Part shown: positions 1 through 64,000 of the stretch, piece by piece
Numbering within the stretch: position 1 is the stretch's first letter
How the letters are laid out: every line of letters begins with the position of its first letter
Assembly: GCA_039819165.1 (NCBI GenBank)
Contig: JBCBSM010000001.1
Coordinates: 1,178,001-1,242,000 of the forward strand
Source of the DNA: Planctomycetota bacterium
Lineage (GTDB): Bacteria; Planctomycetota; Phycisphaerae; Phycisphaerales; UBA1924
Length of the DNA stretch: 64,000 nt
Direction: 5' to 3'
Position numbers and translations under genes: made by a program
The notes under the pieces: generated by a model
Databases searched by the model: none
Told to the model about the DNA's origin: nothing
What the model saw: only the letters and a program-made list of their open reading frames with translations

Positions 1-138
1 GCGCACCTCGACCAATCCATCAACGAGTGGCTCGAGAAGCACGAGGACTGCGAGATCAAGCTCGTCACCACCCAGGTCGGCGAGTGGTCGGACAATCTCG
101 GCAAGGCCCCCCACCTCATCGTGCAGGTCTGGGTGTAG
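1..138 (+). CDS. C-terminal end of a hypothetical protein (5' partial)
   Basis: The window opens inside a reading frame that gives 45 residues before a TAG stop at 136-138. The peptide is hydrophilic, ends in LIVQVWV and contains an INEWLEKH stretch typical of a small alpha/beta protein. I do not recognise the family, and the rest of the gene lies outside the window. The frame has the GC3 bias of its neighbours, which supports it being coding. About 135 bases follow before the next gene, with no obvious terminator. Confidence 0.5.
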   Translation, partial: AHLDQSINEWLEKHEDCEIKLVTTQVGEWSDNLGKAPHLIVQVWV

Positions 139-273
139 ATCTCTCTTGAGCGCTCCGTGGCGGCCTGGCGGCCGCACACTCGCGTCGTTCGGACGGCGCC
201 GGCGTGATGACGGCGCGGCACACCGGCCTGCGAACGCTCACCACCCGGTACCGGGCGGACCGATATCCCCCCG

Positions 274-2064
274 GTGTGCGGCATACTCGCGATCGCGCGG
301 CTCGATGACCGCCCGCTGGACCTGACCGACAACCAGGGCCGGCGGATGCGGGACACCCTCGCCCACCGCGGGCCCGACGGACAGGGGCTCTGGCGGACCG
401 ACGGCGTCGCGCTCGCGCAGCGGCGGCTCGAGGTCATCGCCCCGGGCCATGCCGGCCACCAGCCCATGCACTCGGCCGACGGCCGCTGGTCGCTGGTGTA
501 CAACGGCGAGGCCTACAACGACGCGGAGCTGCGCGAGTCGCTCGGCCCGGCCGCCCCGAGATCGCCCTGCGATACCGCGACGATCGTGCAGCTGCTGCAG
601 GCCGAGGGTCCCGACGGGCTCTCTCGCATTCGCGGCATGTTCGCGATCGCCGCGTACGACCATGCCGAGCGGCGGCTCGTGCTCGCCCGAGACCCGCTGG
701 GCATCAAGCCGCTGGTGTACGGCTTTGCGGACGGCGGCCGCGAACTGGTGGCCGCCAGTGAGGTCGCTGCCATCTTCGCCCACCCCGGCATCTCCCCGGC
801 GATCGATCCGCTGGGCGTGTCGGCCTACCTCACGACCATCCGAACCGCGACCGCCGGCCGCACGATGTTCGAGGGCGTCCGGATGCTCCAGCCCGGCGAG
901 GTCCTCGAGTTCGACCTCCGCACCGGCGCGTCCCGCGGGTGGCGCCTCGGCACCGAGGCCGATGCGGCGACGCCGACGCGGGAGGCGCTGGTCGACTCCG
1001 TCCGCGCACACCTGCGGGCCGACGCCCCGGTGTGCTCGCTGCTCAGCGGCGGTCTTGACAGCGCGATCATCACCGGCATCGCCCGCGGCCACGAGCACGG
1101 CATCGCGACGTTCACCGCCGGCGACGACGCGGCCGATGGCGGCAAGAACGACGACGCCGACCCGGCCCACGCCCGCCGCCTCGCCGAGGAGTGGGGCCTG
1201 CCGCTCGCCGAGGTCCGCCTCGACGCCGGCGGCTTCGTGCGGGGCATCGAGACCCTGATCGAACGCACGGGCCAGCCGGTGGGCACGCCCAACGAGGCGG
1301 CCATCCACGCCCTGGGCTGCGCCATGCGGGCCCGTGGCTACGTCGTCACGCTCAGCGGCGAGGGTGCCGACGAGCTCTTCGGCGGCTACCACGGGCCGCT
1401 GTCCGAGGCCGCGGCCCACGTCGACGCGGGCGATCGCGACCCGGGGCTTCACCATCTGCTGTCGGCGGCGTGGATGACGCCCGAGGCCACGCAGCTCGTG
1501 CTCGCGCCGCACCTCGCTCAGCGCGTGCAAGGCGACGCCTGGCTCGTCGAGAGCTACCGCGCCGCGTTCGAGGAGGAGGCCGCTCGCCCCGGTCCGGCGG
1601 TGGCCTCGCCCCGCGACGCGGCGATGCGGGCCCACATGCGATTCCTCCGCCGCATCAACCTAACGGGCCTGCTGCAGCGGCTGGACTCGACGCTCTCGCA
1701 ATCGGGCATCGAGGGCCGCGTGCCCTTCGCCGACCGCCGCGTCTGGGCGCACGCCGACGCGTTAGCCACGGAATGCCTCTTCGATCCAACGCGGCCGCCG
1801 CACGAGGGCACCAAGATCGCGCTGCGGCGGGCCTTCGCGGGCGACCTTCCCGAGCGGGTGCTCTCGAGGCCCAAGGCCAGCTTCCCGCTGCCGTTCCAGC
1901 GCTGGCTGCCCGCGCTCGTCGCGCGCATCGATGGCGACCCGATCGTCCGCGACGTGGTCGCCGGCGAAGCCTGGGAGCTGGTCCGCGGCGATCCCGCGAC
2001 GCACTGGCGGCTCGCGTGGCCCATGGCCAACGTCGCGCTGTGGGCGCGGCGGTGGTTCGGGTAG
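274..2064 (+). CDS. asnB: Asparagine synthetase (glutamine-hydrolysing), AsnB type
   Basis: Makes asparagine from aspartate, ATP and glutamine in the cytoplasm. The protein is 596 residues, normal for the family. The N-terminal glutaminase domain begins MCGILAIA, and Cys2 is the catalytic nucleophile after Met removal, which fixes the GTG start at 274. RGPDG follows near residue 31. The synthetase half has the PP-loop SLLSGGLDSAII near residue 255 and the LSGEGADELFGGY motif near residue 358. It stands alone, convergent with the PilZ gene 9 bases downstream. AsnB-like amidotransferases also act in exopolysaccharide or secondary amide synthesis, so the acceptor need not be free aspartate. Confidence 0.93.
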   Translation: MCGILAIARLDDRPLDLTDNQGRRMRDTLAHRGPDGQGLWRTDGVALAQRRLEVIAPGHAGHQPMHSADGRWSLVYNGEAYNDAELRESLGPAAPRSPCDTATIVQLLQAEGPDGLSRIRGMFAIAAYDHAERRLVLARDPLGIKPLVYGFADGGRELVAASEVAAIFAHPGISPAIDPLGVSAYLTTIRTATAGRTMFEGVRMLQPGEVLEFDLRTGASRGWRLGTEADAATPTREALVDSVRAHLRADAPVCSLLSGGLDSAIITGIARGHEHGIATFTAGDDAADGGKNDDADPAHARRLAEEWGLPLAEVRLDAGGFVRGIETLIERTGQPVGTPNEAAIHALGCAMRARGYVVTLSGEGADELFGGYHGPLSEAAAHVDAGDRDPGLHHLLSAAWMTPEATQLVLAPHLAQRVQGDAWLVESYRAAFEEEAARPGPAVASPRDAAMRAHMRFLRRINLTGLLQRLDSTLSQSGIEGRVPFADRRVWAHADALATECLFDPTRPPHEGTKIALRRAFAGDLPERVLSRPKASFPLPFQRWLPALVARIDGDPIVRDVVAGEAWELVRGDPATHWRLAWPMANVALWARRWFG

Positions 2065-2073
2065 TGATCCGCC

Positions 2074-2463
2074 TTAGGCCGCTCGCCCGTGCACCTGCCG
2101 GCACGCCGCGAACAGACCCGAGAGCGCGTGCTCGGCGTGCGGGTTGAGATGCTCGAACGACAGCCCTATCTCCCGCGTCAGCATGCCGGGCCGCGCGATC
2201 CAGACCAGCCGCACGGTCACCGGCACGACCTCCTGCAGGCCGTGCAGCTCGATCTCGAACTCGTCGTAGGTTGCCACGGCGGGCCACGGCAGGCCCCGCA
2301 CGCGGAGCCCGCCCGGGCTGATGTCCACCACTCGGCCAAGCTTCGTCCGAAGTTGTCGGACCTCCAGCCGGCCGATCTCCCGGCGGTCGCCCTCCCGCAA
2401 CGGCGGGCCATGCGTAGGCATCGGGTCGGACGTGAGCGCATCGGCGGGCATGAGCGGGGACAT
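2074..2463 (-). CDS. PilZ domain protein (putative c-di-GMP receptor)
   Basis: A small cytosolic protein of about 129 residues made almost entirely of a PilZ-like domain. An arginine-rich stretch (DRREIGR) precedes DISPGGLRVRG, matching the RxxxR and (D/N)xSxxG signatures that bind cyclic di-GMP in PilZ proteins. A second half follows with a VRLVWI strand and ends near QVHGRAA. I chose the ATG at 2463; the frame stays open further upstream but that part is arginine/proline-rich and non-domain. It converges with asnB. The effector or process it controls cannot be told from here. A second PilZ-like gene lies at 58228-59064. Confidence 0.7.
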   Translation of the reverse strand: MSPLMPADALTSDPMPTHGPPLREGDRREIGRLEVRQLRTKLGRVVDISPGGLRVRGLPWPAVATYDEFEIELHGLQEVVPVTVRLVWIARPGMLTREIGLSFEHLNPHAEHALSGLFAACRQVHGRAA

Positions 2464-2622
2464 CGGCCGGCCGCGACGCGCGATCGCACCGGCTCCCGGC
2501 GCACTAGGCCAAACCCTTGCCCGCTCGGGCCTGCCGATCCGGTGGTGCCGGGCCTGCCGTCTGGGCCGGCTGCGGCGTGTGCCCGCGCTTGATCGCTCCC
2601 CCACGGCGTTCTAGGAACACCG

Positions 2623-2994
2623 ATGCCCGACCCCAGCCTGCTGGAGGCCTTCCCCGCGCCAAGCGACACGCCCTTCGTCGTCGAGCACGTGGCCGAGGAG
2701 TTCACCTCGCTGTGCCCCATGACCGGCCACCCCGATTTCGGCGTGGTGCGGGTCCGCTTCCAGCCGCGGACCGCCGCGCAGTCTGGAGTCTGCGTGGAGC
2801 TCAAGAGCCTGAAGCTCTACCTGCAGTCGTTCCGCGACGAGGGCATCTTCTACGAGGCGGTCACCAACCGCATCCGCGACGACCTCGCCGCGCTGATGGA
2901 CCCCGCCTGGATGCGGATCACCACCGAATGGCGCGGCCGCGGGGGCATCCGCTCGGTGATCCGGGCCGACCACGGCGACGTGCCCCCCGGCTGA
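2623..2994 (+). CDS. queF: NADPH-dependent 7-cyano-7-deazaguanine (preQ0) reductase
   Basis: Reduces the nitrile of preQ0 to preQ1 in queuosine biosynthesis for tRNA. The 123-residue protein is the short single-domain QueF type. The catalytic pair sits in SLCPMTGHPDF: Cys31 forms the thioimide and Asp38 is the proton donor, with the seven-residue spacing seen in Bacillus QueF. The family motif ELKSLKLY follows near residue 60. ATG at 2623 begins the conserved region directly. No other que gene is adjacent, but the partial gene at 63806 looks like a queuosine-precursor transporter, so the pathway may have two entries in this window. Confidence 0.93.
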   Translation: MPDPSLLEAFPAPSDTPFVVEHVAEEFTSLCPMTGHPDFGVVRVRFQPRTAAQSGVCVELKSLKLYLQSFRDEGIFYEAVTNRIRDDLAALMDPAWMRITTEWRGRGGIRSVIRADHGDVPPG

Positions 2995-3041
2995 GCCGCG
3001 CGGCGCTCTACACTCGTGCACACGCTTCGAAGGGAGGCCGC

Positions 3042-4031
3042 ATGGCCACGGCGACCACGCGCACGCTGATCCGCGATCTGGCCGAGGGCGAGCACGTCAG
3101 CGGCCCGTTCGCGATCATCAACCCGCAGCTGGGCAAGACGCGGACCGACAAGCTCTACCTGCGCTGCCTGCTGGCCGACAAGTCGGGCACGGCACCCGCG
3201 CGGATGTGGTCGATCGACGAGCAGGGCTTCAACCGCCTGCCGGTTGAGGGCTTCGTGTGGGTGGAGGGCGACGCCCAGGCCTACCAGGGCGAGATGCAGA
3301 TCATCATCCAGTCGGTCGACCCCTTCGACCCCAACGAGGAGATGATCCGCGAGCTGCTGCCCGCCTCGAAGCAGGACCCCGAGACGATGTTCGCACAGCT
3401 GGCCGACTTGCTCGGCACGCTGTCGCACCCGGCATCGCAGCGGCTGGCGCGTGCGTTCCTGGACGACGAGCCGCTGATGGCGGCCTTCCGCACCGCACCG
3501 GCCGCCAAGGTGCTGCACCACGCCTACCTGGGCGGGTTGCTCGAGCACACGCTGCAGCTCTGCACCCTGGCGGACCTGACGCTGCCCCGCTACCCGCACC
3601 TCGACCGCGACCTCGTGCTGCTCGGGCTGTTCCTGCACGACATCGCCAAGACCCGCGAGCTGATGTACGACCGCGCCTTCGACTACACCGACCGCGGGCT
3701 GCTGGTCGGCCACATCGTCGACGGCGTCATCCTGCTCCGCGAGAAGGCGCTACAGCCCGGCGTCGACCTGCCGCCGCAGGCGCTCATGGTGCTCGAGCAC
3801 ATCATCATCTCGCACCACGGGCAGCCGGAGTTCGGCGCGGTGAAGGTGCCCGCGACGCCCGAGGCGATCTTCGTCTCGATGCTCGACGACCTGGACGCCA
3901 AGACCGAGATGGCCATCGTCGCCGCCAAGCGGGACCAGCCGGGCACGGCCGACCTCCGCGGCTCGTTTACCGAGAAGCACTGGGCGCTGAATACCCGGAT
4001 CTACCGGCCGAATCCTCTCGCCGACGGCTGA
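3042..4031 (+). CDS. OB-fold plus HD domain protein, YhaM-like 3'-5' exoribonuclease
   Basis: A 329-residue protein. Residues about 10-100 look like an OB-fold nucleic-acid-binding domain (RCLLADKSGTAPARMW, then a VEGDAQAYQGEMQIII strand pair). Residues about 150-310 form an HD domain with HHAYLGGLLEH, LFLHDIAK and IISHHG supplying the metal-binding His/Asp residues. This order matches YhaM/CBF1-type exoribonucleases, which trim RNA or single-stranded DNA. The ATG at 3042 follows an AGGGAGG ribosome-binding site. It is 47 bases after queF on the same strand and 56 before the Lon-domain gene. Nuclease activity is inferred from architecture only. Confidence 0.75.
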   Translation: MATATTRTLIRDLAEGEHVSGPFAIINPQLGKTRTDKLYLRCLLADKSGTAPARMWSIDEQGFNRLPVEGFVWVEGDAQAYQGEMQIIIQSVDPFDPNEEMIRELLPASKQDPETMFAQLADLLGTLSHPASQRLARAFLDDEPLMAAFRTAPAAKVLHHAYLGGLLEHTLQLCTLADLTLPRYPHLDRDLVLLGLFLHDIAKTRELMYDRAFDYTDRGLLVGHIVDGVILLREKALQPGVDLPPQALMVLEHIIISHHGQPEFGAVKVPATPEAIFVSMLDDLDAKTEMAIVAAKRDQPGTADLRGSFTEKHWALNTRIYRPNPLADG

Positions 4032-4087
4032 ACCGGCGACCGGACCGCGGCGAACCAACCCTAGAGTTTCCCGGTGAGAACGTCCCG

Positions 4088-4801
4088 ATGAGCGATGAGG
4101 TCGCCATCCAGGTCAACTTCAGCCGGCCCATGCCGGTGTTCCCGCTGGGCGTCGTCGCGCTGATGCCCCAGCAGGTCGCACCCTTCCACATCTTCGAGCC
4201 GCGGTACCGCCAGATGCTGGGCGACGCCCTCGACGGCTCGGGCCAGATCGCCATGGCCGTCTACGACACCAGCTCGATCGCGAGTTACACCAGCTCGGAC
4301 GACGAACTCGATCTGCGGCCCGCGGTGTGCATCGGGCACGTCGTGCAGCACGAGCGGCTGCCCGACGGCCGGTACAACATCCTGCTCCAGGGCATCTGCC
4401 GCGCCACGATCCTCTCGGAGGATCCCGCCGACGGCGATCGGCTGTACCGCCAGGCGATGCTCGAGCCGCTGGGCCTGCCCAACCGCGACGACCCCTCGCT
4501 CGAGGCCGCCCGCCAGAAGCTCACCGAGGACCTGTCCGAGTGGCCGCTGAGCCAGCTCCGCACCGCGTCGTGGGTCGTCGAGCGGCTGCGCAACAGCAAG
4601 ATCCCCGACCTCGCCGCCTTCGAGCTGGCGTGCTTCTCGCTGTTCTCCGACCCCGACCTGCGCTACCAGCTCCTCGCCGAGCCCGATCCCGCCCGGCGGA
4701 TCCGCATCGTCGAGATGGCGCTGGGCGATCTCGAGCGGCTCATCCGCAACGCGGCCTCGCAGCAGCCCGAGCGCTGGCCCAAGGGCGTCAGCTGGAATTA
4801 G
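4088..4801 (+). CDS. Lon N-terminal (LON substrate-binding) domain protein
   Basis: A 237-residue protein that carries only the N-terminal domain of Lon protease, without AAA+ or protease parts. Diagnostic stretches are PVFPLGVVALMPQQVAPFHIFEPRYRQM near residues 16-43 and the later RYNILLQGICRA strand. Stand-alone LON-domain proteins are common in bacteria, and their role is poorly defined (peptide or substrate binding is assumed). It follows the HD-domain gene on the same strand. It overlaps the end of lipB on the other strand by 4 bases, a convergent arrangement. Confidence 0.8.
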   Translation: MSDEVAIQVNFSRPMPVFPLGVVALMPQQVAPFHIFEPRYRQMLGDALDGSGQIAMAVYDTSSIASYTSSDDELDLRPAVCIGHVVQHERLPDGRYNILLQGICRATILSEDPADGDRLYRQAMLEPLGLPNRDDPSLEAARQKLTEDLSEWPLSQLRTASWVVERLRNSKIPDLAAFELACFSLFSDPDLRYQLLAEPDPARRIRIVEMALGDLERLIRNAASQQPERWPKGVSWN

Positions 4802-5523
4802 CTTCGCCAGCGCTCCGCCAGCTCCCGCTCGAATCCAGCAACGACCTCGCGCTTCGCGTCGTCCATGCCCGGCGCGCCTGTACCGAGCACCTCGCGGAGG
4901 CTCGTGACGCTCCGGCCGACGAGGCCGCAGGGCACGATGAGCTGGAAGTGCGAGAGATCCGGATCGACGTTGAGCGCCAGGCCGTGCATCGTGACCCACT
5001 TGCGGACGCGGACGCCCATGGCGGCGATCTTGGCGCTCGAGCCGTCGCCCCGCCGCACCCACACGCCGGTCACGCCGGGGTCTCGATGGCCCCCGACGCC
5101 GAAGGCTGCCAGCGCGTCGATGACCACGCCCTCGAGCAGCCGCATGTACTCGTGCAGCCCCAGGCCGAAGCGCGCCAGATCGAGGATGGGGTAGGCCACG
5201 AGCTGCCCCGGGCCGTGGTAGGTCACGTCGCCGCCGCGGTCGGTCTCCACCCGCTCGACGCCCGCCGCCCGCAGCTGGGCGTCGGCCGCGAGCACGTGCG
5301 CCGCGGCTTTGGGCCTCCGCGACACGGTGATCACCGGATCGTGCTCGACGAGGAAGAGCGTGCCGAGGCTCTCGGCGGGCTCGCCCCGCCGCTCGATGAG
5401 CGCCCGCTGCGTGCGGACCTGGTGCTCGTAGGCGTCGGCGTAGGCCGCGCGGCCGAGATCGACCACGTCGAGGCCCGGCGTCGCGCGATCCGCCTGGGTC
5501 GCGGCGTGGGCGGCGTGCGGCAT
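4798..5523 (-). CDS. lipB: Octanoyl-ACP:protein octanoyltransferase
   Basis: Transfers octanoyl groups from acyl carrier protein to lipoyl domains, the first step in making lipoate. The 241-residue sequence has the LipB signature RGGDVTYHGPGQLVAYP at about 96-112. The catalytic pair is Lys165 (SSAKIAAMG) and Cys199 (LIVPCG). ATG at 5523 is the only good start. LipA is not adjacent. The gene lies head-to-head with lpxA (51 bases between the starts), so both promoters must sit in or overlap that short gap. Confidence 0.93.
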   Translation of the reverse strand: MPHAAHAATQADRATPGLDVVDLGRAAYADAYEHQVRTQRALIERRGEPAESLGTLFLVEHDPVITVSRRPKAAAHVLAADAQLRAAGVERVETDRGGDVTYHGPGQLVAYPILDLARFGLGLHEYMRLLEGVVIDALAAFGVGGHRDPGVTGVWVRRGDGSSAKIAAMGVRVRKWVTMHGLALNVDPDLSHFQLIVPCGLVGRSVTSLREVLGTGAPGMDDAKREVVAGFERELAERWRS

Positions 5524-5573
5524 GCGAAACGATAGGGTTGCGGCGGCGTTGTTGGGTTCTATTATGGGCCGAC

Positions 5574-6377
5574 GTGCCCGAGATCCACGCCAGCGCAGTC
5601 ATCGACCCCGCCGCCGAGATCCACGACGACGCCGTCGTCGGGCCGCACTGCGTCGTGTCGGGCAGGGTGGCGCTGGCCGCGGGCGTGCGGCTGATGGGGG
5701 GCTGCTACGTGGAGGGGCCCGCCACCATCGGCGAGCGCACGAGCGTGTACCCGGGCACGGCCATCGGGCTGCCCCCCCAGGACTTCAAGTTCGCCCCCGG
5801 CAGCCCAACGGCCGGCGTGGTGATCGGCGAGGGCTGCGTGCTCCGCGAGCACGTGACCATCCACGCCGCGAGCAACACCGAGACCCCCACCACGCTCGGC
5901 GACGGCTGCTACCTGATGGTCGGCAGCCACATGGGCCATGACGTGCGGGTGGGCAACCGCGTCATCCTGACCAACCACGCGGTCGTCGGCGGGCACGGGT
6001 CCGTGGGGGATGGGGCCGTCCTGAGCGCCCACACCGCTGTGCACCAGCACACGCGGGTGGGACGGCTCGTGATGATCTCGGGCTGCGTGCCGGTCTCGAT
6101 GGACGTGCCGCCGTTCTGCCTGGTCGACGGCGTCAATACCATAGCGGCCGTCAACGTCGTCGGGCTCCGCCGCTCCGGCGCACCACCCGAGTCCATCGCG
6201 GCGGTCCGCAACGCCTTCCGCGTGGTGCTTCGCCGCAGCCTGCCACGGGACGAGGCGGCGGCGAAGCTTCGGGAACTCGGGGCCGACGAGCCGATGGTGC
6301 TCGAGATGGCCGAGTTCGTCGAGACCACCAAGCGGGGCATCTGCCACGGCCGCGACCGCAGTACGCGGAGGCGTTGA
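5574..6377 (+). CDS. lpxA: Acyl-ACP:UDP-N-acetylglucosamine O-acyltransferase, LpxA-type
   Basis: Catalyses the first committed step of lipid A synthesis, acylating UDP-GlcNAc. The 267-residue protein begins with PEIHASAVIDPAAEI and continues as a left-handed hexapeptide-repeat beta helix to about residue 185. It includes NTETPTTLGDGCYLMVGSH, where LpxA's catalytic His region falls, and the following HVGHDVRVGN-like coil. A helical C-terminal domain follows. GTG at 5574 matches the usual LpxA N-terminus; an ATG at 5538 would add 12 residues overlapping the lipB promoter. The stop overlaps a TTG of the next gene, and the cluster down to aroB runs on the same strand. Confidence 0.85.
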   Translation: MPEIHASAVIDPAAEIHDDAVVGPHCVVSGRVALAAGVRLMGGCYVEGPATIGERTSVYPGTAIGLPPQDFKFAPGSPTAGVVIGEGCVLREHVTIHAASNTETPTTLGDGCYLMVGSHMGHDVRVGNRVILTNHAVVGGHGSVGDGAVLSAHTAVHQHTRVGRLVMISGCVPVSMDVPPFCLVDGVNTIAAVNVVGLRRSGAPPESIAAVRNAFRVVLRRSLPRDEAAAKLRELGADEPMVLEMAEFVETTKRGICHGRDRSTRRR

Positions 6378-6382
6378 TCGGC

Positions 6383-7285
6383 ATGGCGTGGGCGATCCCG
6401 AGCGACGCGCCCGGCGCACCCTCCTACCCACGGCTGCGGGTGCTCGCCAGCGGCAGCGGCGGGAACTGCTCGGTGCTGCACGCGGGCGCTGGCGGGCCCG
6501 TGCTGATCGACGCGGGCCTGAGCCCCCGCCGCACGGGGCGGCTGCTCGCGGACGCCGGCGTCGAGCCCGCGGACCTGCGCGCCATCGTGCTGACGCACCT
6601 GGACAACGACCACTTCTACGCCAGCTGGGCACGGGCGCTGCCCCCCGCCGCCACGCTGTGGGTGCACGCGGGGCACGCCGCGTCCCACCGGCTCGATCCG
6701 CTGCGGGGCGACCCGCGGCTCCGCACGTTCGATGGAGCCGCGTTCACCCCGGCCCCGGGCCTCGAGATCGCCAGCCGACTCGCGCGGCACGACGACGAGG
6801 GCGTCGCCACGCTCCGCGTCTCGTTCCCCGGCCATCCGGACCGGCCGGGCGATCTCGGCTTCCTGACCGACCTGGGAGAGGTCACGCCCGACCTGGTCAA
6901 CTTCCACGCGGGCGTCGACGTGCTGGCGATCGAGAGCAACTACTGCCCCGGCATGCAGGCCGCCTCCGACCGGCCCGACTTCCTGAAGCACCGCATCACC
7001 GGCGGGCGGGGGCACCTGAGCAACCAGCAGTGCCTCGAGGCGACCGAGGCCATCGCCCCCACGAGCCACGCGGTATTCCTGCACCTGTCCCGCGAGTGCA
7101 ACGACCCGGACACCGTCGCCGCGCTGCACGAAGGGGCCGAGTATGCGCGGACCATCGCCTCGCAGGATCGGCCGTCGCGGTGGGTTGGCTGCGCGGCCGT
7201 CCGCGAGCCTCATGCCCGATTGCACACTCGGCCCCGCGTCGCGACCGTCCCGGCGCAGCCGCTGCTGTTCGGCGACGTGCCGTGA
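6383..7285 (+). CDS. Metallo-beta-lactamase-fold hydrolase (YycJ/WalJ-like)
   Basis: A 300-residue MBL-fold protein related to the YycJ group by its LASGSGGNCSVL opening near residue 21 and IDAG at about 42. The metal motif reads THLDNDH at 71-77, so the usual second His of HxHxDH is Asp74 while His72, Asp76 and His77 remain. AIESNYCPGM and HLSNQQCLEA follow, as in this group. ATG at 6383 is preferred, with a GCGGAG ribosome-binding site about 13 bases upstream; a TTG at 6374 would overlap the lpxA stop. Its substrate is unknown (nuclease or phosphodiesterase activity is usual), and the altered ligand may change metal use. Confidence 0.72.
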   Translation: MAWAIPSDAPGAPSYPRLRVLASGSGGNCSVLHAGAGGPVLIDAGLSPRRTGRLLADAGVEPADLRAIVLTHLDNDHFYASWARALPPAATLWVHAGHAASHRLDPLRGDPRLRTFDGAAFTPAPGLEIASRLARHDDEGVATLRVSFPGHPDRPGDLGFLTDLGEVTPDLVNFHAGVDVLAIESNYCPGMQAASDRPDFLKHRITGGRGHLSNQQCLEATEAIAPTSHAVFLHLSRECNDPDTVAALHEGAEYARTIASQDRPSRWVGCAAVREPHARLHTRPRVATVPAQPLLFGDVP

Positions 7286-8193
7286 CGCCATCGGCGCGGA
7301 ACACCAGCCGCTCGGGCTACCGCGACGCCCAGGGCCGCGCGCTCGGGGCACGGCAGCGGACGGATCGCGAGGGCGCGGTGCACCGGCTCGGCCGCTGGCT
7401 GGGCTCGCTCATCGACGGCCGCCGCACGATCGAGGTAAAGGGCGTGCGCTACACCGAGCTCGACGCGGTACCGCTGCGGAGGCGGGCGGCGCGGCAGCTT
7501 TCGAAGCGATACCAGGTCGAGTTCGCCGAGGGCACCCGGATGGTCATCGAGGCCAGCCCGGCGCGCATCTTTGCCGACCTGCAGCAGCCCATCGACCTGC
7601 CCGAGTTCGAGGCCTGCGAGCCGCTGCTGCGGCCGGGCGATCGCGTGCTCTGCCTGCACGCCGGCACGGGGCACGGACCGGCGTGGCTGGCGGACCGCGT
7701 GGGTCCCACGGGCGCGGTGGTCGCGCTCGAGGCGGACCCCACCAGCATCCGCTACGCCCGCCATCGCTACCCCTCGGCCAACACCGCACTGGAGGCCGAC
7801 GGCCTGGGCGCGCTCGGCGGCGAACTCGACGGTGCGTTCGACGTCGTGCTGCACCGGCGGGTGCCGGCGTCCGTGCGGCAGGCCCGGGAGGATGTGGCCG
7901 AGTGCTGGCGGCTGGTCGCGCCCGGCGGCGGGCTGGTGCTGCTGTCGGCCGATCGCGCCATCGACGCCCGCGACGCGCGCCGGGCGCAGGTCGCGCTAGC
8001 GGAGGCCATCGAGCACGCCGCGGACGATGACATCGACGAGATCGAGCGGCTCCGCCTCGCCGACCGGGCGGGGCTGCGGGTGCGGCGGACCATCGACGAC
8101 CTGGCCGATGAGAGCGACGGGGGCCGCGACCCAAGCCCGCCGGGCGACGCGGATTCCGCCGGCGGGGGCGGACGCGGTGGCGCGCCCGCCTAG
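7282..8193 (+). CDS. Class I SAM-dependent methyltransferase-like protein (tRNA m1A58 type?)
   Basis: A 303-residue protein starting at a GTG that overlaps the previous TGA (GTGA), which suggests coupled translation. Residues about 125-230 form a Rossmann methyltransferase fold. The SAM loop is VLCLHAGTGHGPAWLADRVG, followed by VVALEADPTSIRYA and a VAPGGGLVLL strand. The N-terminal third is basic, with GSLIDGRRTIEVKG and QVEFAEGT motifs, and resembles the leader domain of TrmI-type tRNA methyltransferases. The SAM loop has His where Asp is usual (HAGTGHG). The C-terminus is a low-complexity Gly/Asp tail. The substrate is uncertain. Confidence 0.55.
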   Translation: MTPSARNTSRSGYRDAQGRALGARQRTDREGAVHRLGRWLGSLIDGRRTIEVKGVRYTELDAVPLRRRAARQLSKRYQVEFAEGTRMVIEASPARIFADLQQPIDLPEFEACEPLLRPGDRVLCLHAGTGHGPAWLADRVGPTGAVVALEADPTSIRYARHRYPSANTALEADGLGALGGELDGAFDVVLHRRVPASVRQAREDVAECWRLVAPGGGLVLLSADRAIDARDARRAQVALAEAIEHAADDDIDEIERLRLADRAGLRVRRTIDDLADESDGGRDPSPPGDADSAGGGGRGGAPA

Positions 8194-8202
8194 CCTCCTG
8201 CG

Positions 8203-8670
8203 ATGGAATCTCCGAGGATCGAGCCCGATCGACCGGTGCACCTGGTCTCTAGCGCCACCGCCCGCCGCACGACGCAGGCCGACGCCCGCACAATGGCGAT
8301 CGACCTCGCCCGCATGCTGCACGACGACAAGTGCGAGGCCGTGACGGTGCTGGACGTCGGCGGCACCAGCCCGGTCACCGACTTCGTGGTCATCGCCAGC
8401 GGCACCTCCGATCGCCAGATGAATGCCGTGCTCGACCACGCCATCGAGTTCGGCGACGAACGGGGGCTGCCGGCAACCCGCGAGCAGCGCGACGAGCGCT
8501 CGACCTGGCTTCTGGCCGACTTCGTCGACGTGGTGCTGCACCTCTTCGAACCCAACACCCGCGCCCACTACGACATCGAGGGGCTGTTCGCCGGTGCCGA
8601 GGAAGTAACCTGGGCCCGCCCCGACCAGGTCGATCGCAATCGGGCCGGGCTGAGGCCCGACGAGCGGTAG
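8203..8670 (+). CDS. rsfS: Ribosomal silencing factor RsfS
   Basis: Binds ribosomal protein uL14 and blocks joining of the 50S and 30S subunits when nutrients are short. The 155-residue protein has the RsfS/Iojap core from about 30 to 140, with ARMLHDDKCEAVTVLDV, TDFVVIASGTSDRQMNA, STWLLADFVDVVLHLF and RAHYDIEGLF. The start at 8203 gives about 25 extra N-terminal residues compared with short homologues; an ATG at 8293 is possible but sits closer to the fold. It is 9 bases downstream of the methyltransferase and 3 bases before aroB. Confidence 0.93.
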   Translation: MESPRIEPDRPVHLVSSATARRTTQADARTMAIDLARMLHDDKCEAVTVLDVGGTSPVTDFVVIASGTSDRQMNAVLDHAIEFGDERGLPATREQRDERSTWLLADFVDVVLHLFEPNTRAHYDIEGLFAGAEEVTWARPDQVDRNRAGLRPDER

Positions 8671-8673
8671 CCC

Positions 8674-9840
8674 ATGCCGCCCCGCCGCGTCGAGGTCGCC
8701 ACGCCGCAGGCCCGCTACGACGTGCTGATCGGCCACGGTCTTCTGGACGAGTTGGGCACGCTCGCGCACGAGCGCCTCGGGCCGCTGCGGGCCGCGTGCG
8801 TCTTCGAGGATCTCGGCGTACCGGCCGGGCTCCGCGATGCGGCGGCGGAGTCGCTCGGTGGCGCGGCGGTCGGCCGCTACGACTTCGCGCTCGATGAGCG
8901 ATCCAAGTCGATCGAGACCTGGTCGGCGATGCTCGCGGCGCTGGCCGAGCGCCGCATCGAGCGCGCCGGCGACGCCGTCTTTGCCATCGGCGGCGGCATC
9001 CTGGGCGATGTCGCGGGCTTCGCGGCCGCCGCCTACCGCCGCGGCGTGCCGATCGTCCAGTGCCCCACCACGCTGCTGGCGATGGTCGACGCCTCGGTGG
9101 GCGGCAAGACGGGCGTCAACCTGCGGCACGCAACCGACGGCGGCGAGACGCTGCTCAAGAACTTCGTAGGCGCCTTCCACCAGCCCGCGCTCGTCGTTGC
9201 CGACGTCGATGCGCTGCGATCGCTCGGCGACCGCGACCTCGCCTGCGGCCTGGCCGAGTGCATCAAGCACACGCTGATCGCCCCGGCAACGGACGGCCCG
9301 GCCTCGCTCGGGTGGCTGCTGGATCACGCCGACGAGATCCGCGGCCGCTCGCCCGCGGTGCTCGCCGACCTGGTGTCCGCCCACGTGTCGATCAAGGCCC
9401 GCGTCGTCGCCGGCGACGAGCGGGAGCGGGCCACGGGCAACGAGCCGGGCCGCCGGGCGCTCAACTTAGGTCATACGTTCGCCCACGCCATCGAAGCCCT
9501 GGACGCGGTCCGCGTCGACGGCGACGGCGGCCGGGACCACCCCCGCCACGGCGAGGCCGTGGGCCTGGGCCTGATCGCCGCCACCCGACTGGCAGAGATC
9601 CTGGACGCCGCACCTCCGCAGCGCCGCGAGGAAGTCGAACACGCACTACGGTCGGTGGGCCTGCCGACGAGGCTCGCGGAGGCACCGTCGGCGGACGCCC
9701 TCATCGACGCCATGCACCAAGATAAGAAGGCGGCCGGGGGCGTTCTTAGGCTGGTGGTGCCCACGGCTGGCGGCGTGCGGATCGCCGACGCACCGCCAGC
9801 CGACGCCCTCGAGCGGGCCTGGGCTGCGGTTATCCCGTAG
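8674..9840 (+). CDS. aroB: 3-dehydroquinate synthase
   Basis: Second step of the shikimate pathway, converting DAHP to 3-dehydroquinate with NAD+ and a divalent metal. It is 388 residues, slightly longer than E. coli AroB. Visible motifs are FAIGGGILGDVAGFAAAAY (NAD-binding), PTTLLAMVDASVGGKTGVN, the metal ligand region AECIKHTLI, RRALNLGHTFAHAIEA and the later DKKAAGGVLRLVV. ATG at 8674 follows rsfS by 3 bases. This is the last gene of the lpxA-aroB run; a 156-base gap then precedes the ParA-type gene. Confidence 0.95.
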   Translation: MPPRRVEVATPQARYDVLIGHGLLDELGTLAHERLGPLRAACVFEDLGVPAGLRDAAAESLGGAAVGRYDFALDERSKSIETWSAMLAALAERRIERAGDAVFAIGGGILGDVAGFAAAAYRRGVPIVQCPTTLLAMVDASVGGKTGVNLRHATDGGETLLKNFVGAFHQPALVVADVDALRSLGDRDLACGLAECIKHTLIAPATDGPASLGWLLDHADEIRGRSPAVLADLVSAHVSIKARVVAGDERERATGNEPGRRALNLGHTFAHAIEALDAVRVDGDGGRDHPRHGEAVGLGLIAATRLAEILDAAPPQRREEVEHALRSVGLPTRLAEAPSADALIDAMHQDKKAAGGVLRLVVPTAGGVRIADAPPADALERAWAAVIP

Positions 9841-9996
9841 GTGTTGCAACAGCGAATCGTTGCCCATCTTCGCATATTGGAGAGATTTTCGGGTCCTGCC
9901 CGATATCGCCTTCGGAGCGAGGAGAAGGAGCGTGCGCCGGCGTTGTTACGCCGGTGGGTTTCCGAGCCGCTGGCCGCAGCGGGCAGGAGCCGGGGC

Positions 9997-11463
9997 ATGC
10001 GCACGATCGCCATCGTCAACCAGAAGGGTGGTTGCGGCAAGACCACCACCGCCATCAGCTTGGCGGGCGCCCTGGCGGCCCGGGGCCGCCGCGTGCTGCT
10101 GGTCGACATGGATCCCCAGTCGCACTGCGCCACGGGCCTGGCGATCCCCGAGGCTCGCATCGAGCAGGACGTCGGCGACGCGATGCTCGCCGACGACCCC
10201 GTCCGCCTCGACCGCAACCGCCTGATCTGGCGAGTTAGCCGCAACCTCGACCTGCTGCCCAGCCGGATGCGGCTGGCCGGCCTCGAGGCCAGCCGCGGCG
10301 GGCTCGCCGCCCTACCCGACAAGGACAAGCGGCTGGCACGGGTGCTGGCGGCTCTTTCGGGCTACGACGACACCATCATCGACTGCTCGCCGTCCATCGG
10401 CTTGCTGACCTACAACGCGCTGTGCGCCGCGGGCGAGGTGCTGATCCCCGTCGAGACCAGCTATTTCGCCCAGCAGGGCGCCGCCAAGCAGGTAGCCACG
10501 CTGCACGCCATCGCCCGCCGCATGGACCGCAAGCCGGCCCACTGGATCCTGCCGACCATGTTCGACGGCGACGCGGCGCTGCCCCGCGAGCTTCTCAGCC
10601 AGCTCCGCTCGAGCTTCGGCGCTGAGGTCTGCCCCGTCGTCATCCGTCGGGACGACAAGGTCCGCGAGGCGGCGACCTTCGGCCGGCCAGTGGGCGAATA
10701 CGCACCCGAGGCCCCCAGCGCACGGGACTACGCCGACCTGGCCGAATGGGTCCTAGGCGATCGGCAGGCCCCGCCCCTAGCCGAGCCCGAGGCTCCGGAG
10801 ATCCAGGTCGCACGCGTGCCTGCACCTCATCGATCGCCCGGATCGCACGTGCCGGTGCCCGAACCAGTGGCGGCCGGAGTTCCTGCGCCGCTCGCGGCCC
10901 CACCGCCGCAGGCCGGGGTTGCGCAGGTCACCCAGCCCGCCGCCGGCACGTCGGCCGCCGAGGTCGCCCGGCGTGCCGTGCAGTGGATGGAGAGGACCGA
11001 CCAAGCCAGCGAGCGGACCACCGAGCACAACGGCGAGCCAATCCAGCGGCGCGAGCCCTTGGCCGATGTCGCTGCCAACTCGGCCGGCGACCCCACCACC
11101 GAACTCGAGCGTCTGCTTCTCGAACGCGTGGGCCAGGAGAGCTTCGGCGTGCACGCGAGCGACGGGGCCGCCTGGGTGGTGCAGCCGCTGACTCTGGGCC
11201 GCTCGATCAGCGTGGCGGGCGAGTTCAACCGCTGGTCGCCCGTGGCCCATCCGCTTCGGGCCATCGAGCGGCTGGGCGTCCACGCCGCCCGCATCGCCCT
11301 CCCACCCGGGCGGCACGCGTACCGGCTCATCGTCGATGGCCTGTGGACCGCCGACCCGTTCAACCCCAACGCCGTAACCAACCCGTTCGGCGAGCCCAAC
11401 AGCATCATCGAGATCGCCGGCCCAGACGGGACCGGCCGCACGCATCCCACGTCGGCCGCGTAA
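9997..11463 (+). CDS. ParA-family ATPase fused to a C-terminal CBM48/AMPK-type glycogen-binding-like domain
   Basis: A 488-residue fusion protein. Residues 1-255 are a ParA ATPase: NQKGGCGKTTTA gives the deviant Walker A with signature Lys10 and Lys15, VLLVDMDPQSHCATGL is the A' region and TIIDCSPSIGLLTYNAL is Walker B. Residues about 265-380 are a Pro/Ala/Glu-rich linker. Residues about 385-475 look like an E-set CBM48 domain (ISVAGEFNRWSPVAHPLR, LPPGRHAYRLIVDGLWTADP, NPFGEPNSIIEI). ATG at 9997 begins the ATPase directly. The next gene follows after 47 bases. ParA proteins position DNA or protein complexes; the sugar-binding role is inferred from fold resemblance. Confidence 0.85.
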   Translation: MRTIAIVNQKGGCGKTTTAISLAGALAARGRRVLLVDMDPQSHCATGLAIPEARIEQDVGDAMLADDPVRLDRNRLIWRVSRNLDLLPSRMRLAGLEASRGGLAALPDKDKRLARVLAALSGYDDTIIDCSPSIGLLTYNALCAAGEVLIPVETSYFAQQGAAKQVATLHAIARRMDRKPAHWILPTMFDGDAALPRELLSQLRSSFGAEVCPVVIRRDDKVREAATFGRPVGEYAPEAPSARDYADLAEWVLGDRQAPPLAEPEAPEIQVARVPAPHRSPGSHVPVPEPVAAGVPAPLAAPPPQAGVAQVTQPAAGTSAAEVARRAVQWMERTDQASERTTEHNGEPIQRREPLADVAANSAGDPTTELERLLLERVGQESFGVHASDGAAWVVQPLTLGRSISVAGEFNRWSPVAHPLRAIERLGVHAARIALPPGRHAYRLIVDGLWTADPFNPNAVTNPFGEPNSIIEIAGPDGTGRTHPTSAA

Positions 11464-11510
11464 CGCCGACCGCCCGGAGGATCCGGGTCGCACGCGACGG
11501 AGCGCAACCC

Positions 11511-12791
11511 ATGCCCACCGACCTGCGGACCACCGACCAGCGCCCGCGGATCCGTCCCAGCATCCGGCCACCCGCGGCGGCGGACGCGCACGATGACGTC
11601 TCGGACGAGCTCGCGAGCCTGTTCCTCGGCGAGCACGACGCCGCGACGCATGATCACCACGAAGACGACGGGGCGCCCGACGATGCCGACGCCGCGATCG
11701 AGCTGCTGGTCCTGGGCAACCTGCCGGTATTCGCCGGCGCATGGGCCAGCCAGTACGCCCGCGAGCGCTCGGTCGCATCCAATCGACCAATAGCATTGCT
11801 CTCGCTCGACGACGACGAGGGGCGGCTCGATCTCTTCGGCCTGGACGCCGACGCCTCGAACGAGCCGCTGCGGTCGCACGCAGCGCTGCCCGACGCCCTC
11901 CGCGATGCGCGGCGCCGCGGCGCCAGCCTCGTCGTCCGCCTGCCCGCGTCGGAGGCCTCCTGGCTCGCCGCCGAGCGGGCCTCGGCGTCCGTGACCGTGC
12001 TCACCGGCGCCGACGATCCGGCCATCGTCGGCGCCTACCGCACCCTCAAGGCCATCTCGCAGGATCTCGAATCCGGGGATGGGCCGGCGATGCGGACGGT
12101 CATCGCGGGGTCCGAGGACGCCGACGCCGGCCGCGCGGGCGAGAAGCTCCGCGCCGCGGCGATGCGCTTCCTAGGCCTGGAGGTCGAGGTCGGCGCTCCG
12201 CTGCAACGCATCGACGCCGGACGCTCCGCCGAACTCTACTGCGGGCCCAAGCCCGAGTGGGCCGACGTGCTCGACGTCATCGAGGCCTTCCGCGAGATCC
12301 CCGAGATCACCCGGCCGCCAGTTCCCCCGGCCAACACAGAGGCAGCCGACCATGACACGCCCGAGCCAGCGGCTGTCGTGGCGGAGGAATGTGAGTCGAT
12401 GAACGGTCGCGCTCGTCCGATCCGGACGGGCGATGCGGCGTCGCTCGCGGCCGCGCTGGACCTTGAGGCCATCGACATCGACTGTCCTTACGCCCGATCG
12501 GTGGTGCTCGCCGTCGACGCCCGGGGCACGATCCACGCCGTCGGCCGGGCGGACGATGCCGAGGACGCGGCGTCGGCGATCCGCGACCTCGTCATCGCGT
12601 CCAGCTGGCTGCGGGACCACACCGAGCTGGTCGCGTGCGCCATCGGCCGGCCGCTGCAGCCCAAGCCGTGCGAGCGGCACGTCGTGCTCCGCGATGCCCG
12701 CGGAGCGCTCGCGCTCGCACAGGGCGAGCTGCGAGTCCACGCGGCCATATTCCGCGACGCCACGTGCGTCGGCGTGTGCGCACTGAACTAG
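11511..12791 (+). CDS. MinD/FlhG-like protein lacking a P-loop (putative partner of the ParA fusion)
   Basis: I do not recognise a named family for this 426-residue protein. Its layout resembles a MinD/FlhG ATPase. LLVLGNLPVFAGAWASQYA stands where Walker A should be but has no GKT. PIALLSLDDDEGRLDLFG matches the A' strand. DPAIVGAYRTLKAIS and a later EKLRAAAMRFLGLEV resemble the C-terminal part of FlhG. Residues 1-60 are acidic and His/Asp-rich. After a proline-rich break near 275, the last 130 residues form a separate domain (RSVVLAVDARGTIHAVG). It sits directly after the ParA-CBM48 gene on the same strand, so a shared function is likely but unproven. Confidence 0.55.
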   Translation: MPTDLRTTDQRPRIRPSIRPPAAADAHDDVSDELASLFLGEHDAATHDHHEDDGAPDDADAAIELLVLGNLPVFAGAWASQYARERSVASNRPIALLSLDDDEGRLDLFGLDADASNEPLRSHAALPDALRDARRRGASLVVRLPASEASWLAAERASASVTVLTGADDPAIVGAYRTLKAISQDLESGDGPAMRTVIAGSEDADAGRAGEKLRAAAMRFLGLEVEVGAPLQRIDAGRSAELYCGPKPEWADVLDVIEAFREIPEITRPPVPPANTEAADHDTPEPAAVVAEECESMNGRARPIRTGDAASLAAALDLEAIDIDCPYARSVVLAVDARGTIHAVGRADDAEDAASAIRDLVIASSWLRDHTELVACAIGRPLQPKPCERHVVLRDARGALALAQGELRVHAAIFRDATCVGVCALN

Positions 12792-12812
12792 ATCGAGCCC
12801 GCCACGATCGGC

Positions 12813-14141
12813 TCAGGCGGTCTTCTTCGACTCGACGCGGAGGTCGTCGAGCGACGGCGCGCCCTGCAGGTCGTCGATGTCGATGACGTACTTGGCGCCC
12901 TCGTGCTCGTGCTCCGGCAGCTCGTAGAGCAGGTTGAGCATGATGTCTTCCATCACGCCGCGAAGAGCGCGAGCGCCCGTCTCCCGCTTGAGGGCCCGCC
13001 GCGCGATCTCCTCGAGGGCAGTGTCGGTAAACTCGAGCTTCGCGCCCTCGAGATCGAAGAAGTGCTGGTACTGCCGCACCAGCGCGTTCTTGGGCTGGGT
13101 GAGCACCGTCATCATCGCCTCGAGGTTGAGCGGCGACAGCGGCGAGAGGATCGGCAGCCGGCCGACCAGTTCGGGGATCATGCCGTAGTCGATGACGTCC
13201 TCGGTGGTCACCTGCGCCAGCAGTTCGCCGCTGCGCTCGCCGACGGCGCTCGCATCGCGGGCGTTGTTGAAGCCGATGCGGCTGCGGCCCACGCGGCGGC
13301 GGATGATGTCCTCCAGCCCCATGAACGAGCCGCCGCAGATGAACAGGATGTTCCGGGTATCGACCTGGATGTACTGCTGCTCTGGGTGCTTGCGGCCGCC
13401 CTGCGGCGGCACGTTGGCAACGGTGCCCTCGAGCATCTTGAGCAGGCTCTGCTGCACGCCCTCGCCCGACACGTCCCGCGTGATCGACACGTTCTGGCTA
13501 GTCTTGCCGATCTTGTCGATCTCGTCGATGTAGATGATGCCCCGCTGGGCGGCATCCAGATCGAAATCGGCGGCCTGCAGCAGCTTCAGCAGCAGGTTCT
13601 CGACGTCCTCGCCGACATAGCCCGCCTCGGTGAGCGTGGTTGCGTCGCCGATGGCGAAGGGCACCTTGAGCATCCGCGCCAGCGTGCGGGCCAGCAGCGT
13701 CTTGCCGCTGCCCGTCGGGCCGATCAGCAGGATGTTGCTCTTGTCCAGCTCCACCGAGGTGTCGTCGCTCTCGACGTGCAGCAGCCGCTTGTAGTGCGTG
13801 TGCACCGCCACGGCGAGCGTCCGCTTGCCCTGATCCTGCCCGATGACGTACTGGTCGAGGAAGTCGGTGATCTCGCGGGGCGTGGGCACCTCGCCCAGGG
13901 CCGTACCCACCGCGCTGACCTTCCGCTTCTCCTGGCGGAAGATGTTGACGCACAGGTCGACGCACCGCTCGCAGATGTAGACCTGGTTGGGCCCCTCGAC
14001 CATGGGCCCGACCTCGCGGCTGGACTTGCCGCAGAACGAGCAGGTGGTTACGCGGCGGCCGCGGAAGCCATCGCCCCCGCCGCCCTCGCCTTGGGTCTTG
14101 GGCGTGGGGACGTCGGTGTCGTCTCTCGTGTTCTTCGCCAT
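12813..14141 (-). CDS. clpX: ATP-dependent Clp protease ATP-binding subunit ClpX
   Basis: AAA+ unfoldase that feeds substrates to ClpP. The 442-residue protein has the N-terminal zinc finger with Cys34, Cys37, Cys57 and Cys60. Walker A is GPTGSGKT at 141-148, Walker B is [11 protein letters not shown], the pore loop region is [16 protein letters not shown] and the IGF-type ClpP loop reads RIGFN. I chose ATG at 14141 (MAKNTRDD); an upstream in-frame extension is unlike ClpX. ClpP is not in the window. It converges with the ParA-module gene, with 21 bases between stops. Confidence 0.97.
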
Positions 14142-14315
14142 GGTCTTCCCGCTCCGCCCCGCGCACGACCCGCGCGTCGGGACTGTATCGACGCATTCTC
14201 CCGCCGGCTGGACCCAAAACCGGCCCTGCCGAGCCACGAGCTGTACCCAAACTTCTCCAGTACATGGACCGCGCCGGTGTACGCTGGACGCGAGCCGGCG
14301 GCATGCTTCGCACGC

Positions 14316-14636
14316 CTAGTCGGGCCTCGCTGCCTCGCCGCGCACCTTGGCGATCATCGCCCTGCGGACCTGTTCGTATTCCTCGGCGGAGAGTTCGCCC
14401 CGGTCGACCATCGCCCGCATCTCCTCCATGGAGCCTAGCGGTGCGGCGTCCTCGGACTCGCGGCCCAGCAGCTTGCGCCGTGCCAGGGGCAGCACGACGG
14501 CCAGCACCAGAACCGCCAGGATGAGGATGCCCACCCACGCCAGCACGTCGACCGTGCTCGATCCCGTCCCACCGCCCGCCTGCGCGAGCGGCACGCCGCC
14601 GAGCCTGCCCATCGACCACGCCATGGGTATCACCAT
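14316..14636 (-). CDS. Small membrane protein with SHOCT-like C-terminal domain
   Basis: A 106-residue protein with one transmembrane helix (VLAWVGILILAVLVLAVVLPLA, about residues 30-51), then a cytoplasmic tail. The tail carries SMEEMRAMVDRGELSAEEYEQVRRAMIAK, the SHOCT/short C-terminal domain pattern often found at the end of membrane or oligomeric proteins. ATG at 14636 lies 5 bases downstream of the preceding gene's stop, so the two are probably co-transcribed. The function of such proteins is not known. Confidence 0.7.
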   Translation of the reverse strand: MVIPMAWSMGRLGGVPLAQAGGGTGSSTVDVLAWVGILILAVLVLAVVLPLARRKLLGRESEDAAPLGSMEEMRAMVDRGELSAEEYEQVRRAMIAKVRGEAARPD

Positions 14637-14641
14637 CGGGA

Positions 14642-15391
14642 TCACCCGCCCGACGCGATATGGGACCGTATCGGCTGGATGAGCCGGGGCATGACGGCCG
14701 TATCCAGGATCCGCTCCCCGTTGCTCGCCAGGTCCGCCAGCTCGAGCTTGGGGGTGGCTATGTCCTCGACGGGCCCGTGCCGCCGCACCGTAAGGTACAC
14801 GCTGATCGGCTCGCGGTCGCCCATGCGGTCCGGGTTGGACGGCCGCGTCTTGCACTCGAAGTAGGCCTCGGACCGCCGCGGCAGCCCGTTGCCCGTGAGC
14901 TTGACGCCGATCACCGGCTGCGTGTCGATGGGCGACCAGCCGGCCTCCTCGATGAGGTCCCCCAGGGGCGAACCGCGTAGGACGGCATCAAAGACGATCT
15001 GGTCGTGGTCGCCCTGGGCATCGATGTCGAAGCCGAACAGCAGCTCGTAGTAGTCGATGTCGAGGTTCGACAGGCCGAGGTAGGCCGGCGCGAACTCGAG
15101 CACGTCGCGGTGCAGGGCGTACGCATCGGCGAAGCTCGCGGGATTGACCACGCCCGCGCGGACGCAATCGCCCCGCACGGCGGCCCAGAGCTGCTGGGCG
15201 GTCCGGGGGCCGGCCTCGATCGAGAGCTCGTCGTGCGAGTAGCGAAAGTTCTCGAGCGCCGGGAAGCGCTTCTGGAGGACGCCGAAGAAGCCCATCGCTT
15301 CCTGGCGGCCGGTCTCGAGCTCGACCTTGAAGGCGAGCTTGAGGTTGACGTACATGTCCGAGCAGAGCGCCCGATAGCTGTCGATTGCCAC
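14642..15391 (-). CDS. Hypothetical protein, conserved-looking, unknown function
   Basis: A 249-residue soluble protein that I cannot place in a family. It starts with a helical segment (MYVNLKLAFKVELETGRQEAMGFFGVLQKRFP), then a mixed alpha/beta core with LGLSNLDIDYYELLFGFDIDAQGDHDQIVFDAVL and PVIGVKLTGNGLPRRSEAYFECKTRPS. It has no signal peptide or membrane segment. The GTG at 15391 is the best start, giving VAIDSYRALCSDM. It is followed at once by the SHOCT gene and preceded by the acylphosphatase gene, all on the minus strand. Ordered hydrophobic patterning and consistent codon use make it very likely real. Confidence 0.6.
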   Translation of the reverse strand: MAIDSYRALCSDMYVNLKLAFKVELETGRQEAMGFFGVLQKRFPALENFRYSHDELSIEAGPRTAQQLWAAVRGDCVRAGVVNPASFADAYALHRDVLEFAPAYLGLSNLDIDYYELLFGFDIDAQGDHDQIVFDAVLRGSPLGDLIEEAGWSPIDTQPVIGVKLTGNGLPRRSEAYFECKTRPSNPDRMGDREPISVYLTVRRHGPVEDIATPKLELADLASNGERILDTAVMPRLIQPIRSHIASGG

Positions 15392-15467
15392 GTGCCGCCG
15401 CCTCTTGCCGGCGTGCGCCGGCCGCACTCGCCCCCCGCCGCACCCGGGGAGGCGGCGGAGGCTTGGG

Positions 15468-15740
15468 TCATCGGATGATCTCGAAACTCCGCTCGCCCTC
15501 GCGGTGTTCCGCGGCCTCGCGTTGCGAGGCCGAGATACTGCCACGCATGGCACGCTCGACGCCGGCGAGGAAATCCTCGACTGAGGCGTCGTCGCCCTGG
15601 GCCTCCATCGCAACGGTGCCGTCGGGCTCGTTGCGCACCCAGCCGGTGATGGGCCGGCCTTCCGCCAGCTGCCGCACGGTGGCGCGGAAGCCGACGCCCT
15701 GCACCCGTCCGGAGTATCGAACCGAGACCCGCTGCGCCAT
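15468..15740 (-). CDS. acyP: Acylphosphatase
   Basis: A 90-residue enzyme that hydrolyses acyl phosphates. It has the two acylphosphatase signatures: RYSGRVQGVGFRATVRQLA at 8-26, with the catalytic Arg19, and ITGWVRNEPDGTVAMEAQG at 31-49, with the catalytic Asn37. It is the normal length for the family. ATG at 15740 begins MAQRVSVRYSG. Its start is divergent from dnaG (125 bases apart), so this gap must hold both promoters. Confidence 0.92.
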   Translation of the reverse strand: MAQRVSVRYSGRVQGVGFRATVRQLAEGRPITGWVRNEPDGTVAMEAQGDDASVEDFLAGVERAMRGSISASQREAAEHREGERSFEIIR

Positions 15741-15864
15741 CGCGGAGAGAGTATCCAGCGCGGCGGCAGTCGGGCCACCCATCCCGCTGCATTTCCCGCG
15801 GGCATACCGTCGAACGCCGCGTTGCCGGTGCGCACGCCGAATCGAAAACGGAGGACCCCCACGG

Positions 15865-17655
15865 ATGGGCGATCGGGCGGACATCGAGCGGGTGCTGTCG
15901 GCCACCGACATCGTCCGCGTCGTGCGCGAGCGCGTGGATCTCAAGGAGAAGGGCCGCGAGTGGGTCGGGCTGTGCCCCTTCCACGACGATCGCTCGCCGT
16001 CTATGTACGTCTCGCCAGCCAAGCAGATCTTCAAGTGCTTCGCGTGCGGTGAGGGCGGCGACGTGCTGGCCTTCGTGCAGAAGTACGACGGCGTCGACTT
16101 CCCCCAGGCGCTGCGGCACCTGGCCGAGGTCGCCGGCATCGAACTGAGCAACCGCCCTCGGGAGGCCTCCGAGAGCACCCGCACCGAGCGGGCCGCGGTC
16201 CTGGAGGCCAACGCCTTCGCCCAGCGGTACTTCCGGGAGACCCTCGCCGACCCGGCGCGGGGCCGAACGGCCAGGGCGATGATCGAGCGACGGGGCATCT
16301 CGCCCGAGATGCAGGAGGCCTTCGGGCTCGGCGCCGCCGTCGACGCCTGGGACGGACTGGCGAACGCGGTCGCGCGGGCCCGCGCCCCCATGGAGGCCTT
16401 TGTGCAGGCCGAGCTGCTGCACCCCCGCAAGACCGGGCAGGGGCACTACGACGTCTTCCGCGATCGGCTGATGTTCCCCATCGCCGACCAGGGCGGGCGG
16501 GTGATCGCCTTCGGCGGCCGCACGCTGGGCGACGATCCCGAAACCGCGAAGTACTACAACAGCCCCGCGACGAGCGTGTTCGCCAAGTCGAAGGTGCTGT
16601 ACGGCCTGCGGCAGGCGACACCGGCGATCCGCCGCGAGGGCTTCTGCATCGTCACCGAGGGCTACACCGACACGATCGCCTGCCACCAGGCGGGCTTCGC
16701 GAACACCGTCGCCACGCTCGGTACCGCCTTCACCGCCGACCACGCCCGGCTGCTCCGACGGCTGTGCTCCCGGGTCCTCCTGCTATTCGACGGCGACGCG
16801 GCGGGGCTGAACGCGGCGGACAAGGCCGTTGGGGTGCTGTTCGCCGAACCACTGGACGTGCAGATCGCCGTGCTGGGCGGCGACGCGGGCGCCAAGGACC
16901 CCGATGAGCTGCTCCGACGGCAGGACGGGGCCGAGCGCTTCCGCGGCCTGCTGGGTGCCGCCCGCGACGTGCTGGCGTTCCGCTTCGATCGGCTCCGCGG
17001 ACGGCTGGAGGGCCGCGGCCGGGCGGCGACTCTGGAGGCCATCGAGGAGGACGTGCGGTGGCTGGCCGAGCACGGCATCGCTGACCTGGAGCCCGCGCGG
17101 CAGGACCACCTCTTCGCGCAGCTCGCCAGCGTCAGCGGCCTGGACCAGCACCGCCTAAGGACCCTCGCCGCGGGCACGAGGCGGCGCGCGCCGGCCGAGC
17201 GGACCGACGCGCCCGCGGCGGAGCGCCCCCCGCTGCGGCCCGCCGATCGCCTGCTGGGCCTGCTGCTGGGCGAACCCACGCTGTGGGCGGGCCTGGCCGA
17301 GGACGACATCGTGCTGCTCCGCGATGCCGTGCAGGGCGGGGCGAGCGAGCCGGTGGCCCGCGTGCTCGACGAGCTGATCTCGGAGGGCGAGGAACCGACC
17401 CTGCCCATCTTGCGCACCTTGCTCGACGAAGCGTCCCTGCAGTGGGCCGCGTCGCTCATCGCCGAGGCGGAGCACGCCTCCGCGGGCGATACTCACGAGA
17501 AATCCGTCTCACGAACCGAACGCATCCGCGGCCTGCTGCGGCAGATCGGCCGGGAGGTCGGCACGCAGCAGGCGGACCCGCTGGACCGGGTCCGGGCGGC
17601 CCGAGAGCACATCGCACGATTCCAGGCCGATCCGGCCAGGATCGCCCGTCCGTAA
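15865..17655 (+). CDS. dnaG: DNA primase
   Basis: Makes RNA primers at the replication fork. The 596-residue protein has the N-terminal CHC2 zinc-binding domain ([17 protein letters not shown], then [10 protein letters not shown]), the primase core, and the TOPRIM domain with [15 protein letters not shown] and [16 protein letters not shown]. The C-terminal part after residue 450 is a helicase-binding-type domain, poorly conserved as usual. ATG at 15865 has GGAGG about 10 bases upstream. rpoD follows 104 bases downstream on the same strand, the classic dnaG-rpoD order, which supports both calls. Confidence 0.96.
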
Positions 17656-17759
17656 TCCGAGCGGCGGGTAAAGTACTGCGGCGCAGCCGTTGGCGGGGCA
17701 GCATCGCCACCGCTCGCGGCCGCACCGAGCGCACCACGCGAGCGAGGACCGTGGTCGGG

Positions 17760-19574
17760 ATGATCCCACTGCCCCAAGCCGTCACGCACTTGCTCGACGT
17801 GGCCTCGCGGCGGCGATGGCTGAGCTATGAGGAAATCAGCGAGACGCTGCCGGATGAGTGCATCACGGCGGACGGCCTGCACCAACTGCTCGCCGAGGCC
17901 GACGAGCGCGGCATCGAGCTCATCGACGAGCCGACGTACCGGGCCCGCAAGCGACAGCTCGCAACAGATTGCGATGCAGACGACACGGAGGCAACGCCGC
18001 GGGCCATGAGCGTCGCCGGCGCCGGCCGGGTCAACGACCAGCTCGCCACGCAGCTCAACGCCGACGACGCGTTCGCCATCGAACACCCCGACACCGAGGA
18101 TGACGCGGCCGGACCGGTCGTGCCGAGCGATCGCGGCGTGGACGATCCCATCCGCAGCTACCTGGCGCAGATGGGCTCGATCCCGCTGCTCGACCGCGAC
18201 GAGGAATTGCGGCTCGCCAAGAAGATCGAGACCACGCGGATCATCTTCCGCCGGCGCTGCCTGCAGAGCGACTACGTGGCCTCGCTGGCGGTCGACATGC
18301 TCCGCCAGGTGCTGTCCAAGGACCTGCCCTTCGATCGCACGCTCCGCGTGTCGACGGCGACGCCCGAGACCAAGGAGCACCTCTCGCGGCTGCTGCCCGA
18401 GCTGCTGCCTTCCATCGAGGCCATGCTCGAGCGCAACCGCGCGCAGTGGACCGAGGCCGAGCGGCTGCGCCGCGAGGGACGCGCGAGCGACGGCAGGCTG
18501 ACGCCCGAGGCGGTCGCCGAACTCGCGGGTATCGAGCGGTCGCTGCGGGCGCGGCGGCGTCGGATCGCGGCGCTCATCGAGGAGCTAGAGCTGCGGACCA
18601 GCCGCCTCGTGCCCGGGCTGCGGAAGCTGCGGGCCATCTCCGCGCGGATGCGCAACCTCGAGGCGCAGCTCGCGCGGCCCGGCGCGGACGCCGATGCCCC
18701 GCCGGGCGAACGCAACGGCGATGTCCACGACGAGGACGATCGCCTGGTGATGCTCGACGAGCTAGAGGGGCTGCGGTCGCTGGTGCTCGAGACGCCCGAC
18801 GCCCTGGCGCAGCGGGTCAGCGACCTCAACTGCGTGTTCTGGGAGTACGAGCAGGCCAAGCGGGACCTCTCGGGCGGCAACCTGCGGCTGGTCGTCTCGA
18901 TCGCCAAGAAGTACCGCAACCGCGGGCTGAGCTTCCTGGACGTCATCCAGGAGGGCAACACGGGGTTGCTGCGGGCCGTCGACAAGTACGAGTACAAGCG
19001 GGGCTACAAGTTCAGCACCTACGCGACGTGGTGGATCCGCCAGGCCATCACCCGCGCGCTGGCGGACCACGCGCGGACCATCCGCCTGCCGGTGCACATG
19101 ATCGAGCTGATGCACCGCATCCACTCGGTGCAGCGGCAGTTCCTGCAGCAGCACGGTCACGAGCCGACGGACGAGCAGGTGGCCGACATCGCCGGGTGCA
19201 AGCCCAAGGACGTCCGCCGCGTGATGGACGTGGCCCGCGGGCCGGCATCGCTCGATCGCGGCATGGGTGAGGATGAGGACAACGCGATGGCGGACCTGCT
19301 CGAGGACGCCCGCAACAGCGCACCCGACAACGGCGTCGCCCAGGAGATGCTCCGCGAGAAGCTCGAGCAGGTGCTACGAACCCTCAGCTACCGCGAGCGG
19401 GAGATCATCAAGCTCCGCTACGGCATCGGCGACGGCTACACCTACACGCTCGAGGAGGTCGGCCGCATCTTCAAGGTCACCCGCGAGCGGGTGCGACAGG
19501 TCGAGGCCAAGGCGCTCCGCAAGCTCCAGCATCCGATCCGGACGCGGCGGCTTGAAGGTTTCGTCGACGGCTAG
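17760..19574 (+). CDS. rpoD: RNA polymerase primary sigma factor RpoD
   Basis: Group 1 sigma-70 factor, 604 residues. Region 1.2 is [23 protein letters not shown] non-conserved helical insert follows to about residue 350. Regions 2.1-2.4 include [41 protein letters not shown] and [17 protein letters not shown]. Region 3 and region 4.2 ([19 protein letters not shown], then [12 protein letters not shown]) complete it. The N-terminus (residues 1-130) is short of the usual region 1.1 repeats and acidic. ATG at 17760 is preferred over a GTG 9 bases upstream. It follows dnaG and overlaps the convergent glycosyltransferase stop by 4 bases. Confidence 0.96.
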
Positions 19575-21199
19575 CGAACAAGCAACTCGTCGTAGATCGA
19601 GCGGACCTCGCCGACGTGCCCCGGGTAGCTCTGCAGGTGCGGCGAGAGGCGGTGGATCCGCTCGGGGCTGGGGATCGCTACGTCGCCGCGCACGATCGAG
19701 GCGATGCAGCCCGCGAGCGCCCCGGCGTCGCCCGACGGAAACAGCAGGCCGTTGGTCGCCTCGCCATCCCGCTCGATCCACTCGGGCGGCCCGCCGAGCC
19801 GCGAGGTGATCACCATCTTGCCGGCGTGCAGGTGCTCGAGCAGCACCAGCGGCGAGTTCTCCATCCAGATGTGCGGGAGCACGCCGACGTCGTACTCCCC
19901 CACCGACGCGACCCGCTGCAGCAGATCGAATCCGCCGGCGAACTGGACCTGCGGGTAGCGGCTGAGCCGCTTTCGGAAGGGCCAGTCCCAGCCCGATGCG
20001 CGGATGAGGAACTGGCAGCGGCGGCGGACCTCGGCCGGGAGCGCCCCGATCGCATCCACGAGCACCCGCAGGCCCTTGTTGGGCCGCGTCGTGCCGAAGA
20101 AGCCCAGGCGGAGCGGCCGGTGGTCGTTGGGAGTCCAGGGCGAGCAGCGGTAGCCCGGCGCCGCCATCGCGGCGCGGTGCATGCGATCGAAGTGCGGCTG
20201 GCCCAGCCGGACGACGCGGAGCCGGGCCTCGTCGAGGCCCATCGAGACGTGGACCGTGCCGAGGAAGGCGCTCGGCGGCGTCACGAGGCTCGCGGCGTTG
20301 AGGGCCGCGATGCCGTCCTCGCGTCGGCGGCCGTACTCGTTGAGCACGCGCAGGTGGACGTCGGCGTTGGCGAGCACCCGCTCGTTGGTGTCGCCGGGCA
20401 GCACGGGTGGCGGCGGTCCGATCGCGCCGTCGCGGAGTTCGAGTCCGTAGCCGCCCTCGGCGTGGGCGTCGTTCGGGTCGTAGCCCAGCATCCGCTGCTC
20501 GTCGATGGGGGCGTCTTCCTCCCCCTTGCGGTCGGCGACTGCCCGCGCCATGCCGCCCAGCGCGCTGCGGGCGCTGCCGGCCAGGCGTTCGCCGGTGACC
20601 CGTTCGATCGACTGGCCGACGCGGCGCTTGAGCCGCCTCACCGCCGGGTTGGGCGCATCGAGGCATTCGGCGCACCGCCGGCCGCCCTCGAAGTCCAGGC
20701 AGACCTCGCGCTCGCGGTGCAGCAGATCGACCTGCGGGCACGCGAACCAGTAGTTGTGCGTGGTGACGACGACGCGGATGCCGGCGGCCTCGATCGCGGG
20801 GATGAGGTCGAGGCTGAGGCCCTCGAGCGAGTGGGCGTGCACGATGCGCGCCCCGATGCGGCTGAGCCAGCGGAGCACGAGCCGCGTCGTGGCGGGGCAG
20901 GATCGCTCCCTGGACACGTTGCGGAGGTTGAGGGCCGACGGCGCCAGGTTGGGACTGTTGACCAACTCCCAGCACTCGATGCCGCGCCACGGCTCGGTCC
21001 TGCGGATGCGCGGGCCGGGCCGCAGGTCGTAGCGGAGCCCCGAGCCAAGATAGTGCACCACGACGCCCGTCTCGGCCAGGCCGGCGGCCAGCTCCGAGGC
21101 GCTGAGGTTGTAGCCCGAGCCCTCCTCGGCCTGCATGCGGAGCCGCGCCCAACCGAGGAACGCGACCGTCGGCTGGTGGGGCGAGGCGGCATCGGACAT
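19571..21199 (-). CDS. GT4-like glycosyltransferase with a four-cysteine insert
   Basis: A 542-residue GT-B glycosyltransferase. The N-terminal domain has the Gly-rich start ([19 protein letters not shown]) and a metal-knuckle-like cluster Cys154, Cys167, Cys176, Cys179 right after TTHNYW. The acceptor domain is followed by a long charged insert (about 190-310). The nucleotide-sugar domain has [45 protein letters not shown] and [10 protein letters not shown], which includes the E-x7-E motif region. It is the last gene of a three-gene minus-strand cluster, 35 bases after the GT2 gene. It likely builds a surface polysaccharide or O-antigen; donor and acceptor are unknown. Confidence 0.82.
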
Positions 21200-21234
21200 G
21201 GCGGCGACTCTACGCCACGGCGCCCGGGGCGGCC

Positions 21235-23004
21235 TCAGCCGAAGGGCGGCGGCGGGACCTGCCGGGGCGAGCGGGCGACGAACCAGAGCGACGCCGCGAG
21301 CGTGCCCAGCCAGCGGAGCCACAAGCCGGCGCGGGCGGCGAGGGTGTCCCGTTCGGCCTGGACGACCGAGACATCGCGGCCGTCGGCGTGCAGCGTCCAG
21401 GGGCAGCGGAGCAGCGGCACGTCGTTGGTCTGGTTGAAGACGACGCAGGCCGCCGGCGGGGATCGCAGAAGCCGCCACTGGCGACGCAGCCGCGAGCGCG
21501 TCGTGGCGGCGTATATGAGCCGCTCGGGCCGCGCCTCGGCACGCACCGCCGTGCCAGCGGCGGGATCCTCCGCATCGTTGCGGACCATGAAGATCCACCG
21601 GGGCTGGTCGGCGGGGCGGTCCTCGGCGATCAGCCGCTCCGTCGCGTGGGTGACCAATCGCTCGGCGAGGCGGACCTGCTCGCCCGTCATGCACAGCGCG
21701 AGGACGGTCGCATTGGACCGCAACGCGGACGCGCGATCGAGGGCGGCCAGCACCGGCTCGCGGTCGGGCTCCAGGCCGTCGAGCTTGCCGCCGCGATTGG
21801 TGGCAATGTCGGCGGCGGTGCGTCGGATGATCTCGGCGTGGAAGAGCCGCCGGCGGAACGAGGCCGCCAACGCGTCACACAGGATCGAGCCCATCCATCG
21901 CAACATCGACCGGCGCTGCGCGGCACCCGACAGGCCCTTGGCCATGGTCCACACGGCGTTGCGCTGCGAGTAGTACAGCCGCGTCGGCGTCAGCTTGTGG
22001 AACCATGGCGTGTGGTACACAACGGCGTCGAGATTGCATACCACGCGGTGGCCCGCGCGGCCGATGCGCAGGCACCAGTCGGCGTCGTCGCAGTAGATGA
22101 AGTAGCGGCTGTCCCAGTAGCCGACGGCGCTCGCGGCGCTCCAGCGGACCAGCATGCTGCACGCCGAGACGACGTCGACCTCCCGGACGCCCGCGAAGCG
22201 TCGGGTGCCGCGGGTGCCGCCGACCTCGCGGACCCACTCGTCGTGCGCGGTCGCGAGGCGATGCTCCGGCGGCGGCGTGTCGCTCATCAGGCCGCGCCGC
22301 TGGTCGTAGTAGATGGTCGTCTCGAAGGTGCTCTCACGATCGTGGATGTCGACCGCGCGCGAGCCCACGAGCACGGCCGCGGAGTCGGCGGCCGCAGTCC
22401 GGAGCAGGGAGGCGAGCGCACCATCGTCGGCCTCGGCGTCGTCGTCGAGCAGCCACACGTACTCGATGCCGGCCGGCTGCGGGGCGCCGTGCCCGTTGCG
22501 GGCTGCGGCGGCCGCGCGGAGCGCGGTCTCGAGGATCCGCTCGACCGCCAAGAACCCCGTGTTGAATCCGCCGGTGCCGCCGAGGTTCCGGTGGTTGCGC
22601 ACGATGGTGGCCGACCCGAATCCAGCCGTGTTGGCAGCATCATGCTCCGTGGCGACGAAGGCCGGCGCGTCGGCGCGCGGCGTGTCGTTCGAGACGATCC
22701 GCTCGGGCCGCAGCCACGCTTCCAGCGCATCGCTCGTGCCGTCCGTCGACGCGTTGTCGACCACGACCAGGTGGAGGGCCGCGAGATCGACGCCCCGCTG
22801 GCGACGCACCGACTCGATGGAGCGGCGGACCTCGTCGGCCCGATTCCACGTGACGATCACGACCGCGATGTGCGGCGACGCGCCGGCGTGGCCGGACGAC
22901 GAGGGCAACGCCCCGCGGGCGCGTTCGGGAGCCTGGGTGGTGTGGGCGGGTGGCGTCAAGGGTGGCTCGTGGCTGGGGACGCGGCCGGGCGGGCGTCGGG
23001 TCAC
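21235..23004 (-). CDS. Family 2 glycosyltransferase (galactofuranosyl/rhamnosyl-transferase-like)
   Basis: A 589-residue GT-A enzyme. IAVVIVTWNRADEVRRSIES opens the fold near residue 46, followed by LVVVDNASTDGTSDAL. GGTGGFNTGF precedes the metal-binding DxD region LLDDDAEADDGALA. Later YFIYCDDADWCLRIGRAGH is the acceptor-side motif typical of GlfT/rhamnosyltransferase-type GT2. The C-terminal 200 residues carry hydrophobic stretches near the end (LWLRWLGTLAASLWFVA). GTG at 23004 overlaps the stop of the upstream gene as GTGA. It lies between two GT4-like genes, so the three probably act on one glycan. Confidence 0.82.
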   Translation of the reverse strand: MTRRPPGRVPSHEPPLTPPAHTTQAPERARGALPSSSGHAGASPHIAVVIVTWNRADEVRRSIESVRRQRGVDLAALHLVVVDNASTDGTSDALEAWLRPERIVSNDTPRADAPAFVATEHDAANTAGFGSATIVRNHRNLGGTGGFNTGFLAVERILETALRAAAAARNGHGAPQPAGIEYVWLLDDDAEADDGALASLLRTAAADSAAVLVGSRAVDIHDRESTFETTIYYDQRRGLMSDTPPPEHRLATAHDEWVREVGGTRGTRRFAGVREVDVVSACSMLVRWSAASAVGYWDSRYFIYCDDADWCLRIGRAGHRVVCNLDAVVYHTPWFHKLTPTRLYYSQRNAVWTMAKGLSGAAQRRSMLRWMGSILCDALAASFRRRLFHAEIIRRTAADIATNRGGKLDGLEPDREPVLAALDRASALRSNATVLALCMTGEQVRLAERLVTHATERLIAEDRPADQPRWIFMVRNDAEDPAAGTAVRAEARPERLIYAATTRSRLRRQWRLLRSPPAACVVFNQTNDVPLLRCPWTLHADGRDVSVVQAERDTLAARAGLWLRWLGTLAASLWFVARSPRQVPPPPFG

Positions 23005-24632
23005 GGTACGTCGCCGCGATAGATCGGCTCCAATTCCGAGGCGTGTTCGGCCATCGTCTTGGGCGGGCGGACGCCCCGGCGGAGCCGCTCGGTCAGCCCG
23101 GGCTCGCGGACGCAGCGGACGATGCTCCCGGCGAGATCGAAGCGATCGTTGGCGCGGAAGAGCAGGCCGTTGACACCATCCTCTATGAAATCGGGGATGC
23201 CGCCGGCGCGGGCGCCCAGCAGCGGCAGCCCGCAGGCCTGCATCTCCATCACGGTCTGCGGGCCGTTGTCCCACCAGACGCTGGGCACGACGCCGACGTC
23301 CTGGCCGCCGCACATCCACGCGATGTCCTGGGGCTCGTAGCCGTGGACGACGCGGAGGCCGGCGAGCCTGGGCTCGAGCCGGCGGAAGCGGTATTCGATC
23401 GACTCACCGCCGCCCGCGAAGACCGAGAGCTCGATGCTGCACAGCACCTCGGGCGTGAGCATCTCCAGGGCGTCGGCCAGCATCGACACGCCCTTGTACC
23501 AGTGGTTGACGCCGATGAACAGCAGACGCAGCGGGCGGGTGTCGCTCGCCGGGCGAGGCGGAGGATCGAAGAGCAGTTCGCGGTTGGCCGCAACCAGCTC
23601 GTGTGCGATGGTGCCAATGTGGATCGTGCGGATGCGGGCCGCGTCCACGCCATGGGCGACGTACTTGTCGCGGACGAATGAGGAGACGGCGTGCACGAGG
23701 TCGCAGCGATTGAGGGCGTCGACCATCGCCCGGCGGCGCTCGGAGTAGGGCGTGGGCTCGCCGTTGGTCAGCGGCTCGGCATCGGCGACGTTGTCGAAGG
23801 TCCGCCAGGTCTCGTGCTCGGGCTGGCACCAAGCGCGAGCGGCCGCCCACTGGCGGACGACGAGGGTCATGCCGCGCGCCTCGTCCGCGGCTTCGATGGC
23901 CCCGGGCTCGGCGTCCGCGGCGACTCCCGGAGGGGGCGGCGGACTGGACGGAGGATCGGGTCGGAATCGGCGGAGCAGGCCGAGCCGCGGGCGGCGCGTC
24001 GGCGTCCTTGGCGCAGGAGCCGCCGGAGGCGGGGCATCGAAGGGGAGCGGCTCGCCGGGGTAGGCCGCCGCCCGGCGGGCCCGTTCGGCGGCGGGGTCGG
24101 GGCACTCGATGCAACCCTCGCAGGATCGGCCGCCGTCGTAGTCGGTGCACAGCCGGCGGTGGCGGTGCATGAAGTAGACCTGGGGGCACAGCGTGTGGTA
24201 GTTGTGCAGGCTGTAGATGAGCCGGCAGCCCGCCTGGCGAGCCACATCGAGGCAGTCCAGCGAGAAGCCCTCCAGCGACTGCACGTGGACGGCGGCGGGC
24301 TGCTCGACGCGGAGCACATCCGCAAAGGCCTCCGCCAGCGAGGGGGACGCGATCTCCGCCTCGGGCTCGCGAAATTGCAGCAGCGAGGGGGCCAGCACGG
24401 GGCTGTTGACGATCTCGTAGGCGCGGATGCCCATCCAGTCGGGGTGGCGGCGGGCGGCACAGCGGCCGGACGCGCCGTTGGCATCGGGCACGTAGGTCGT
24501 GCCGCTGCTGATGGTCGAGACCGCGTGGCCCCGCGAGGCGAGCTCAAGGGCCAGCGCCTGGGCGTACCCCGAGATGCCGCCACGCCGGGCGCCATCCCAG
24601 ATCTTGGCCCAGTTGAGCATCAGGATCCGCAC
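23001..24632 (-). CDS. GT4-like glycosyltransferase with a cysteine knuckle, paralogue of 19571-21199
   Basis: A 543-residue GT-B enzyme that starts with MRILMLNWAKIWDGARRGGISGYAQALALELA. SLHNYHTLCPQ is followed by the cluster Cys149, Cys162, Cys171, Cys174 (and Cys177), the same pattern as the gene at 19571. A proline-rich insert fills about 200-260. The C-terminal domain has LRLLFIGVNHWYKGVSMLAD and DVGVVPSVWWDNGPQTVMEMQACGLPLLGARAGGIPDFIEDG-type donor-binding motifs. ATG at 24632 begins the fold. First gene of the cluster, with the 16S terminator only about 50 bases upstream of its start. Confidence 0.85.
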   Translation of the reverse strand: MRILMLNWAKIWDGARRGGISGYAQALALELASRGHAVSTISSGTTYVPDANGASGRCAARRHPDWMGIRAYEIVNSPVLAPSLLQFREPEAEIASPSLAEAFADVLRVEQPAAVHVQSLEGFSLDCLDVARQAGCRLIYSLHNYHTLCPQVYFMHRHRRLCTDYDGGRSCEGCIECPDPAAERARRAAAYPGEPLPFDAPPPAAPAPRTPTRRPRLGLLRRFRPDPPSSPPPPPGVAADAEPGAIEAADEARGMTLVVRQWAAARAWCQPEHETWRTFDNVADAEPLTNGEPTPYSERRRAMVDALNRCDLVHAVSSFVRDKYVAHGVDAARIRTIHIGTIAHELVAANRELLFDPPPRPASDTRPLRLLFIGVNHWYKGVSMLADALEMLTPEVLCSIELSVFAGGGESIEYRFRRLEPRLAGLRVVHGYEPQDIAWMCGGQDVGVVPSVWWDNGPQTVMEMQACGLPLLGARAGGIPDFIEDGVNGLLFRANDRFDLAGSIVRCVREPGLTERLRRGVRPPKTMAEHASELEPIYRGDVP

Positions 24633-24683
24633 GATCGAGGCTATCGCGGCGTCTAGGGGCCCGGCGGCGCGGGGTGCGTGTCG

Positions 24684-24718
24684 GGCAAAAGAAAGCGGCC
24701 CGGATTGCTCCGGGCCGC
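24684..24718 (-). terminator. Rho-independent terminator after 16S rRNA
   Basis: On the minus strand a perfect 9-bp GC stem (GCGGCCCGG at 24710-24718 pairing with 24695-24703, loop of 6) runs directly into TTTCTTTT. It lies about 175 bases past the 3' end of the 16S gene on the same strand, with no gene between them. It therefore probably ends the rRNA transcript without any 23S, 5S or tRNA gene. Confidence 0.85.
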
Positions 24719-24888
24719 CTCACGTCTCAGAGCGGTCGAGATGGGCCCCTTGCCGACCGTCGCCGATCGGCTTGGCGGTTCCGCGTGAACGGTCCCGCAC
24801 GAGATTGTGCTGACGATTTCTCGCTGCAGATCGCTCTGCGTGGCCCTGCGATTGGTCCGCTTCGCATGGCCGCGAGTCTAAGGACATC

Positions 24889-26367
<1,479 letters not shown>

Positions 26368-26765
26368 AACCGGCCGCCCCGCTTTACGCGACGCAGCCGA
26401 CAACCAAAGGCCGATCCGACAAAACCACCGCGGATCCTCTCGCGAGGCCGCAATGGCGGTCGTTTCCGGATGCCGAGGCATCCGGCCGCCGTCGGCTAGA
26501 CGGCGGATCGTTGGCGTACTCAAAAGTGCCCGCCCTGGAATGGGGCGAGCGATTCACAAGAGTGCCAACCGGTAGAGCCTGTGAAAACTCCACCAGCGTT
26601 GGACCGGGCGATGCCGGTTCCTGCCAGGAACCACCGGGTGAACACCGGCTGCATCGCCTCACACTCTCGAGGGCAATTCTCGACCGCTCGGATTTCAGAG
26701 AGCTTCGAGCCCGACCGGCATCCGCTGGCCTTCGTCGAAAACGCCTCCAGCGTTGTCTGGAGGCG
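26368..26765 (-). other. Transcribed leader of the 16S rRNA gene
   Basis: About 400 bases separate the predicted start point from the 16S 5' end. No reading frame looks coding. Two small perfect hairpins stand next to each other around 26470-26505 (GGATGCCTCGGCATCC and GCCGTC-GGCTA-GACGGC type). A T-rich patch (GGCACTTTTGAG on the minus strand, near 26520-26530) is reminiscent of a boxA-like antitermination site, but that is weak. The leader probably carries RNase III or similar processing stems that pair with sequence downstream of the gene. Confidence 0.5.
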
Positions 26766-26771
26766 GTGGAG

Positions 26772-26799
26772 ATATTACCGCCCCATCGACGGGGGTCAA
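26772..26799 (-). promoter_or_regulatory. Sigma-70 promoter of the 16S rRNA gene
   Basis: On the minus strand TTGACC (26794-26799) and TAATAT (26772-26777) are separated by 16 bases, 5 of 6 matches each to the consensus -35 and -10 boxes. Transcription would begin near 26765. An A-tract lies further upstream (about 26824-26830). The -35 box overlaps the stop codon of comF at 26796-26798. It is the best promoter match I found in the window and points straight at the rRNA gene. Confidence 0.75.
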
Positions 26800-27656
26800 G
26801 CATCCGGCGGCGGTGGGCTCCAGTTTTTTTGGCTAGCCCCGCCAGGCTGCCCGTCCTCGCGCACGCCCTGCCGCATGCCCTCCGCCACTGGCGGGCGTCG
26901 CTCGGGCCCGTCCGCCCGGGCGATGACGGCCGCCAGCATGGCCGGCGCCTCGCCCCGCGGGAACGCCGCCGACAGGGCCCGCACGGCCTCGCTCATGGTG
27001 GCGCCGGTCGTCAGCACATCGTCAACGACGACGAGCACGCGCAGGCCCGCGAGATCCGACGGCGGCACCGCGAGCGACATCGTGCCCCGCATGTTGCGGT
27101 GCCGCGCGACCACCGACAGCCCCGCCTGCGCCGGCACGTGCCTCCGCAGCAGGCCCCGCTGCAGCGGCAGCCCCGCGGCCCGCGCGACCGCGCGCGACAG
27201 GATGGCCGAGTGATCGATGCCCCGCGCCATCCGCCTGAGCAGCGTGCTGGGCACCGGGACGATGGCGGCTCGTTCAACGACGTCCGCTTCGCGCTCGCCG
27301 GCGTGCGCCGCGACGAGCGCGAGCCGCTCGCGGATGGCGGCGCCCAGGGCACGCCCAAGCCGCTCGCCCATCGTGGGCCAGCGATCGAACTTGAACTCGT
27401 GGATGGCGTCGCGGAGCGGACCGCCGTAGGCGCCCAGGCGCACGACGCCGCCGTAGCGCTGGCGCGCACTCCGGCAAGTAGCGCAGCGCTCGCCGTCGAA
27501 TTCGTGCGGGCCAACGGTCAGGCCGCACCGCGGGCAGTAGTCGTCGGGCGCGTCTGCCGCGAAGCCGCTGGCGTCGAGCCGCTCCTCGGGAGACGGGCCC
27601 GCAGCCAAGAAGGCGCGCTCGGCGGATCGCAGGCCATCGCGGATGAGGGTCGCCAT
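26796..27656 (-). CDS. comF: ComF-family phosphoribosyltransferase-like protein
   Basis: A 286-residue protein. An N-terminal double CxxC zinc ribbon (YCPRCGLTVGPHEFDGERCATC) is followed by a type I phosphoribosyltransferase fold with the PRPP loop VLVVVDDVLTTGATMSEA near residue 215. ComF proteins are linked to DNA uptake in some bacteria and to unknown functions in others. ATG at 27656 is chosen; a GTG at 27665 is nearly adjacent to the mcsB stop. Third gene of the mcsA-mcsB-comF run. Its stop codon lies inside the -35 box of the 16S promoter. Confidence 0.85.
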   Translation of the reverse strand: MATLIRDGLRSAERAFLAAGPSPEERLDASGFAADAPDDYCPRCGLTVGPHEFDGERCATCRSARQRYGGVVRLGAYGGPLRDAIHEFKFDRWPTMGERLGRALGAAIRERLALVAAHAGEREADVVERAAIVPVPSTLLRRMARGIDHSAILSRAVARAAGLPLQRGLLRRHVPAQAGLSVVARHRNMRGTMSLAVPPSDLAGLRVLVVVDDVLTTGATMSEAVRALSAAFPRGEAPAMLAAVIARADGPERRPPVAEGMRQGVREDGQPGGASQKNWSPPPPDA

Positions 27657-27667
27657 GCGGGTCACGG

Positions 27668-28906
27668 CTAGCCGCTGCCGGCGGGGCCCGGTGCATCCGG
27701 ATCGCCGGCCTGGTCGGGCTCCGACGCGGGCGGATCGGATGCAGGCGGCTCGTCGCCCGGGCGGATCAGCCCCCGCCGCGGCATCGGTGGGCCGGCGGCG
27801 AAGGCGGCGCCGAGCCTCGCCCGCAGCAGCGCTGCGCGGGCCTCGCGGCGCTGCTCCTGGGTGAGCTCCTGCGCGACGGCCAATTGCAGGTGCGATGGCT
27901 GGCACGCGATGATCAGCCGGTTGACCAACGCCATGGACACCTGCGGCACGATGCCCACCGCGATGCCCAGCCGCAGCCGACTGAGCAGTTGCATCGCCTC
28001 GTCGGCGGCCAGGAGCCTGGCGTGCAGCAGCACGCCGACGGCCCGCCAGGCCTGATCCTCCAGCCCCCGGCGGCCTCCCTTGACGAGCCGCTGGCGGGCG
28101 GTGCGCTCGTAGGCGATGACCGAGGGCACGATCTCGGCCTCCAGTTCCTTGAGCAGAACGGCCTCGCTCTTGCCAATCGTGGTCTGGTTGCTGAGCTGGT
28201 AGAAATCGCCGCTGGCCTCGCTGCCCTCGCCGTGGGCGCCGCGGACGGTGAGGCCCAGGTCGTCGGCGGCCCGCTTGACCTTCTCGATCTCGCGGGTCAT
28301 CCGCAGCGCCGGCAGGTGCAGCATGACGCTCAGGCGAGCGCCGGTGCCGATGTTGGTCGGGCACGCAGTCAGGTAGCCGAAGCGCGGGTCGAAGGCGTAG
28401 TCGACGCGGGCCTCGATGCGGTCGTCGAGGGCGTCGATCTCCTCAAGGGCGGCCGCCAGGTCGAGCCCGCTGCGCATGACCTGCAGGCGGAGGTGGTCCT
28501 CCTCGTTGATCATCACGCTCAGACGCCGCTCGGGCAGCCCGATCGCAACGGCGCGGCCGTGCATGCTCTCGCCGGGCTTGCCCATCGCGTGCTGGCGGCT
28601 GATGAGGTGCTCCTCGACGAGGGCGCCGCGGTGCATCGAGCTAGTGGACGAGAGGTCGACCCACTCGACCTGTGGCGCAAAGCCCGCGGACAGCACGACG
28701 GGCTTGAGCCGCCCCACCATCGCCGTCCGCTCGGCGGGCGAGGCGCGGTTCGGGAATCGGAAGCCCGCGATGTTGCGCGCGAGGCGCGCGCGGCTCGAGA
28801 GCACGACATCGCCGGCCTCGCCCGAGCCCGCGAGCCAGCCGTCGGCGCCATCGCTTGCGCCGGCGTCGGGCCCGCGGCCCGCGCCGGTTCCTCGCCGGGG
28901 CTTCAT
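27668..28906 (-). CDS. mcsB: Protein arginine kinase McsB
   Basis: Phosphorylates arginine residues, marking proteins for ClpCP and regulating stress repressors. The 412-residue sequence matches the phosphagen-kinase fold of McsB: SSRARLARNIAGFRFP, NEEDHLRLQ (catalytic Glu), CPTNIGTGARLSVMLHLPAL (catalytic Cys) and SNQTTIGKSE. The C-terminal 50 residues are a Pro/Asp-rich tail. ATG at 28906 overlaps the mcsA stop as ATGA. CtsR and ClpC, partners in Bacillus, are not adjacent here; only the McsA-McsB pair is kept, followed by comF. Confidence 0.93.
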   Translation of the reverse strand: MKPRRGTGAGRGPDAGASDGADGWLAGSGEAGDVVLSSRARLARNIAGFRFPNRASPAERTAMVGRLKPVVLSAGFAPQVEWVDLSSTSSMHRGALVEEHLISRQHAMGKPGESMHGRAVAIGLPERRLSVMINEEDHLRLQVMRSGLDLAAALEEIDALDDRIEARVDYAFDPRFGYLTACPTNIGTGARLSVMLHLPALRMTREIEKVKRAADDLGLTVRGAHGEGSEASGDFYQLSNQTTIGKSEAVLLKELEAEIVPSVIAYERTARQRLVKGGRRGLEDQAWRAVGVLLHARLLAADEAMQLLSRLRLGIAVGIVPQVSMALVNRLIIACQPSHLQLAVAQELTQEQRREARAALLRARLGAAFAAGPPMPRRGLIRPGDEPPASDPPASEPDQAGDPDAPGPAGSG

Positions 28907-29475
28907 GCGGGCGGCCCTCCGGAATCGACTTCGCGGGGGTCGTCCTCGTCGCTCGTGCCACCATCGAGGCGGCGGAGTTCGTCCCGCAGGGCGGCGGCCC
29001 GCTCGTACTGCTCCATCGCGAGCGCCTCATCGAGCTGGCGGCGGAGCTGCGCGGCCCGCTCGGCCCGCTCGGCGGCGCCGCCCAGCACCCGCTCCACCGC
29101 GCCCGCGTCCCCCCCCTGGGCGATCGCCAGCAGCCGCCTGGGCGTCTTGCCGATGTGGTGCGTCCCGCCCTGGTGGGCCCGCTCGATGAGCGGGCTCAGC
29201 TTGTCGGCGAAGGTGCCGTAGCACGACGAGCAGCCCAAGAGGCCGTGCTGCCGGAAGGCCGCGTAGCTCAGCTCGCACTCGGGGCACCGCAGCCCCTGGG
29301 CGGGCTTCTGGACCGAGACGGTCGCCATGGGGCTGGGCCCGGCGGCGGTCGACGAGGTCGTGACGAGCCCCAACTCGTTGGCGTGCCGCTCGCAGAGGTG
29401 CTGCTTGATGATCTGGCCGTTGGCGACGGTGGTCTCGTGGACCGTGGCTTCCTCGTCGCAGTGGTCGCACTTCAT
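28903..29475 (-). CDS. mcsA: McsA-like zinc-finger protein with UvrB/C motif, McsB activator
   Basis: A 190-residue protein with two zinc-binding CxxC pairs in the N-terminal half: MKCDHCDEEATVHE, LCERHA, then RCPECELSYAAFRQHGLLGCSSC. The C-terminal UvrB/UvrC motif is AAQLRRQLDEALAMEQYERAAALRDELRRL. In Bacillus McsA binds and activates McsB. ATG at 29475 sits right at the first Cys pair. Its stop overlaps the mcsB start by 4 bases, strong evidence for an operon. The upstream region contains the heptamer repeat element, so the promoter must lie within or beyond it. Confidence 0.88.
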   Translation of the reverse strand: MKCDHCDEEATVHETTVANGQIIKQHLCERHANELGLVTTSSTAAGPSPMATVSVQKPAQGLRCPECELSYAAFRQHGLLGCSSCYGTFADKLSPLIERAHQGGTHHIGKTPRRLLAIAQGGDAGAVERVLGGAAERAERAAQLRRQLDEALAMEQYERAAALRDELRRLDGGTSDEDDPREVDSGGPPA

Positions 29476-29628
29476 AGAAGGGAAGGGTAGGGCGTGGCGA
29501 GGGGGACTAGGCATCGGGCATCGGGCATCGGGCATCGGGCATCGGGCATCGGGCATCGGGCATCGGGCATCGGGCAATGGGCAATGGGCAATGGGCAATG
29601 GGCAATGGGGCGGATTGTCCGAGCCGCG

Positions 29629-29652
29629 GGCGTGAGCACGCGGGCTCACGCC
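29629..29652. repeat. Perfect 9-bp inverted repeat (REP-like hairpin)
   Basis: GGCGTGAGC at 29629-29637 pairs with GCTCACGCC at 29644-29652 across a 6-base loop (ACGCGG). No T-run follows on either strand, so it is not a standard terminator. It lies in the centre of the heptamer-bounded element and is probably part of that repeat. Confidence 0.6.
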
Positions 29653-29684
29653 GGCACCGCGACTGGGCTTGCCCGCCGTGCGCA

Positions 29685-29708
29685 CCAAAAAGGCCGCGTC
29701 TCGCGGCC
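29685..29708 (-). terminator. Rho-independent terminator of rpmB
   Basis: On the minus strand GGCCGCG-AGA-CGCGGCC (29692-29708) is a 7-bp GC stem with a 3-base loop and is followed by TTTTT (29687-29691). It lies 44 bases past the rpmB stop on the same strand, so it should end that transcript before mcsA. Confidence 0.75.
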
Positions 29709-29751
29709 CCATTGCCCATTGCCTAGTCCCCACTGCCCCGGCCGCAGGCCG

Positions 29752-30030
29752 CTAGCCGCCGGCCTGTTCCTTCTGCTGGCGGGTGTAGCCGTACTTCCGC
29801 TTGAGGGGCTTGACCACCAGGCCGCTCTTGATCGCCCGGGTGCTGGCGAGGATCTTCTGCGGGCGGCCGTCGATCACGGCGTTGACCTTCTGGAGGTTGG
29901 GCCGGAAGGTGCGGCGGGTGATGCCGGTGGTCTTCAGGCCGAAGCCGCCCTTGGAGATCTTGGCGCCGCCATAGGTCTTCTGCTTGCCGAAGCGGGTCTT
30001 CTTGCCGGTGAAATGGCACTCGTAGGGCAT
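29752..30030 (-). CDS. rpmB: 50S ribosomal protein L28 (bL28)
   Basis: A 92-residue basic protein of the large ribosomal subunit. It begins MPYECHFTGKKTRFGKQ, followed by GGFGLKTTGITRRTFRPNLQKV and the KILASTRAIKSG stretch that marks bL28. The length is slightly above that of E. coli L28 because of a short Lys/Gln tail. There is no zinc CxxC pair, so it is the C-minus form. ATG at 30030. It is monocistronic: an upstream divergent gene starts 139 bases away and a terminator lies downstream. Confidence 0.9.
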   Translation of the reverse strand: MPYECHFTGKKTRFGKQKTYGGAKISKGGFGLKTTGITRRTFRPNLQKVNAVIDGRPQKILASTRAIKSGLVVKPLKRKYGYTRQQKEQAGG

Positions 30031-30169
30031 GGCGGGGCTCCTGCTGGGCAGCCATGCTAGGCGGCATCATCCGCCGGCAACGCTCCGAGGCTGCCTGTGC
30101 CGGGGCCGTCACGAGACTGGGTTGCAGGTATTATCGGATCTCAAGTCTTTTCTGGTCCTTAAGAGGGAG

Positions 30170-31744
30170 ATGAAGATGCAGCATGGACTCACTCGGATGA
30201 TTGCGGCGGCCGCGGGCCTCTCGATGGCGGGCACCGCTCTGGCCCAGTTCGGCGGCTTCGGCGAGTTGTTGGCCCAGCGCGTCTCGATCCGCGAGATCGT
30301 CCGCGACCTGGAGGGCGGCGACGTCGACGGCGATGGGCTGCCCGACATCGTGTTCATCGACAACACGGCCCGCGTGTCGTTCTTCTCGGGCTTCAGCGAT
30401 GGCGTGTTCGATGGACCGCGCAGGGAAATCGTTGAGCCCGATGCCGCGGGCCGCGCCATCGAACTGGCCGACTACGACCGCGACGGCGACCTCGACCTGC
30501 TCCGCGTAGCCGACGTCAACACCGGCGATTTCCGTGCGTACCGCAACGACGGCTCGGGCAACTTCGAGTTCGACTTCGCCGTCACCGGATTCGGTAGCGT
30601 GCCCGCCTTCTCGTCGCTGTCCTTCGGGGATTTCGAGGGCGACGGCGACGAGGACCTGTACGCACTCATCAGCGACGGCATCGTCGTCTTCGAGAATACC
30701 GGCTCGACCTTCTCGCGCACGCCCATCGTCCAGCAACTGCCAGCCTTTACGGGCCTGCGGCTCGCCACGGGCGACATCGACGGCGATGGCCGCGACGACG
30801 CGGTGGCAACCAGTTCGTCCAACGACAGCGTGTACGTTCTCCGCAGCGAGGGCACGAGATTCACCGAGACCGATCGTTTCAGCCCGGGCCTCTCGCTCAT
30901 CGACATCAAGCTCGTCGATATCGATCTCGATGGCGCCCTGGACATCATCACGACCAATACCGGCGGCGATCCCGATCGCGTCAGCGTGTATCGCAACGAC
31001 GGCTCGGGCGACTTCGACTTCGACTATGCCTTGTCGCTCGAGAATCCCTTCGAGGTCGAGGTCGCCGACATTGATTCCGATGGCGACCAGGACGTGATCG
31101 TCGCTCGCGAGGCCGGATTCGATCCGCAGCGCATCGTGGTCTACCTCAACGACGGCAGCGGCGCCTTCGATCTCCAGGCGGAGGAATGGGACGTCTGCGA
31201 TGGCGACATCGACTTCTTTGAGCTCATCGACGTCGATGGCTCGGGCGGCCCCGACCTAGTCAGCGCCGTCGGCTTCTTCAGCCAGTGCTTCACCGTCCGG
31301 TTCAACCAAACGCCCTTCTCGGCCCCGGGCGGCTTTGCCCTCGTCAGCCCGCCGGACGGCGCCGCCGGCCTCGCCCCGCCCGCCCAGGTGTCGGCCTGGG
31401 GCGGCGAGGTCCGCCCGCAATTCCAGTGGGAGCGGGCCACGGGATTCGACGTCCGCTACGACGTGCTCGTGGCGCTGTCGCCCGACCTGGGCGACCCGGT
31501 ATTCGAGGCCGTGGGCATCGACGGCCGCTTCGCCGACGCGGGCGGCGCGGCGCTGCAGCCCGGCACGACCTACTTCTGGGGAGTGACCGCCCGCAACGCC
31601 GCGGGTGAGACCCTCGCCGGCCCGTTCACGTTCACCACGGCCGCGAGCGGCAGCGACTGCCCGGCGGACTTCGACGGCGACGGCGAGCTGACGCTCTTCG
31701 ACTTCCTGGCGTTCAGCAACGCCTTCGACGCGGGCTGCCCGTAG
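30170..31744 (+). CDS. Secreted FG-GAP/VCBS repeat protein with C-terminal GC-type dockerin tail
   Basis: A 524-residue exported protein. A signal peptide covers residues 1-24 (GLTRMIAAAAGLSMAGTALA, cleaved after AQF-type site). Seven or so FG-GAP/VCBS repeats follow, each with a calcium-binding D-x-D-x-D-G-x-x-D loop (DVDGDGLPDI, DYDRDGDLDL, DIDGDGRDDA, DIDSDGDQDV), likely forming a beta propeller. A fibronectin-type segment (about 430-490) precedes the tail DCPADFDGDGELTLFDFLAF (about residue 500) that ends DAGCP. ATG at 30170 has AGAGGGAG just upstream. It should act at or outside the cell surface; ligand unknown. Confidence 0.82.
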   Translation: MKMQHGLTRMIAAAAGLSMAGTALAQFGGFGELLAQRVSIREIVRDLEGGDVDGDGLPDIVFIDNTARVSFFSGFSDGVFDGPRREIVEPDAAGRAIELADYDRDGDLDLLRVADVNTGDFRAYRNDGSGNFEFDFAVTGFGSVPAFSSLSFGDFEGDGDEDLYALISDGIVVFENTGSTFSRTPIVQQLPAFTGLRLATGDIDGDGRDDAVATSSSNDSVYVLRSEGTRFTETDRFSPGLSLIDIKLVDIDLDGALDIITTNTGGDPDRVSVYRNDGSGDFDFDYALSLENPFEVEVADIDSDGDQDVIVAREAGFDPQRIVVYLNDGSGAFDLQAEEWDVCDGDIDFFELIDVDGSGGPDLVSAVGFFSQCFTVRFNQTPFSAPGGFALVSPPDGAAGLAPPAQVSAWGGEVRPQFQWERATGFDVRYDVLVALSPDLGDPVFEAVGIDGRFADAGGAALQPGTTYFWGVTARNAAGETLAGPFTFTTAASGSDCPADFDGDGELTLFDFLAFSNAFDAGCP

Positions 31745-31974
31745 GTCGTTCGGGCCCCCCGCCACGGACGAGTCGTCCGCGTGCCGAACCGTCGTGCTCT
31801 GGTTGGGTCTCCGTGGACCGACGCCCGCACGGAGCCGCGGACGGCTGCGCGGAGGGCTCGCGGGATTGGGTTGTTTCTTGGCGCTCGCTTCGCGGCCTAA
31901 CGGCCGGGCCGCGAGGGACCGCTCGCGTCCGATCAATGCGCAGCGGACGCGAGGAGGCGTTGCTTTGCTCCGCC

Positions 31975-32009
31975 CCCAGTGCCTAGTGCCCAATCCCCAG
32001 TGCCCACGC
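31975..32009 (+). repeat. Five imperfect heptamers related to the 29502-29731 element
   Basis: Units read CCCAGTG, CCTAGTG, CCCAATC, CCCAGTG and CCCACGC. The CCTAGT unit also marks both ends of the array upstream of mcsA, so this is a second dispersed copy of the same heptamer family. It lies in the gap between the two convergent genes ending at 31744 and 32014. That gap also holds GC-rich inverted repeats around 31895-31915, which may serve as a bidirectional transcription end. Confidence 0.6.
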
Positions 32010-32013
32010 CGCC

Positions 32014-33222
32014 TCAGCCGCGAGAGAGGTTCTCCCGCTTCATCATCAGGCTCAGCGTCTGCGCGATCAGGTCTATGTCGCGGCTGGTGAGCTGGCTGTG
32101 GAAGGGCAGCGCGATCGTCCGGTCGGCCACCGACTCGGCGATCGGGAAGCTGCCCGCGTCGTAGCCGCAGCCGTCGGGGCCGCACCGCGCGTAGTGCGGC
32201 ATCAGGTGGATGCACGGGAAGTAGGGGGCACACCCGATGTCGTGGTTCCGCAGCCCGCGGACGATGCGGTCGCGCTCCTCGGCGGTGTATCCTCGCTCGA
32301 GGCGGATGGTGAACACGAACCAGCTCATGCTGGTGCCGCTCTCGATGGTGGGCAGGATGATGCCCGGCACGTCCATGAGGCGGTCGAGGTACTCGGTGGC
32401 GACGAGTCGCCGGGCTTCGATCAACTCCTCGAGGCGGCCCATCTGGGCAACGCCCAGGGCGCAGCTGAGCTCGTCGAGACGGTAGTTGTACCCCAGCCGC
32501 TCGTGGCTCAGCCAGCTGCCGGTGGTCGCGTGCTCGTAGCCGGGCTCGTCGTCGAGGTCGAGGCCCTCGACGGGCCGGCCGTGGTTGCGCAGCGAGCGGC
32601 AGAGATCGGCGAGTTGGGCGTCGTCGGTCACGATCATGCCACCCTCGCCCGTGGTGATCTGCTTGTTGGGGTAGAAGCCGAAGACGCCCGCGCGGCCGAA
32701 GCTGCCGCACTTCGTCCTGCCGAGGCGCGTGCCGAGCGCCTCGCAGCAGTCCTCGATGAGCGGGATCTCGTGCTTGTTGGCGATGGCCACGTACCGGTCC
32801 ATGTGCGCGGGGTTGCCGAAGGCCTCGACGGCGAGAATGGCGCGGGTGCGCTCGGTGACGGCAGCCTCGACCCTATCGGGGTCCATGTTGAGGCTGCGCG
32901 GGCAGATGTCCACGAAGACGGGCTTCGCACCGGCATAGAGGATCGAGTTGGCGCTCGCAACGAACGAGAACGGCGTGGTGATCACTTCGTCGCCCGGCCG
33001 GATGCCCAGCGCCAGCAGCGTCAGGTGCAGCCCGGCGGTGCCCGAGGACACCGCGACGCCGTGGGTGCAGCCGGCGGCCTCGGCCACGAGCGACTCGAAG
33101 GCCTCCTGCATCGGCCCGATGCTCAGCCGCCCGCTCCGCAGCGTGCGGACGACCGCGTCGACCTCGGCCTGCGTGATGTCGGGCCGGCTCAGCGGGATTT
33201 CGCTCGTCTGTCGTGGGTCCAA
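32014..33222 (-). CDS. DegT/DnrJ/EryC1/StrS-family sugar aminotransferase
   Basis: A 402-residue PLP enzyme that transaminates nucleotide-linked keto-sugars. Motifs: SSGTAGLHLTLLALGI, TTPFSFVASANSILYAGAKPVFVD, LIEDCCEALGT and FGFYPNKQITTGEGGMIVT, where Lys187 would bind PLP. RLGYNYRLDELSCALGVAQ is typical of the family. The only start that keeps the N-terminal RPDIT motif is TTG at 33222, which lacks a clear ribosome-binding site. It is 44 bases after dnaA on the same strand. Its product could feed the surface glycans suggested by the glycosyltransferase cluster. Confidence 0.88.
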   Translation of the reverse strand: MDPRQTSEIPLSRPDITQAEVDAVVRTLRSGRLSIGPMQEAFESLVAEAAGCTHGVAVSSGTAGLHLTLLALGIRPGDEVITTPFSFVASANSILYAGAKPVFVDICPRSLNMDPDRVEAAVTERTRAILAVEAFGNPAHMDRYVAIANKHEIPLIEDCCEALGTRLGRTKCGSFGRAGVFGFYPNKQITTGEGGMIVTDDAQLADLCRSLRNHGRPVEGLDLDDEPGYEHATTGSWLSHERLGYNYRLDELSCALGVAQMGRLEELIEARRLVATEYLDRLMDVPGIILPTIESGTSMSWFVFTIRLERGYTAEERDRIVRGLRNHDIGCAPYFPCIHLMPHYARCGPDGCGYDAGSFPIAESVADRTIALPFHSQLTSRDIDLIAQTLSLMMKRENLSRG

Positions 33223-33266
33223 GGAGAGGCCGATCCCGCAAGAGTCTGCGTTGCGTGTGCCGATGG

Positions 33267-34979
33267 TCAGCCGGATCTCGACCGCAACGACCGGGCGATG
33301 CGGGCCGACAGCTCCTCGATCGGTTCACCGTCGAGGGGGCAGCCTACGCCGACGATCTCGCAGTCCTGGATCTGCTTCTCGATCCGCCGCACGGCCGTGA
33401 TCACCGAGGAGTGGTTGGGCCGGCCCATCGCCGTAGCGATCTCGGGATAGCTCGAGGCCGTCAGTTCCCGGGAGAGCCGGGCGACGAGGGCCCGTGCGAG
33501 GACCACCCGGCGATGCCGTCCCCGGCCGGCGAACTCGGCCGATCCCACGCCGAGCACCTCGCAGACGCGGGTGATGACCTCCTCGACGCGGACCGGGGCA
33601 TCGGCCACGATCGGGCGGCGGCGGCCCAGCGCCTGGGTGACCGTCGACATCGCAACGACTCCCGCGTCGGCCCGCCGGTCCGCGCGAGCGCCCGCGGCGC
33701 CGGCGTCCCGGGTGAGCAGATTGTGGAACGCCTCGACGCGGGCCAGGGCGCCCTCGAGGTCGCGGAACGAGCCGACTCGTGCGGCGTCGCCGTGCGAGAC
33801 CGCGTGGGAGATCTGCTGGGCGACCTCGGCGGGCAGCGTCAGGCCGCGACGCCGCGCCAGGCGGTGGACCATTGCCAGCCGAAGCTCGTCGTCGGGCGGC
33901 GACAGCTCCACGATGAGCCCGCTCGAGAGCCGCGAGCACAGCTGCTTGCCGAGCCCGGTGACCTCTCGTGGGTGCTCATCGGAGGCCAGCACGAGCCGGG
34001 CGCCATCGTGGAGGATCTGGTCGAGCGTGTGCAGCAGTTCGGCCTTTGTCGCGTCCTTGGTGGCCAGGAAGTGGACGTCATCGAGGCACAGCAGCGACAC
34101 GCCGCGGTATTGCTCTCGGAAGGCATCGGTGGCCTTGGTGCGCAGGGCCGCGAGGAAGCCGTTGGTGAACGACTCGGCGGTGACGTAGCGGGCGCGGCCG
34201 ACGCCGCCGGCGTCTCCGAAGGCGCGGGCGATGCCCCGCAGCAGATGGGTCTTGCCCAGCCCGCACCCGCCGTGGAGCACCAGCAGGTTGCCGCCGGGAG
34301 GCTCGGCGGTCGGGTCACCCGCGGCGCACGCGGCGGCGTACGCCAAGCGGTTGCCCCCGCCGACGACGAAGTCCGCAAGCCGCGGAGCGCGATCGGCGGG
34401 CTTCGATGCCCGGCGGGACGGGGCTTCGGCCGGTGCCGGCGAACGCGGCGGCATCGCCTCGGCCGGCGGATCGGCTTCGGCCGGGAACGCCGATGCGTCC
34501 TCGGTGAATCGAACCGCCGCGCCGCCCGCCAGCTCTTCCAGCTGCGGACGGAAGCGTTGCTCGAAGATGTTGATCAGGAAGGCCGACACCACGCGGACGT
34601 GCAGCCCTCGCTCGTCGAGTTCGAGCCGTGCGCCGCGGGAGAAGTACCGCTCGTAGGCGGCGGGCCCGATGAGCCCGGCGAGCCGGGCGACTAGCTGGTC
34701 GCCATCCGATGCACTCGTTGCAACCGCGCTCGATCCGCCAGTGCTCGCCGGCGGCTGCCCGGCACGAGATGGGGCACCACCACCGAGGGGTCGCGCCGGA
34801 CGCCCAGGGGCAACCCGCCGATGCCGCGCGGCGGTGCCAATCGCCTCGCGGCCCGGAATGCGGAGGCCGGCCGCAGCGGCGTCGCCCGTGAGCCCGTCGG
34901 CGGCATCACCGATCACCTCCCCCTGATCCGGCGTGGCGGGCCACGCGGCTTGCTCCAATTCCACACCGTCCGTGCGCAT
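33267..34979 (-). CDS. dnaA: Chromosomal replication initiator protein DnaA, with long N-terminal extension
   Basis: Binds DnaA boxes and opens the origin. As called, the protein is 570 residues, about 100 longer than usual. Domain I is GDQLVARLAGLIGPAAYERYF at roughly 93-158; the region before it is Pro/Gly/Ala-rich linker. Domain III has LLVLHGGCGLGKTHLLRGIA (Walker A), LLCLDDVHFLATK (Walker B) and the arginine-finger region. Domain IV ends with GRPNHSSVITAVRRI, the DnaA signature. The ATG at 34979 (MRTDGVELE) is uncertain: an in-frame ATG at 35075 and a GTG at 34916 also fit, and no start lies close to domain I. dnaN, gyrB and recF are not nearby. Confidence 0.88.
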   Translation of the reverse strand: MRTDGVELEQAAWPATPDQGEVIGDAADGLTGDAAAAGLRIPGREAIGTAARHRRVAPGRPARPLGGGAPSRAGQPPASTGGSSAVATSASDGDQLVARLAGLIGPAAYERYFSRGARLELDERGLHVRVVSAFLINIFEQRFRPQLEELAGGAAVRFTEDASAFPAEADPPAEAMPPRSPAPAEAPSRRASKPADRAPRLADFVVGGGNRLAYAAACAAGDPTAEPPGGNLLVLHGGCGLGKTHLLRGIARAFGDAGGVGRARYVTAESFTNGFLAALRTKATDAFREQYRGVSLLCLDDVHFLATKDATKAELLHTLDQILHDGARLVLASDEHPREVTGLGKQLCSRLSSGLIVELSPPDDELRLAMVHRLARRRGLTLPAEVAQQISHAVSHGDAARVGSFRDLEGALARVEAFHNLLTRDAGAAGARADRRADAGVVAMSTVTQALGRRRPIVADAPVRVEEVITRVCEVLGVGSAEFAGRGRHRRVVLARALVARLSRELTASSYPEIATAMGRPNHSSVITAVRRIEKQIQDCEIVGVGCPLDGEPIEELSARIARSLRSRSG

Positions 34980-35444
34980 CGCTGCCAATTCCGGACCCGC
35001 TTTCTGGCCTGCATCGAGCCAAAGCAACAGCCCCCCGCGCTCGCCACGCGGCTGCGACAACATCCCCGAGTCCATTCATCCTGCGGCAGCGAGCGCACGG
35101 GCCTCGTGCGATCCTCGCATTCGGCTAGACCACCCCCACGAGCCGGCTCGCATGCCCCCAATGATCGGGGAGATGGGTGCGAGCCGCTCCGCGTCGTCCG
35201 CTGCCTGTCGCCGGTCCGTCGGCGTTGCCAGAATGTATCGAAGTCACCCCGGCAACGCTACCGGTAATCCGCATCTCCCACGCATCTCGAATCGGTTGCC
35301 CGTGCGTGCGCAGGCGTTTACGAAGACAAAGAAAACTTTAATCACAAATACACACACGCGCATGTGCGATTGGGGATAGATCGTGCACTGCGGCGCGAAA
35401 CGACGCCCGGTATCGCCGCAATCAGCCGGTAGGCCCGCGTTGCA
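34980..35444. other. Gap upstream of dnaA with an AT-rich patch; possible promoter or unwinding region
   Basis: No convincing gene here. The stretch 35316-35350 is about three quarters A/T in an otherwise GC-rich region and includes TTTAATCACAAATACACAC, whose TTAATCACA and AAATACACA resemble DnaA boxes at 7 of 9 positions each. An alternating CACACACGCGCATGTGCG run follows. It may hold the dnaA promoter or autoregulatory boxes; an origin role is not shown. Part of it would be coding if dnaA starts at 35075. Confidence 0.35.
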
Positions 35445-36497
35445 TCAATCCGCACCGCGCGCCTCGAGCGGCATCACGCAGGCAACGCGGTAGTCGAAGG
35501 CGCGGAAGCCGAGCCGCTGGTACAGCCGCGTCGCCGGCAGATTCGCGACGTCCACCGCGCAGCGGAGCGACCACCGCCGGGCCGCCGCCGGGCCGAGCCT
35601 ATTGGCCAGCGTGCCCAGCGCCCGCCGCAGCAGCGCCGACCCCAGGCCCCGCTGCCGCAGCGCGGGCGACACGCCCACGTACACGAGCTCGTAGCACCGC
35701 TGGTCGGCGAGGCCGGCGAGCAGCATCGCCCCCTCGGGCCGGCCCCCGGCGGCAACGACCCGCCAGATCGCCAGCGCCGGATCGCCGATCGCGGCGTGCG
35801 ACGCCAGGATGTCGGCGGTGCTCCGCAGCCCGCACAGCCCCGGGCAGTCCATCGTGTCCTCGTAGCTGCGCTCCAGGCCCTCCAGGACCCGACGCAGCTC
35901 GTCGTCCGTGGCGTCGGTCGCGCGGACGGGCTCCAATTCGACGCCCCGGGGCAGCTCGGCACCCGCGGCGCCAGATTCCTCCAGGAAGTCGGGCAGCACG
36001 ATGGGCCGGCGGAGGTAGGCAAGCTCGCCCACGACCTGCCAGCCGGCGGCTTCCAGGGACTGCACCGCCCAGATTTCCTCGGTCGCCGGGAGCGACTGCA
36101 CGATGCCCACGGGCTGGCCCGGCAGCCCCGCCAGGTGCTCGCAGGTCGCCCGAATGCAGGCCGCACGCTCGTCGATCCGCTCGTCGTCCGCCGACACCGG
36201 GCGGCTGGCGACCAGCACGGCGCTGCGGCCGGGCGTCAGGAAGGCCACGGCGACCTCGCGGACGGTCCGGCCGGCGGGCCCCACGGTCGCCCAGGCGAGA
36301 TCGGGTGCGGCCGCCGGTGCGGCCAGCGAGGCGGCGATCTGCCGCGCCTGGGATCGAGCCGACGGGCCCGAGTCCTCGACCAGCCGCTCGGCAGCGGAGA
36401 AGCGGAGAGCGGCCGGCAGCGGTCGTGGCGCGAAACCACCGGCGTCCGCGGGCGTATCCGTGGTGGTGCCGATGCGCGTGATGTCGATGCTTGCCAC
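35445..36497 (-). CDS. GNAT-family N-acetyltransferase
   Basis: A 350-residue protein whose C-terminal half is a GNAT domain. The acetyl-CoA loop is VGVSPALRQRGLGSALLRRALG (about 280-301), followed by NLPATRLYQRLGFRAFDY, the family's last strand and helix. The N-terminal half (about 50-180) is a second, degenerate GNAT-like or unknown domain with PLPAALRFSAAERLVEDSG. GTG at 36497 is my choice because it starts a patterned sequence; an ATG at 36614 would add a basic low-complexity leader. The substrate cannot be deduced. It is divergent from the secreted protein at 36717. Confidence 0.72.
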   Translation of the reverse strand: MASIDITRIGTTTDTPADAGGFAPRPLPAALRFSAAERLVEDSGPSARSQARQIAASLAAPAAAPDLAWATVGPAGRTVREVAVAFLTPGRSAVLVASRPVSADDERIDERAACIRATCEHLAGLPGQPVGIVQSLPATEEIWAVQSLEAAGWQVVGELAYLRRPIVLPDFLEESGAAGAELPRGVELEPVRATDATDDELRRVLEGLERSYEDTMDCPGLCGLRSTADILASHAAIGDPALAIWRVVAAGGRPEGAMLLAGLADQRCYELVYVGVSPALRQRGLGSALLRRALGTLANRLGPAAARRWSLRCAVDVANLPATRLYQRLGFRAFDYRVACVMPLEARGAD

Positions 36498-36716
36498 GGG
36501 ACCCGCCCTCGCCGACGGCCCGGCGTGCGAACGGGCGGCATCGCGGCCCGCGGTGGCTCCACCGGTCGGTCGAATATAGTCTTGCGGCTCGGGACGCCCG
36601 CCGGCGTGCCCCAACCGGTTTCTGCGTCACCGCCGGGGACCCCTCTCCGGCCAGTCCCTCGGCACTCCCCGGGCACCCCCTGGGCACCCCTGGCACATGA
36701 GTCCTCGGAGATCGAG

Positions 36717-37352
36717 ATGCCCCGCTTGACCGTTCCTGGACGTATTGCCTCCACGCTGGCCCTGGCGCTCGCGGTGGTGCTCGTGGCCGCCGCCCGCCCG
36801 CCGCAGCCCAGCCCCGTCCCGATCCGCTGGCAGCTCGACCTCGACGTGGGCCCGCTGCGGCTGGCCAGCGTCGACACGCCCGGACAGGGGCCGCAGCTGT
36901 ACCTGTACATGACCTACCTGGTCACGAACAACACGGGCGAGCCCGTCCTGTTCGCGCCCAGCTTCGAGCTGAGCACGGACTCGGGACACACCGACGTCGC
37001 CGGCCAGGGCGTGCCCGCCGCGGTCACGCGGGAACTGCTCGAGCGGCTGAACAACCCGCTGCTCACCGACCAGGTCAACATGATCGGCCGGCTGCGGCGG
37101 GGCCCGGCGCAGGCCCGCGAGGGGCTGGTCGTCTGGCCCGTGCGGGACATCGACGCCGACGAGCTTCGGGTCTACATGGCCGGCTTCAGCGGCGAGACGG
37201 CCCGGATCAACCTGGTCGATCGGCACACCGGCACGCCGCGGGACGTCGTCCTCCGCAAGACGCTGATGGCCACCCACCGCCTGCCGGGCAACCTCGACGG
37301 CCGGGGCAGCGCCCCCATCGACCGCACCGAGACCCGCTGGATCATGCGGTAG
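36717..37352 (+). CDS. Secreted or anchored hypothetical protein
   Basis: A 211-residue protein with a signal sequence at 6-26 (VPGRIASTLALALAVVLVAAARP). The mature part is a beta-rich domain (IRWQLDLDVGPLRLASV, LYLYMTYLVTNNTGEPVLFAPSFELSTDSGHTDV), resembling immunoglobulin-like folds that describe tissue or shell-type structures, but I do not recognise a family. ATG at 36717 has GGAGATCGAG just upstream. rpmA follows 74 bases later. It probably lies in the periplasm. Confidence 0.6.
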   Translation: MPRLTVPGRIASTLALALAVVLVAAARPPQPSPVPIRWQLDLDVGPLRLASVDTPGQGPQLYLYMTYLVTNNTGEPVLFAPSFELSTDSGHTDVAGQGVPAAVTRELLERLNNPLLTDQVNMIGRLRRGPAQAREGLVVWPVRDIDADELRVYMAGFSGETARINLVDRHTGTPRDVVLRKTLMATHRLPGNLDGRGSAPIDRTETRWIMR

Positions 37353-37426
37353 GGCTCCGCTACCATCTCTGCCCGTTTGAAACGGTGTACGAATAGCCGC
37401 AGATCGACCGCCGGAGGGTTGCCGCG

Positions 37427-37729
37427 ATGGCACACAAGAAGGGCCAGGGTTCGTCGAAGAACGGCCGCGACAGCAACCCGCAGTACCGTGGCGTGAAGCT
37501 CTACGGCGGCGAGGTCGCCCAGCCGGGCAACATCATCGTGCGGCAGTGCGGCACGAAGCACAAGCCGGGCTTCGGCGTCCGCCGGGGCAATGACGACACC
37601 CTCTTCGCCGTGCAGGCCGGCCGCGTGGTCTTCCAGGGCCGCCGGGTGCACGTCGACCCCTTCGACCACGACGCCCCGCGCCCCCGCTGGCTCGCGGCAT
37701 ACCACGCCGAGCACTACAAGAACAACTAG
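37427..37729 (+). CDS. rpmA: 50S ribosomal protein L27 (bL27)
   Basis: A 100-residue large-subunit protein whose N-terminal arm reaches the peptidyl transferase centre. It begins [29 protein letters not shown], the bL27 signature, and contains [31 protein letters not shown] at 37427 has GGAGGG 9-14 bases upstream. The usual neighbour rplU (L21) is absent here, so the L21-L27 operon is split. Confidence 0.95.
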
Positions 37730-37775
37730 GGCGACCGGACGAAGTGGCGAAGCAAGTTCTTTCGGACAGCGCTGC

Positions 37776-38654
37776 CTAGCCCCAGCTCGTCAGCAACTCC
37801 CGCAATCGCGCAATCTCCCGCACCACCGCGACGGCGACGTCGAGAGGCAACTGCGTGGCCGCGTCGCTGGCGGCCTTGGCGGGGTTGGGGTGCGCCTCCA
37901 GGAACAGCGCGTGCACGCCGGCGGCGACCGCGGCCCTAGCCAGCATGGGCGCCCGCTCCGGGCGGCCGCCAGTCTGCTCGCCCGAGCCGGGCAGCTGGGT
38001 GCTGTGGGTGGCGTCGAAGCACACGGGCGGCGGACCGTCCTCGCTGAAGCCCGAGCAATCGAGCTCCATGAGGTCGCCCAATCCGATAAAGTCGGTCACC
38101 AGCCTGTGGTAGCCGAAGAAGGTGCCCCGCTCGGTGAGCATCGCGTTGCCGCAGCCGGCCTCGTGCAGCTTGCGGAGCGGGCCGAGCATCTCCCGCGGGC
38201 TGAGGAACTGGCCCTTCTTGACGTTGACGGCGCCGTCGCGTGCCGCCGCGGCCTCGCCCGCCGCGACGAGCAAATCGGTCTGGCGGCACAAGAACGCGGG
38301 GATCTGGATCAGGCCCGCGACTTCCGCCACGGGCGGGGCCTGGCCCGGCAGGTGGATGTCGGTGGTCACCGGGCAACGCAGGCCGTCGCGGATGCGGGCG
38401 AGCCACTCCAGCCCATCGCTCATGCCCGGGCCGCGCGACGAGGCGATGCTGCTGCGGTTGGCCTTGTCGAAGCTGGCCTTGAAGATGAACGGCAGGCCGC
38501 TCTCGGCGCAGGCCGCCGCCAGCGTCTGCCCCACCTCGAGACCCAGTGCGAGCGATTCGAGGGTGCAGGGGCCGCCGATGATGGCCAGCGGATGGCCCTG
38601 ACCGATGCTGACTTCCCCCATGGGCCCGCCGACCGTGCACGTTCGTTGCCGCAT
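37776..38654 (-). CDS. kdsA: 3-deoxy-8-phosphooctulonate (KDO-8-P) synthase
   Basis: Condenses PEP with arabinose 5-phosphate to make KDO-8-phosphate for the LPS inner core. The sequence has PLAIIGGPCTLES, FIFKASFDKANRSSIASSRGPG, TDIHLPGQAP, VNVKKGQFLSP and FDATHSTQLPG, all KdsA signatures. It keeps Cys in GGPC, the metal-ligand position of metal-dependent KdsA enzymes. ATG at 38654 gives 292 residues; ATG at 38621 gives 281 and is equally plausible. The start is divergent from the ABC transporter gene at 38692. With lpxA it implies lipid A-KDO in this organism. Confidence 0.93.
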   Translation of the reverse strand: MRQRTCTVGGPMGEVSIGQGHPLAIIGGPCTLESLALGLEVGQTLAAACAESGLPFIFKASFDKANRSSIASSRGPGMSDGLEWLARIRDGLRCPVTTDIHLPGQAPPVAEVAGLIQIPAFLCRQTDLLVAAGEAAAARDGAVNVKKGQFLSPREMLGPLRKLHEAGCGNAMLTERGTFFGYHRLVTDFIGLGDLMELDCSGFSEDGPPPVCFDATHSTQLPGSGEQTGGRPERAPMLARAAVAAGVHALFLEAHPNPAKAASDAATQLPLDVAVAVVREIARLRELLTSWG

Positions 38655-38691
38655 ACCCCATGATACTGGCGTGCATCCCGTACAGTCTCCC

Positions 38692-39606
38692 ATGCTCCTG
38701 CTCGACGGTGTGCACAAGAGCTTCGGTCCGGCCCGGGCCCGCGTGGCGGCGCTCGATGGCCTGGATCTGCACGTGCGGCGGGGCGAGATTCTGGGCCTGC
38801 TGGGCCCAAATGGAGCCGGCAAGACCACGACCATCGGCATCGCCGTCGGCCTGCTGCACCCCGATCGCGGCCGCGTCACACTGGGCGAGGCGGGCACGCC
38901 GGCGGACGCGGCGATCCGCCGGACGGTCGGCATCGCTCCCCAGGAGATCGCCCTCTACGACGCGATGACCGCCCGCGAGAACCTGGAGTTCTTCGGCCGC
39001 CTGCACGGGCTGCGGCGCAGCGACGCACGGCACCGGGCCAACACGCTACTGGAGCGGGTCGGGCTCGACGGCCGCGCCGACACGGGCGTCGGCGGCTTTT
39101 CCGGCGGCATGAAGCGGCGGCTGAACCTCGCGGCCGCGCTCGTCGCGTCGCCGAAGCTGGTCCTGCTGGACGAACCCACCGCCGGCGTCGATCCGCAGTC
39201 CCGCAACGCCATCTTCGAGATCATCGCCGAGCTCCGCGACGAGGGCGTCACCGTGCTCTTCAGCACGCACTACATGGAAGAAGCCAGCCGGTTGTGCGAT
39301 CGCGTGGCGATCATCGACAACGGCCGCATCCTCGCCCTCGGCACCGTCGACGAACTGGTAGCCGAGCACGGCGGACCGAGCGTGGTCGTCGTGCAGCACG
39401 CCGGCGAGGCCCGCGAGCGCCGCGTGGAGACCACGACCCCTCTGGACGAGGTCGCCCGCGTGCTCACCCTTCAGCCCGCCGGGGGCGAGGAACTGGGCGA
39501 CCCATCGGCCGGCGCGACGCCGGGCCGCGTGGAGGCCCTCCGCATCGAGCCACCCGATCTCGAGTCGGTCTTCCTGGCCCTGACCGGGCGGGGGCACCGA
39601 GATTGA
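38692..39606 (+). CDS. ABC-2 type exporter, ATP-binding protein
   Basis: A 304-residue ATPase subunit. Walker A is LGPNGAGKTTT, the Q-loop is GIAPQEIALYD, the signature is FSGGMKRRLNLAAALV, Walker B is LVLLDEPTAGVDPQSR and the switch His is in FSTHYME. The C-terminal 80 residues are the divergent regulatory tail seen in drug or Na+ exporters. ATG at 38692 starts the domain; a GTG at 38671 is possible. It overlaps the permease gene start (TTGA). The exported substrate is unknown. Confidence 0.92.
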   Translation: MLLLDGVHKSFGPARARVAALDGLDLHVRRGEILGLLGPNGAGKTTTIGIAVGLLHPDRGRVTLGEAGTPADAAIRRTVGIAPQEIALYDAMTARENLEFFGRLHGLRRSDARHRANTLLERVGLDGRADTGVGGFSGGMKRRLNLAAALVASPKLVLLDEPTAGVDPQSRNAIFEIIAELRDEGVTVLFSTHYMEEASRLCDRVAIIDNGRILALGTVDELVAEHGGPSVVVVQHAGEARERRVETTTPLDEVARVLTLQPAGGEELGDPSAGATPGRVEALRIEPPDLESVFLALTGRGHRD

Positions 39607-40919
39607 GCGACCGCACCCACGCAGGCCGCCTGGGCGTGCTCGCCGCGCTGGTCGCCAAGGACCTGCGGCTGCTGTCGCGCGACCGCATCGCACTGTTCTT
39701 CGCGCTCGTGTTCCCGCTGCTCTTCGGCGTGCTCTTCGGTGCGGTGTTTAGCGGCACCAGCGACGCCGAGGGTCCGCCACGCATCGCCGTCGTGCTGGTC
39801 GACCTGGACCAGACGGAGGACTCGGCGGCGCTGATCGGCCTTCTGCGGCAGCGCGAGCGGATCGAGTTCCACGACGCCGAGACGGCCGAGCACGCCCACG
39901 AACTCGTCAACGATGGCGCCGCCGACGCCTACGTGCTAATCGCGCCGGGCTTCGGCGAGCGGGCCCGGATGCCCTTCGCGGGCGAGCCCATGCGCGTCGA
40001 GGTCGGCTCGGGGCCGACCGGTCGACCGGCGCGGGGCATCCTGGGCGGCGTGGTGACCGAGGCCGCCTTCCGATTGCTCGGCGAGAACCTGGCCGACCCC
40101 GAGCGTGCGAGCGGCATGATCGAGTCGGGCCGTCGGCAGATCGAGGCGGCCGAGGGCATGGACGCGGGCCAGAAGCTGGCGTTCCGCGCGCTCATGAACG
40201 CGGCCGACGCGGCGGTGCGCTCGCAGGGCGGCGGCGAGACCGACGCGGACGGCGGCATCGCGTTCCAGCCGGTCGAGATCGCGCAGAACGAGATCATCGG
40301 GGGCAAGGGCGACGGCGAGATCAGCGCCTTCGCGATCAGCTTCCCGCAGGCCGTGCTCTGGGGCGTGATGGGCTGCACCGCGGGCTTCGGGCTGTCGCTC
40401 GTCAGCGAGCGGACGCGGGGCACGATGACCCGCCTCCGCGTCGCGCCCATCGGCCGGTGGCACATCGTGCTGGGCAAGGCGGTCGCGTGCCTGATGGCGA
40501 CCATCGCCGTCAGCGTGGCGCTGCTCGTGGTAGCGGCGGTGGTCTTCGGCGTGCGGCCGCACGCGCCGGCGACGCTCGCCATCGCCGTGGTGTCGGTCGC
40601 ACTGTGCTTCGTGGGCGTGATGATGCTCCTGGCGGCGCTGGGCACGAGCGAGGCCAGCGGCAGCGCGCTGAGCTGGGGCGTGCTGCTCACCATGGCCATG
40701 ATCGGGGGCGGCGCCATCCCGTTGACCTTCATGCCCGGCTGGCTCCGCGAGATCGGCCACGTCAGCCCGGTGAAGTGGGGCATCCTGGCCATCGAGGGTG
40801 GCCTGTGGCGGGACTTCTCACCGGCCGCCATGGCCCTGCCGATAGGCATGCTGCTGGGCATCGGGGCGCTGTGCTTCGCCGCGGGCGCCGCGATCTTCGC
40901 CCGCCGCGAGGCCCACTAG
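39603..40919 (+). CDS. ABC-2 type exporter, permease protein
   Basis: A 438-residue membrane protein with TM1 at about 27-47 (IALFFALVFPLLFGVLFGAVF), a large extracytoplasmic domain (about 50-240), and five more helices in the last 200 residues including VLWGVMGCTAGFGLSLVSE and VALLVVAAVVFGV. The ERTRGTMTRLRVAPIGRW stretch is the ABC-2 coupling region. TTG at 39603 overlaps the TGA of the ATPase gene, so the two are coupled and almost certainly form one exporter (half-transporter dimer). Confidence 0.9.
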   Translation: MSDRTHAGRLGVLAALVAKDLRLLSRDRIALFFALVFPLLFGVLFGAVFSGTSDAEGPPRIAVVLVDLDQTEDSAALIGLLRQRERIEFHDAETAEHAHELVNDGAADAYVLIAPGFGERARMPFAGEPMRVEVGSGPTGRPARGILGGVVTEAAFRLLGENLADPERASGMIESGRRQIEAAEGMDAGQKLAFRALMNAADAAVRSQGGGETDADGGIAFQPVEIAQNEIIGGKGDGEISAFAISFPQAVLWGVMGCTAGFGLSLVSERTRGTMTRLRVAPIGRWHIVLGKAVACLMATIAVSVALLVVAAVVFGVRPHAPATLAIAVVSVALCFVGVMMLLAALGTSEASGSALSWGVLLTMAMIGGGAIPLTFMPGWLREIGHVSPVKWGILAIEGGLWRDFSPAAMALPIGMLLGIGALCFAAGAAIFARREAH

Positions 40920-41012
40920 CGCCGCTTCCTCGGCGGCCGCCGACCCGCCGGAGCCGCCGCCGCCCGGTTTTCCCGGTTGTGCGGGGCGACCCCCGCGCGG
41001 TACGCTGTGGAC

Positions 41013-42419
41013 ATGCCCACGGAGCCCGACGCCATGCCCCGACGCCTCCGCCGACTCCGCCGCCTGGTGATGATGTTCGCCTTCGCCACGATCGCGCTGG
41101 GCCAGCCCGCGGGCGACGAGGGCCTCGCGCTCGTCCGCCAGTCCGACCAGGCGTTGCGTGCGCTGCCCGCCATCGCCGCGACGATCGAACGCGAGGGCGT
41201 GGGCGCGCAGGCGACCCGCGAGCCGTTCGCGAGCGCCCGCGTCGTGCTCGCCCGACGGACCGACCTGCCGGCCGAGTACCAGCGGGCCGGGTTGCTCGGC
41301 GGCGACGGCGCGATGCAGTGGCGGGTGGCGGCGTTCGGCACGGCGGCCGTCGGCGGCAAGGGCCGCGGCATGCCCTTCGCCTACGTCAGCGACGGCGAGC
41401 TCGCCCGCGCGATGCACATGGAATCCGCGGACCTGGTCGAGGCGCCGGGCGAGTTCGCCCACGCACTCCTGCTCGACAGCGGCGTGCAGCTCGCACTCGA
41501 GTGGCTGATCCGCTGGGAGGAGCTCGTCGCCTCGCCCCTCGTCGACCGCGACCCCAGGATCCGCCCCACGCTCGACGGCGCCACCGTCATCAACGGCGAG
41601 GAGTGCGAGGCGATCTACGTCGATCTCGGCGATTTCGGGGGCATCGCCGAGTTCGGCGCATGGTGGTACATCAGCCTCGGCGATCGCCTACCCCGGCGGC
41701 TCGAGCTGGTCTACTACGACGTCCGCACCGCCGAGGGCACGTCGGTGGGCGACGGCATCACCCGCATCACGCTTCGGGACATCGAGATCCTGCGGAGCCC
41801 CGGCGACATCGCCCCCGCCGTGCGCAACGCGGCGGCCATCCTCGACGACTACCCGCTGAATCCCGATGCGACGCGCTACGTCATCACCGTGGCCGACGAC
41901 AACCCGTTCCGGATGCTCGCGCCCGGCGGCATGGAGCTGCGGCAATTCGAGCCGCCCCAGGCCGAGCAGCGCCGCGCCATGGCGCGGCCCGAGCCGCCCT
42001 CCAACCTGCCCGCGCCCGAGTTCACGCTCGTCGACGCCGACGGCACCGAGCGCACGCTGTCGGACTACCGGGGCCAGGTCGTGGTGCTCGACTTCTGGGC
42101 GACCTGGTGCGGTCCGTGCCGCCAGATCATGCCCCAGCTGCAGGCCGTCCACGAGAAGTACGACGGCGAGGGTGCGGTCATCTTCGGCGTCAACGCCTTC
42201 GAGAACGGCGACCCCAAGGCCTTCGTCGAGGAGAACGGCTTTACATACCCCCAGCTGCTCGAGGGCGACCAGGTCGCGGCCGAGTACGGCGTGAGCGCCC
42301 TGCCCACGCTGTTCATCATCGGCCCGGACGGCAAGATCAAGCTGCGGAAGGTGGGCGCGTCGGGCGACCTCGAAGAGGTGCTGACCGAGGCGATCGAGGC
42401 GGCGCGGGGGGCGAACTAG
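41013..42419 (+). CDS. Secreted thioredoxin-like protein (TlpA/ResA type) with N-terminal DUF
   Basis: A 468-residue exported protein. A basic start and hydrophobic stretch (LRRLVMMFAFATIALG, about 16-31) form a signal peptide. Residues about 35-310 are a lipoprotein-carrier or DUF2092-like beta domain (DQALRALPAIAATIE, WLIRWEELV, YISLGDRLPRRLELVYYD). Residues about 330-465 are a TlpA-type thioredoxin fold with FWATWCGPCRQIMPQLQ, where Cys-x-x-Cys is the redox pair, and GVSALPTLFIIGPDGKI with the cis-Pro. ATG at 41013. It probably reduces or transfers electrons to extracytoplasmic proteins. Same strand as the ABC exporter, 93 bases away. Confidence 0.85.
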   Translation: MPTEPDAMPRRLRRLRRLVMMFAFATIALGQPAGDEGLALVRQSDQALRALPAIAATIEREGVGAQATREPFASARVVLARRTDLPAEYQRAGLLGGDGAMQWRVAAFGTAAVGGKGRGMPFAYVSDGELARAMHMESADLVEAPGEFAHALLLDSGVQLALEWLIRWEELVASPLVDRDPRIRPTLDGATVINGEECEAIYVDLGDFGGIAEFGAWWYISLGDRLPRRLELVYYDVRTAEGTSVGDGITRITLRDIEILRSPGDIAPAVRNAAAILDDYPLNPDATRYVITVADDNPFRMLAPGGMELRQFEPPQAEQRRAMARPEPPSNLPAPEFTLVDADGTERTLSDYRGQVVVLDFWATWCGPCRQIMPQLQAVHEKYDGEGAVIFGVNAFENGDPKAFVEENGFTYPQLLEGDQVAAEYGVSALPTLFIIGPDGKIKLRKVGASGDLEEVLTEAIEAARGAN

Positions 42420-42446
42420 CGGCAACCGGTCACCGTCCTATCCACC

Positions 42447-43262
42447 GTGACCAGCATCGCGTCTACGACGAACCTCACGCCCTGCTGGGGATGCGGCCAC
42501 CCGGTGCCCCTGCAGGGCACGCCACGCTGCCCGGAGTGCGGCCGGGAGCACGACTCGCTGCCGTGCACGCGATGCAAATTCCCGGTACCGTTCGGTGAGA
42601 GACGCGTCTGCCCCGAGTGCGGCCAGCACCATCCGTGCAACACGCTGGCCCAAATACTTGCGGTTCGTCAGGCCGTCGTGGACGCCGCATCGTGGAACTC
42701 GGGACGCCACTGTGCGGGCTGGCTCGGCGTTCTGGCCGTCTACGCCCTGGGCGCCGTGGTGGTCACGCAGGATCCCGTCATGGGGCTCGTCGCGGGTGTC
42801 TGCACAGCGACGGCTCTCGGCGGCAGCATGCTGTTGATCGCGTTCGCGACCACGATCCACGCGGCCGAGAACCGCGCTGCCCGGGCCTTGTGGGTACGGC
42901 ACTTCTGGCTGCTCCACACGCCGTGGCTGGTGGCGCCGATGATGGCGGCGGTCGCGATCGCCACAGCGGTCCTGTGGCCGGGCCCGAATGCGGCCAACTA
43001 CGCGTTCGCCGCGCTTGCCGTGGGTGCATCGTTCTGGCTGATTGGCTGCGCGGTTGCGTTCGCGGCATGGCAGCGGAGGATGGCTGCCGACGCGGCACGG
43101 CTCCGCCTTGGCCGGGGCATCCGGCATCGGGTGTACGTCGCCGGAGCGGCCTGCATGCTCGGCGCGATGCTCCTGGGATTCCTGGCGGGTGGCGCGTCCG
43201 CCATCGGGGCCATCGTGTGGGCACCGGCGGACGAGGCCACCCGGGTCGCCACCTCCATCTGA
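42447..43262 (+). CDS. Integral membrane protein with two N-terminal zinc ribbons
   Basis: A 271-residue protein. Four CxxC pairs (CWGCG, CPECG, CTRCK, CPECG) in residues 13-60 form a double zinc ribbon. After that come about five hydrophobic helices (LGVLAVYALGAVVV, VAGVCTATALGGSMLLIAF, APMMAAVAIATAVLW, AFAALAVGASFWLIGCAVAFA, AGAACMLGAMLLGFLAGG). GTG at 42447 is the first start before the cysteines. No family is recognisable; such proteins are frequent and uncharacterised in planctomycetes. 27 bases separate it from the thioredoxin gene. Confidence 0.68.
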   Translation: MTSIASTTNLTPCWGCGHPVPLQGTPRCPECGREHDSLPCTRCKFPVPFGERRVCPECGQHHPCNTLAQILAVRQAVVDAASWNSGRHCAGWLGVLAVYALGAVVVTQDPVMGLVAGVCTATALGGSMLLIAFATTIHAAENRAARALWVRHFWLLHTPWLVAPMMAAVAIATAVLWPGPNAANYAFAALAVGASFWLIGCAVAFAAWQRRMAADAARLRLGRGIRHRVYVAGAACMLGAMLLGFLAGGASAIGAIVWAPADEATRVATSI

Positions 43263-43315
43263 GCAACCCCGCTACCCTTGGCCCCCTTCCGAGACGCCAC
43301 CCAAGGAGCCCCGCC

Positions 43316-43786
43316 ATGGAGACCACGCTGATCATCCTCAAGCCCGACGCCGTGCAGCGGGGGCTCGTCGGCCGAGTCATCGCACGCCTTGAGGACAAGG
43401 GCCTGCAGATCGTCGGCTGCAAGCTGATGCAGATCAGCCAGGAGCTGGCCGCCACCCACTACGGCGAGCACAAGGGCAAGCCGTTCTACGACGGCCTCGT
43501 CCGCTTCATGACCGGGGCGCCCGTGCTGGTTCTGGCCGTCCGTGGGCTGGGAGCCATCGCCATCTGCCGCAAGCTCATGGGCGCGACCTTCGGCAGCAAG
43601 GCCGAGCCCGGGACCATCCGCGGCGACTTCGGTGTCTCCAACAGCTTCAACCTGATCCACGGCTCGGACAGCCCCGAGGCCGCCGAGCGCGAACTCAAGC
43701 TGTTCTTCGGAGAGGGCGAGGTGCTCGACTACGAGCGGGCGATCAACCAGTGGGTGTACGACCTCTCCAGCGGCTCGCCGGAGTAG
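43316..43786 (+). CDS. ndk: Nucleoside diphosphate kinase
   Basis: Transfers phosphate between nucleoside tri- and diphosphates. The 156-residue protein has TLIILKPDAVQRGLVG, HKGKPFYDGLVRFMTGAPV, and the catalytic His115 in FNLIHGSDS. The usual GENAI stretch reads RGLGAIA (76-82), a mild departure. The length is a little over the standard because of the YDLSSGSPE tail. ATG at 43316 has AAGGAG about 10 bases upstream. Confidence 0.95.
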   Translation: METTLIILKPDAVQRGLVGRVIARLEDKGLQIVGCKLMQISQELAATHYGEHKGKPFYDGLVRFMTGAPVLVLAVRGLGAIAICRKLMGATFGSKAEPGTIRGDFGVSNSFNLIHGSDSPEAAERELKLFFGEGEVLDYERAINQWVYDLSSGSPE

Positions 43787-43822
43787 GCCGCGCAGCCCGC
43801 GGGCGGGGCGACGTTCGATGGT

Positions 43823-44101
43823 TCAGGCGGTCGAGGCGACGCGACGCGGTGTTTCCACCGCTCGGGTTTCGACCACGCGGGTCTCGACCACCGGCGCCTC
43901 GCCGGCGGATCGGCCGGGCGGAGCGTCCTCCTGCGCGATCTGGTCGGCCACCTCGCGGCGGTGGACGTCGATCGTCCGCGGGAAGTCGAACGCGAGACGG
44001 ATGCGATCGCCCTTGATGGACGCGATCCGCACGACGCCGATCGGGTTGCGCGGGTCGCCCACCACGACCTCTTCGCCCTCTCTCCGTGTGATCACCAGCA
44101 T
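43823..44101 (-). CDS. csrA: Carbon storage regulator CsrA, with C-terminal extension
   Basis: RNA-binding post-transcriptional regulator that blocks ribosome-binding sites at GGA motifs. Residues 1-50 match CsrA: MLVITRREGEEVVVG, VVRIASIKGDRIRLAFDFP, and the following VHRREVADQI helix. After residue 60 an extra stretch contains imperfect repeats (VVETR, VVETR, AVETP) absent from standard 60-70-residue CsrA. ATG at 44101 is certain from the conserved start. The gene lies alone, with no flagellar genes next to it, convergent with ndk. Confidence 0.92.
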   Translation of the reverse strand: MLVITRREGEEVVVGDPRNPIGVVRIASIKGDRIRLAFDFPRTIDVHRREVADQIAQEDAPPGRSAGEAPVVETRVVETRAVETPRRVASTA

Positions 44102-44178
44102 GGCATGCCCCCGGGCGGCCCCACCATGGCCGCTCCACCTGGGCTGAGTGTAACCGACAGGCCCACCGAACGCGCGTC

Positions 44179-44201
44179 AAAAAACCCCGGCCCCTGGGGG
44201 G
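44179..44201 (-). terminator. Probable terminator after the NifU-like gene
   Basis: On the minus strand a short GC hairpin (CCCC and GGGG arms spanning 44185-44199) is followed by TTTTTT (44179-44184). It lies 162 bases past the stop of the NifU-like gene and 78 bases before csrA, so it separates the two minus-strand genes. The stem is short, so strength is uncertain. Confidence 0.5.
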
Positions 44202-44272
44202 ACGCCCCGATAACCCACAAATGGCGCACGATCCTGGGGTTATGCGATGATTCGAGGAGCGGGGCGAACACG

Positions 44273-44281
44273 TTATCCACA
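44273..44281 (+). promoter_or_regulatory. Perfect DnaA box
   Basis: TTATCCACA matches the consensus DnaA-binding 9-mer exactly. It lies in the 261-base gap between csrA and the NifU-like gene. No second perfect box and no AT-rich stretch are near it, so it may be a titration or regulatory site, or chance. Confidence 0.4.
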
Positions 44282-44362
44282 GGATGTGCAGGGTCAGTCG
44301 ACACCTGTCGTGGGGTCGCGTGCGGCGCTTCCGAGGGCGGTGCGCCGACGGGTCCTCTCGCG

Positions 44363-44668
44363 CTAGTCCTCGTCCAGCGCTTCCACGGCGGTCACCTCGG
44401 GCACGTGCTGCTGGAGGTTCCGCTCGATGCCGCTCTGCAGGGTCAGGGTGCTGGACGGGCACCCGACGCAGGCCCCGTGCAGGCGGATGCGGACCAGGCC
44501 CTCGGCGGTGACCTCCACGAGCTCGACGTCGCCGCCGTCGGCCTGGATGGCCGGCCGGATCTGCTCGATCACCCGCTCGACGCGCTCGCGGACGGTCCCG
44601 GTGAGCCGCAGCGTGGGCGTCTCGACCGCGTTGGATTCGGCTTGTGGAAGGCTCTGGTTCTTGGCCAC
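44363..44668 (-). CDS. NifU-like C-terminal domain protein (Fe-S cluster carrier)
   Basis: A 101-residue protein with the NifU C-terminal (Nfu) domain at about 25-95: RVERVIEQIRPAIQADGGDVELVEV, then LHGACVGCPSSTLTLQSGIE, whose Cys-x-x-Cys (VGC with preceding Cys) holds an Fe-S cluster for transfer to apoproteins. GTG at 44668 has GAGGA about 10 bases upstream. Divergent from the lipoprotein gene at 44725 across 56 bases. SUF or ISC machinery is not adjacent. Confidence 0.88.
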   Translation of the reverse strand: MAKNQSLPQAESNAVETPTLRLTGTVRERVERVIEQIRPAIQADGGDVELVEVTAEGLVRIRLHGACVGCPSSTLTLQSGIERNLQQHVPEVTAVEALDED

Positions 44669-44724
44669 GGTGTGCGGTCCTCGGCGATGAACGCCAGCTT
44701 TCGCTCCGCTGATACTATGAACCC

Positions 44725-46257
44725 ATGCTGCCATACGCACGGAATGCGGCGACGATACCCGCCCTGACCCTGGTTCTTGGCCTTTGCCTGGCACTCTGCG
44801 GGCTATCGGCCCTCGGCTGCGCATCGGCGGGGGAACGCCCGACCGGCGATGCGCTGACCGACCTGCAGAACCCGGAGTTGCGGGTGCCCCAGCGGATCGA
44901 GGCGATCGATCAAGCCTGGGAGGACCCGTCGATCTTCCGCGGCGACATCCGCGAGGCGCTGCGGGGGCTGGTCTGGGCCGAGCAGGCGCCCGCGGACCTG
45001 CGGCTCGCGGCGCTCGACAAGCTGATGGGCGACGCATCTCCCGAGGGGCTGGCCGAATCGCGGACCTTCATCCGCCTCCGCGTGCCCCGCGTGGGCAACT
45101 ACGAGATGGTGCGGCGGATGGGCGTGCTGGCGGTGGCGCGGGGGTGGCGGGACCTGACGCCGGCCTTCGTCCGCAGCTACGCGCAGGTGGACGAGGTCAT
45201 CCCCGACGAGGAGCGCATCGAGCGAGACATCTTGGAGGCGCTCAACCCCGAGGAGTCGCTCGAGCGGATCGTCATCCGCGTGTTCCTCGACCCCAACCAG
45301 CCGCCGATCGCCGGCGAGGACGTCAACGACCGCGTCCGGGCGGAGGCGTGGGATCTGCTTGCGCGGCTGGATCCCTCGGGCGACGCGCGGCGGGACATCC
45401 TCGCCGGCGAGCAGCTGCCCGCCGACGCCGAGGGCACCCGCGTGCTCGGGGCCATGCGCCGAGGCCTCACCGAGCTGCGGGTCGTGCCGCGAACGGGCGA
45501 CGAGCTCCGCTGGTTGCTCTCGCTGGCCGATAGCGGCCGCTCCAGCAACGCCGCCTGGTGGAACGAGGTGGCGACCATCGTGCGGCGGCTGGATAGCGAC
45601 CAGGCCGCGGGGCTGCGGCTGCGGCACCTCGAGGTGCTCCGCTGGGCGTCGGTCTACCGCGAGCCCTGGCTCAGGCAGAGCCGCCAGGAGATGCTCTCGC
45701 GATTGGCGCAGCGGCTGGCCGAGCGCGAGTTCACGCCGCGGCGTGCCGACGAGCGCGAGCTCCGCGACATCCCGCAGGAATTCGTCGACGCAAGGCCGGC
45801 CCTGAGCTGGGGCGACGCCGTCTCGCTGCTGGCCCTCGACGTAGCGCTGCACGACCCCGACGTGCTCGCGGACCTCTTCCGGCAGGTCGCCCTCGACCGA
45901 GACGATGAGACGACCGAGTACGGCGGGCTGGTCTTCGCCGGAGACGACGGCCGATTCCTGGTGCGGCTGTATCCGCCGCGGCCCCAGCATCGCCGGGGGG
46001 ACGACATCTTCGTGGCGTCGTCCGACATGGTCGACCAGGGCGACCAGGCGATCGCGTGGTACCACTTCCATGCCACGCGGGAGCGCAACTCCCGCTTCGC
46101 CGGGCCGAGCCTCGAGGACTTCGAGCAGGCGCGATCCTCGGGCCGGCTGGCGCTCGTGCTGACCTCGGTGCGGGAGGGCGAGCTGAACGCCGACGCGTAC
46201 GCCGGGGAGCCCTTCGCCGTCGACCTGGGTGAGGTCGTCGGCCCGCCCTCGAACTAG
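44725..46257 (+). CDS. Lipoprotein with a C-terminal JAMM-like motif, unknown function
   Basis: A 510-residue predicted lipoprotein: residues 14-32 form a signal sequence and the lipobox is ALGC with Cys32 (LSALGCAS). The middle (about 45-340) is helical and acidic, with repeated short helices resembling HEAT-type repeats. The last 130 residues are different: YGGLVFAGDDGRFLVRLYPP, then YHFHATRERNSRFAGPSLED near 446-465 and AVDLGEV at the end. His447, His449, Ser462 and Asp465 echo the JAMM HxH...SxxD metal motif. No family is recognised. It runs on into the M48 gene 5 bases later. Confidence 0.62.
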   Translation: MLPYARNAATIPALTLVLGLCLALCGLSALGCASAGERPTGDALTDLQNPELRVPQRIEAIDQAWEDPSIFRGDIREALRGLVWAEQAPADLRLAALDKLMGDASPEGLAESRTFIRLRVPRVGNYEMVRRMGVLAVARGWRDLTPAFVRSYAQVDEVIPDEERIERDILEALNPEESLERIVIRVFLDPNQPPIAGEDVNDRVRAEAWDLLARLDPSGDARRDILAGEQLPADAEGTRVLGAMRRGLTELRVVPRTGDELRWLLSLADSGRSSNAAWWNEVATIVRRLDSDQAAGLRLRHLEVLRWASVYREPWLRQSRQEMLSRLAQRLAEREFTPRRADERELRDIPQEFVDARPALSWGDAVSLLALDVALHDPDVLADLFRQVALDRDDETTEYGGLVFAGDDGRFLVRLYPPRPQHRRGDDIFVASSDMVDQGDQAIAWYHFHATRERNSRFAGPSLEDFEQARSSGRLALVLTSVREGELNADAYAGEPFAVDLGEVVGPPSN

Positions 46258-46262
46258 CCGGC

Positions 46263-47699
46263 GTGCCGAGCATCCACGTCCTGGTCGCGCTCGTCGCGCT
46301 GCTGCTCGGGCGCGAGATAGGCCTGCTTGCGCCGCTGCCGGTGTCGTGGGCGGTCATCGCGTCCCTGGCGGCGGCCGCGTTGCCGCTCGGCACGGCGCTG
46401 CTCGTCGCCGCCGCGATGCCCCTGTTCCGGCGGCAGGCCGATCGCGCAGGATCGGTCGGAGCCCTCCGCGAGGGCCTGCGCTTCGCGGCGCTGGCGCGGT
46501 GGCTGGTCGTGCTGCCCTACGCGATCTGGTCGATCGCGGGCGACGCGGCGGGCCAGGTCGCAGCGGCCATCGGCGACTTCGTGGGCCTCGACGAGGCGTT
46601 GGCCGCCGCCCCGCCCCTGGCCGCACTGCTCGTGGTGGCCTGGGCCGAGCATCCGCTGCACGCCCGCATCCGCGAGGCGATGCTCGTCCGCCAGCTCGAC
46701 GAGGGCGGCCTTGACGATCGGCCGCCGACGCGGGCCGAGTGGACAGCGACGGCGCTGCGGTCGATGCTCGCGATGCCGCTGATGCCCGTGTTCCTGATCG
46801 TCTGCTGGCACGAGATCGTGGGCCGCCTGGCCGGCTGGCTTCCCGAATCGGCGCCCGAGTGGTCGCTGATCGCGGCGGACATCGCCGGCACGGTGGCCAT
46901 CGTCGCGTGCGCGCCGGCGCTCATCGTCCGCGTGCTCGGCACGCGGCCGCTCGGGCCCGGTGAACTCAGGAGCCGCATCGATGCGCTGCAGCGACGGATG
47001 CACGCCCGGGTGCGGGCCGTGCGGATCTGGCGCACGCCCGCGACCAACGCCGCGGTGCTCGGCCTGCTGCCGGGCGTGCGGTACATGCTGCTGACCGACG
47101 CGCTGGTGCGGTCGATGCCCCGCGGCGAACTGGACGCGGTGATCGCCCACGAGCTGGCGCACGTGCGGCACCAGCACGTGCTCTGGATCGTGCTCTCCAT
47201 CGCCGCCGCCGCGGTCGTGCTCGGCACGGCGGCCGGGCTGATCGCGCTCGGGCTGTCTCAGGCCGGCGTACCGCTGGGCCTGGCGGATGCGCTGCTCGGC
47301 ATCGCGTCGATCGCCGGCACGATCCTCGTCTTTGGGTTCGTGAGCCGCCGCGTCGAGAGGCAGGCGGACGCGACGGCCGCCGTGGCGCTCGATCGGTTGC
47401 ACGCCGAAGCCGACGAAGGTGTACCGGTCAATGCACAGGATCCCATCGTCGGGACCGGCCCGGCGCTGATGTCGGCGGCGCTGGGTCGGGTGTGCGCGCT
47501 CAGCGGCGTGCCGCCCGCCCGCTGGGGCTTCCGGCACGGATCCGTCCGGCAGCGGCAGCGGAACCTCGCCAGGCTCGTTGGAGCCCGGCCCGATCGGCTG
47601 CCGATCGATCGGACCATGCGATGGATCCGGGTCGCCACCCTTGTCGCAATCGGGCTCGGGGCCATCGGCGGCGCGCTGGGCGTCGTACACATCGCGTAG
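46263..47699 (+). CDS. M48-family membrane metallopeptidase (HtpX/Ste24-like)
   Basis: A 478-residue membrane protease with about six to eight helices (several in the first 230 residues). The active-site helix is VIAHELAHVRHQH near residue 295, with HExxH zinc ligands and catalytic Glu; the third ligand Glu is likely in RVERQADATAAV near 365. GTG at 46263 starts it directly after the lipoprotein gene, so they likely form an operon. Such enzymes process membrane proteins or handle envelope quality control. Confidence 0.82.
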   Translation: MPSIHVLVALVALLLGREIGLLAPLPVSWAVIASLAAAALPLGTALLVAAAMPLFRRQADRAGSVGALREGLRFAALARWLVVLPYAIWSIAGDAAGQVAAAIGDFVGLDEALAAAPPLAALLVVAWAEHPLHARIREAMLVRQLDEGGLDDRPPTRAEWTATALRSMLAMPLMPVFLIVCWHEIVGRLAGWLPESAPEWSLIAADIAGTVAIVACAPALIVRVLGTRPLGPGELRSRIDALQRRMHARVRAVRIWRTPATNAAVLGLLPGVRYMLLTDALVRSMPRGELDAVIAHELAHVRHQHVLWIVLSIAAAAVVLGTAAGLIALGLSQAGVPLGLADALLGIASIAGTILVFGFVSRRVERQADATAAVALDRLHAEADEGVPVNAQDPIVGTGPALMSAALGRVCALSGVPPARWGFRHGSVRQRQRNLARLVGARPDRLPIDRTMRWIRVATLVAIGLGAIGGALGVVHIA

Positions 47700-47715
47700 C
47701 GATCGGGGGCGCCGC

Positions 47716-48663
47716 ATGCAATTCACCAAGATGCACGGCCTGGGCAACGACTACGTGATCGTGGATGCGTTGCCGCGGCCCGAACTGGAAGCCACCCGCG
47801 ACTGGTCCGCGCTCGCCGGGGCGATCAGCGATCGGCACGAGGGCGTCGGCTCCGATGGGCTGATCCTCGTGTGTCCCCCCGCGGCCGGCGGGCACGCCCG
47901 GATGCGGATCTTCAACGCCGACGGCGGCGAGGCCGAGATGTGCGGCAACGGCATCCGCTGCGTGGCGGCCTTGCTGCGCGGCCGGCCGGAGTTCGGCAGC
48001 GAAGCCCTCGACATCGAGACCGCCGCCGGCGTCCGCCGCTGCCGGGTGGGGCAAGGCGGCGCGGTGCTCGTCGAGATGGGCGAGCCCCGAGTGGGCCCCG
48101 AGGTGTGCGGCGTGGTGGCGACGCACTTGGCCTGCGAGGATCCGTGCGTCGTTCGCAGCGGGGATCGCGACATTGCCTTCGAGCTGGTCTCAGTGGGCAA
48201 CCCGCACGCGGTGGTGTTCGCGGATCGCCACGCATGGATAGGAGAGGATCTGAGCCGCGTCGTGCGGACGATCGGACCGCAGATGGAGACGCACGCTGCC
48301 TTCGCCGAGGGCGTGAACGTGCAGCTGCTGCGGATCGATCGTCGCGATCGCGCCACGCTGCACACCTGGGAACGGGGCAGCGGGGTAACCCGTGCCTGCG
48401 GCACCGGGGCGTGCGCGGCGATGGCTGCGGCCGTCCTCGCCGGCGCGCTGGATCGCGTGGCGACGATCACCCTTCCCGGCGGCGACCTGCGGCTCTCGTG
48501 GACGCCCATCGACGACGGCGGCGACGGCGTGGTGCGGATGGAGGGGCCCGCCGTCCGGAGCTTCACCGGCACGCTCGCGGAGGACCTCGCGGATCTGGAG
48601 GTTCGCGGGCGGGCGATGCGGACGGCGATGGTCCAATCCGCGGACCGCTATCCTGCATCGTGA
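47716..48663 (+). CDS. dapF: Diaminopimelate epimerase
   Basis: Interconverts LL- and meso-diaminopimelate for lysine and peptidoglycan. The 315-residue protein starts MQFTKMHGLGNDYVIVD. Both catalytic cysteines are clear: Cys76 in NADGGEAEMCGNGIRC and Cys228 in TRACGTGAC. A slightly longer C-terminal tail follows. Its presence fits peptidoglycan synthesis, as now shown in Planctomycetes. ATG at 47716; the stop overlaps the next gene's GTG (GTGA). Confidence 0.95.
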   Translation: MQFTKMHGLGNDYVIVDALPRPELEATRDWSALAGAISDRHEGVGSDGLILVCPPAAGGHARMRIFNADGGEAEMCGNGIRCVAALLRGRPEFGSEALDIETAAGVRRCRVGQGGAVLVEMGEPRVGPEVCGVVATHLACEDPCVVRSGDRDIAFELVSVGNPHAVVFADRHAWIGEDLSRVVRTIGPQMETHAAFAEGVNVQLLRIDRRDRATLHTWERGSGVTRACGTGACAAMAAAVLAGALDRVATITLPGGDLRLSWTPIDDGGDGVVRMEGPAVRSFTGTLAEDLADLEVRGRAMRTAMVQSADRYPAS

Positions 48664-49916
48664 GCCACGCAACGAGGCCCGAATCCGGATCGGCACCCGC
48701 GGTCGAGCTGAGCGACGCCGAGCGGCGGCTGTGCGGCATCATCGCGGGCAAGTCGGCCTTCCTGCTCGAGGACCTGCGGCGGCACATCGAGACGCCGACG
48801 GGCCCCGGCGGACTCGCGGGCATCGACGAGAGCCGGGGCGTCTTCGCCGAGCGGATGCACACGCTCGGCGCGAGCATCGATGTCGTGCCCGGGGAGCCAC
48901 GGCCCGAGTGGCTGCCGGGGCCCGCGGGCGACGCGATCCCCCCCACCGCCGTCATGCGGCGCGAGAAGCCGGGGCTGAAGAACGTCCTCGTGGCCGGCCA
49001 CCTCGACACCGTGCACCCCGCCGACGGGCCCTTCCAGCGGCTGGACGTGCGCGACGACGGCGGCACGGCCGTCGGGCCGGGCTGCGTGGACATGAAGGGC
49101 GGGCTGGTGATCGCGGCCTGCGCCCTTGAGTCGCTCGAGGAGGCCGGCCTTGGCGCGAGCTGGACCTTCACGCTCAACGCCGACGAGGAGACCGGCACCT
49201 ACCACAGCGAGCGGGTGCTCCGCGACGAGGCCGCACGGCACGACTTCGGGCTGGCGCTCGAGCCCGCGCTGCCGGGCGGCGAGCTCGCCGTCGAGCGGAT
49301 GGGCAGCGGGCAGTTCATGGTCGAGGCCTTCGGCCGCGCGGCCCACGTGGGCCGGGCGTTCCGCGACGGCGTCAGCGCGGTGACCGCGCTCGGGCACGCC
49401 ATCGCGGCGATCGGCGACATGGTCGACCCCGCCGACCCGGACACCTGGATCATCAACGTCGGGCCGATCGAGGGCGGAGCGGCGACCAACGCGGTGCCCG
49501 ACCACGCGGCGGCGTGGGGCAACGTCCGCTACCCGACGCCCGAAGTCGGTGGCACGATCGGCGCCGCCCTGGACGCGCTCGCGACGCCGCACGAGGCCTT
49601 CGATGGTGAACACGCCGCGGTCGTCGTGCGGCGGTCGTTCAACCGGCCCGCCAAGCCGCTGCTGCCGGAGACCGAATCGCTCGCGCTGCGCGCGCGGGCC
49701 GTGGCCGAGGCGCTCGGCCAGCGGCTGCCGTTCGCGAGCACGGGCGGCGTGTGCGACGGCAACATCCTGCAGGACGCCGGGCTGCCGACGATCGACACGC
49801 TGGGCGTGCGCGGCGGCGGACTGCACACGCCCGACGAGTGGATCGAGCTGGCCAGCCTCGTCGAGCGGTGCCAGCTGCTGGCGGTGCTCATCCACCGCCT
49901 GAGTGCATCGGGCTAA
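48660..49916 (+). CDS. M20-family metallopeptidase (DapE/carboxypeptidase G2-like)
   Basis: A 418-residue zinc hydrolase. AGHLDTVHP near residue 116 supplies a His and Asp, GCVDMKGGLVIA holds the bridging Asp and NADEETGTYHS the catalytic Glu-Glu pair. A dimerisation/lid domain spans about 215-330. ADEETG-G and CDGNILQDAGLPTIDTLGVRGGGLHT complete the metal site. GTG at 48660 overlaps the dapF stop. Position right after dapF suggests a role in peptidoglycan or lysine metabolism, or peptide recycling, but CPG2-type or aminopeptidase activity is equally possible. Confidence 0.86.
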   Translation: MSHATRPESGSAPAVELSDAERRLCGIIAGKSAFLLEDLRRHIETPTGPGGLAGIDESRGVFAERMHTLGASIDVVPGEPRPEWLPGPAGDAIPPTAVMRREKPGLKNVLVAGHLDTVHPADGPFQRLDVRDDGGTAVGPGCVDMKGGLVIAACALESLEEAGLGASWTFTLNADEETGTYHSERVLRDEAARHDFGLALEPALPGGELAVERMGSGQFMVEAFGRAAHVGRAFRDGVSAVTALGHAIAAIGDMVDPADPDTWIINVGPIEGGAATNAVPDHAAAWGNVRYPTPEVGGTIGAALDALATPHEAFDGEHAAVVVRRSFNRPAKPLLPETESLALRARAVAEALGQRLPFASTGGVCDGNILQDAGLPTIDTLGVRGGGLHTPDEWIELASLVERCQLLAVLIHRLSASG

Positions 49917-49974
49917 TACGACGGCCCGGGTGCACCGGGTCGCACGAGTCGGACTGGCCCGGCAGGAGACGCCA

Positions 49975-50556
49975 ATGCGCTTCCGCGTGCGGGGCATCGA
50001 CATGGATAGCGGCGAGCCGATCGAACGGATCGTCGAGGCGCCGAGCAAGGCCGAAGCGCTCGGCGGCCTAGCCGAAGCGCGGATCGCCGTCGAGGATCTG
50101 CGGGAGGACGGACCACCGGCACCCCGTCCGGCCCAGCAGCATGCATCGGCCTTTCCGGCTCCGCCCGCGTCGCCGCCAGCCGCGCCCGCGGACGAGCGAA
50201 TCCTCGTCCGCCTCGAATCGCTGGACCGGCAACTGGTCGACCTCGACCGGCGGCTCGAGTCCATCGAAGGATCCACCGCCGGCACGCACAAGCGGCTGGG
50301 GCTGTGGCGCTGGGTGTGGATCCTGACCCTGGGCATCGGACTGGGCATGTCGATCGCGATGGTCGTCGGGCTCATCGTCACGATCGCGACCATGGCGATC
50401 GCCGGCAGCTACCTGGGCGATCTGCTCGGCGGCGGGAGCGTCGGAGGCGGCGCCGGCCAGCCGTCCAGCTCGGACCTCGGCGTGCTCCTCCAGCAGATCG
50501 AGCAACTCCGCGGCGAGACCGAGCGGGCCATCAACGATCCGCTCGGCGGCGGGTAG
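49975..50556 (+). CDS. Small membrane protein with coiled segment, unknown function
   Basis: A 193-residue protein. Residues 1-45 (MRFRVRGIDMDSGEPIERIVEAPSKAEA start) are a small beta domain like those ahead of PilZ/GAF-type sensors. A proline-rich linker follows, then a heptad-like helix (RLESLDRQLVDLDRRLESIEG, 76-96) and one long membrane segment (WVWILTLGIGLGMSIAMVVGLIVTIATMAIA, about 108-138). The tail ends in LGVLLQQIEQLRGETERA. ATG at 49975 has GGCAGGAG upstream. No family recognised. Confidence 0.58.
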   Translation: MRFRVRGIDMDSGEPIERIVEAPSKAEALGGLAEARIAVEDLREDGPPAPRPAQQHASAFPAPPASPPAAPADERILVRLESLDRQLVDLDRRLESIEGSTAGTHKRLGLWRWVWILTLGIGLGMSIAMVVGLIVTIATMAIAGSYLGDLLGGGSVGGGAGQPSSSDLGVLLQQIEQLRGETERAINDPLGGG

Positions 50557-50570
50557 TCGTCGCCCGCGGG

Positions 50571-51407
50571 CTACGGGCAGCCGGCGTCGAAGGCGGTCTG
50601 GAACGCCAGGAAGTCGAAGAGCGTCAGCTCGCCGTCCTCGTCGAAGTCGGCGCTGATCTCGCCGGCGTCGAATGCCGTCTGGAAGGCCAGGAAATCGAAG
50701 AGCGTCAGCTCGCCGTCGGCGTCGATGTCCGCCGGGCAACTGGGCCGGAAGAACGAGAGGCCGTTGGAGTGCTGTGCGCGGTCGAACAGACCATCGCCCG
50801 TGCTCACGTCGGTTTCGTACGAGCCAAAGGTCTCAAACGTGTAGCGGCCGGGCGCGAGCCGGATGATCCAGGTCCAGGAGCTCAGCCCCGGCTCGGGCGG
50901 CCCGCTCACGATCACGCCATCGGGTCCGGTAAGGAGCGCCGGCTCGAATCCGTCGAAACCGATGTCGTCGAAGGGCGATATGCGGGCGGAGAGATGGAGG
51001 TCGATGCGCCGGTCCACTTCGAACACCAGGTGCGTCGCCCAGGATCCGCTGGCGCTCCTCAGCGGCGGTGGTCCGAGGGATCCGGCGCCTTCGAGATCGA
51101 TCAGCAGATCAACGTCGAACGAGAAGTTGTTGCTTGATACCAGCGTGCCGTCGTTGGTGGCGATGCTGATCGCACGGGGATCCTGCCCGTCCGGATGCAC
51201 CTCCGCCTCCGCTTCCGCATCGGGGAACGGCAGGCTGGTGTCGAGATCCGAGTCGAAGTCCTCGAGCGGGCCCCTGATCAGGTCCACGCGGACGCCGGCC
51301 TCGGATTCCACGCGGACCTCGACGACGCGGGCGCTTTGCAGACCGAGGGCCGAGCACGCCAGCGAGAGCACGACGGCTGTGGCGAGTCCTGCTGCTAGCT
51401 TGTTCAT
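50571..51407 (-). CDS. Secreted protein with two C-terminal GC-type dockerin repeats
   Basis: A 278-residue exported protein. The signal peptide is MNKLAAGLATAVVLSLACSALG. The body (about 25-215) is a beta-sandwich-like region with many Asp/Ser, no recognisable enzyme motif. The tail has two tandem repeats: CPADIDADGELTLFDFLAF and ADFDEDGELTLFDFLAF, each with a DxDxDG calcium loop, closing with DAGCP. ATG at 51407 begins the signal sequence. It is divergent in function but same strand as the subtilase, 69 bases downstream of it, so the two may share a transcript. Confidence 0.72.
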   Translation of the reverse strand: MNKLAAGLATAVVLSLACSALGLQSARVVEVRVESEAGVRVDLIRGPLEDFDSDLDTSLPFPDAEAEAEVHPDGQDPRAISIATNDGTLVSSNNFSFDVDLLIDLEGAGSLGPPPLRSASGSWATHLVFEVDRRIDLHLSARISPFDDIGFDGFEPALLTGPDGVIVSGPPEPGLSSWTWIIRLAPGRYTFETFGSYETDVSTGDGLFDRAQHSNGLSFFRPSCPADIDADGELTLFDFLAFQTAFDAGEISADFDEDGELTLFDFLAFQTAFDAGCP

Positions 51408-51476
51408 TCCTGGGACTCCCCTTGTGGCATGATCGGAAGATTGCATACCCACGGGGAGCCCACGGGTTGCAGCGGG

Positions 51477-52982
51477 CTAGGGACAGCCGTCGGCGAAGGC
51501 GTTCTGGAACGCCAGGAAGTCGAAGATCGTCAGCTCGCCGTCGCCGTCGAAGTCCGCAGCGGGATCTCCGAGGTCGAAGGCGTTCTGGAACGCCAGGAAG
51601 TCGAAGATCGTCAGCTCGCCGTCGCCGTCGAAGTCCGCGGGGCAGCCGAGGGCGCCGCCCGCGGCGATCACGGCCTCGAGCGCGTCCACGCGGCCATACC
51701 CGTAGGTCTCGTCGAATCCCGCCGGGCCGAGATCGACGGCGGTGTCCCGCAAGATCGTGCGGACCTGGTCGCGGCTGAGATCGGGATTCACGCTCAGCAT
51801 GAGGCCAACGACGCCCGCAACGTGCGGGCAGGCCATCGAGGTGCCGCTCTGGTAGGCGTACCCGTTCTCGGGGCCGAAGAGCGGAATGGGCGTATCCCAC
51901 GTGGACCAGACGTCCTGGCCCGGTGCGACGACGTCCATCTCGGGACCGGTCGTCGTGAAGTCGGCGATGACATCTTGGTTGTTGGTCGCGCCCACGGCGA
52001 TGACCGCGTCGTAGCGGGCCGGGGCGAAGATGTCGGCCCCGGGCGTGTTGCCCGTGGCGGCGAGGATGACCACGCCCTGGCTCGCGGCGTAGTCGACCGT
52101 GGCCTCGAGCACGCTGCCGAAGTCCGGCGAGCCCAGGCTCATGGAGATGACGTCGGCACCGTTGTCGGCCGCCCAGATAACGCCGGCGGCGATGTCGGCC
52201 TCGGTGCCCGTGCCCAGGAAGCCCAGCGTCTTGACGGGCAGGATGGAGCAGTTGTAGCCAACGCCCGCGATGCCGACGCCGTTGTTGGTGTCGGCGCTCG
52301 CGATGCCGGCGCAGTGCGTGCCGTGGCTGATGAACGTGTCGTCGTCCCACGTGCCGCCGACGGCGCTGTAGCCCGGCAGCACGTTGGCCTGCAGGTCCGG
52401 ATGGCTCAGGCTGACGCCGGTATCGACGATGGCGATGACCGTATCGGAGCTGCCCGTGGTGAGCACCCAGGCCTCGGTCGCGTTCACGTCCGCGCCCGGA
52501 GTGCCGGGCACGCCCAGGACGGTCTGCCCGGTGTTCAGCAGGCCGTACTGCAGGCCGAAGTCGGTGTCGTCGGGGATCTCGGCGAGGATGCCGCCGATGC
52601 CGATGAGCTCGGCCGAGAGCACGCCGTCGACCGCCGCGAGGTCGCGCACCGCGAGGCGGGCATCGGCTACTTGGGCCGCGTAGAGCCGGGTCAGACCGAG
52701 CGTCTCGGCGAGCGCGGCGTCGGCGGGCTGGCTGGCGAAGGCCGGCGCTAGATCCGTGACGCCGGCGGCGGCCATGGCCGGGCCGACCTCGACGGGCGCG
52801 CCCGCGGCGAGGCGGATCAGCACGGCGTCGCCCCGATAGCCGCCGACGACGTCGGCGGCGTCGACCCGGCCGGTGAAGGGTGCGAAGGCACCGCCGAGGT
52901 CCTCCTGCGAGAACGCGGGGCTCGGGGCAGCGGCACAGATCGCGAGCACGGGGGCAGCGAGACGGATCGTCGGCGTGGGCAT
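51477..52982 (-). CDS. S8-family subtilisin-like serine protease with two GC-type dockerin repeats
   Basis: A 501-residue secreted protease. Signal peptide at 1-25 (ending PAFSQ). Residues 26-140 look like an inhibitor/prodomain (VVGGYRGDAVLIRLAAGA). The catalytic triad is Asp in VIAIVDTGVSLSHPDL, His in SHGTHCAGI and Ser in SGTSMACPHVAG. The oxyanion Asn region is AATGNTPG. Two dockerin repeats (ADFDGDGELTIFDFLAF twice) end the protein at ADGCP. ATG at 52982. It should act outside the cell, perhaps anchored by its tail. The head-to-head gap to the deoxyhypusine synthase-like gene is 284 bases. Confidence 0.9.
   Translation of the reverse strand: MPTPTIRLAAPVLAICAAAPSPAFSQEDLGGAFAPFTGRVDAADVVGGYRGDAVLIRLAAGAPVEVGPAMAAAGVTDLAPAFASQPADAALAETLGLTRLYAAQVADARLAVRDLAAVDGVLSAELIGIGGILAEIPDDTDFGLQYGLLNTGQTVLGVPGTPGADVNATEAWVLTTGSSDTVIAIVDTGVSLSHPDLQANVLPGYSAVGGTWDDDTFISHGTHCAGIASADTNNGVGIAGVGYNCSILPVKTLGFLGTGTEADIAAGVIWAADNGADVISMSLGSPDFGSVLEATVDYAASQGVVILAATGNTPGADIFAPARYDAVIAVGATNNQDVIADFTTTGPEMDVVAPGQDVWSTWDTPIPLFGPENGYAYQSGTSMACPHVAGVVGLMLSVNPDLSRDQVRTILRDTAVDLGPAGFDETYGYGRVDALEAVIAAGGALGCPADFDGDGELTIFDFLAFQNAFDLGDPAADFDGDGELTIFDFLAFQNAFADGCP
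51494..51638 (-). repeat. 64-bp perfect direct repeat inside the subtilase dockerin tail
   Basis: The segment 51494-51557 is repeated base for base at 51575-51638, a period of 81 bases (27 codons). Both copies encode ADFDGDGELTIFDFLAF. Perfect identity, including third codon positions, shows a recent duplication or gene conversion of one repeat module. Confidence 0.85.
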
Positions 52983-53113
52983 GGCGTCCTCCGGTTGGTC
53001 GCGGCGGCGTGCCGCGCTGGGTCTCCCACGGAGGATACGGGATGAGCCCAGCGGGCGTGACCGATCCGGGCGATGCCGACGGCGGCGGGGCTCGCCGCTG
53101 GCTGATCAAGAAA

Positions 53114-53158
53114 CGCCGCGAGCAGACCCACCTCCCCAGACGGGTCTATCTCGCGGCG
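53114..53158 (+). promoter_or_regulatory. Nested inverted repeat in the 5' region of the deoxyhypusine synthase-like gene
   Basis: CGCCGCGAG (53114-53122) pairs with CTCGCGGCG (53150-53158), and AGACCC (53124-53129) with GGGTCT (53142-53147), giving a 15-bp stem with a one-base/two-base internal bulge and a 12-base loop (ACCTCCCCAGAC). The loop's CTCCC could pair with the GGGAG of the downstream ribosome-binding site. It lies 109 bases before the start codon. No T-run follows, so it is not an ordinary terminator. Confidence 0.55.
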
Positions 53159-53266
53159 CTGTGCTTGCAGGCCGGGCGGATTATGGCGCGAGCACCCCGA
53201 TCCGTTACGAACCTCCGCCTAGGGCTAACGATGCAGGCCCCGCCACTATTGCCTAGGGAGCTCCCG

Positions 53267-54316
53267 ATGACGCACGCCGCCCGGACCGACGCCCAGATCA
53301 GCAGCCAGACGGGCACGCACGCCGACGCTCCGATCCGGGCCTTCATGCAGAGGCACTTCCGGCACTTCAACGCCCGGACCGTGGTGGAGGCCGCCGAGGC
53401 CTACGAGGCGTGCCTGGAGGCGGGCTCGCCGATGTTCCTGACGCTGGCGGGGGCGATGAGCACGGCCGAGCTGGGCCGATCGCTGGCGGAGATGATCCGG
53501 CGCGGCAAGGTGCACGCGATCAGCTGCACCGGAGCGAACCTCGAGGAGGACGTGTTCAACCTCGTCGCGCACGACCACTACCGCCGCATCGCCGATTGGC
53601 GGGCCCTCTCGGAGGCGGAGGAGGCGGCCCTGGACGAAGCGGGCATGCCCCGGGTGACCGACATCTGCATCCCCGAGGACGAGGCGATGCGGGTCATCGA
53701 GGGGCACGTCATCGAGCGGTGGAAGACGGCCGGCGCCGCGGGCGAACGGCGCCTGCCCCACCGCTACCTGTACGAGGTGCTCCGCTCGGGCGAGCTCGCG
53801 GACCGCTACCAGATCGATCCGGCGGATAGCTGGCTGCTGGCGGCGGCCGAAGCCAACCTGCCGCTGTTCGTACCCGGATGGGAGGACAGCACGCTGGGCA
53901 ACATGTTCGTAGCGAGCGCCGCGCAGGAGGGCTTCTCGCTGGACGTCGTCCTGGGCGGACCGAGCTACATGCAGTCGCTGATCGAGTGGTACGCCGGCGC
54001 AACGCGTGGGCGGGATCGCGGGCCGGGCTTCTTCCAGATCGGCGGGGGCATCGCGGGCGACTTCCCGATCTGCGTAGTGCCGACGATCAACCTGGACCTG
54101 TACCGCGACGAGGCCCACGCCGACAAGCGGGTGCCCCGCTGGAGCTACTTCTGCCAGGTGAGCGATGCGACGACGAGCTACGGCGGCTACAGCGGCGCAG
54201 TGCCCAATGAGAAGATCACCTGGGGCAAGCTGGCGTCGGGCACGCCCAAGTTCATGATCGAGAGCGACGCGACCATCGTGGCGCCGCTGATCTTCGCGTG
54301 GGTGCTCGGCATGTAG
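53267..54316 (+). CDS. Deoxyhypusine synthase-like protein
   Basis: A 349-residue member of the deoxyhypusine/homospermidine synthase family. Motifs: LTLAGAMSTAELGRSLAEMIRRGKVHAISCTGANLEED (NAD-binding start), YEVLRSGELADRYQ, PLFVPGWEDSTLGNMF, FFQIGGGIAGDFPICVVP and AVPNEKITWGKL, where the last Lys matches the catalytic Lys329 of the human enzyme. It transfers an aminobutyl group from spermidine; in bacteria the acceptor is often another polyamine rather than eIF5A. ATG at 53267 has AGGGAG 8-13 bases upstream; an ATG at 53231 lacks this. Confidence 0.88.
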   Translation: MTHAARTDAQISSQTGTHADAPIRAFMQRHFRHFNARTVVEAAEAYEACLEAGSPMFLTLAGAMSTAELGRSLAEMIRRGKVHAISCTGANLEEDVFNLVAHDHYRRIADWRALSEAEEAALDEAGMPRVTDICIPEDEAMRVIEGHVIERWKTAGAAGERRLPHRYLYEVLRSGELADRYQIDPADSWLLAAAEANLPLFVPGWEDSTLGNMFVASAAQEGFSLDVVLGGPSYMQSLIEWYAGATRGRDRGPGFFQIGGGIAGDFPICVVPTINLDLYRDEAHADKRVPRWSYFCQVSDATTSYGGYSGAVPNEKITWGKLASGTPKFMIESDATIVAPLIFAWVLGM

Positions 54317-54364
54317 CGTGCTCGCCGCGACGTCGCGGGGCCTTGGACGCCGCACGCGTGCCCG

Positions 54365-56146
54365 CTAGAGATCCGAGGCTTGCACCAGCTCGTCGAGCCG
54401 CGTGCGTACCGCGGCGGGCAGCCGCTCGTCGTGCCGGCGTTCCGTGGCGTTGAGGAATCGCAGCGCGTTGTTTAGGAAGAAGTTGCGGTAGTACGTGTTG
54501 CGGACGCGATCGTCGAGCAACGCCTCCTCGTAGGCGTCGAAGTAATTGACGAGCGTCAGGCCGGATGGCATGAACCAGTCGGTGCCGTACATGATCTTCG
54601 TATGGAAGGGAAACGGTCGCTTCTCGCCATCTGGCGAGGATCCCGGCCGCCCATGCGAGTCCTCGTACAGCTCGGCGAGCTTCTCGATGAAGTGCTCGCG
54701 GTCGTCCTCGTGCCCGATCTGGCCGTGCACGCCGATCTCGCAGTAGACGTTGGGGTAGGTGGTGCACAGCTCGTAGACGAGCCGGCCCCACCGCCGCTGC
54801 TCGGCGGCCTTGCCGTCGCTATCGCCGAACCAGAAGGATGATCCGCCGGCATGCCCGAGGCAGAGGCGCAGCTCGGACCTCCGCCCGAGCACCTTCGTGC
54901 GCTGCTCGAGATAGGCCTTCCAGAAATCCGGATCGGAGTGGTGGACGCCGTAGCCCTTGCGGGCCTCGAACTCGCCCGTGTTGCAGTGGGCGAATACCGG
55001 GATGTCGTTGTCCTCGCAGTACTCCAGCAATGCGGCGACCCGTGCGTCGAGTTGCTCGTTGGTCACCGGCTGGAGGATGGTGCCGCCATCGGCATCCGAT
55101 GCCGGCTGCGTGTAGCGGGCGTCCCACTGTCGGCGGGGGAACGGCGTGAACAGGGCGATCGGCGGACTGGGCGCGTCGTTGCCGATGGGCCGGTATCCCG
55201 ATGGCGGATAGAACTTCACGCCCATGGCGCCGTGGTCGGAGATTGCCTCGCGCACGATCTCCAGGGCGTCGCCCGGTTCTTCGTGCGGCCAGTGATCGCG
55301 GAACGGGTTGTAGCCCACGAAGTACACCATGGATCCACCCATCGCCTCCTGCTGGGCCCGGGCGACCTCGATCTGCTCGGTCGGGTAGTCCAGCAGCAGC
55401 CGGGACGGACGCTGGTTGTGGACGGGCGCCAGATCCCCGGTATGGCTCACCAGCAGGCCGAGGCGGTGCCGCTCGTGCAGCGTGGGGTGGCCGGCGAGCG
55501 CATCGAGATAGGCCTGCGGCACCGTCGAACGCGGCGTCAGCAGCACCTCGACGAATTCGGAGAAGCCGCGCTCGACCTCGATCGTCATCAGCGGCTGCAG
55601 GATGTCGCGCAGCGCGGCCGCCGCCTTCTCGTGCCGCTTGCAAAGCTCGGCCGAACTGCTCGGCGTACCGAACTTCTCGAGGAAGATGCACCGCACGGCC
55701 CGCAGCACCGGGTTCGCCTCGAGCGTCTGCACGCTCCAGCCTTCTTGCTCCGACGTCTGCGCCAGGGCCCACCTGTCCGCCCGCTCGGCGTCGCGGGTCT
55801 GCTCGAACCAATAGACGAGCGACGAGCAGTACGTCGCGAAGCATCGCGCGTTGCGATCGTCGACGAGCTGCAGGAACCAGAGCGCATCCCGCTTGCCCAG
55901 CGCGATGCCCATGAGCGGCACCATGCTCGCGTTGTAGGTGTGCGCGTGCACGTCGATCACGGGCGTGGAGCGCAGCTCCGCGTGCGCGTCCGGCGGCACC
56001 AGCAGCGGCGTCTCCCGCAGCCGGGCATCGCCTCCCGATGCGCAGCCCGGGAGCGCGAGCCCGGCGGCGAGTAGGGCGACGACCGGCAGCATGAGCTGGG
56101 CAGGCCGCAGGAACTCGATGTACCGTCGGGCTGCGAGGTGCGCCAT
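54365..56146 (-). CDS. Amidohydrolase-family lipoprotein
   Basis: A 593-residue lipoprotein: signal segment 12-34 and lipobox LPGC with Cys35. Then a metal-dependent hydrolase fold: PVIDVHAHTYN with His67 and His69, FAHCNTGEFE, LCLGHAGGSSFWFG and MYGTDWFMPSG, consistent with the HxH, His, His, Asp set of amidohydrolase/TIM-barrel family members. ATG at 56146 has AAAGGA 9-14 bases upstream; an upstream in-frame ATG at 56203 lacks one. Substrate unknown. Converges with the deoxyhypusine synthase-like gene, 48 bases apart. Confidence 0.8.
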   Translation of the reverse strand: MAHLAARRYIEFLRPAQLMLPVVALLAAGLALPGCASGGDARLRETPLLVPPDAHAELRSTPVIDVHAHTYNASMVPLMGIALGKRDALWFLQLVDDRNARCFATYCSSLVYWFEQTRDAERADRWALAQTSEQEGWSVQTLEANPVLRAVRCIFLEKFGTPSSSAELCKRHEKAAAALRDILQPLMTIEVERGFSEFVEVLLTPRSTVPQAYLDALAGHPTLHERHRLGLLVSHTGDLAPVHNQRPSRLLLDYPTEQIEVARAQQEAMGGSMVYFVGYNPFRDHWPHEEPGDALEIVREAISDHGAMGVKFYPPSGYRPIGNDAPSPPIALFTPFPRRQWDARYTQPASDADGGTILQPVTNEQLDARVAALLEYCEDNDIPVFAHCNTGEFEARKGYGVHHSDPDFWKAYLEQRTKVLGRRSELRLCLGHAGGSSFWFGDSDGKAAEQRRWGRLVYELCTTYPNVYCEIGVHGQIGHEDDREHFIEKLAELYEDSHGRPGSSPDGEKRPFPFHTKIMYGTDWFMPSGLTLVNYFDAYEEALLDDRVRNTYYRNFFLNNALRFLNATERRHDERLPAAVRTRLDELVQASDL

Positions 56147-56335
56147 GGCCTGGTCCTTTCTGTGGCTCGCCGGATCGTGCATCCCCTCTGGCAAGCGAGT
56201 CATAGCCGCGCCCGCCCCGCGGCGGCTCCCGCCGGGAGGGTTTCGTGCGCGCCGCGATGACGGCGGGCACGATCGGACTCGATGCGTGGGCGGCTCCGAG
56301 TGAACACCCCCGCCAAGAGGGGGGCCGGAACGCCG

Positions 56336-57904
56336 CTACCGCGCGATCTCGACGGCGCGGGTCTCGCGGAGCACCGTCACGCGGATCTCGCCGGGGAAGG
56401 TCATCTCCTCGCTCACCTTGCCGGCGATCTTGGTGGCGATGAAATGGGCCTCGTCGTCGCTGACGGTCTTGGCGTTGACCATGACGCGGACCTCGCGGCC
56501 GGCCTGCACCGCGAAGGCCTCCTCGACGCCCGTGTGGCTGAGCGCGATGTCCTGCAGATCGGTCAGCCGCTGGATGTAGCGCTCCATCGACTCGCGGCGG
56601 GCGCCGGGGCGGGCGCCGCTGAGGGCGTCGGCGGCCATCACGATGGGCGTGTAGAAGCTGGTCGCCGGGATGTCGCCGTGGTGCCCGCCGATGGCGTTGA
56701 GCACCGGCTCCTTCTCGCCGTAGCGCTTGGCGAAGTCCATGCCGATCTTGGGGTGGCCGCCCTCCATCTCGTGGTCCATGGCCTTGCCGATGTCGTGCAG
56801 GAAGCCGCAGCGGCGGGCGAGCTTGCCGTTGAGGCCGAGCTGTTCGGCGATGATCTTGGAGAACTGCGCGACCTCGATGGAGTGGCGGAGCACGTTCTGG
56901 CCGTAGCTGGTGCGGTAGTGCAGCTTGCCCATCGCCTCGAGCACCTTGGCGTGCACGTTGCCGATCTTGACCTCGAGCTGGGCGTCCTTGCCGTGCTTGC
57001 GGACCCGCTCGTCGAACTCGGCCTGCACCTTCTCGACGGTCTCCTCGATGCGGGTCGGGTGCATGCGGCCATCGGCGACCAACCGCTCGAGCGCCTCGAC
57101 GGCGACCGCCTGGCGGACCTTGTCGAAGCACGAGACGGTGATCACACCCGGCGTGTCGTCCACGATGATGTCCACGCCGGTGACCTTCTCGATGGCCCGG
57201 ATGTTGCGGCCTTCGCGGCCGATGATGCGGCCCTTCATCGCGTCGCTCGGTATGGCCACCGAGCGGACGAGGTGCTCGCCGGCGATGTCGCCCGCGTACC
57301 GCTGGGCGGCCTGCAGGATGATCTCGGTGGCCCGCTCGCGGGCCCCACTCTCGGCGTCGTCGGTGATCTTACGGGCCACGCGGGCGGCCTCGTCGCGGGT
57401 CGATTCGGCGACGCGCTCGATGAAGGCCTCGCGAGCCTGCTCGCGGGTCAGGCCCGCGGCCTCGCCCAGGGCCTTGGTCTGGGCCTGGATCAGCTTGGAC
57501 AGCTCGGCGTCGCGCTCATCGAGCGCGGCGGCGCGGCGGTCGAGCCCCTTGGCGTGCTTGTCGGCCTGCTGCTCGCGATCGGCGAGCTTGGCCTCGGCCC
57601 GGTCGACCGCGGACTCGCGCTTGGAGAGGTCCTTGTCCTCCCGGCGCAGCTTCTTGCGTTCGGCCTCGAGTTCCTCGTCGGCGACCTGCCGCCGCTCGCG
57701 GGCGAGCTTCTCGGCGTCGGCCTCGCCGCGGCTGCGGATCGCGTCGGCCTCCGTCTGGGCCCGTTCGGCGATGGTGGCCGCCTCGGCCCGGGCCTGCGCC
57801 AGGGTCCGCGTCGACAGCAGGCGGTACCCGGCGATGCCCAGCAGCAGGCCCGCCGCAAGCCCTCCGGCCGCGAGCAGCACGTCGGCGATGGCGCCCTCGA
57901 ACAT
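56336..57904 (-). CDS. rny: Ribonuclease Y
   Basis: Membrane-anchored endoribonuclease that starts mRNA decay. The 522-residue protein has an N-terminal TM helix (IADVLLAAGGLAAGLLLGIAG), a long coiled coil (about 30-200), a KH domain (KGRIIGREGRNIRAIEKVTGV), and an HD domain with RHSIEVA, LHDIGKAMDHE and IGGHHGD. ATG at 57904 begins MFEGAIAD. It is the normal length of RNase Y. It lies alone between divergent or distant genes; a 190-base gap with a CCCCC/GGGGG hairpin near 56303-56325 separates its stop from the amidohydrolase start. Confidence 0.95.
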   Translation of the reverse strand: MFEGAIADVLLAAGGLAAGLLLGIAGYRLLSTRTLAQARAEAATIAERAQTEADAIRSRGEADAEKLARERRQVADEELEAERKKLRREDKDLSKRESAVDRAEAKLADREQQADKHAKGLDRRAAALDERDAELSKLIQAQTKALGEAAGLTREQAREAFIERVAESTRDEAARVARKITDDAESGARERATEIILQAAQRYAGDIAGEHLVRSVAIPSDAMKGRIIGREGRNIRAIEKVTGVDIIVDDTPGVITVSCFDKVRQAVAVEALERLVADGRMHPTRIEETVEKVQAEFDERVRKHGKDAQLEVKIGNVHAKVLEAMGKLHYRTSYGQNVLRHSIEVAQFSKIIAEQLGLNGKLARRCGFLHDIGKAMDHEMEGGHPKIGMDFAKRYGEKEPVLNAIGGHHGDIPATSFYTPIVMAADALSGARPGARRESMERYIQRLTDLQDIALSHTGVEEAFAVQAGREVRVMVNAKTVSDDEAHFIATKIAGKVSEEMTFPGEIRVTVLRETRAVEIAR

Positions 57905-58227
57905 CACTCGGCTCCGCGCCCCGATGCACGTCCAGCGCGCGGCGACGCGACCTCGTGATACCCCCCGGCGCGGACCGGACCAGCCGCCAAGCGGCCGATG
58001 TCTCGGCATGTTCCGTCGAATCCCGGCGGGCGGGCGACGATGGAAACGGATCCAGGGATCCGGGTAGCAGGCGGCATCGGGTCGGACGGGCCAACCGCGC
58101 GAACCATGGCCGAGGGGGACACCCCGGCCGGGCCACTATAACACGTTCCTTAGTCCGCGTCTCATATTCCGGCGGGGATTCGTCCGGGGGTGTCCATCGG
58201 GGGGACTTTGGCCCGAGGTCGGAGCGA
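57905..58227. other. Gap upstream of rny; possible extended -10 promoter
   Basis: No gene seen in these 323 bases. On the minus strand TGTTATAGT (58135-58143) fits an extended -10 box (TGnTATAAT, one mismatch) and would give a leader of about 220 bases for rny. No good -35 stands 16-18 bases upstream. The rest is GC-rich with no clear repeat. Confidence 0.35.
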
Positions 58228-59064
58228 CTAGCCGGCCTTGCGACGCGAGCCCATGCCCGTGCTCGTGTTCACGTAGGCGGTGATCTGGCGGACGATGAAG
58301 TCGCGGTGCTCGGGATGGGCCGAGAAATCAAAGGCGAAGCCCAGATGCAGGTTCTGGGCGCTATCCAGGTGCTGGTGCACGCAGCGAGCGGTGACCGCGA
58401 GCGGGCCGGGGACCCGCTGGCCCAGGTCGACGCGGAGCCAGTAGCGTCCGCGCGAATCGAAGGAGTGCCGCTCGCCCGGGCCGACGAGCAGGCCGGCGCC
58501 GCCGCCGCCGATGTTCACCAGCTGGCCCCGGAAGGCGTTGCCGACCTCGGGCAGCAGGGTCATGGGCTCGCCGCTCGCGCTCGCGCCGCCGTCCTCGAAT
58601 GGGATGCGGCTGGCGACCTCGGCGGCCACGGCCGACTGGGTGTCCAGGAGCGACCAGCCCTCGACCGGCGGCAGGTCGAAGCCCGCCGTCGATGCGCGAT
58701 AGAAGTCCCGCCGGTGGCACCGCTCGACGGCCTCGGGCACCGACAGGTGCAGCCGCCCCTGCATCTCGCCGGGCGTGGGCTCCATGGAGCGGGTGCGGAA
58801 CATCCAGCGGTTCTGGCCGATGGACATCGCCACGACGAGATCGACGCCGGGCGGGAGCCGCATGGTCTGGCCCAGCGCCATGGGCTGCTCGACGACGAGC
58901 CGCTCGTCGTCGAGCGCCAGGAGGTGGACCCGCCAGACGAGGTTGGTCAGCCCGCGCTGCTCCTCCGCGGAAGTGTCGACGCTGATCTCCAGCGTGCCGC
59001 GGCGTTCGCGGATCTGGTGCAGGCACTCGCGCCAGCGCTCGGTGCGTGAGCGATTCGGGTTCAT
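58228..59064 (-). CDS. PilZ domain protein, YcgR-like two-domain architecture
   Basis: A 278-residue cytosolic protein. The N-terminal half (about 30-115) resembles the YcgR-N domain (TLEISVDTSAEEQRG, LALDDERLVVEQP, RMFRTRSMEPT type strands). The C-terminal half has RCHRRDFYRAS, an RRxxxR-type c-di-GMP motif, and later NIGGGGAGLLVG, the (D/N)xSxxG-like strand with Gly replacing Ser. The missing Ser weakens cyclic di-GMP binding as a certainty. ATG at 59064. It precedes no flagellar gene; the transglutaminase gene lies 61 bases upstream on the same strand. Confidence 0.68.
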   Translation of the reverse strand: MNPNRSRTERWRECLHQIRERRGTLEISVDTSAEEQRGLTNLVWRVHLLALDDERLVVEQPMALGQTMRLPPGVDLVVAMSIGQNRWMFRTRSMEPTPGEMQGRLHLSVPEAVERCHRRDFYRASTAGFDLPPVEGWSLLDTQSAVAAEVASRIPFEDGGASASGEPMTLLPEVGNAFRGQLVNIGGGGAGLLVGPGERHSFDSRGRYWLRVDLGQRVPGPLAVTARCVHQHLDSAQNLHLGFAFDFSAHPEHRDFIVRQITAYVNTSTGMGSRRKAG

Positions 59065-59125
59065 GGCTCCCCCGCGTGCGGTAGGCCCTGCCGCCTCGGG
59101 AGTATCGAGCGAAACGGCCCGCGTC

Positions 59126-61372
59126 TTAAGAGCGAACGGGCTCGTCGGGCTCGGCCCGGGCCGCCTGCCGCAGCCGGCCGCCCGCCTCGGCGATGGACGT
59201 GCGCAGGTCGCGGGCCTCGTTCGCGTCGATCTGGCGGCCGCCGAAGTGGGCCTCGTACAGCCGCTCGACGATGCCCACGAGGCTCCGCGGGCCCGGGTAG
59301 TCGCCGTCGGCCGGGCTATCGGAGCCGCCGTCGATGCCGCGAGCATGGGCGAGCATGGGCGTCCAGGCGGGCTTGGGATGGCCCGCCCGCTCAAGGGCAC
59401 GCAGCAGGTCGGCCGCGAGGGTGCCCGCGCCGCCCAGCGCCCGGACCCGGGGCCGGCGGGCGACGCCGACGCCCGTGCGCCGCAGGAAGGCCTGCGCGGC
59501 GATGGCCATCCCGATAACCCCGCAGAACGCGATGACGCCCGCGAGCGCCGCCTGCACCACGCCCACCCAGCCCGACCCCCGGACCCGCTGCAGGAAGTCC
59601 GAGATCGAGCGCAGCGGGGCAAGCTGCGGCTCCTCGTCGTTGCTCGCGCCCAGCACCCGACGCTGCGACCCACGATCGAAGGACACCACCGAGTCAACCC
59701 AGAAGAACTCGATGGCGTCGATCCAGCGGCGGACCATGCCGGCGAGGTCCAGATCGGGCTGGTGGATGCGCTCGAAGTCGTCGGGCGGCGTGGGGTCGTG
59801 CGTCCGCCACTGGTGCTGGGCGTGCTCGACCTCGACCCAAGCGTGCGCGTTGCTCTCGCGGACGGTGTACCAGCCCGAGCCCTGGCTGAACTCGACGGCG
59901 ACGTATCCCGTGACGACGCGGGCGTTGATGCCCACGCTGCGGCACATGGCCGCCATGGCCGAGGCGAAGTACTCGCAATGGCCCTGCTGGCCCTCGAAGA
60001 GGAACCACTCGATCGGCTCGCCTTCGGCCCGCTGGATGTCCAGCGTGTAGCTGAAGCCCAGCAGGTGCTGGCGGATGGCGTTGGCCGCGGCGGTAACCTC
60101 CGGGATGGTGCGAGGCCGGCGCCCGGTGGGCAGCCCGTCGGCGGCGAGGATCTCGTTTGTCAGCGTCCGCACGCGCTCGGAGGGAAAGTCCACGCCCCGC
60201 CACCAGGCGCCGTCGGTCGCGATGCGGTCGGGCCGTCTCGAGCCGAGCAGTCCCGAATCCACGCGGTAGGTCAGCGTGTTGGCGTTCTCGTCGAAGCGCA
60301 TCGTGTGCCGCGCATTATCCTGCTGCAGGTACAACCGCTCGGAGAATCGCCAGGAGATGGGCTCGAGGATGCTGTAGACCAGGTCGCTCTTGCGGGGCTC
60401 GGATCGCAGCTTATATTCCTGCACGACGAGCGCCGCCGGCATGTTCTGCGGCCAGCCCACCTGGTTGTCCGGGCCGGTGGTTTGGACGCGTTGGATCGAG
60501 CGCGTCCGCCCCTCGCCCCGGTCGTCGTCGCGGGTCCAGCGGCCGTCCTCATAGGCGTCGAGGACGGCGCCGCGGAGGTGGTACACGCGGTTGGGGCTGC
60601 CGAGGTTGCCCTCGCTGCCATCGGTGACCCGCAGGTCCAGCACGATCTCCTGGGATTCCGATATGAGGCCCGCACGGCCCAGCCGGACCTCCTCGGAGAA
60701 GCCCGTGCGCCGGCCGCCCGCATCGCCCGCAACATCGAGGAAGCCCGGAGCCAGCCCGCGGGGCACGAGCACGAAGACGGCCGCCGCCACGAGCGAGGCC
60801 GACACCGTGAGCCATCCGGTCATCCGCCGCAGGCCGCGAGAGATGCCCGCGCCGCCGCGATCGCGGCGGCGGCGTTCGGCCCCGAGACCGCGCTGGTAGC
60901 GCTCGGCGCGCTCCTCGGCGGCGACGACCTGCTGGAGCAGCGCCGTCCACACCAGCAGCGGGCAGAAGACCAGCAGCAGCAGGCCCACGAGCAGTTGGAG
61001 GCTGGTGAGGATCGCGCCAAAGGCGAGGAACACCGCCAGCGCGAGCACCTCGGCCGAGTCGCGGGACGAGCGGTTGTCGAACAGCTTGACGACCAGCAGG
61101 GCCGTGAGCATCTCGGCCACCCGCTCGACGTTGAACCCCCCGCCGAGGGTCGCGAGCCCAAGCCCCAGTCCCACCGCCAGCAGCAGCACGCCGTTGATGA
61201 ACATGCGAGGCACCGTGGGCGCCCAGGGCTGGCCCGCGGCCCACCAGCAGCCGAAGGCGGCGGGCAGGGCGGCGATGGCAACCAGCGGCGCCTCGGCGGC
61301 CACCGCATAGGCGGCGATCGCGACGAGCGCCGTCCATAGCAGCGCGGTGCGCAGCGTGCGTTGCAGTGTCAT
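59126..61372 (-). CDS. Membrane transglutaminase-like protein (TgpA family)
   Basis: A 748-residue protein. The first 220 residues hold about six TM helices, the N-terminal part of TgpA-type proteins. The extracytoplasmic transglutaminase core is at about 415-520: GHCEYFASAMAAMCRSVGI with the catalytic Cys, SNAHAWVEVE with the His and WRTHDPTPP with the Asp. A last TM helix (VVQAALAGVIAFCGVIGMAIAAQ, about 625) and a cytoplasmic DUF4129-like tail (TLAADLLRALERAG) follow. ATG at 61372 overlaps the DUF58 stop as ATGA. The DUF58 partner is present but the usual MoxR ATPase is not adjacent. Confidence 0.88.
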   Translation of the reverse strand: MTLQRTLRTALLWTALVAIAAYAVAAEAPLVAIAALPAAFGCWWAAGQPWAPTVPRMFINGVLLLAVGLGLGLATLGGGFNVERVAEMLTALLVVKLFDNRSSRDSAEVLALAVFLAFGAILTSLQLLVGLLLLVFCPLLVWTALLQQVVAAEERAERYQRGLGAERRRRDRGGAGISRGLRRMTGWLTVSASLVAAAVFVLVPRGLAPGFLDVAGDAGGRRTGFSEEVRLGRAGLISESQEIVLDLRVTDGSEGNLGSPNRVYHLRGAVLDAYEDGRWTRDDDRGEGRTRSIQRVQTTGPDNQVGWPQNMPAALVVQEYKLRSEPRKSDLVYSILEPISWRFSERLYLQQDNARHTMRFDENANTLTYRVDSGLLGSRRPDRIATDGAWWRGVDFPSERVRTLTNEILAADGLPTGRRPRTIPEVTAAANAIRQHLLGFSYTLDIQRAEGEPIEWFLFEGQQGHCEYFASAMAAMCRSVGINARVVTGYVAVEFSQGSGWYTVRESNAHAWVEVEHAQHQWRTHDPTPPDDFERIHQPDLDLAGMVRRWIDAIEFFWVDSVVSFDRGSQRRVLGASNDEEPQLAPLRSISDFLQRVRGSGWVGVVQAALAGVIAFCGVIGMAIAAQAFLRRTGVGVARRPRVRALGGAGTLAADLLRALERAGHPKPAWTPMLAHARGIDGGSDSPADGDYPGPRSLVGIVERLYEAHFGGRQIDANEARDLRTSIAEAGGRLRQAARAEPDEPVRS

Positions 61373-62532
61373 GGCCGCTGGCCTGTTCGTGCCGCGGGGG
61401 CGGCGGGTTCGGGGGCGGGTTCGGCGGCGTTGTCACCGGGCTCGGGGAAGAGCAGCCTGAGGTGGTCCACGGCTCGGCTATCCGCGGCCAGCCGCAGCAG
61501 GTCGCCCGGCCCCAAATGCACCGCATGCTCGCCGCCGCCGGCACCAGACCCGGGGCCCAGCGCGAGCACCACGCTGCCCTGACCGCTGCGGAGGGGCCGG
61601 AGGGCGTCGCCCTCGCGATCGGCAAAGCCGTACGAGCCCAGCCGACGCAGCAGCCCGCGGCGGCCGGCGGCGGTCGTCACCGAGCCCGTGGCGATTCCCG
61701 CCGCGGGCACCACGAGCCCCACCGCGACCGCGCGGCGGCCAGCCTCGGCGATGATCGACGCCGCGAGGGCGAGCAGCCGCTCCGCGTCGTCCTCCCGGCG
61801 GGCCGCGAGTTCTTGAGGCAGATCGAGCTGGATGACCAGCCGTCGCGGCAGCCGCGCGCACCGCTGCTGCACGACCAGGGTGTCGGTCCGGGCCGACAAT
61901 CGCCACGCGATGTCGCGGACGCGGTCTCCCGCGCGGTACTCGCGGACGCCGTAGAGATCCTCGCCCGCACCGGGCGCGGCGATGAGCTCGGTGCCGTCCT
62001 GCGTGGGCGCGATGGCGGCCTCGAGGAAGTCCTGGCGGAGCCGCGCCATCGCCGGCGACGCCAGGCTCGGCTGCGGCAGGTCGAACGTGACCGACTTGCG
62101 GGCCACGCCGAACGGAAAGGTCGTCGACACCCGCACGCGGGCCATCTCGAACGGGCCCCGCCGGTGCACGAGCGCCAGCGTCTCTGTCCGCGCCGTCCGC
62201 CGCGGCGGGATGCGGCTCAGGCTGGCGACCGGCGCCCCGGCCAGCGGCCAGGAATCGCCGCCGTTCTTCGGCGGCAACTCCTCGATGAGCAGCGCGTACG
62301 CGGGGACGAACCGGTTGTGGTTGTGGATGCGGTACCGCAACGCGAAGGGCTGGCCCGCAACGACCTCGCCGACGTCGTCGCGCTCGATGGTCACGCCCAT
62401 CAGCGACGTGCCGCTGACAAAGCCCGAGGCCATGAGGCCGCCGATGCCCAGCCCCAGTGCCCAGAAGAGCAGGTTGTTCTGGCTGTTGATGGCGCCGACG
62501 GCGACGAAGGCGGTCACCAGCACGTAGGCCAC
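61369..62532 (-). CDS. DUF58 domain protein
   Basis: A 387-residue protein with two TM helices at the start (AYVLVTAFVAVGA, FWALGLGIGGLMASGFV) and a von Willebrand-like DUF58 core with YGVREYRAGDRVRDIAWRLSART. GTG at 62532 is the annotated start, but the frame continues upstream as RRYHVHLPGV, a stretch typical of DUF58 N-termini. The only candidate start there is CTG at 62577, overlapping the previous gene's stop (CTGA). DUF58 proteins usually work with a MoxR ATPase and a transglutaminase-like protein, which follows here. Confidence 0.82.
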   Translation of the reverse strand: MAYVLVTAFVAVGAINSQNNLLFWALGLGIGGLMASGFVSGTSLMGVTIERDDVGEVVAGQPFALRYRIHNHNRFVPAYALLIEELPPKNGGDSWPLAGAPVASLSRIPPRRTARTETLALVHRRGPFEMARVRVSTTFPFGVARKSVTFDLPQPSLASPAMARLRQDFLEAAIAPTQDGTELIAAPGAGEDLYGVREYRAGDRVRDIAWRLSARTDTLVVQQRCARLPRRLVIQLDLPQELAARREDDAERLLALAASIIAEAGRRAVAVGLVVPAAGIATGSVTTAAGRRGLLRRLGSYGFADREGDALRPLRSGQGSVVLALGPGSGAGGGEHAVHLGPGDLLRLAADSRAVDHLRLLFPEPGDNAAEPAPEPAAPAARTGQRP

Positions 62533-62573
62533 GCCCGGCAGGTGGACGTGGTAGCGGCGTGTCGGTCGCGGCG

Positions 62574-63080
62574 TCAGCGCTCGCCCCCGCCATCCGCACC
62601 CCCGCCGCCCGCACCGTCATCGGCCGGATCGCCCTCGGGCGCATCCCCCGAGGCCGGGCCGGCACCGGGCAGCGGCGTCATCGAGATGAGCAGCATCTTC
62701 TCGAAGGTCTGCAGCGAGGTCGTCCGGCTGACGCGGGTATAGCCGTCCGCCGTCGCGACCACGCGGACGGCGCCGCGGGCCATCCGCTCGCCGGGCGTGT
62801 CGACCGAGAAGCGGCCGAACTCGTCGGTCTCGGTATCGGCGATGAGCTGCCCGCTGCTGGCGAGCGTGACGCGGACCTTGGCGCCGGGGATGCCCGACGT
62901 GTCGGTCTTGGGCTCGTCGCGGTTGAGGGCCGCGACGAAGGGCGTGGGTCCGGGGATCACGAGCCCATCGAGCTTCGGCGTGTTGCAGCCGGCCGCGAGC
63001 AGCGGCGCGGCGATGCAGACGAACAGCGCGGGCAGCGGGCGGAGCATCCGTGCGATCGGCGAACGAGGAGACGGCATCAT
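62574..63080 (-). CDS. Lipoprotein with carboxypeptidase-regulatory-like domain
   Basis: A 168-residue lipoprotein: signal segment PLPALFVCIAAPLLAAGC with lipobox AAGC (Cys32). Residues about 65-130 are an Ig-like domain resembling carboxypeptidase regulatory-like repeats (GAKVRVTLASSGQLIADTETDEFGRFSVDTPG). The tail is Gly/Asp/Ala-rich. ATG at 63080 overlaps the scpB stop as ATGA. No enzyme motif. It lies in the scpB-DUF58-transglutaminase run and may be a surface partner of that system. Confidence 0.68.
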   Translation of the reverse strand: MMPSPRSPIARMLRPLPALFVCIAAPLLAAGCNTPKLDGLVIPGPTPFVAALNRDEPKTDTSGIPGAKVRVTLASSGQLIADTETDEFGRFSVDTPGERMARGAVRVVATADGYTRVSRTTSLQTFEKMLLISMTPLPGAGPASGDAPEGDPADDGAGGGGADGGGER

Positions 63081-63730
63081 GCGTCCTCCGGGGTGGCGTG
63101 GCTAGGCGAGAGGCCAGCCGACGGGCCGGCCGACCCGCCGGCCGACTTGGTGGGCAGTTCCTTCAGCGACGCCAGCCCGAACAGATCGAGGAACTGGCGG
63201 GTCGTGCCGTACAGCATCGGTCGGCCGAGCTCCTCGGCCCGTCCCTTGATGGCGATCAGCTTGCGATCGAGCAGCGAACGGAGCACCTCGCCGCAGGCCA
63301 CGCCGCGGATGGCCTCGATCTGGGCCCTCGTGATGGGCTGGCGGTACGCGATGATCGACAGCGTCTCGATGGAGGGCCGGCTGAGCCGCTGGGGCTGGCG
63401 TGCACGATCGAAGGCCGCCACCACCCGGGCGTGCCCGGCGGCGACCATCAGCCGGTAGCCGCCGGCGAGCTTCTCGACGCGGGCCGCGCGGCCCTGGACG
63501 TCGAGCTCGGCGTTGAGCGCCGCGACCAATTCATCCAACGCCTCGGCGGGCGGGCGACCGGCGGCAAAGGCCTCGGCCCCCTCGTCGATGGAGAGCGCGT
63601 CCCAGGCATCCTGCGCGGTCACGGCGCGTCCCGCGGCGAGCAGCACGGCCTCGAGGTTCGCGGCGAGCGCCGACGCGGCGGGGGAAACCGCCGCGGCATT
63701 GGCGGCGTCGTGCTCGCTGGTGGCCGGCAT
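63077..63730 (-). CDS. scpB: Segregation and condensation protein B
   Basis: Kleisin-associated winged-helix subunit of the SMC-ScpAB complex that compacts and segregates chromosomes. The 217-residue protein has LEAVLLAAGRAVTAQDAWDAL, GGYRLMVAAGH, and the highly conserved RLSRPSIETLSIIAYRQPITRAQIEAIRGV, then LLDRKLIAIKGRAEELGRPMLYGTT. The C-terminal 30 residues are low-complexity. ATG at 63730. ScpA is not adjacent in this window. Confidence 0.94.
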   Translation of the reverse strand: MPATSEHDAANAAAVSPAASALAANLEAVLLAAGRAVTAQDAWDALSIDEGAEAFAAGRPPAEALDELVAALNAELDVQGRAARVEKLAGGYRLMVAAGHARVVAAFDRARQPQRLSRPSIETLSIIAYRQPITRAQIEAIRGVACGEVLRSLLDRKLIAIKGRAEELGRPMLYGTTRQFLDLFGLASLKELPTKSAGGSAGPSAGLSPSHATPEDA

Positions 63731-63805
63731 CGCCGATGCTAGGCCCCGCCCCCGGGTACACCGCCCCGTCGGCCGCCGCCGCGAGCCGACCGGCTATCGT
63801 GGGCG

Positions 63806-64000
63806 ATGGACGAGGGCGCCGCCACGCTCCCATCGCGGCAGCACGCGTACGACGGCCTGCCCGCGCTGGACGAGGCCACGCTGCACCGCCGCCGCGAGGG
63901 CGTGTTCCTGGTGCTCGCGGGGCTGTTCCTCGGCACGCTGGCCATGCTCAACATCCTGGGCATCACCCGCTTCATCGTGTTCGCGTCGTGGTCCGAGGGC
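63806..64000 (+). CDS. Start of a probable queuosine precursor transporter (YhhQ/VUT family), 3' partial
   Basis: Sixty-five codons before the window ends. After a polar N-terminus, REGVFLVLAGLFLGTLAMLNILGITRFIVFASW matches the first TM helix of VUT-family queuosine-precursor transporters (LAMLNILGITRF pattern). ATG at 63806; divergent from scpB. If correct it pairs with QueF at 2623 in the preQ0/preQ1 pathway. Assignment rests on this first helix only. Confidence 0.5.
   Translation, partial: MDEGAATLPSRQHAYDGLPALDEATLHRRREGVFLVLAGLFLGTLAMLNILGITRFIVFASWSEG

Follow-up and report, generated by a model that had tools for sequence, protein, structure and literature searches.

A ParA-type ATPase with a predicted glycogen-binding domain, often encoded beside a putative inactive ATPase-like partner, in many Phycisphaerae

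Introduction

ATPases of the ParA/MinD type place several protein and DNA cargos in the cell, as described in part of PMC10241942. Among proteins with a CBM48 domain, PTST2 is a plant protein of starch granule formation (PMC11772324). Glycogen of Escherichia coli is found preferentially at the old pole; when it builds up at that pole in a csrA mutant, the chromosome is excluded and the old-pole cell stops dividing, according to passages of PMC4836754. These effects indicate that the way in which glycogen is shared has consequences for the cell. We know of no ParA-type ATPase that places glycogen, and a limited search of the open-licence literature found no description of a protein in which ParA and CBM48 are fused.

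Here we analyze such a fusion from a 64,000-nucleotide stretch of DNA of a Phycisphaerae bacterium (contig JBCBSM010000001.1), hereafter the window. The reading that we favor, with a probability of roughly 0.38, is that the protein is an alpha-glucan-binding ParA responsible for the positioning or partitioning of glycogen. Other readings are weighed together with the results that bear on them.

Results

Region 9997-12791 of the window consists of two genes on the same strand, separated by 47 bases. The first (9997..11463, forward strand, ATG start, stop included) is a single ORF for a protein of 488 amino acids. Its residues 1-255 (9997..10761, +) form a ParA/Soj-type ATPase domain with the deviant Walker A sequence NQKGGCGKTT. 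The Pfam family AAA_31 (PF13614) covers residues 1-177 with an E-value of 7.4e-40, and ParA/Soj chains from the PDB match residues 2-248, with 8ray_B at 6.3e-40. Structural comparison of the ATPase domain gave a VIA Z of 36.3 with the solved ParA 8ray_A (250 residues, rmsd 2.0), a VIA Z of 37.2 with the integrative Soj model 9a6n_A, and a Z of 35.0 with the solved ParA/Soj structure 2bek_B. The domain contains the deviant Walker A motif KGGxGK[ST] with both lysines as well as the catalytic aspartate; K10, K15, D37, D39, and D129 are kept in all 43 aligned fusion sequences, and a basic residue, as would serve non-specific DNA binding, is found at position 223 in 43/43 and at position 221 in 30/43 of them. 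The ATPase part is thus a Soj-type ParA, with a score of 100 bits that misses the NCBIfam ParA_partition equivalog cut-off of 180. It is followed by a variable and largely disordered linker (residues 256-380; 10762..11136, +), in which residues 319-342 and 366-378 are predicted to be helical. In the structural model, pLDDT falls below 50 across most of residues 287-317 and 341-364, and the mean column entropy at residues 262-380 is 2.77 bits vs 1.40 in the ParA part and 1.62 in the C-terminal domain.

This C-terminal domain (residues 381-475; 11137..11421, +) belongs to the AMPK1_CBM/CBM48 type. PF16561 matches residues 401-474 with an E-value of 9.2e-10 and 39 bits, above the curated cut-off of 26.8, and this is the only PF16561 match in the window's genome at an E-value of 1e-3. 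The AMPK beta-1 chain 1z0m matches as well (1.3e-9), and the predicted fold has nine strands over residues 384-473, with pLDDT mostly above 90. A preliminary description of the region had assigned the first 255 residues to a ParA ATPase and the C-terminus to a CBM48/AMPK-like domain, and both assignments hold in profiles, solved chains, and the model of the fusion. Judged by its sequence, the tail is an AMPK-type glycogen-binding CBM48, which would bind glucan.

The second gene, here called gene 2 (11511..12791, +, ATG start), encodes 426 amino acids with an N-terminal helix motif, a MinD/FlhG-like fold without a P-loop, and a separate C-terminal domain. No Pfam profile matches gene 2 below 0.03, nor was it assigned to an NCBIfam family; its model reaches a mean pLDDT of 81.8 and is confident at about residues 61-270 and 311-426. 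The top structural matches are the MinD-like proteins FlhG and FleN, with FlhG 4rz3_A aligning to residues 60-238 at a VIA Z of 12.0 (161 residues, rmsd 3.7, 12% identity). Foldseek points to the same family with low TM-scores (0.21-0.36 in three FlhG rows). SRP GTPases come next with Z-scores of 8 to 9.6, so that only the broader fold class is sure for gene 2. A Walker A motif is present in none of 33 gene 2 sequences, in keeping with the earlier label of a MinD-like protein without a P-loop. The C-terminal domain was also considered as EndoMS-like on the basis of a single row (5gke_A, Z 7.4 over residues 304-417), which was too weak. The short N-terminal motif (residues 29-41; 11595..11633, +) has the consensus [FY]DxLADLFL[GT] in the alignment of 33 rows, in which F38 and L39 are invariant and D32, L34, and L37 reach at least 90%; residues 29-39 are modeled as a helix. 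A basic N-terminus, which in McdAB-like systems is a disordered segment of the partner that binds the ATPase, was not seen in 31 orthologues or in the window's protein: as far as the uncertain true starts allow, the 10-11 residues preceding the motif carry a net charge between 0 and -5 in the orthologues, and the net charge is -1 over 25 residues in the protein from the window.

The commonest upstream neighbor of the fusion is aroB, encoding 3-dehydroquinate synthase (8674..9840, +; PF01761, 3.2e-35). Its ORF cluster was found at 21 of 55 loci, the window included, while several contigs are too short to show it, and it is probably context outside the mechanism. The fusion is flanked by aroB and gene 2, then clpX, and no parB was found directly beside this parA in the window, in contrast to canonical parABS. 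PADLOC gave weak P-loop matches only, and a defense system was rejected. The genome that bears this ParA (G000) contains three further ParA-like matches; another ParA of this genome (C1:2102287) has MurJ and a WecA/MraY-type gene in its vicinity.

The window neighbors aroB, rsfS, and clpX, with no glycogen genes among them, are consistent with our main rival reading, a glycogen sensor, in which glucan binding by the CBM would switch the ParA and tune segregation or division to carbon stores, with glycogen as a signal and not a cargo. The Soj-like ParA part fits such a role, and an accessory sensor domain may disappear from a locus that retains ParA and gene 2, as in seven genomes described below. 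The tail is moreover of AMPK type, and AMPK is inhibited by glycogen via this domain, as stated in part of PMC6274970. However, segregation in G000 need not depend on this ParA, given the three further ParA-like matches, and no ParB family match to gene 2 was found in Pfam or NCBIfam. We consider a sensor not very likely.

Another candidate function is the organization of glycogen synthesis, where the protein would gather enzymes or initiation sites, like BcsQ for cellulose or PTST for starch initiation, and leave the granules unmoved. The fusion does pass the cut-off of the broad Pfam family CBP_BcsQ (57.3 bits vs 21.3), and BcsQ structures match its ATPase at Z 27, but ParA/Soj structures are closer (Z 35-36) and the NCBIfam BcsQ equivalog cut-off is missed (93.1 bits vs 157.85). 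In support of glycogen positioning, the window's genome carries a glycogen cluster of about 11 kb elsewhere, with GlgB (1.2e-280), a GT3 synthase (5.8e-165), a GT35 phosphorylase, GH77, and a GH57 protein; GT5 gave no match in this genome, the GT3 glycogen synthase being present instead. GT5 and GT3 were searched in 80 genomes, 48 with the fusion and 32 without, and GH13, GT35, and GH57 in one shared set of 48. At an E-value of 1e-3, a GT3 or GT5 match is found in 47/48 fusion-bearing genomes, many of the GT5 matches being weak, which is in line with glycogen positioning; genomes lacking the fusion have such genes just as often (31/32), which counts against it. In the exception, G138, TreS-maltokinase and GlgB were found and no synthase was identified. 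Since almost every genome of either group has GT3 or GT5, the presence of glycogen genes decides nothing and was rejected as a discriminator of fusion genomes. Of 48 free-standing small CBM relatives, 7 lie at most 5 kb from a glycogen-gene match (vs about 0.39 expected, a rough comparison, as the pattern was noticed first and counted afterwards); locus L158 has the order GT5-like, GH57, CBM on one strand. These relatives in rows of glycogen genes speak for glycogen positioning and also for an organizer of synthesis. Among the neighbor clusters scanned for the fusion itself, none is a conserved glycogen gene, for synthesis or otherwise, which argues against both, and we regard the organizer function as unlikely.

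The fusion is widespread. A single match covers both domains in at least 129 of 248 Phycisphaerae genomes, counted by hand among the matches listed, some of which read through a stop. Its range extends far beyond the order into many families of the class, and it was found in 4/4 genomes read from families f7 and f16. A single-sequence query detected gene 2 in 52/61 genomes, the window's own included, and it adjoins the fusion at 42/54 loci; the remaining 12 show none, in a few cases close to the end of a contig, and many distant genomes have the fusion without a recognizable gene 2. A diverged gene 2 was considered at L124, L108, and L111 and rejected, as the protein encoded after the fusion is another one, which by eye seems to have a signal peptide; one member was scanned and has no Pfam family. 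Going by sequence, then, fusions of a ParA ATPase with a glycogen-binding domain occur in many Phycisphaerae, and a presumably dead ATPase-like partner is often encoded next to them.

Ten further genomes were picked mostly for matches that stopped short. In eight of these (G029, G228, G054, G048, G042, G217, G264, and G022), no CBM lies close to the orthologous ParA, and gene 2 is kept in seven of the eight; the other two genomes, G050 and G282, do have a CBM. Gene 2 therefore goes with the ParA and not with the CBM, and ParA plus gene 2 can work without a CBM, which lowers our confidence in glycogen positioning. The preliminary description had suggested that the pair forms a two-component module for a sugar polymer. 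The pair indeed recurs in related genomes, but a strict module is not general, given fusions without gene 2 and gene 2 beside a CBM-less ParA. The same genomes support a positioning or division system of ParA and gene 2 with some other cargo, to which the CBM would be an optional add-on, gained or lost. Against this stand the spread of the fusion across many families, also where gene 2 is missing, and the conservation of the CBM, which is nearly that of the ParA part in the 43 aligned sequences. We judge another cargo distinctly unlikely.

Glycogen positioning further requires that the tail binds glucan. Five positions were compared with AMPK beta-1, including L146 and N150, which we take to be sugar-contact residues. 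The family varies at the position aligned with L146 (27 F, 11 Y, 5 other; n = 43) and has N in 34/43 at the one aligned with N150, whereas the equivalents of W100, K126, and W133, namely W413, R443 (Lys to Arg), and W450, are present in 43/43. With L146 and N150 included, the five positions show higher conservation than randomly chosen CBM positions (0.0067). In AMPK, W100G and K126Q abolish glycogen binding and W133L disrupts it partially, as reported in part of PMC6274970. The tail might nevertheless be a protein-binding or structural E-set domain that holds no glucan, in agreement with the variation at two of the five positions and with the degenerate CBMs of G050 and G282, which lie outside the 43-sequence alignment and both miss the second Trp. 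The three invariant residues, the conservation of the five positions, and the relatives beside glycogen genes all argue against such a domain, which we hold to be improbable.

That two unrelated genes were run together by chance or by an assembly artefact has a negligible probability and is refuted by other loci, as ParA and CBM share one ORF at 54 of 80 scan loci (23 being other proteins and three contig-end cuts) and the complete chromosome CP087563 (L071) carries the fusion.

Discussion

The architecture of the fusion is compatible with a role in placing glycogen bodies, in which a Soj-type ParA would bring its own cargo-binding module. As in other members of the family, ATP-bound ParA dimers would bind the DNA of the nucleoid non-specifically, and the CBM48 tails, with their conserved contact residues, would grip outer glycogen chains from the end of a flexible linker. 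ATP hydrolysis would release the dimer, such that particles would be held on the nucleoid, distributed over it, or transported along it and not piled at one pole, and both daughters would inherit some of them. In genomes that have gene 2, the N-terminal helix and the MinD/FlhG-like pseudo-ATPase domain of its product may contact and regulate the ParA domain; the occurrence of gene 2 with CBM-less ParA suggests a role with the ATPase and not with the glucan. A further point counts against glycogen positioning: in the known ParA/MinD systems covered by the relevant part of PMC10241942, cargo is bound by a separate partner and not by the ATPase. We put forward tentatively that the locus encodes a dedicated machine for glycogen positioning and inheritance, with a ParA that grips polysaccharide, a shell-less store carried on the nucleoid, and, in part of the class, a dead MinD/FlhG-like regulator.

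Phycisphaerae that carry the fusion may have an active means of placing their glycogen stores or dividing them up, and the fusion gene makes the question of glycogen sharing testable. It represents a ParA design with a built-in sugar-binding module, gained or lost by lineage.

Among known systems, the AMPK beta glycogen-binding domain shares with the tail its CBM family and the residues W100, K126 (here Arg), and W133, but here the domain is joined to a ParA ATPase instead of a kinase complex. PTST2 is likewise a CBM48 protein concerned with alpha-glucan granules; it is non-enzymatic, has no ATPase, and acts in the plant plastid. BcsQ is a ParA/MinD-fold protein tied to a polysaccharide, yet it is further from the fusion ATPase than Soj and, to our knowledge, has no sugar-binding domain. 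FlhG and FleN resemble gene 2 in the MinD-like fold over residues 60-238, whereas gene 2 has no P-loop and adds the C-terminal domain at 311-426 and the motif [FY]DxLADLFL. The Soj/ParA partition ATPases agree with the ATPase part in fold and in catalytic motifs; the fusion departs from them by its CBM48 tail, its non-ParB neighbor, and a score under the ParA_partition cut-off. McdAB and other ParA/MinD positioning systems, as far as the corresponding part of PMC10241942 describes them, have in common with this locus a ParA-type ATPase, a neighboring partner gene, and, if a cellular body is placed, the kind of task; here, by contrast, the cargo domain is on the ATPase itself and the partner is a MinD-fold protein without a P-loop.

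ParA ATPase with an AMPK-type carbohydrate-binding domain

The fusion gene (9997-11463, forward strand) encodes a protein of 488 aa, in which the preliminary description had seen a ParA ATPase in the first 255 residues and a C-terminal CBM48/AMPK-like domain. Both assignments held. Residues 1-255 are a Soj-type ParA (AAA_31, 7.4e-40 in a Pfam search) matched by ParA/Soj chains of the PDB from 6.3e-40, and the predicted structure (mean pLDDT 83.6) aligned with ParA 8ray_A at Z 36.3, with Soj 2bek_B at Z 35.0 and with the integrative Soj model 9a6n_A at Z 37.2; the protein scored under the NCBIfam cut-offs for both ParA_partition and BcsQ. The Pfam search placed AMPK1_CBM at residues 401-474 (9.2e-10; 39 bits, cut-off 26.8), the best PDB match of this domain being AMPK beta-1 (1.3e-9), and at E 1e-3 the window's genome contained no further PF16561 match. 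The linker between the domains is variable in the alignment and predicted to be largely disordered.

Glycogen binding of AMPK is abolished by W100G and K126Q and partly disrupted by W133L, according to the accessible text of PMC6274970. W100, K126 and W133 align with W413, R443 and W450 of the fusion, which are present in all 43 aligned fusion sequences (the window's and 42 of the 50 loci with a recognised start). The positions aligned with AMPK L146 and N150, which we take to be contact positions, vary. The conservation of the five compared positions exceeds that of random five-position sets from the CBM (0.0067), as would also be expected of structural residues. These residues and the gene context indirectly suggest that the CBM binds alpha-glucan.

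Distribution of the fusion

One CBM pattern scanned over 84,980 species genomes gave at least 80 loci; among the matches listed, the closest carry record titles mostly of Phycisphaerae or Planctomycetota. CBM and ParA share one ORF in 54 of the 80 loci listed, including L093 and L134, which have part of ParA in another ORF; the other 26 are three loci cut by contig ends and 23 other proteins, mostly from Nitrospira. By hand count of the matches listed, a single match, in some cases containing a stop, spans both domains in at least 129 of 248 genomes of the window's class, taken on the basis of these titles to be Phycisphaerae, and reading five further genomes with a split or unprinted match (G085, G061, G070, G087 and G093) revealed the fusion in each. 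Among the matches listed for the 140 genomes outside the class in a phylum sample of 149, none extended past model position 338 of 446, i.e., none reached the CBM.

A shorter ParA-AMPK1_CBM protein (L137:618-1697; 360 aa; AMPK1_CBM 2e-14), 34% identical to the window's fusion, is perhaps a separate or older form. Locus L126, titled Vicinamibacteraceae isolate PLA1, carries the fusion with the neighbouring gene 2 and is perhaps a mislabelled or mixed assembly. Close CBM relatives free of ParA (L114, L135, L141 and other loci) comprise two adjoining ORFs in Nitrospira and, in records of Cloacimonadota and Ferruginibacter, proteins of greater length.

The neighbouring gene

Gene 2 (11511-12791, forward strand; 426 aa) starts 47 bases after the fusion gene. 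Its predicted structure (mean pLDDT 81.8) contains a MinD-like domain that aligned with FlhG 4rz3_A (Z 12.0, rmsd 3.7, 161 residues), FleN 7ejw_B (Z 10.3) and SRP GTPases (Z 9.6 and lower); the top Foldseek match was likewise FlhG (E 4.2e-5), with low TM-scores. None of 33 aligned orthologues has a Walker A motif, the place of the P-loop being taken mostly by G-[HN]-L-P-(5)-W with invariant Pro and Trp, which bears out the earlier view of a P-loop-less MinD-like neighbour. No Pfam family common to the 33 orthologues and no NCBIfam family in the window's protein was found. The C-terminal domain (about residues 311-426; 12441-12788, forward strand) is modelled confidently and matched no known family, the single separate structural match, EndoMS (Z 7.4), lying below a useful level.

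An N-terminal helix motif, [FY]DxLADLFL[GT] (11595-11633, forward strand), is nearly invariant and far more conserved than the flanking residues; it looks like a docking helix for some partner.

A recognisable gene 2 lies next to the fusion at 42 of 54 loci, with weak matches at L110 and L089 and some of the misses close to contig ends. Among 80 near-complete genomes of our own selection, it directly adjoins the fusion in 27 of the 48 with the fusion and lies 8 kb off in one more (G279); nine of the 32 without the fusion gave weak matches (best 8.7e-10), all within model positions 76-251, the MinD-like stretch. The commonest neighbour of the fusion is aroB (21 of 55 loci). At three fusion loci without gene 2 (L124:8181-9584, L108:3148-4551 and L111:8907-10409), the next gene encodes a conserved protein that appears to carry a signal peptide; the one member scanned has no Pfam family.

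Relatives without the CBM

Ten more genomes of the order were read, mostly picked because the match ended early. In eight (G029, G228, G054, G048, G042, G217, G264 and G022), none of which belongs to the 32 without the fusion, ParA matched at 1e-94 to 1e-123 in ORFs of 334-388 aa, with no CBM match in the stretch; the CBM was thus lost, or never gained, in some lineages. Gene 2 adjoins this ParA in all but G048, indicating that it belongs with ParA. The remaining two, G050 and G282, have the CBM (7e-22 and 1e-19) and lack its second Trp. Several of the CBM-less orthologues (L161-L168) end right after a helix resembling the RAAELxxRARxL element of the linker.

Glycogen genes and possible roles

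The best, though tentative, reading of the fusion is a ParA that would bind glycogen by a built-in tail and position or partition it on the nucleoid, with a probability of about 0.38, lowered from 0.45 because of the CBM-less relatives. The domain architecture, its conservation and the gene context are observed features; binding, movement and contact between the partner proteins are inferred. DNA-binding residues of ParA are often poorly conserved, according to the accessible text of PMC7229837.

The window's genome encodes GlgB, a GT3 glycogen synthase, a GT35 phosphorylase, GH77 and a GH57-DUF3536 protein within about 11 kb on another contig (L144, G000:C2:343000-361500). GT3 glycogen synthases are best known from animals and fungi. 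A class-wide genomic survey names glycogen as a predicted substrate (PMC11266412); in the accessible main text, the terms ParB and MinD are absent and the occurrences of "para" displayed are author names. No description of a ParA-CBM fusion was found among the papers listed from the limited open-licence literature, where "ParA" also catches "para-" words. Against placement of glycogen stand the equal frequency of GT3 or GT5 matches with and without the fusion (47/48 versus 31/32 genomes, many GT5 matches being weak) and the lack of a conserved glycogen-gene neighbour.

Of 48 cases of a free-standing small CBM protein, seven have a glycogen-gene match no more than 5 kb away, versus about 0.39 expected. 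The count is a rough one: the pattern was spotted beforehand, positions were transcribed by hand from the matches listed, the search for three of the five glycogen families covered just 48 genomes, and one genus contributes two of the cases. One such AMPK1_CBM protein (119 aa; 5.3e-16), which shares 31% identity with the CBM region of the window's fusion and is encoded in one row with GH57 and GT5-like genes (L158:2096-5413, genome G152), is possibly a bacterial glycogen-associated protein in its own right.

A glycogen sensor is a less probable role for the fusion, and an organiser of glycogen synthesis an unlikely one. Somewhat less likely still is that ParA and gene 2 form a system for a different cargo, the CBM being optional; the CBM-less ParA genes, mostly paired with gene 2, favour this. 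That the CBM binds no glucan is the least likely of these readings, given W413, R443 and W450, which are invariant in the 43 aligned sequences.

The placing of glycogen by the fusion also has to be set against known ParA systems: the partners described in the accessible text of PMC10241942 have a basic N-terminus, whereas that of the gene 2 protein appears non-basic in the orthologue alignment, in which the true starts are uncertain.
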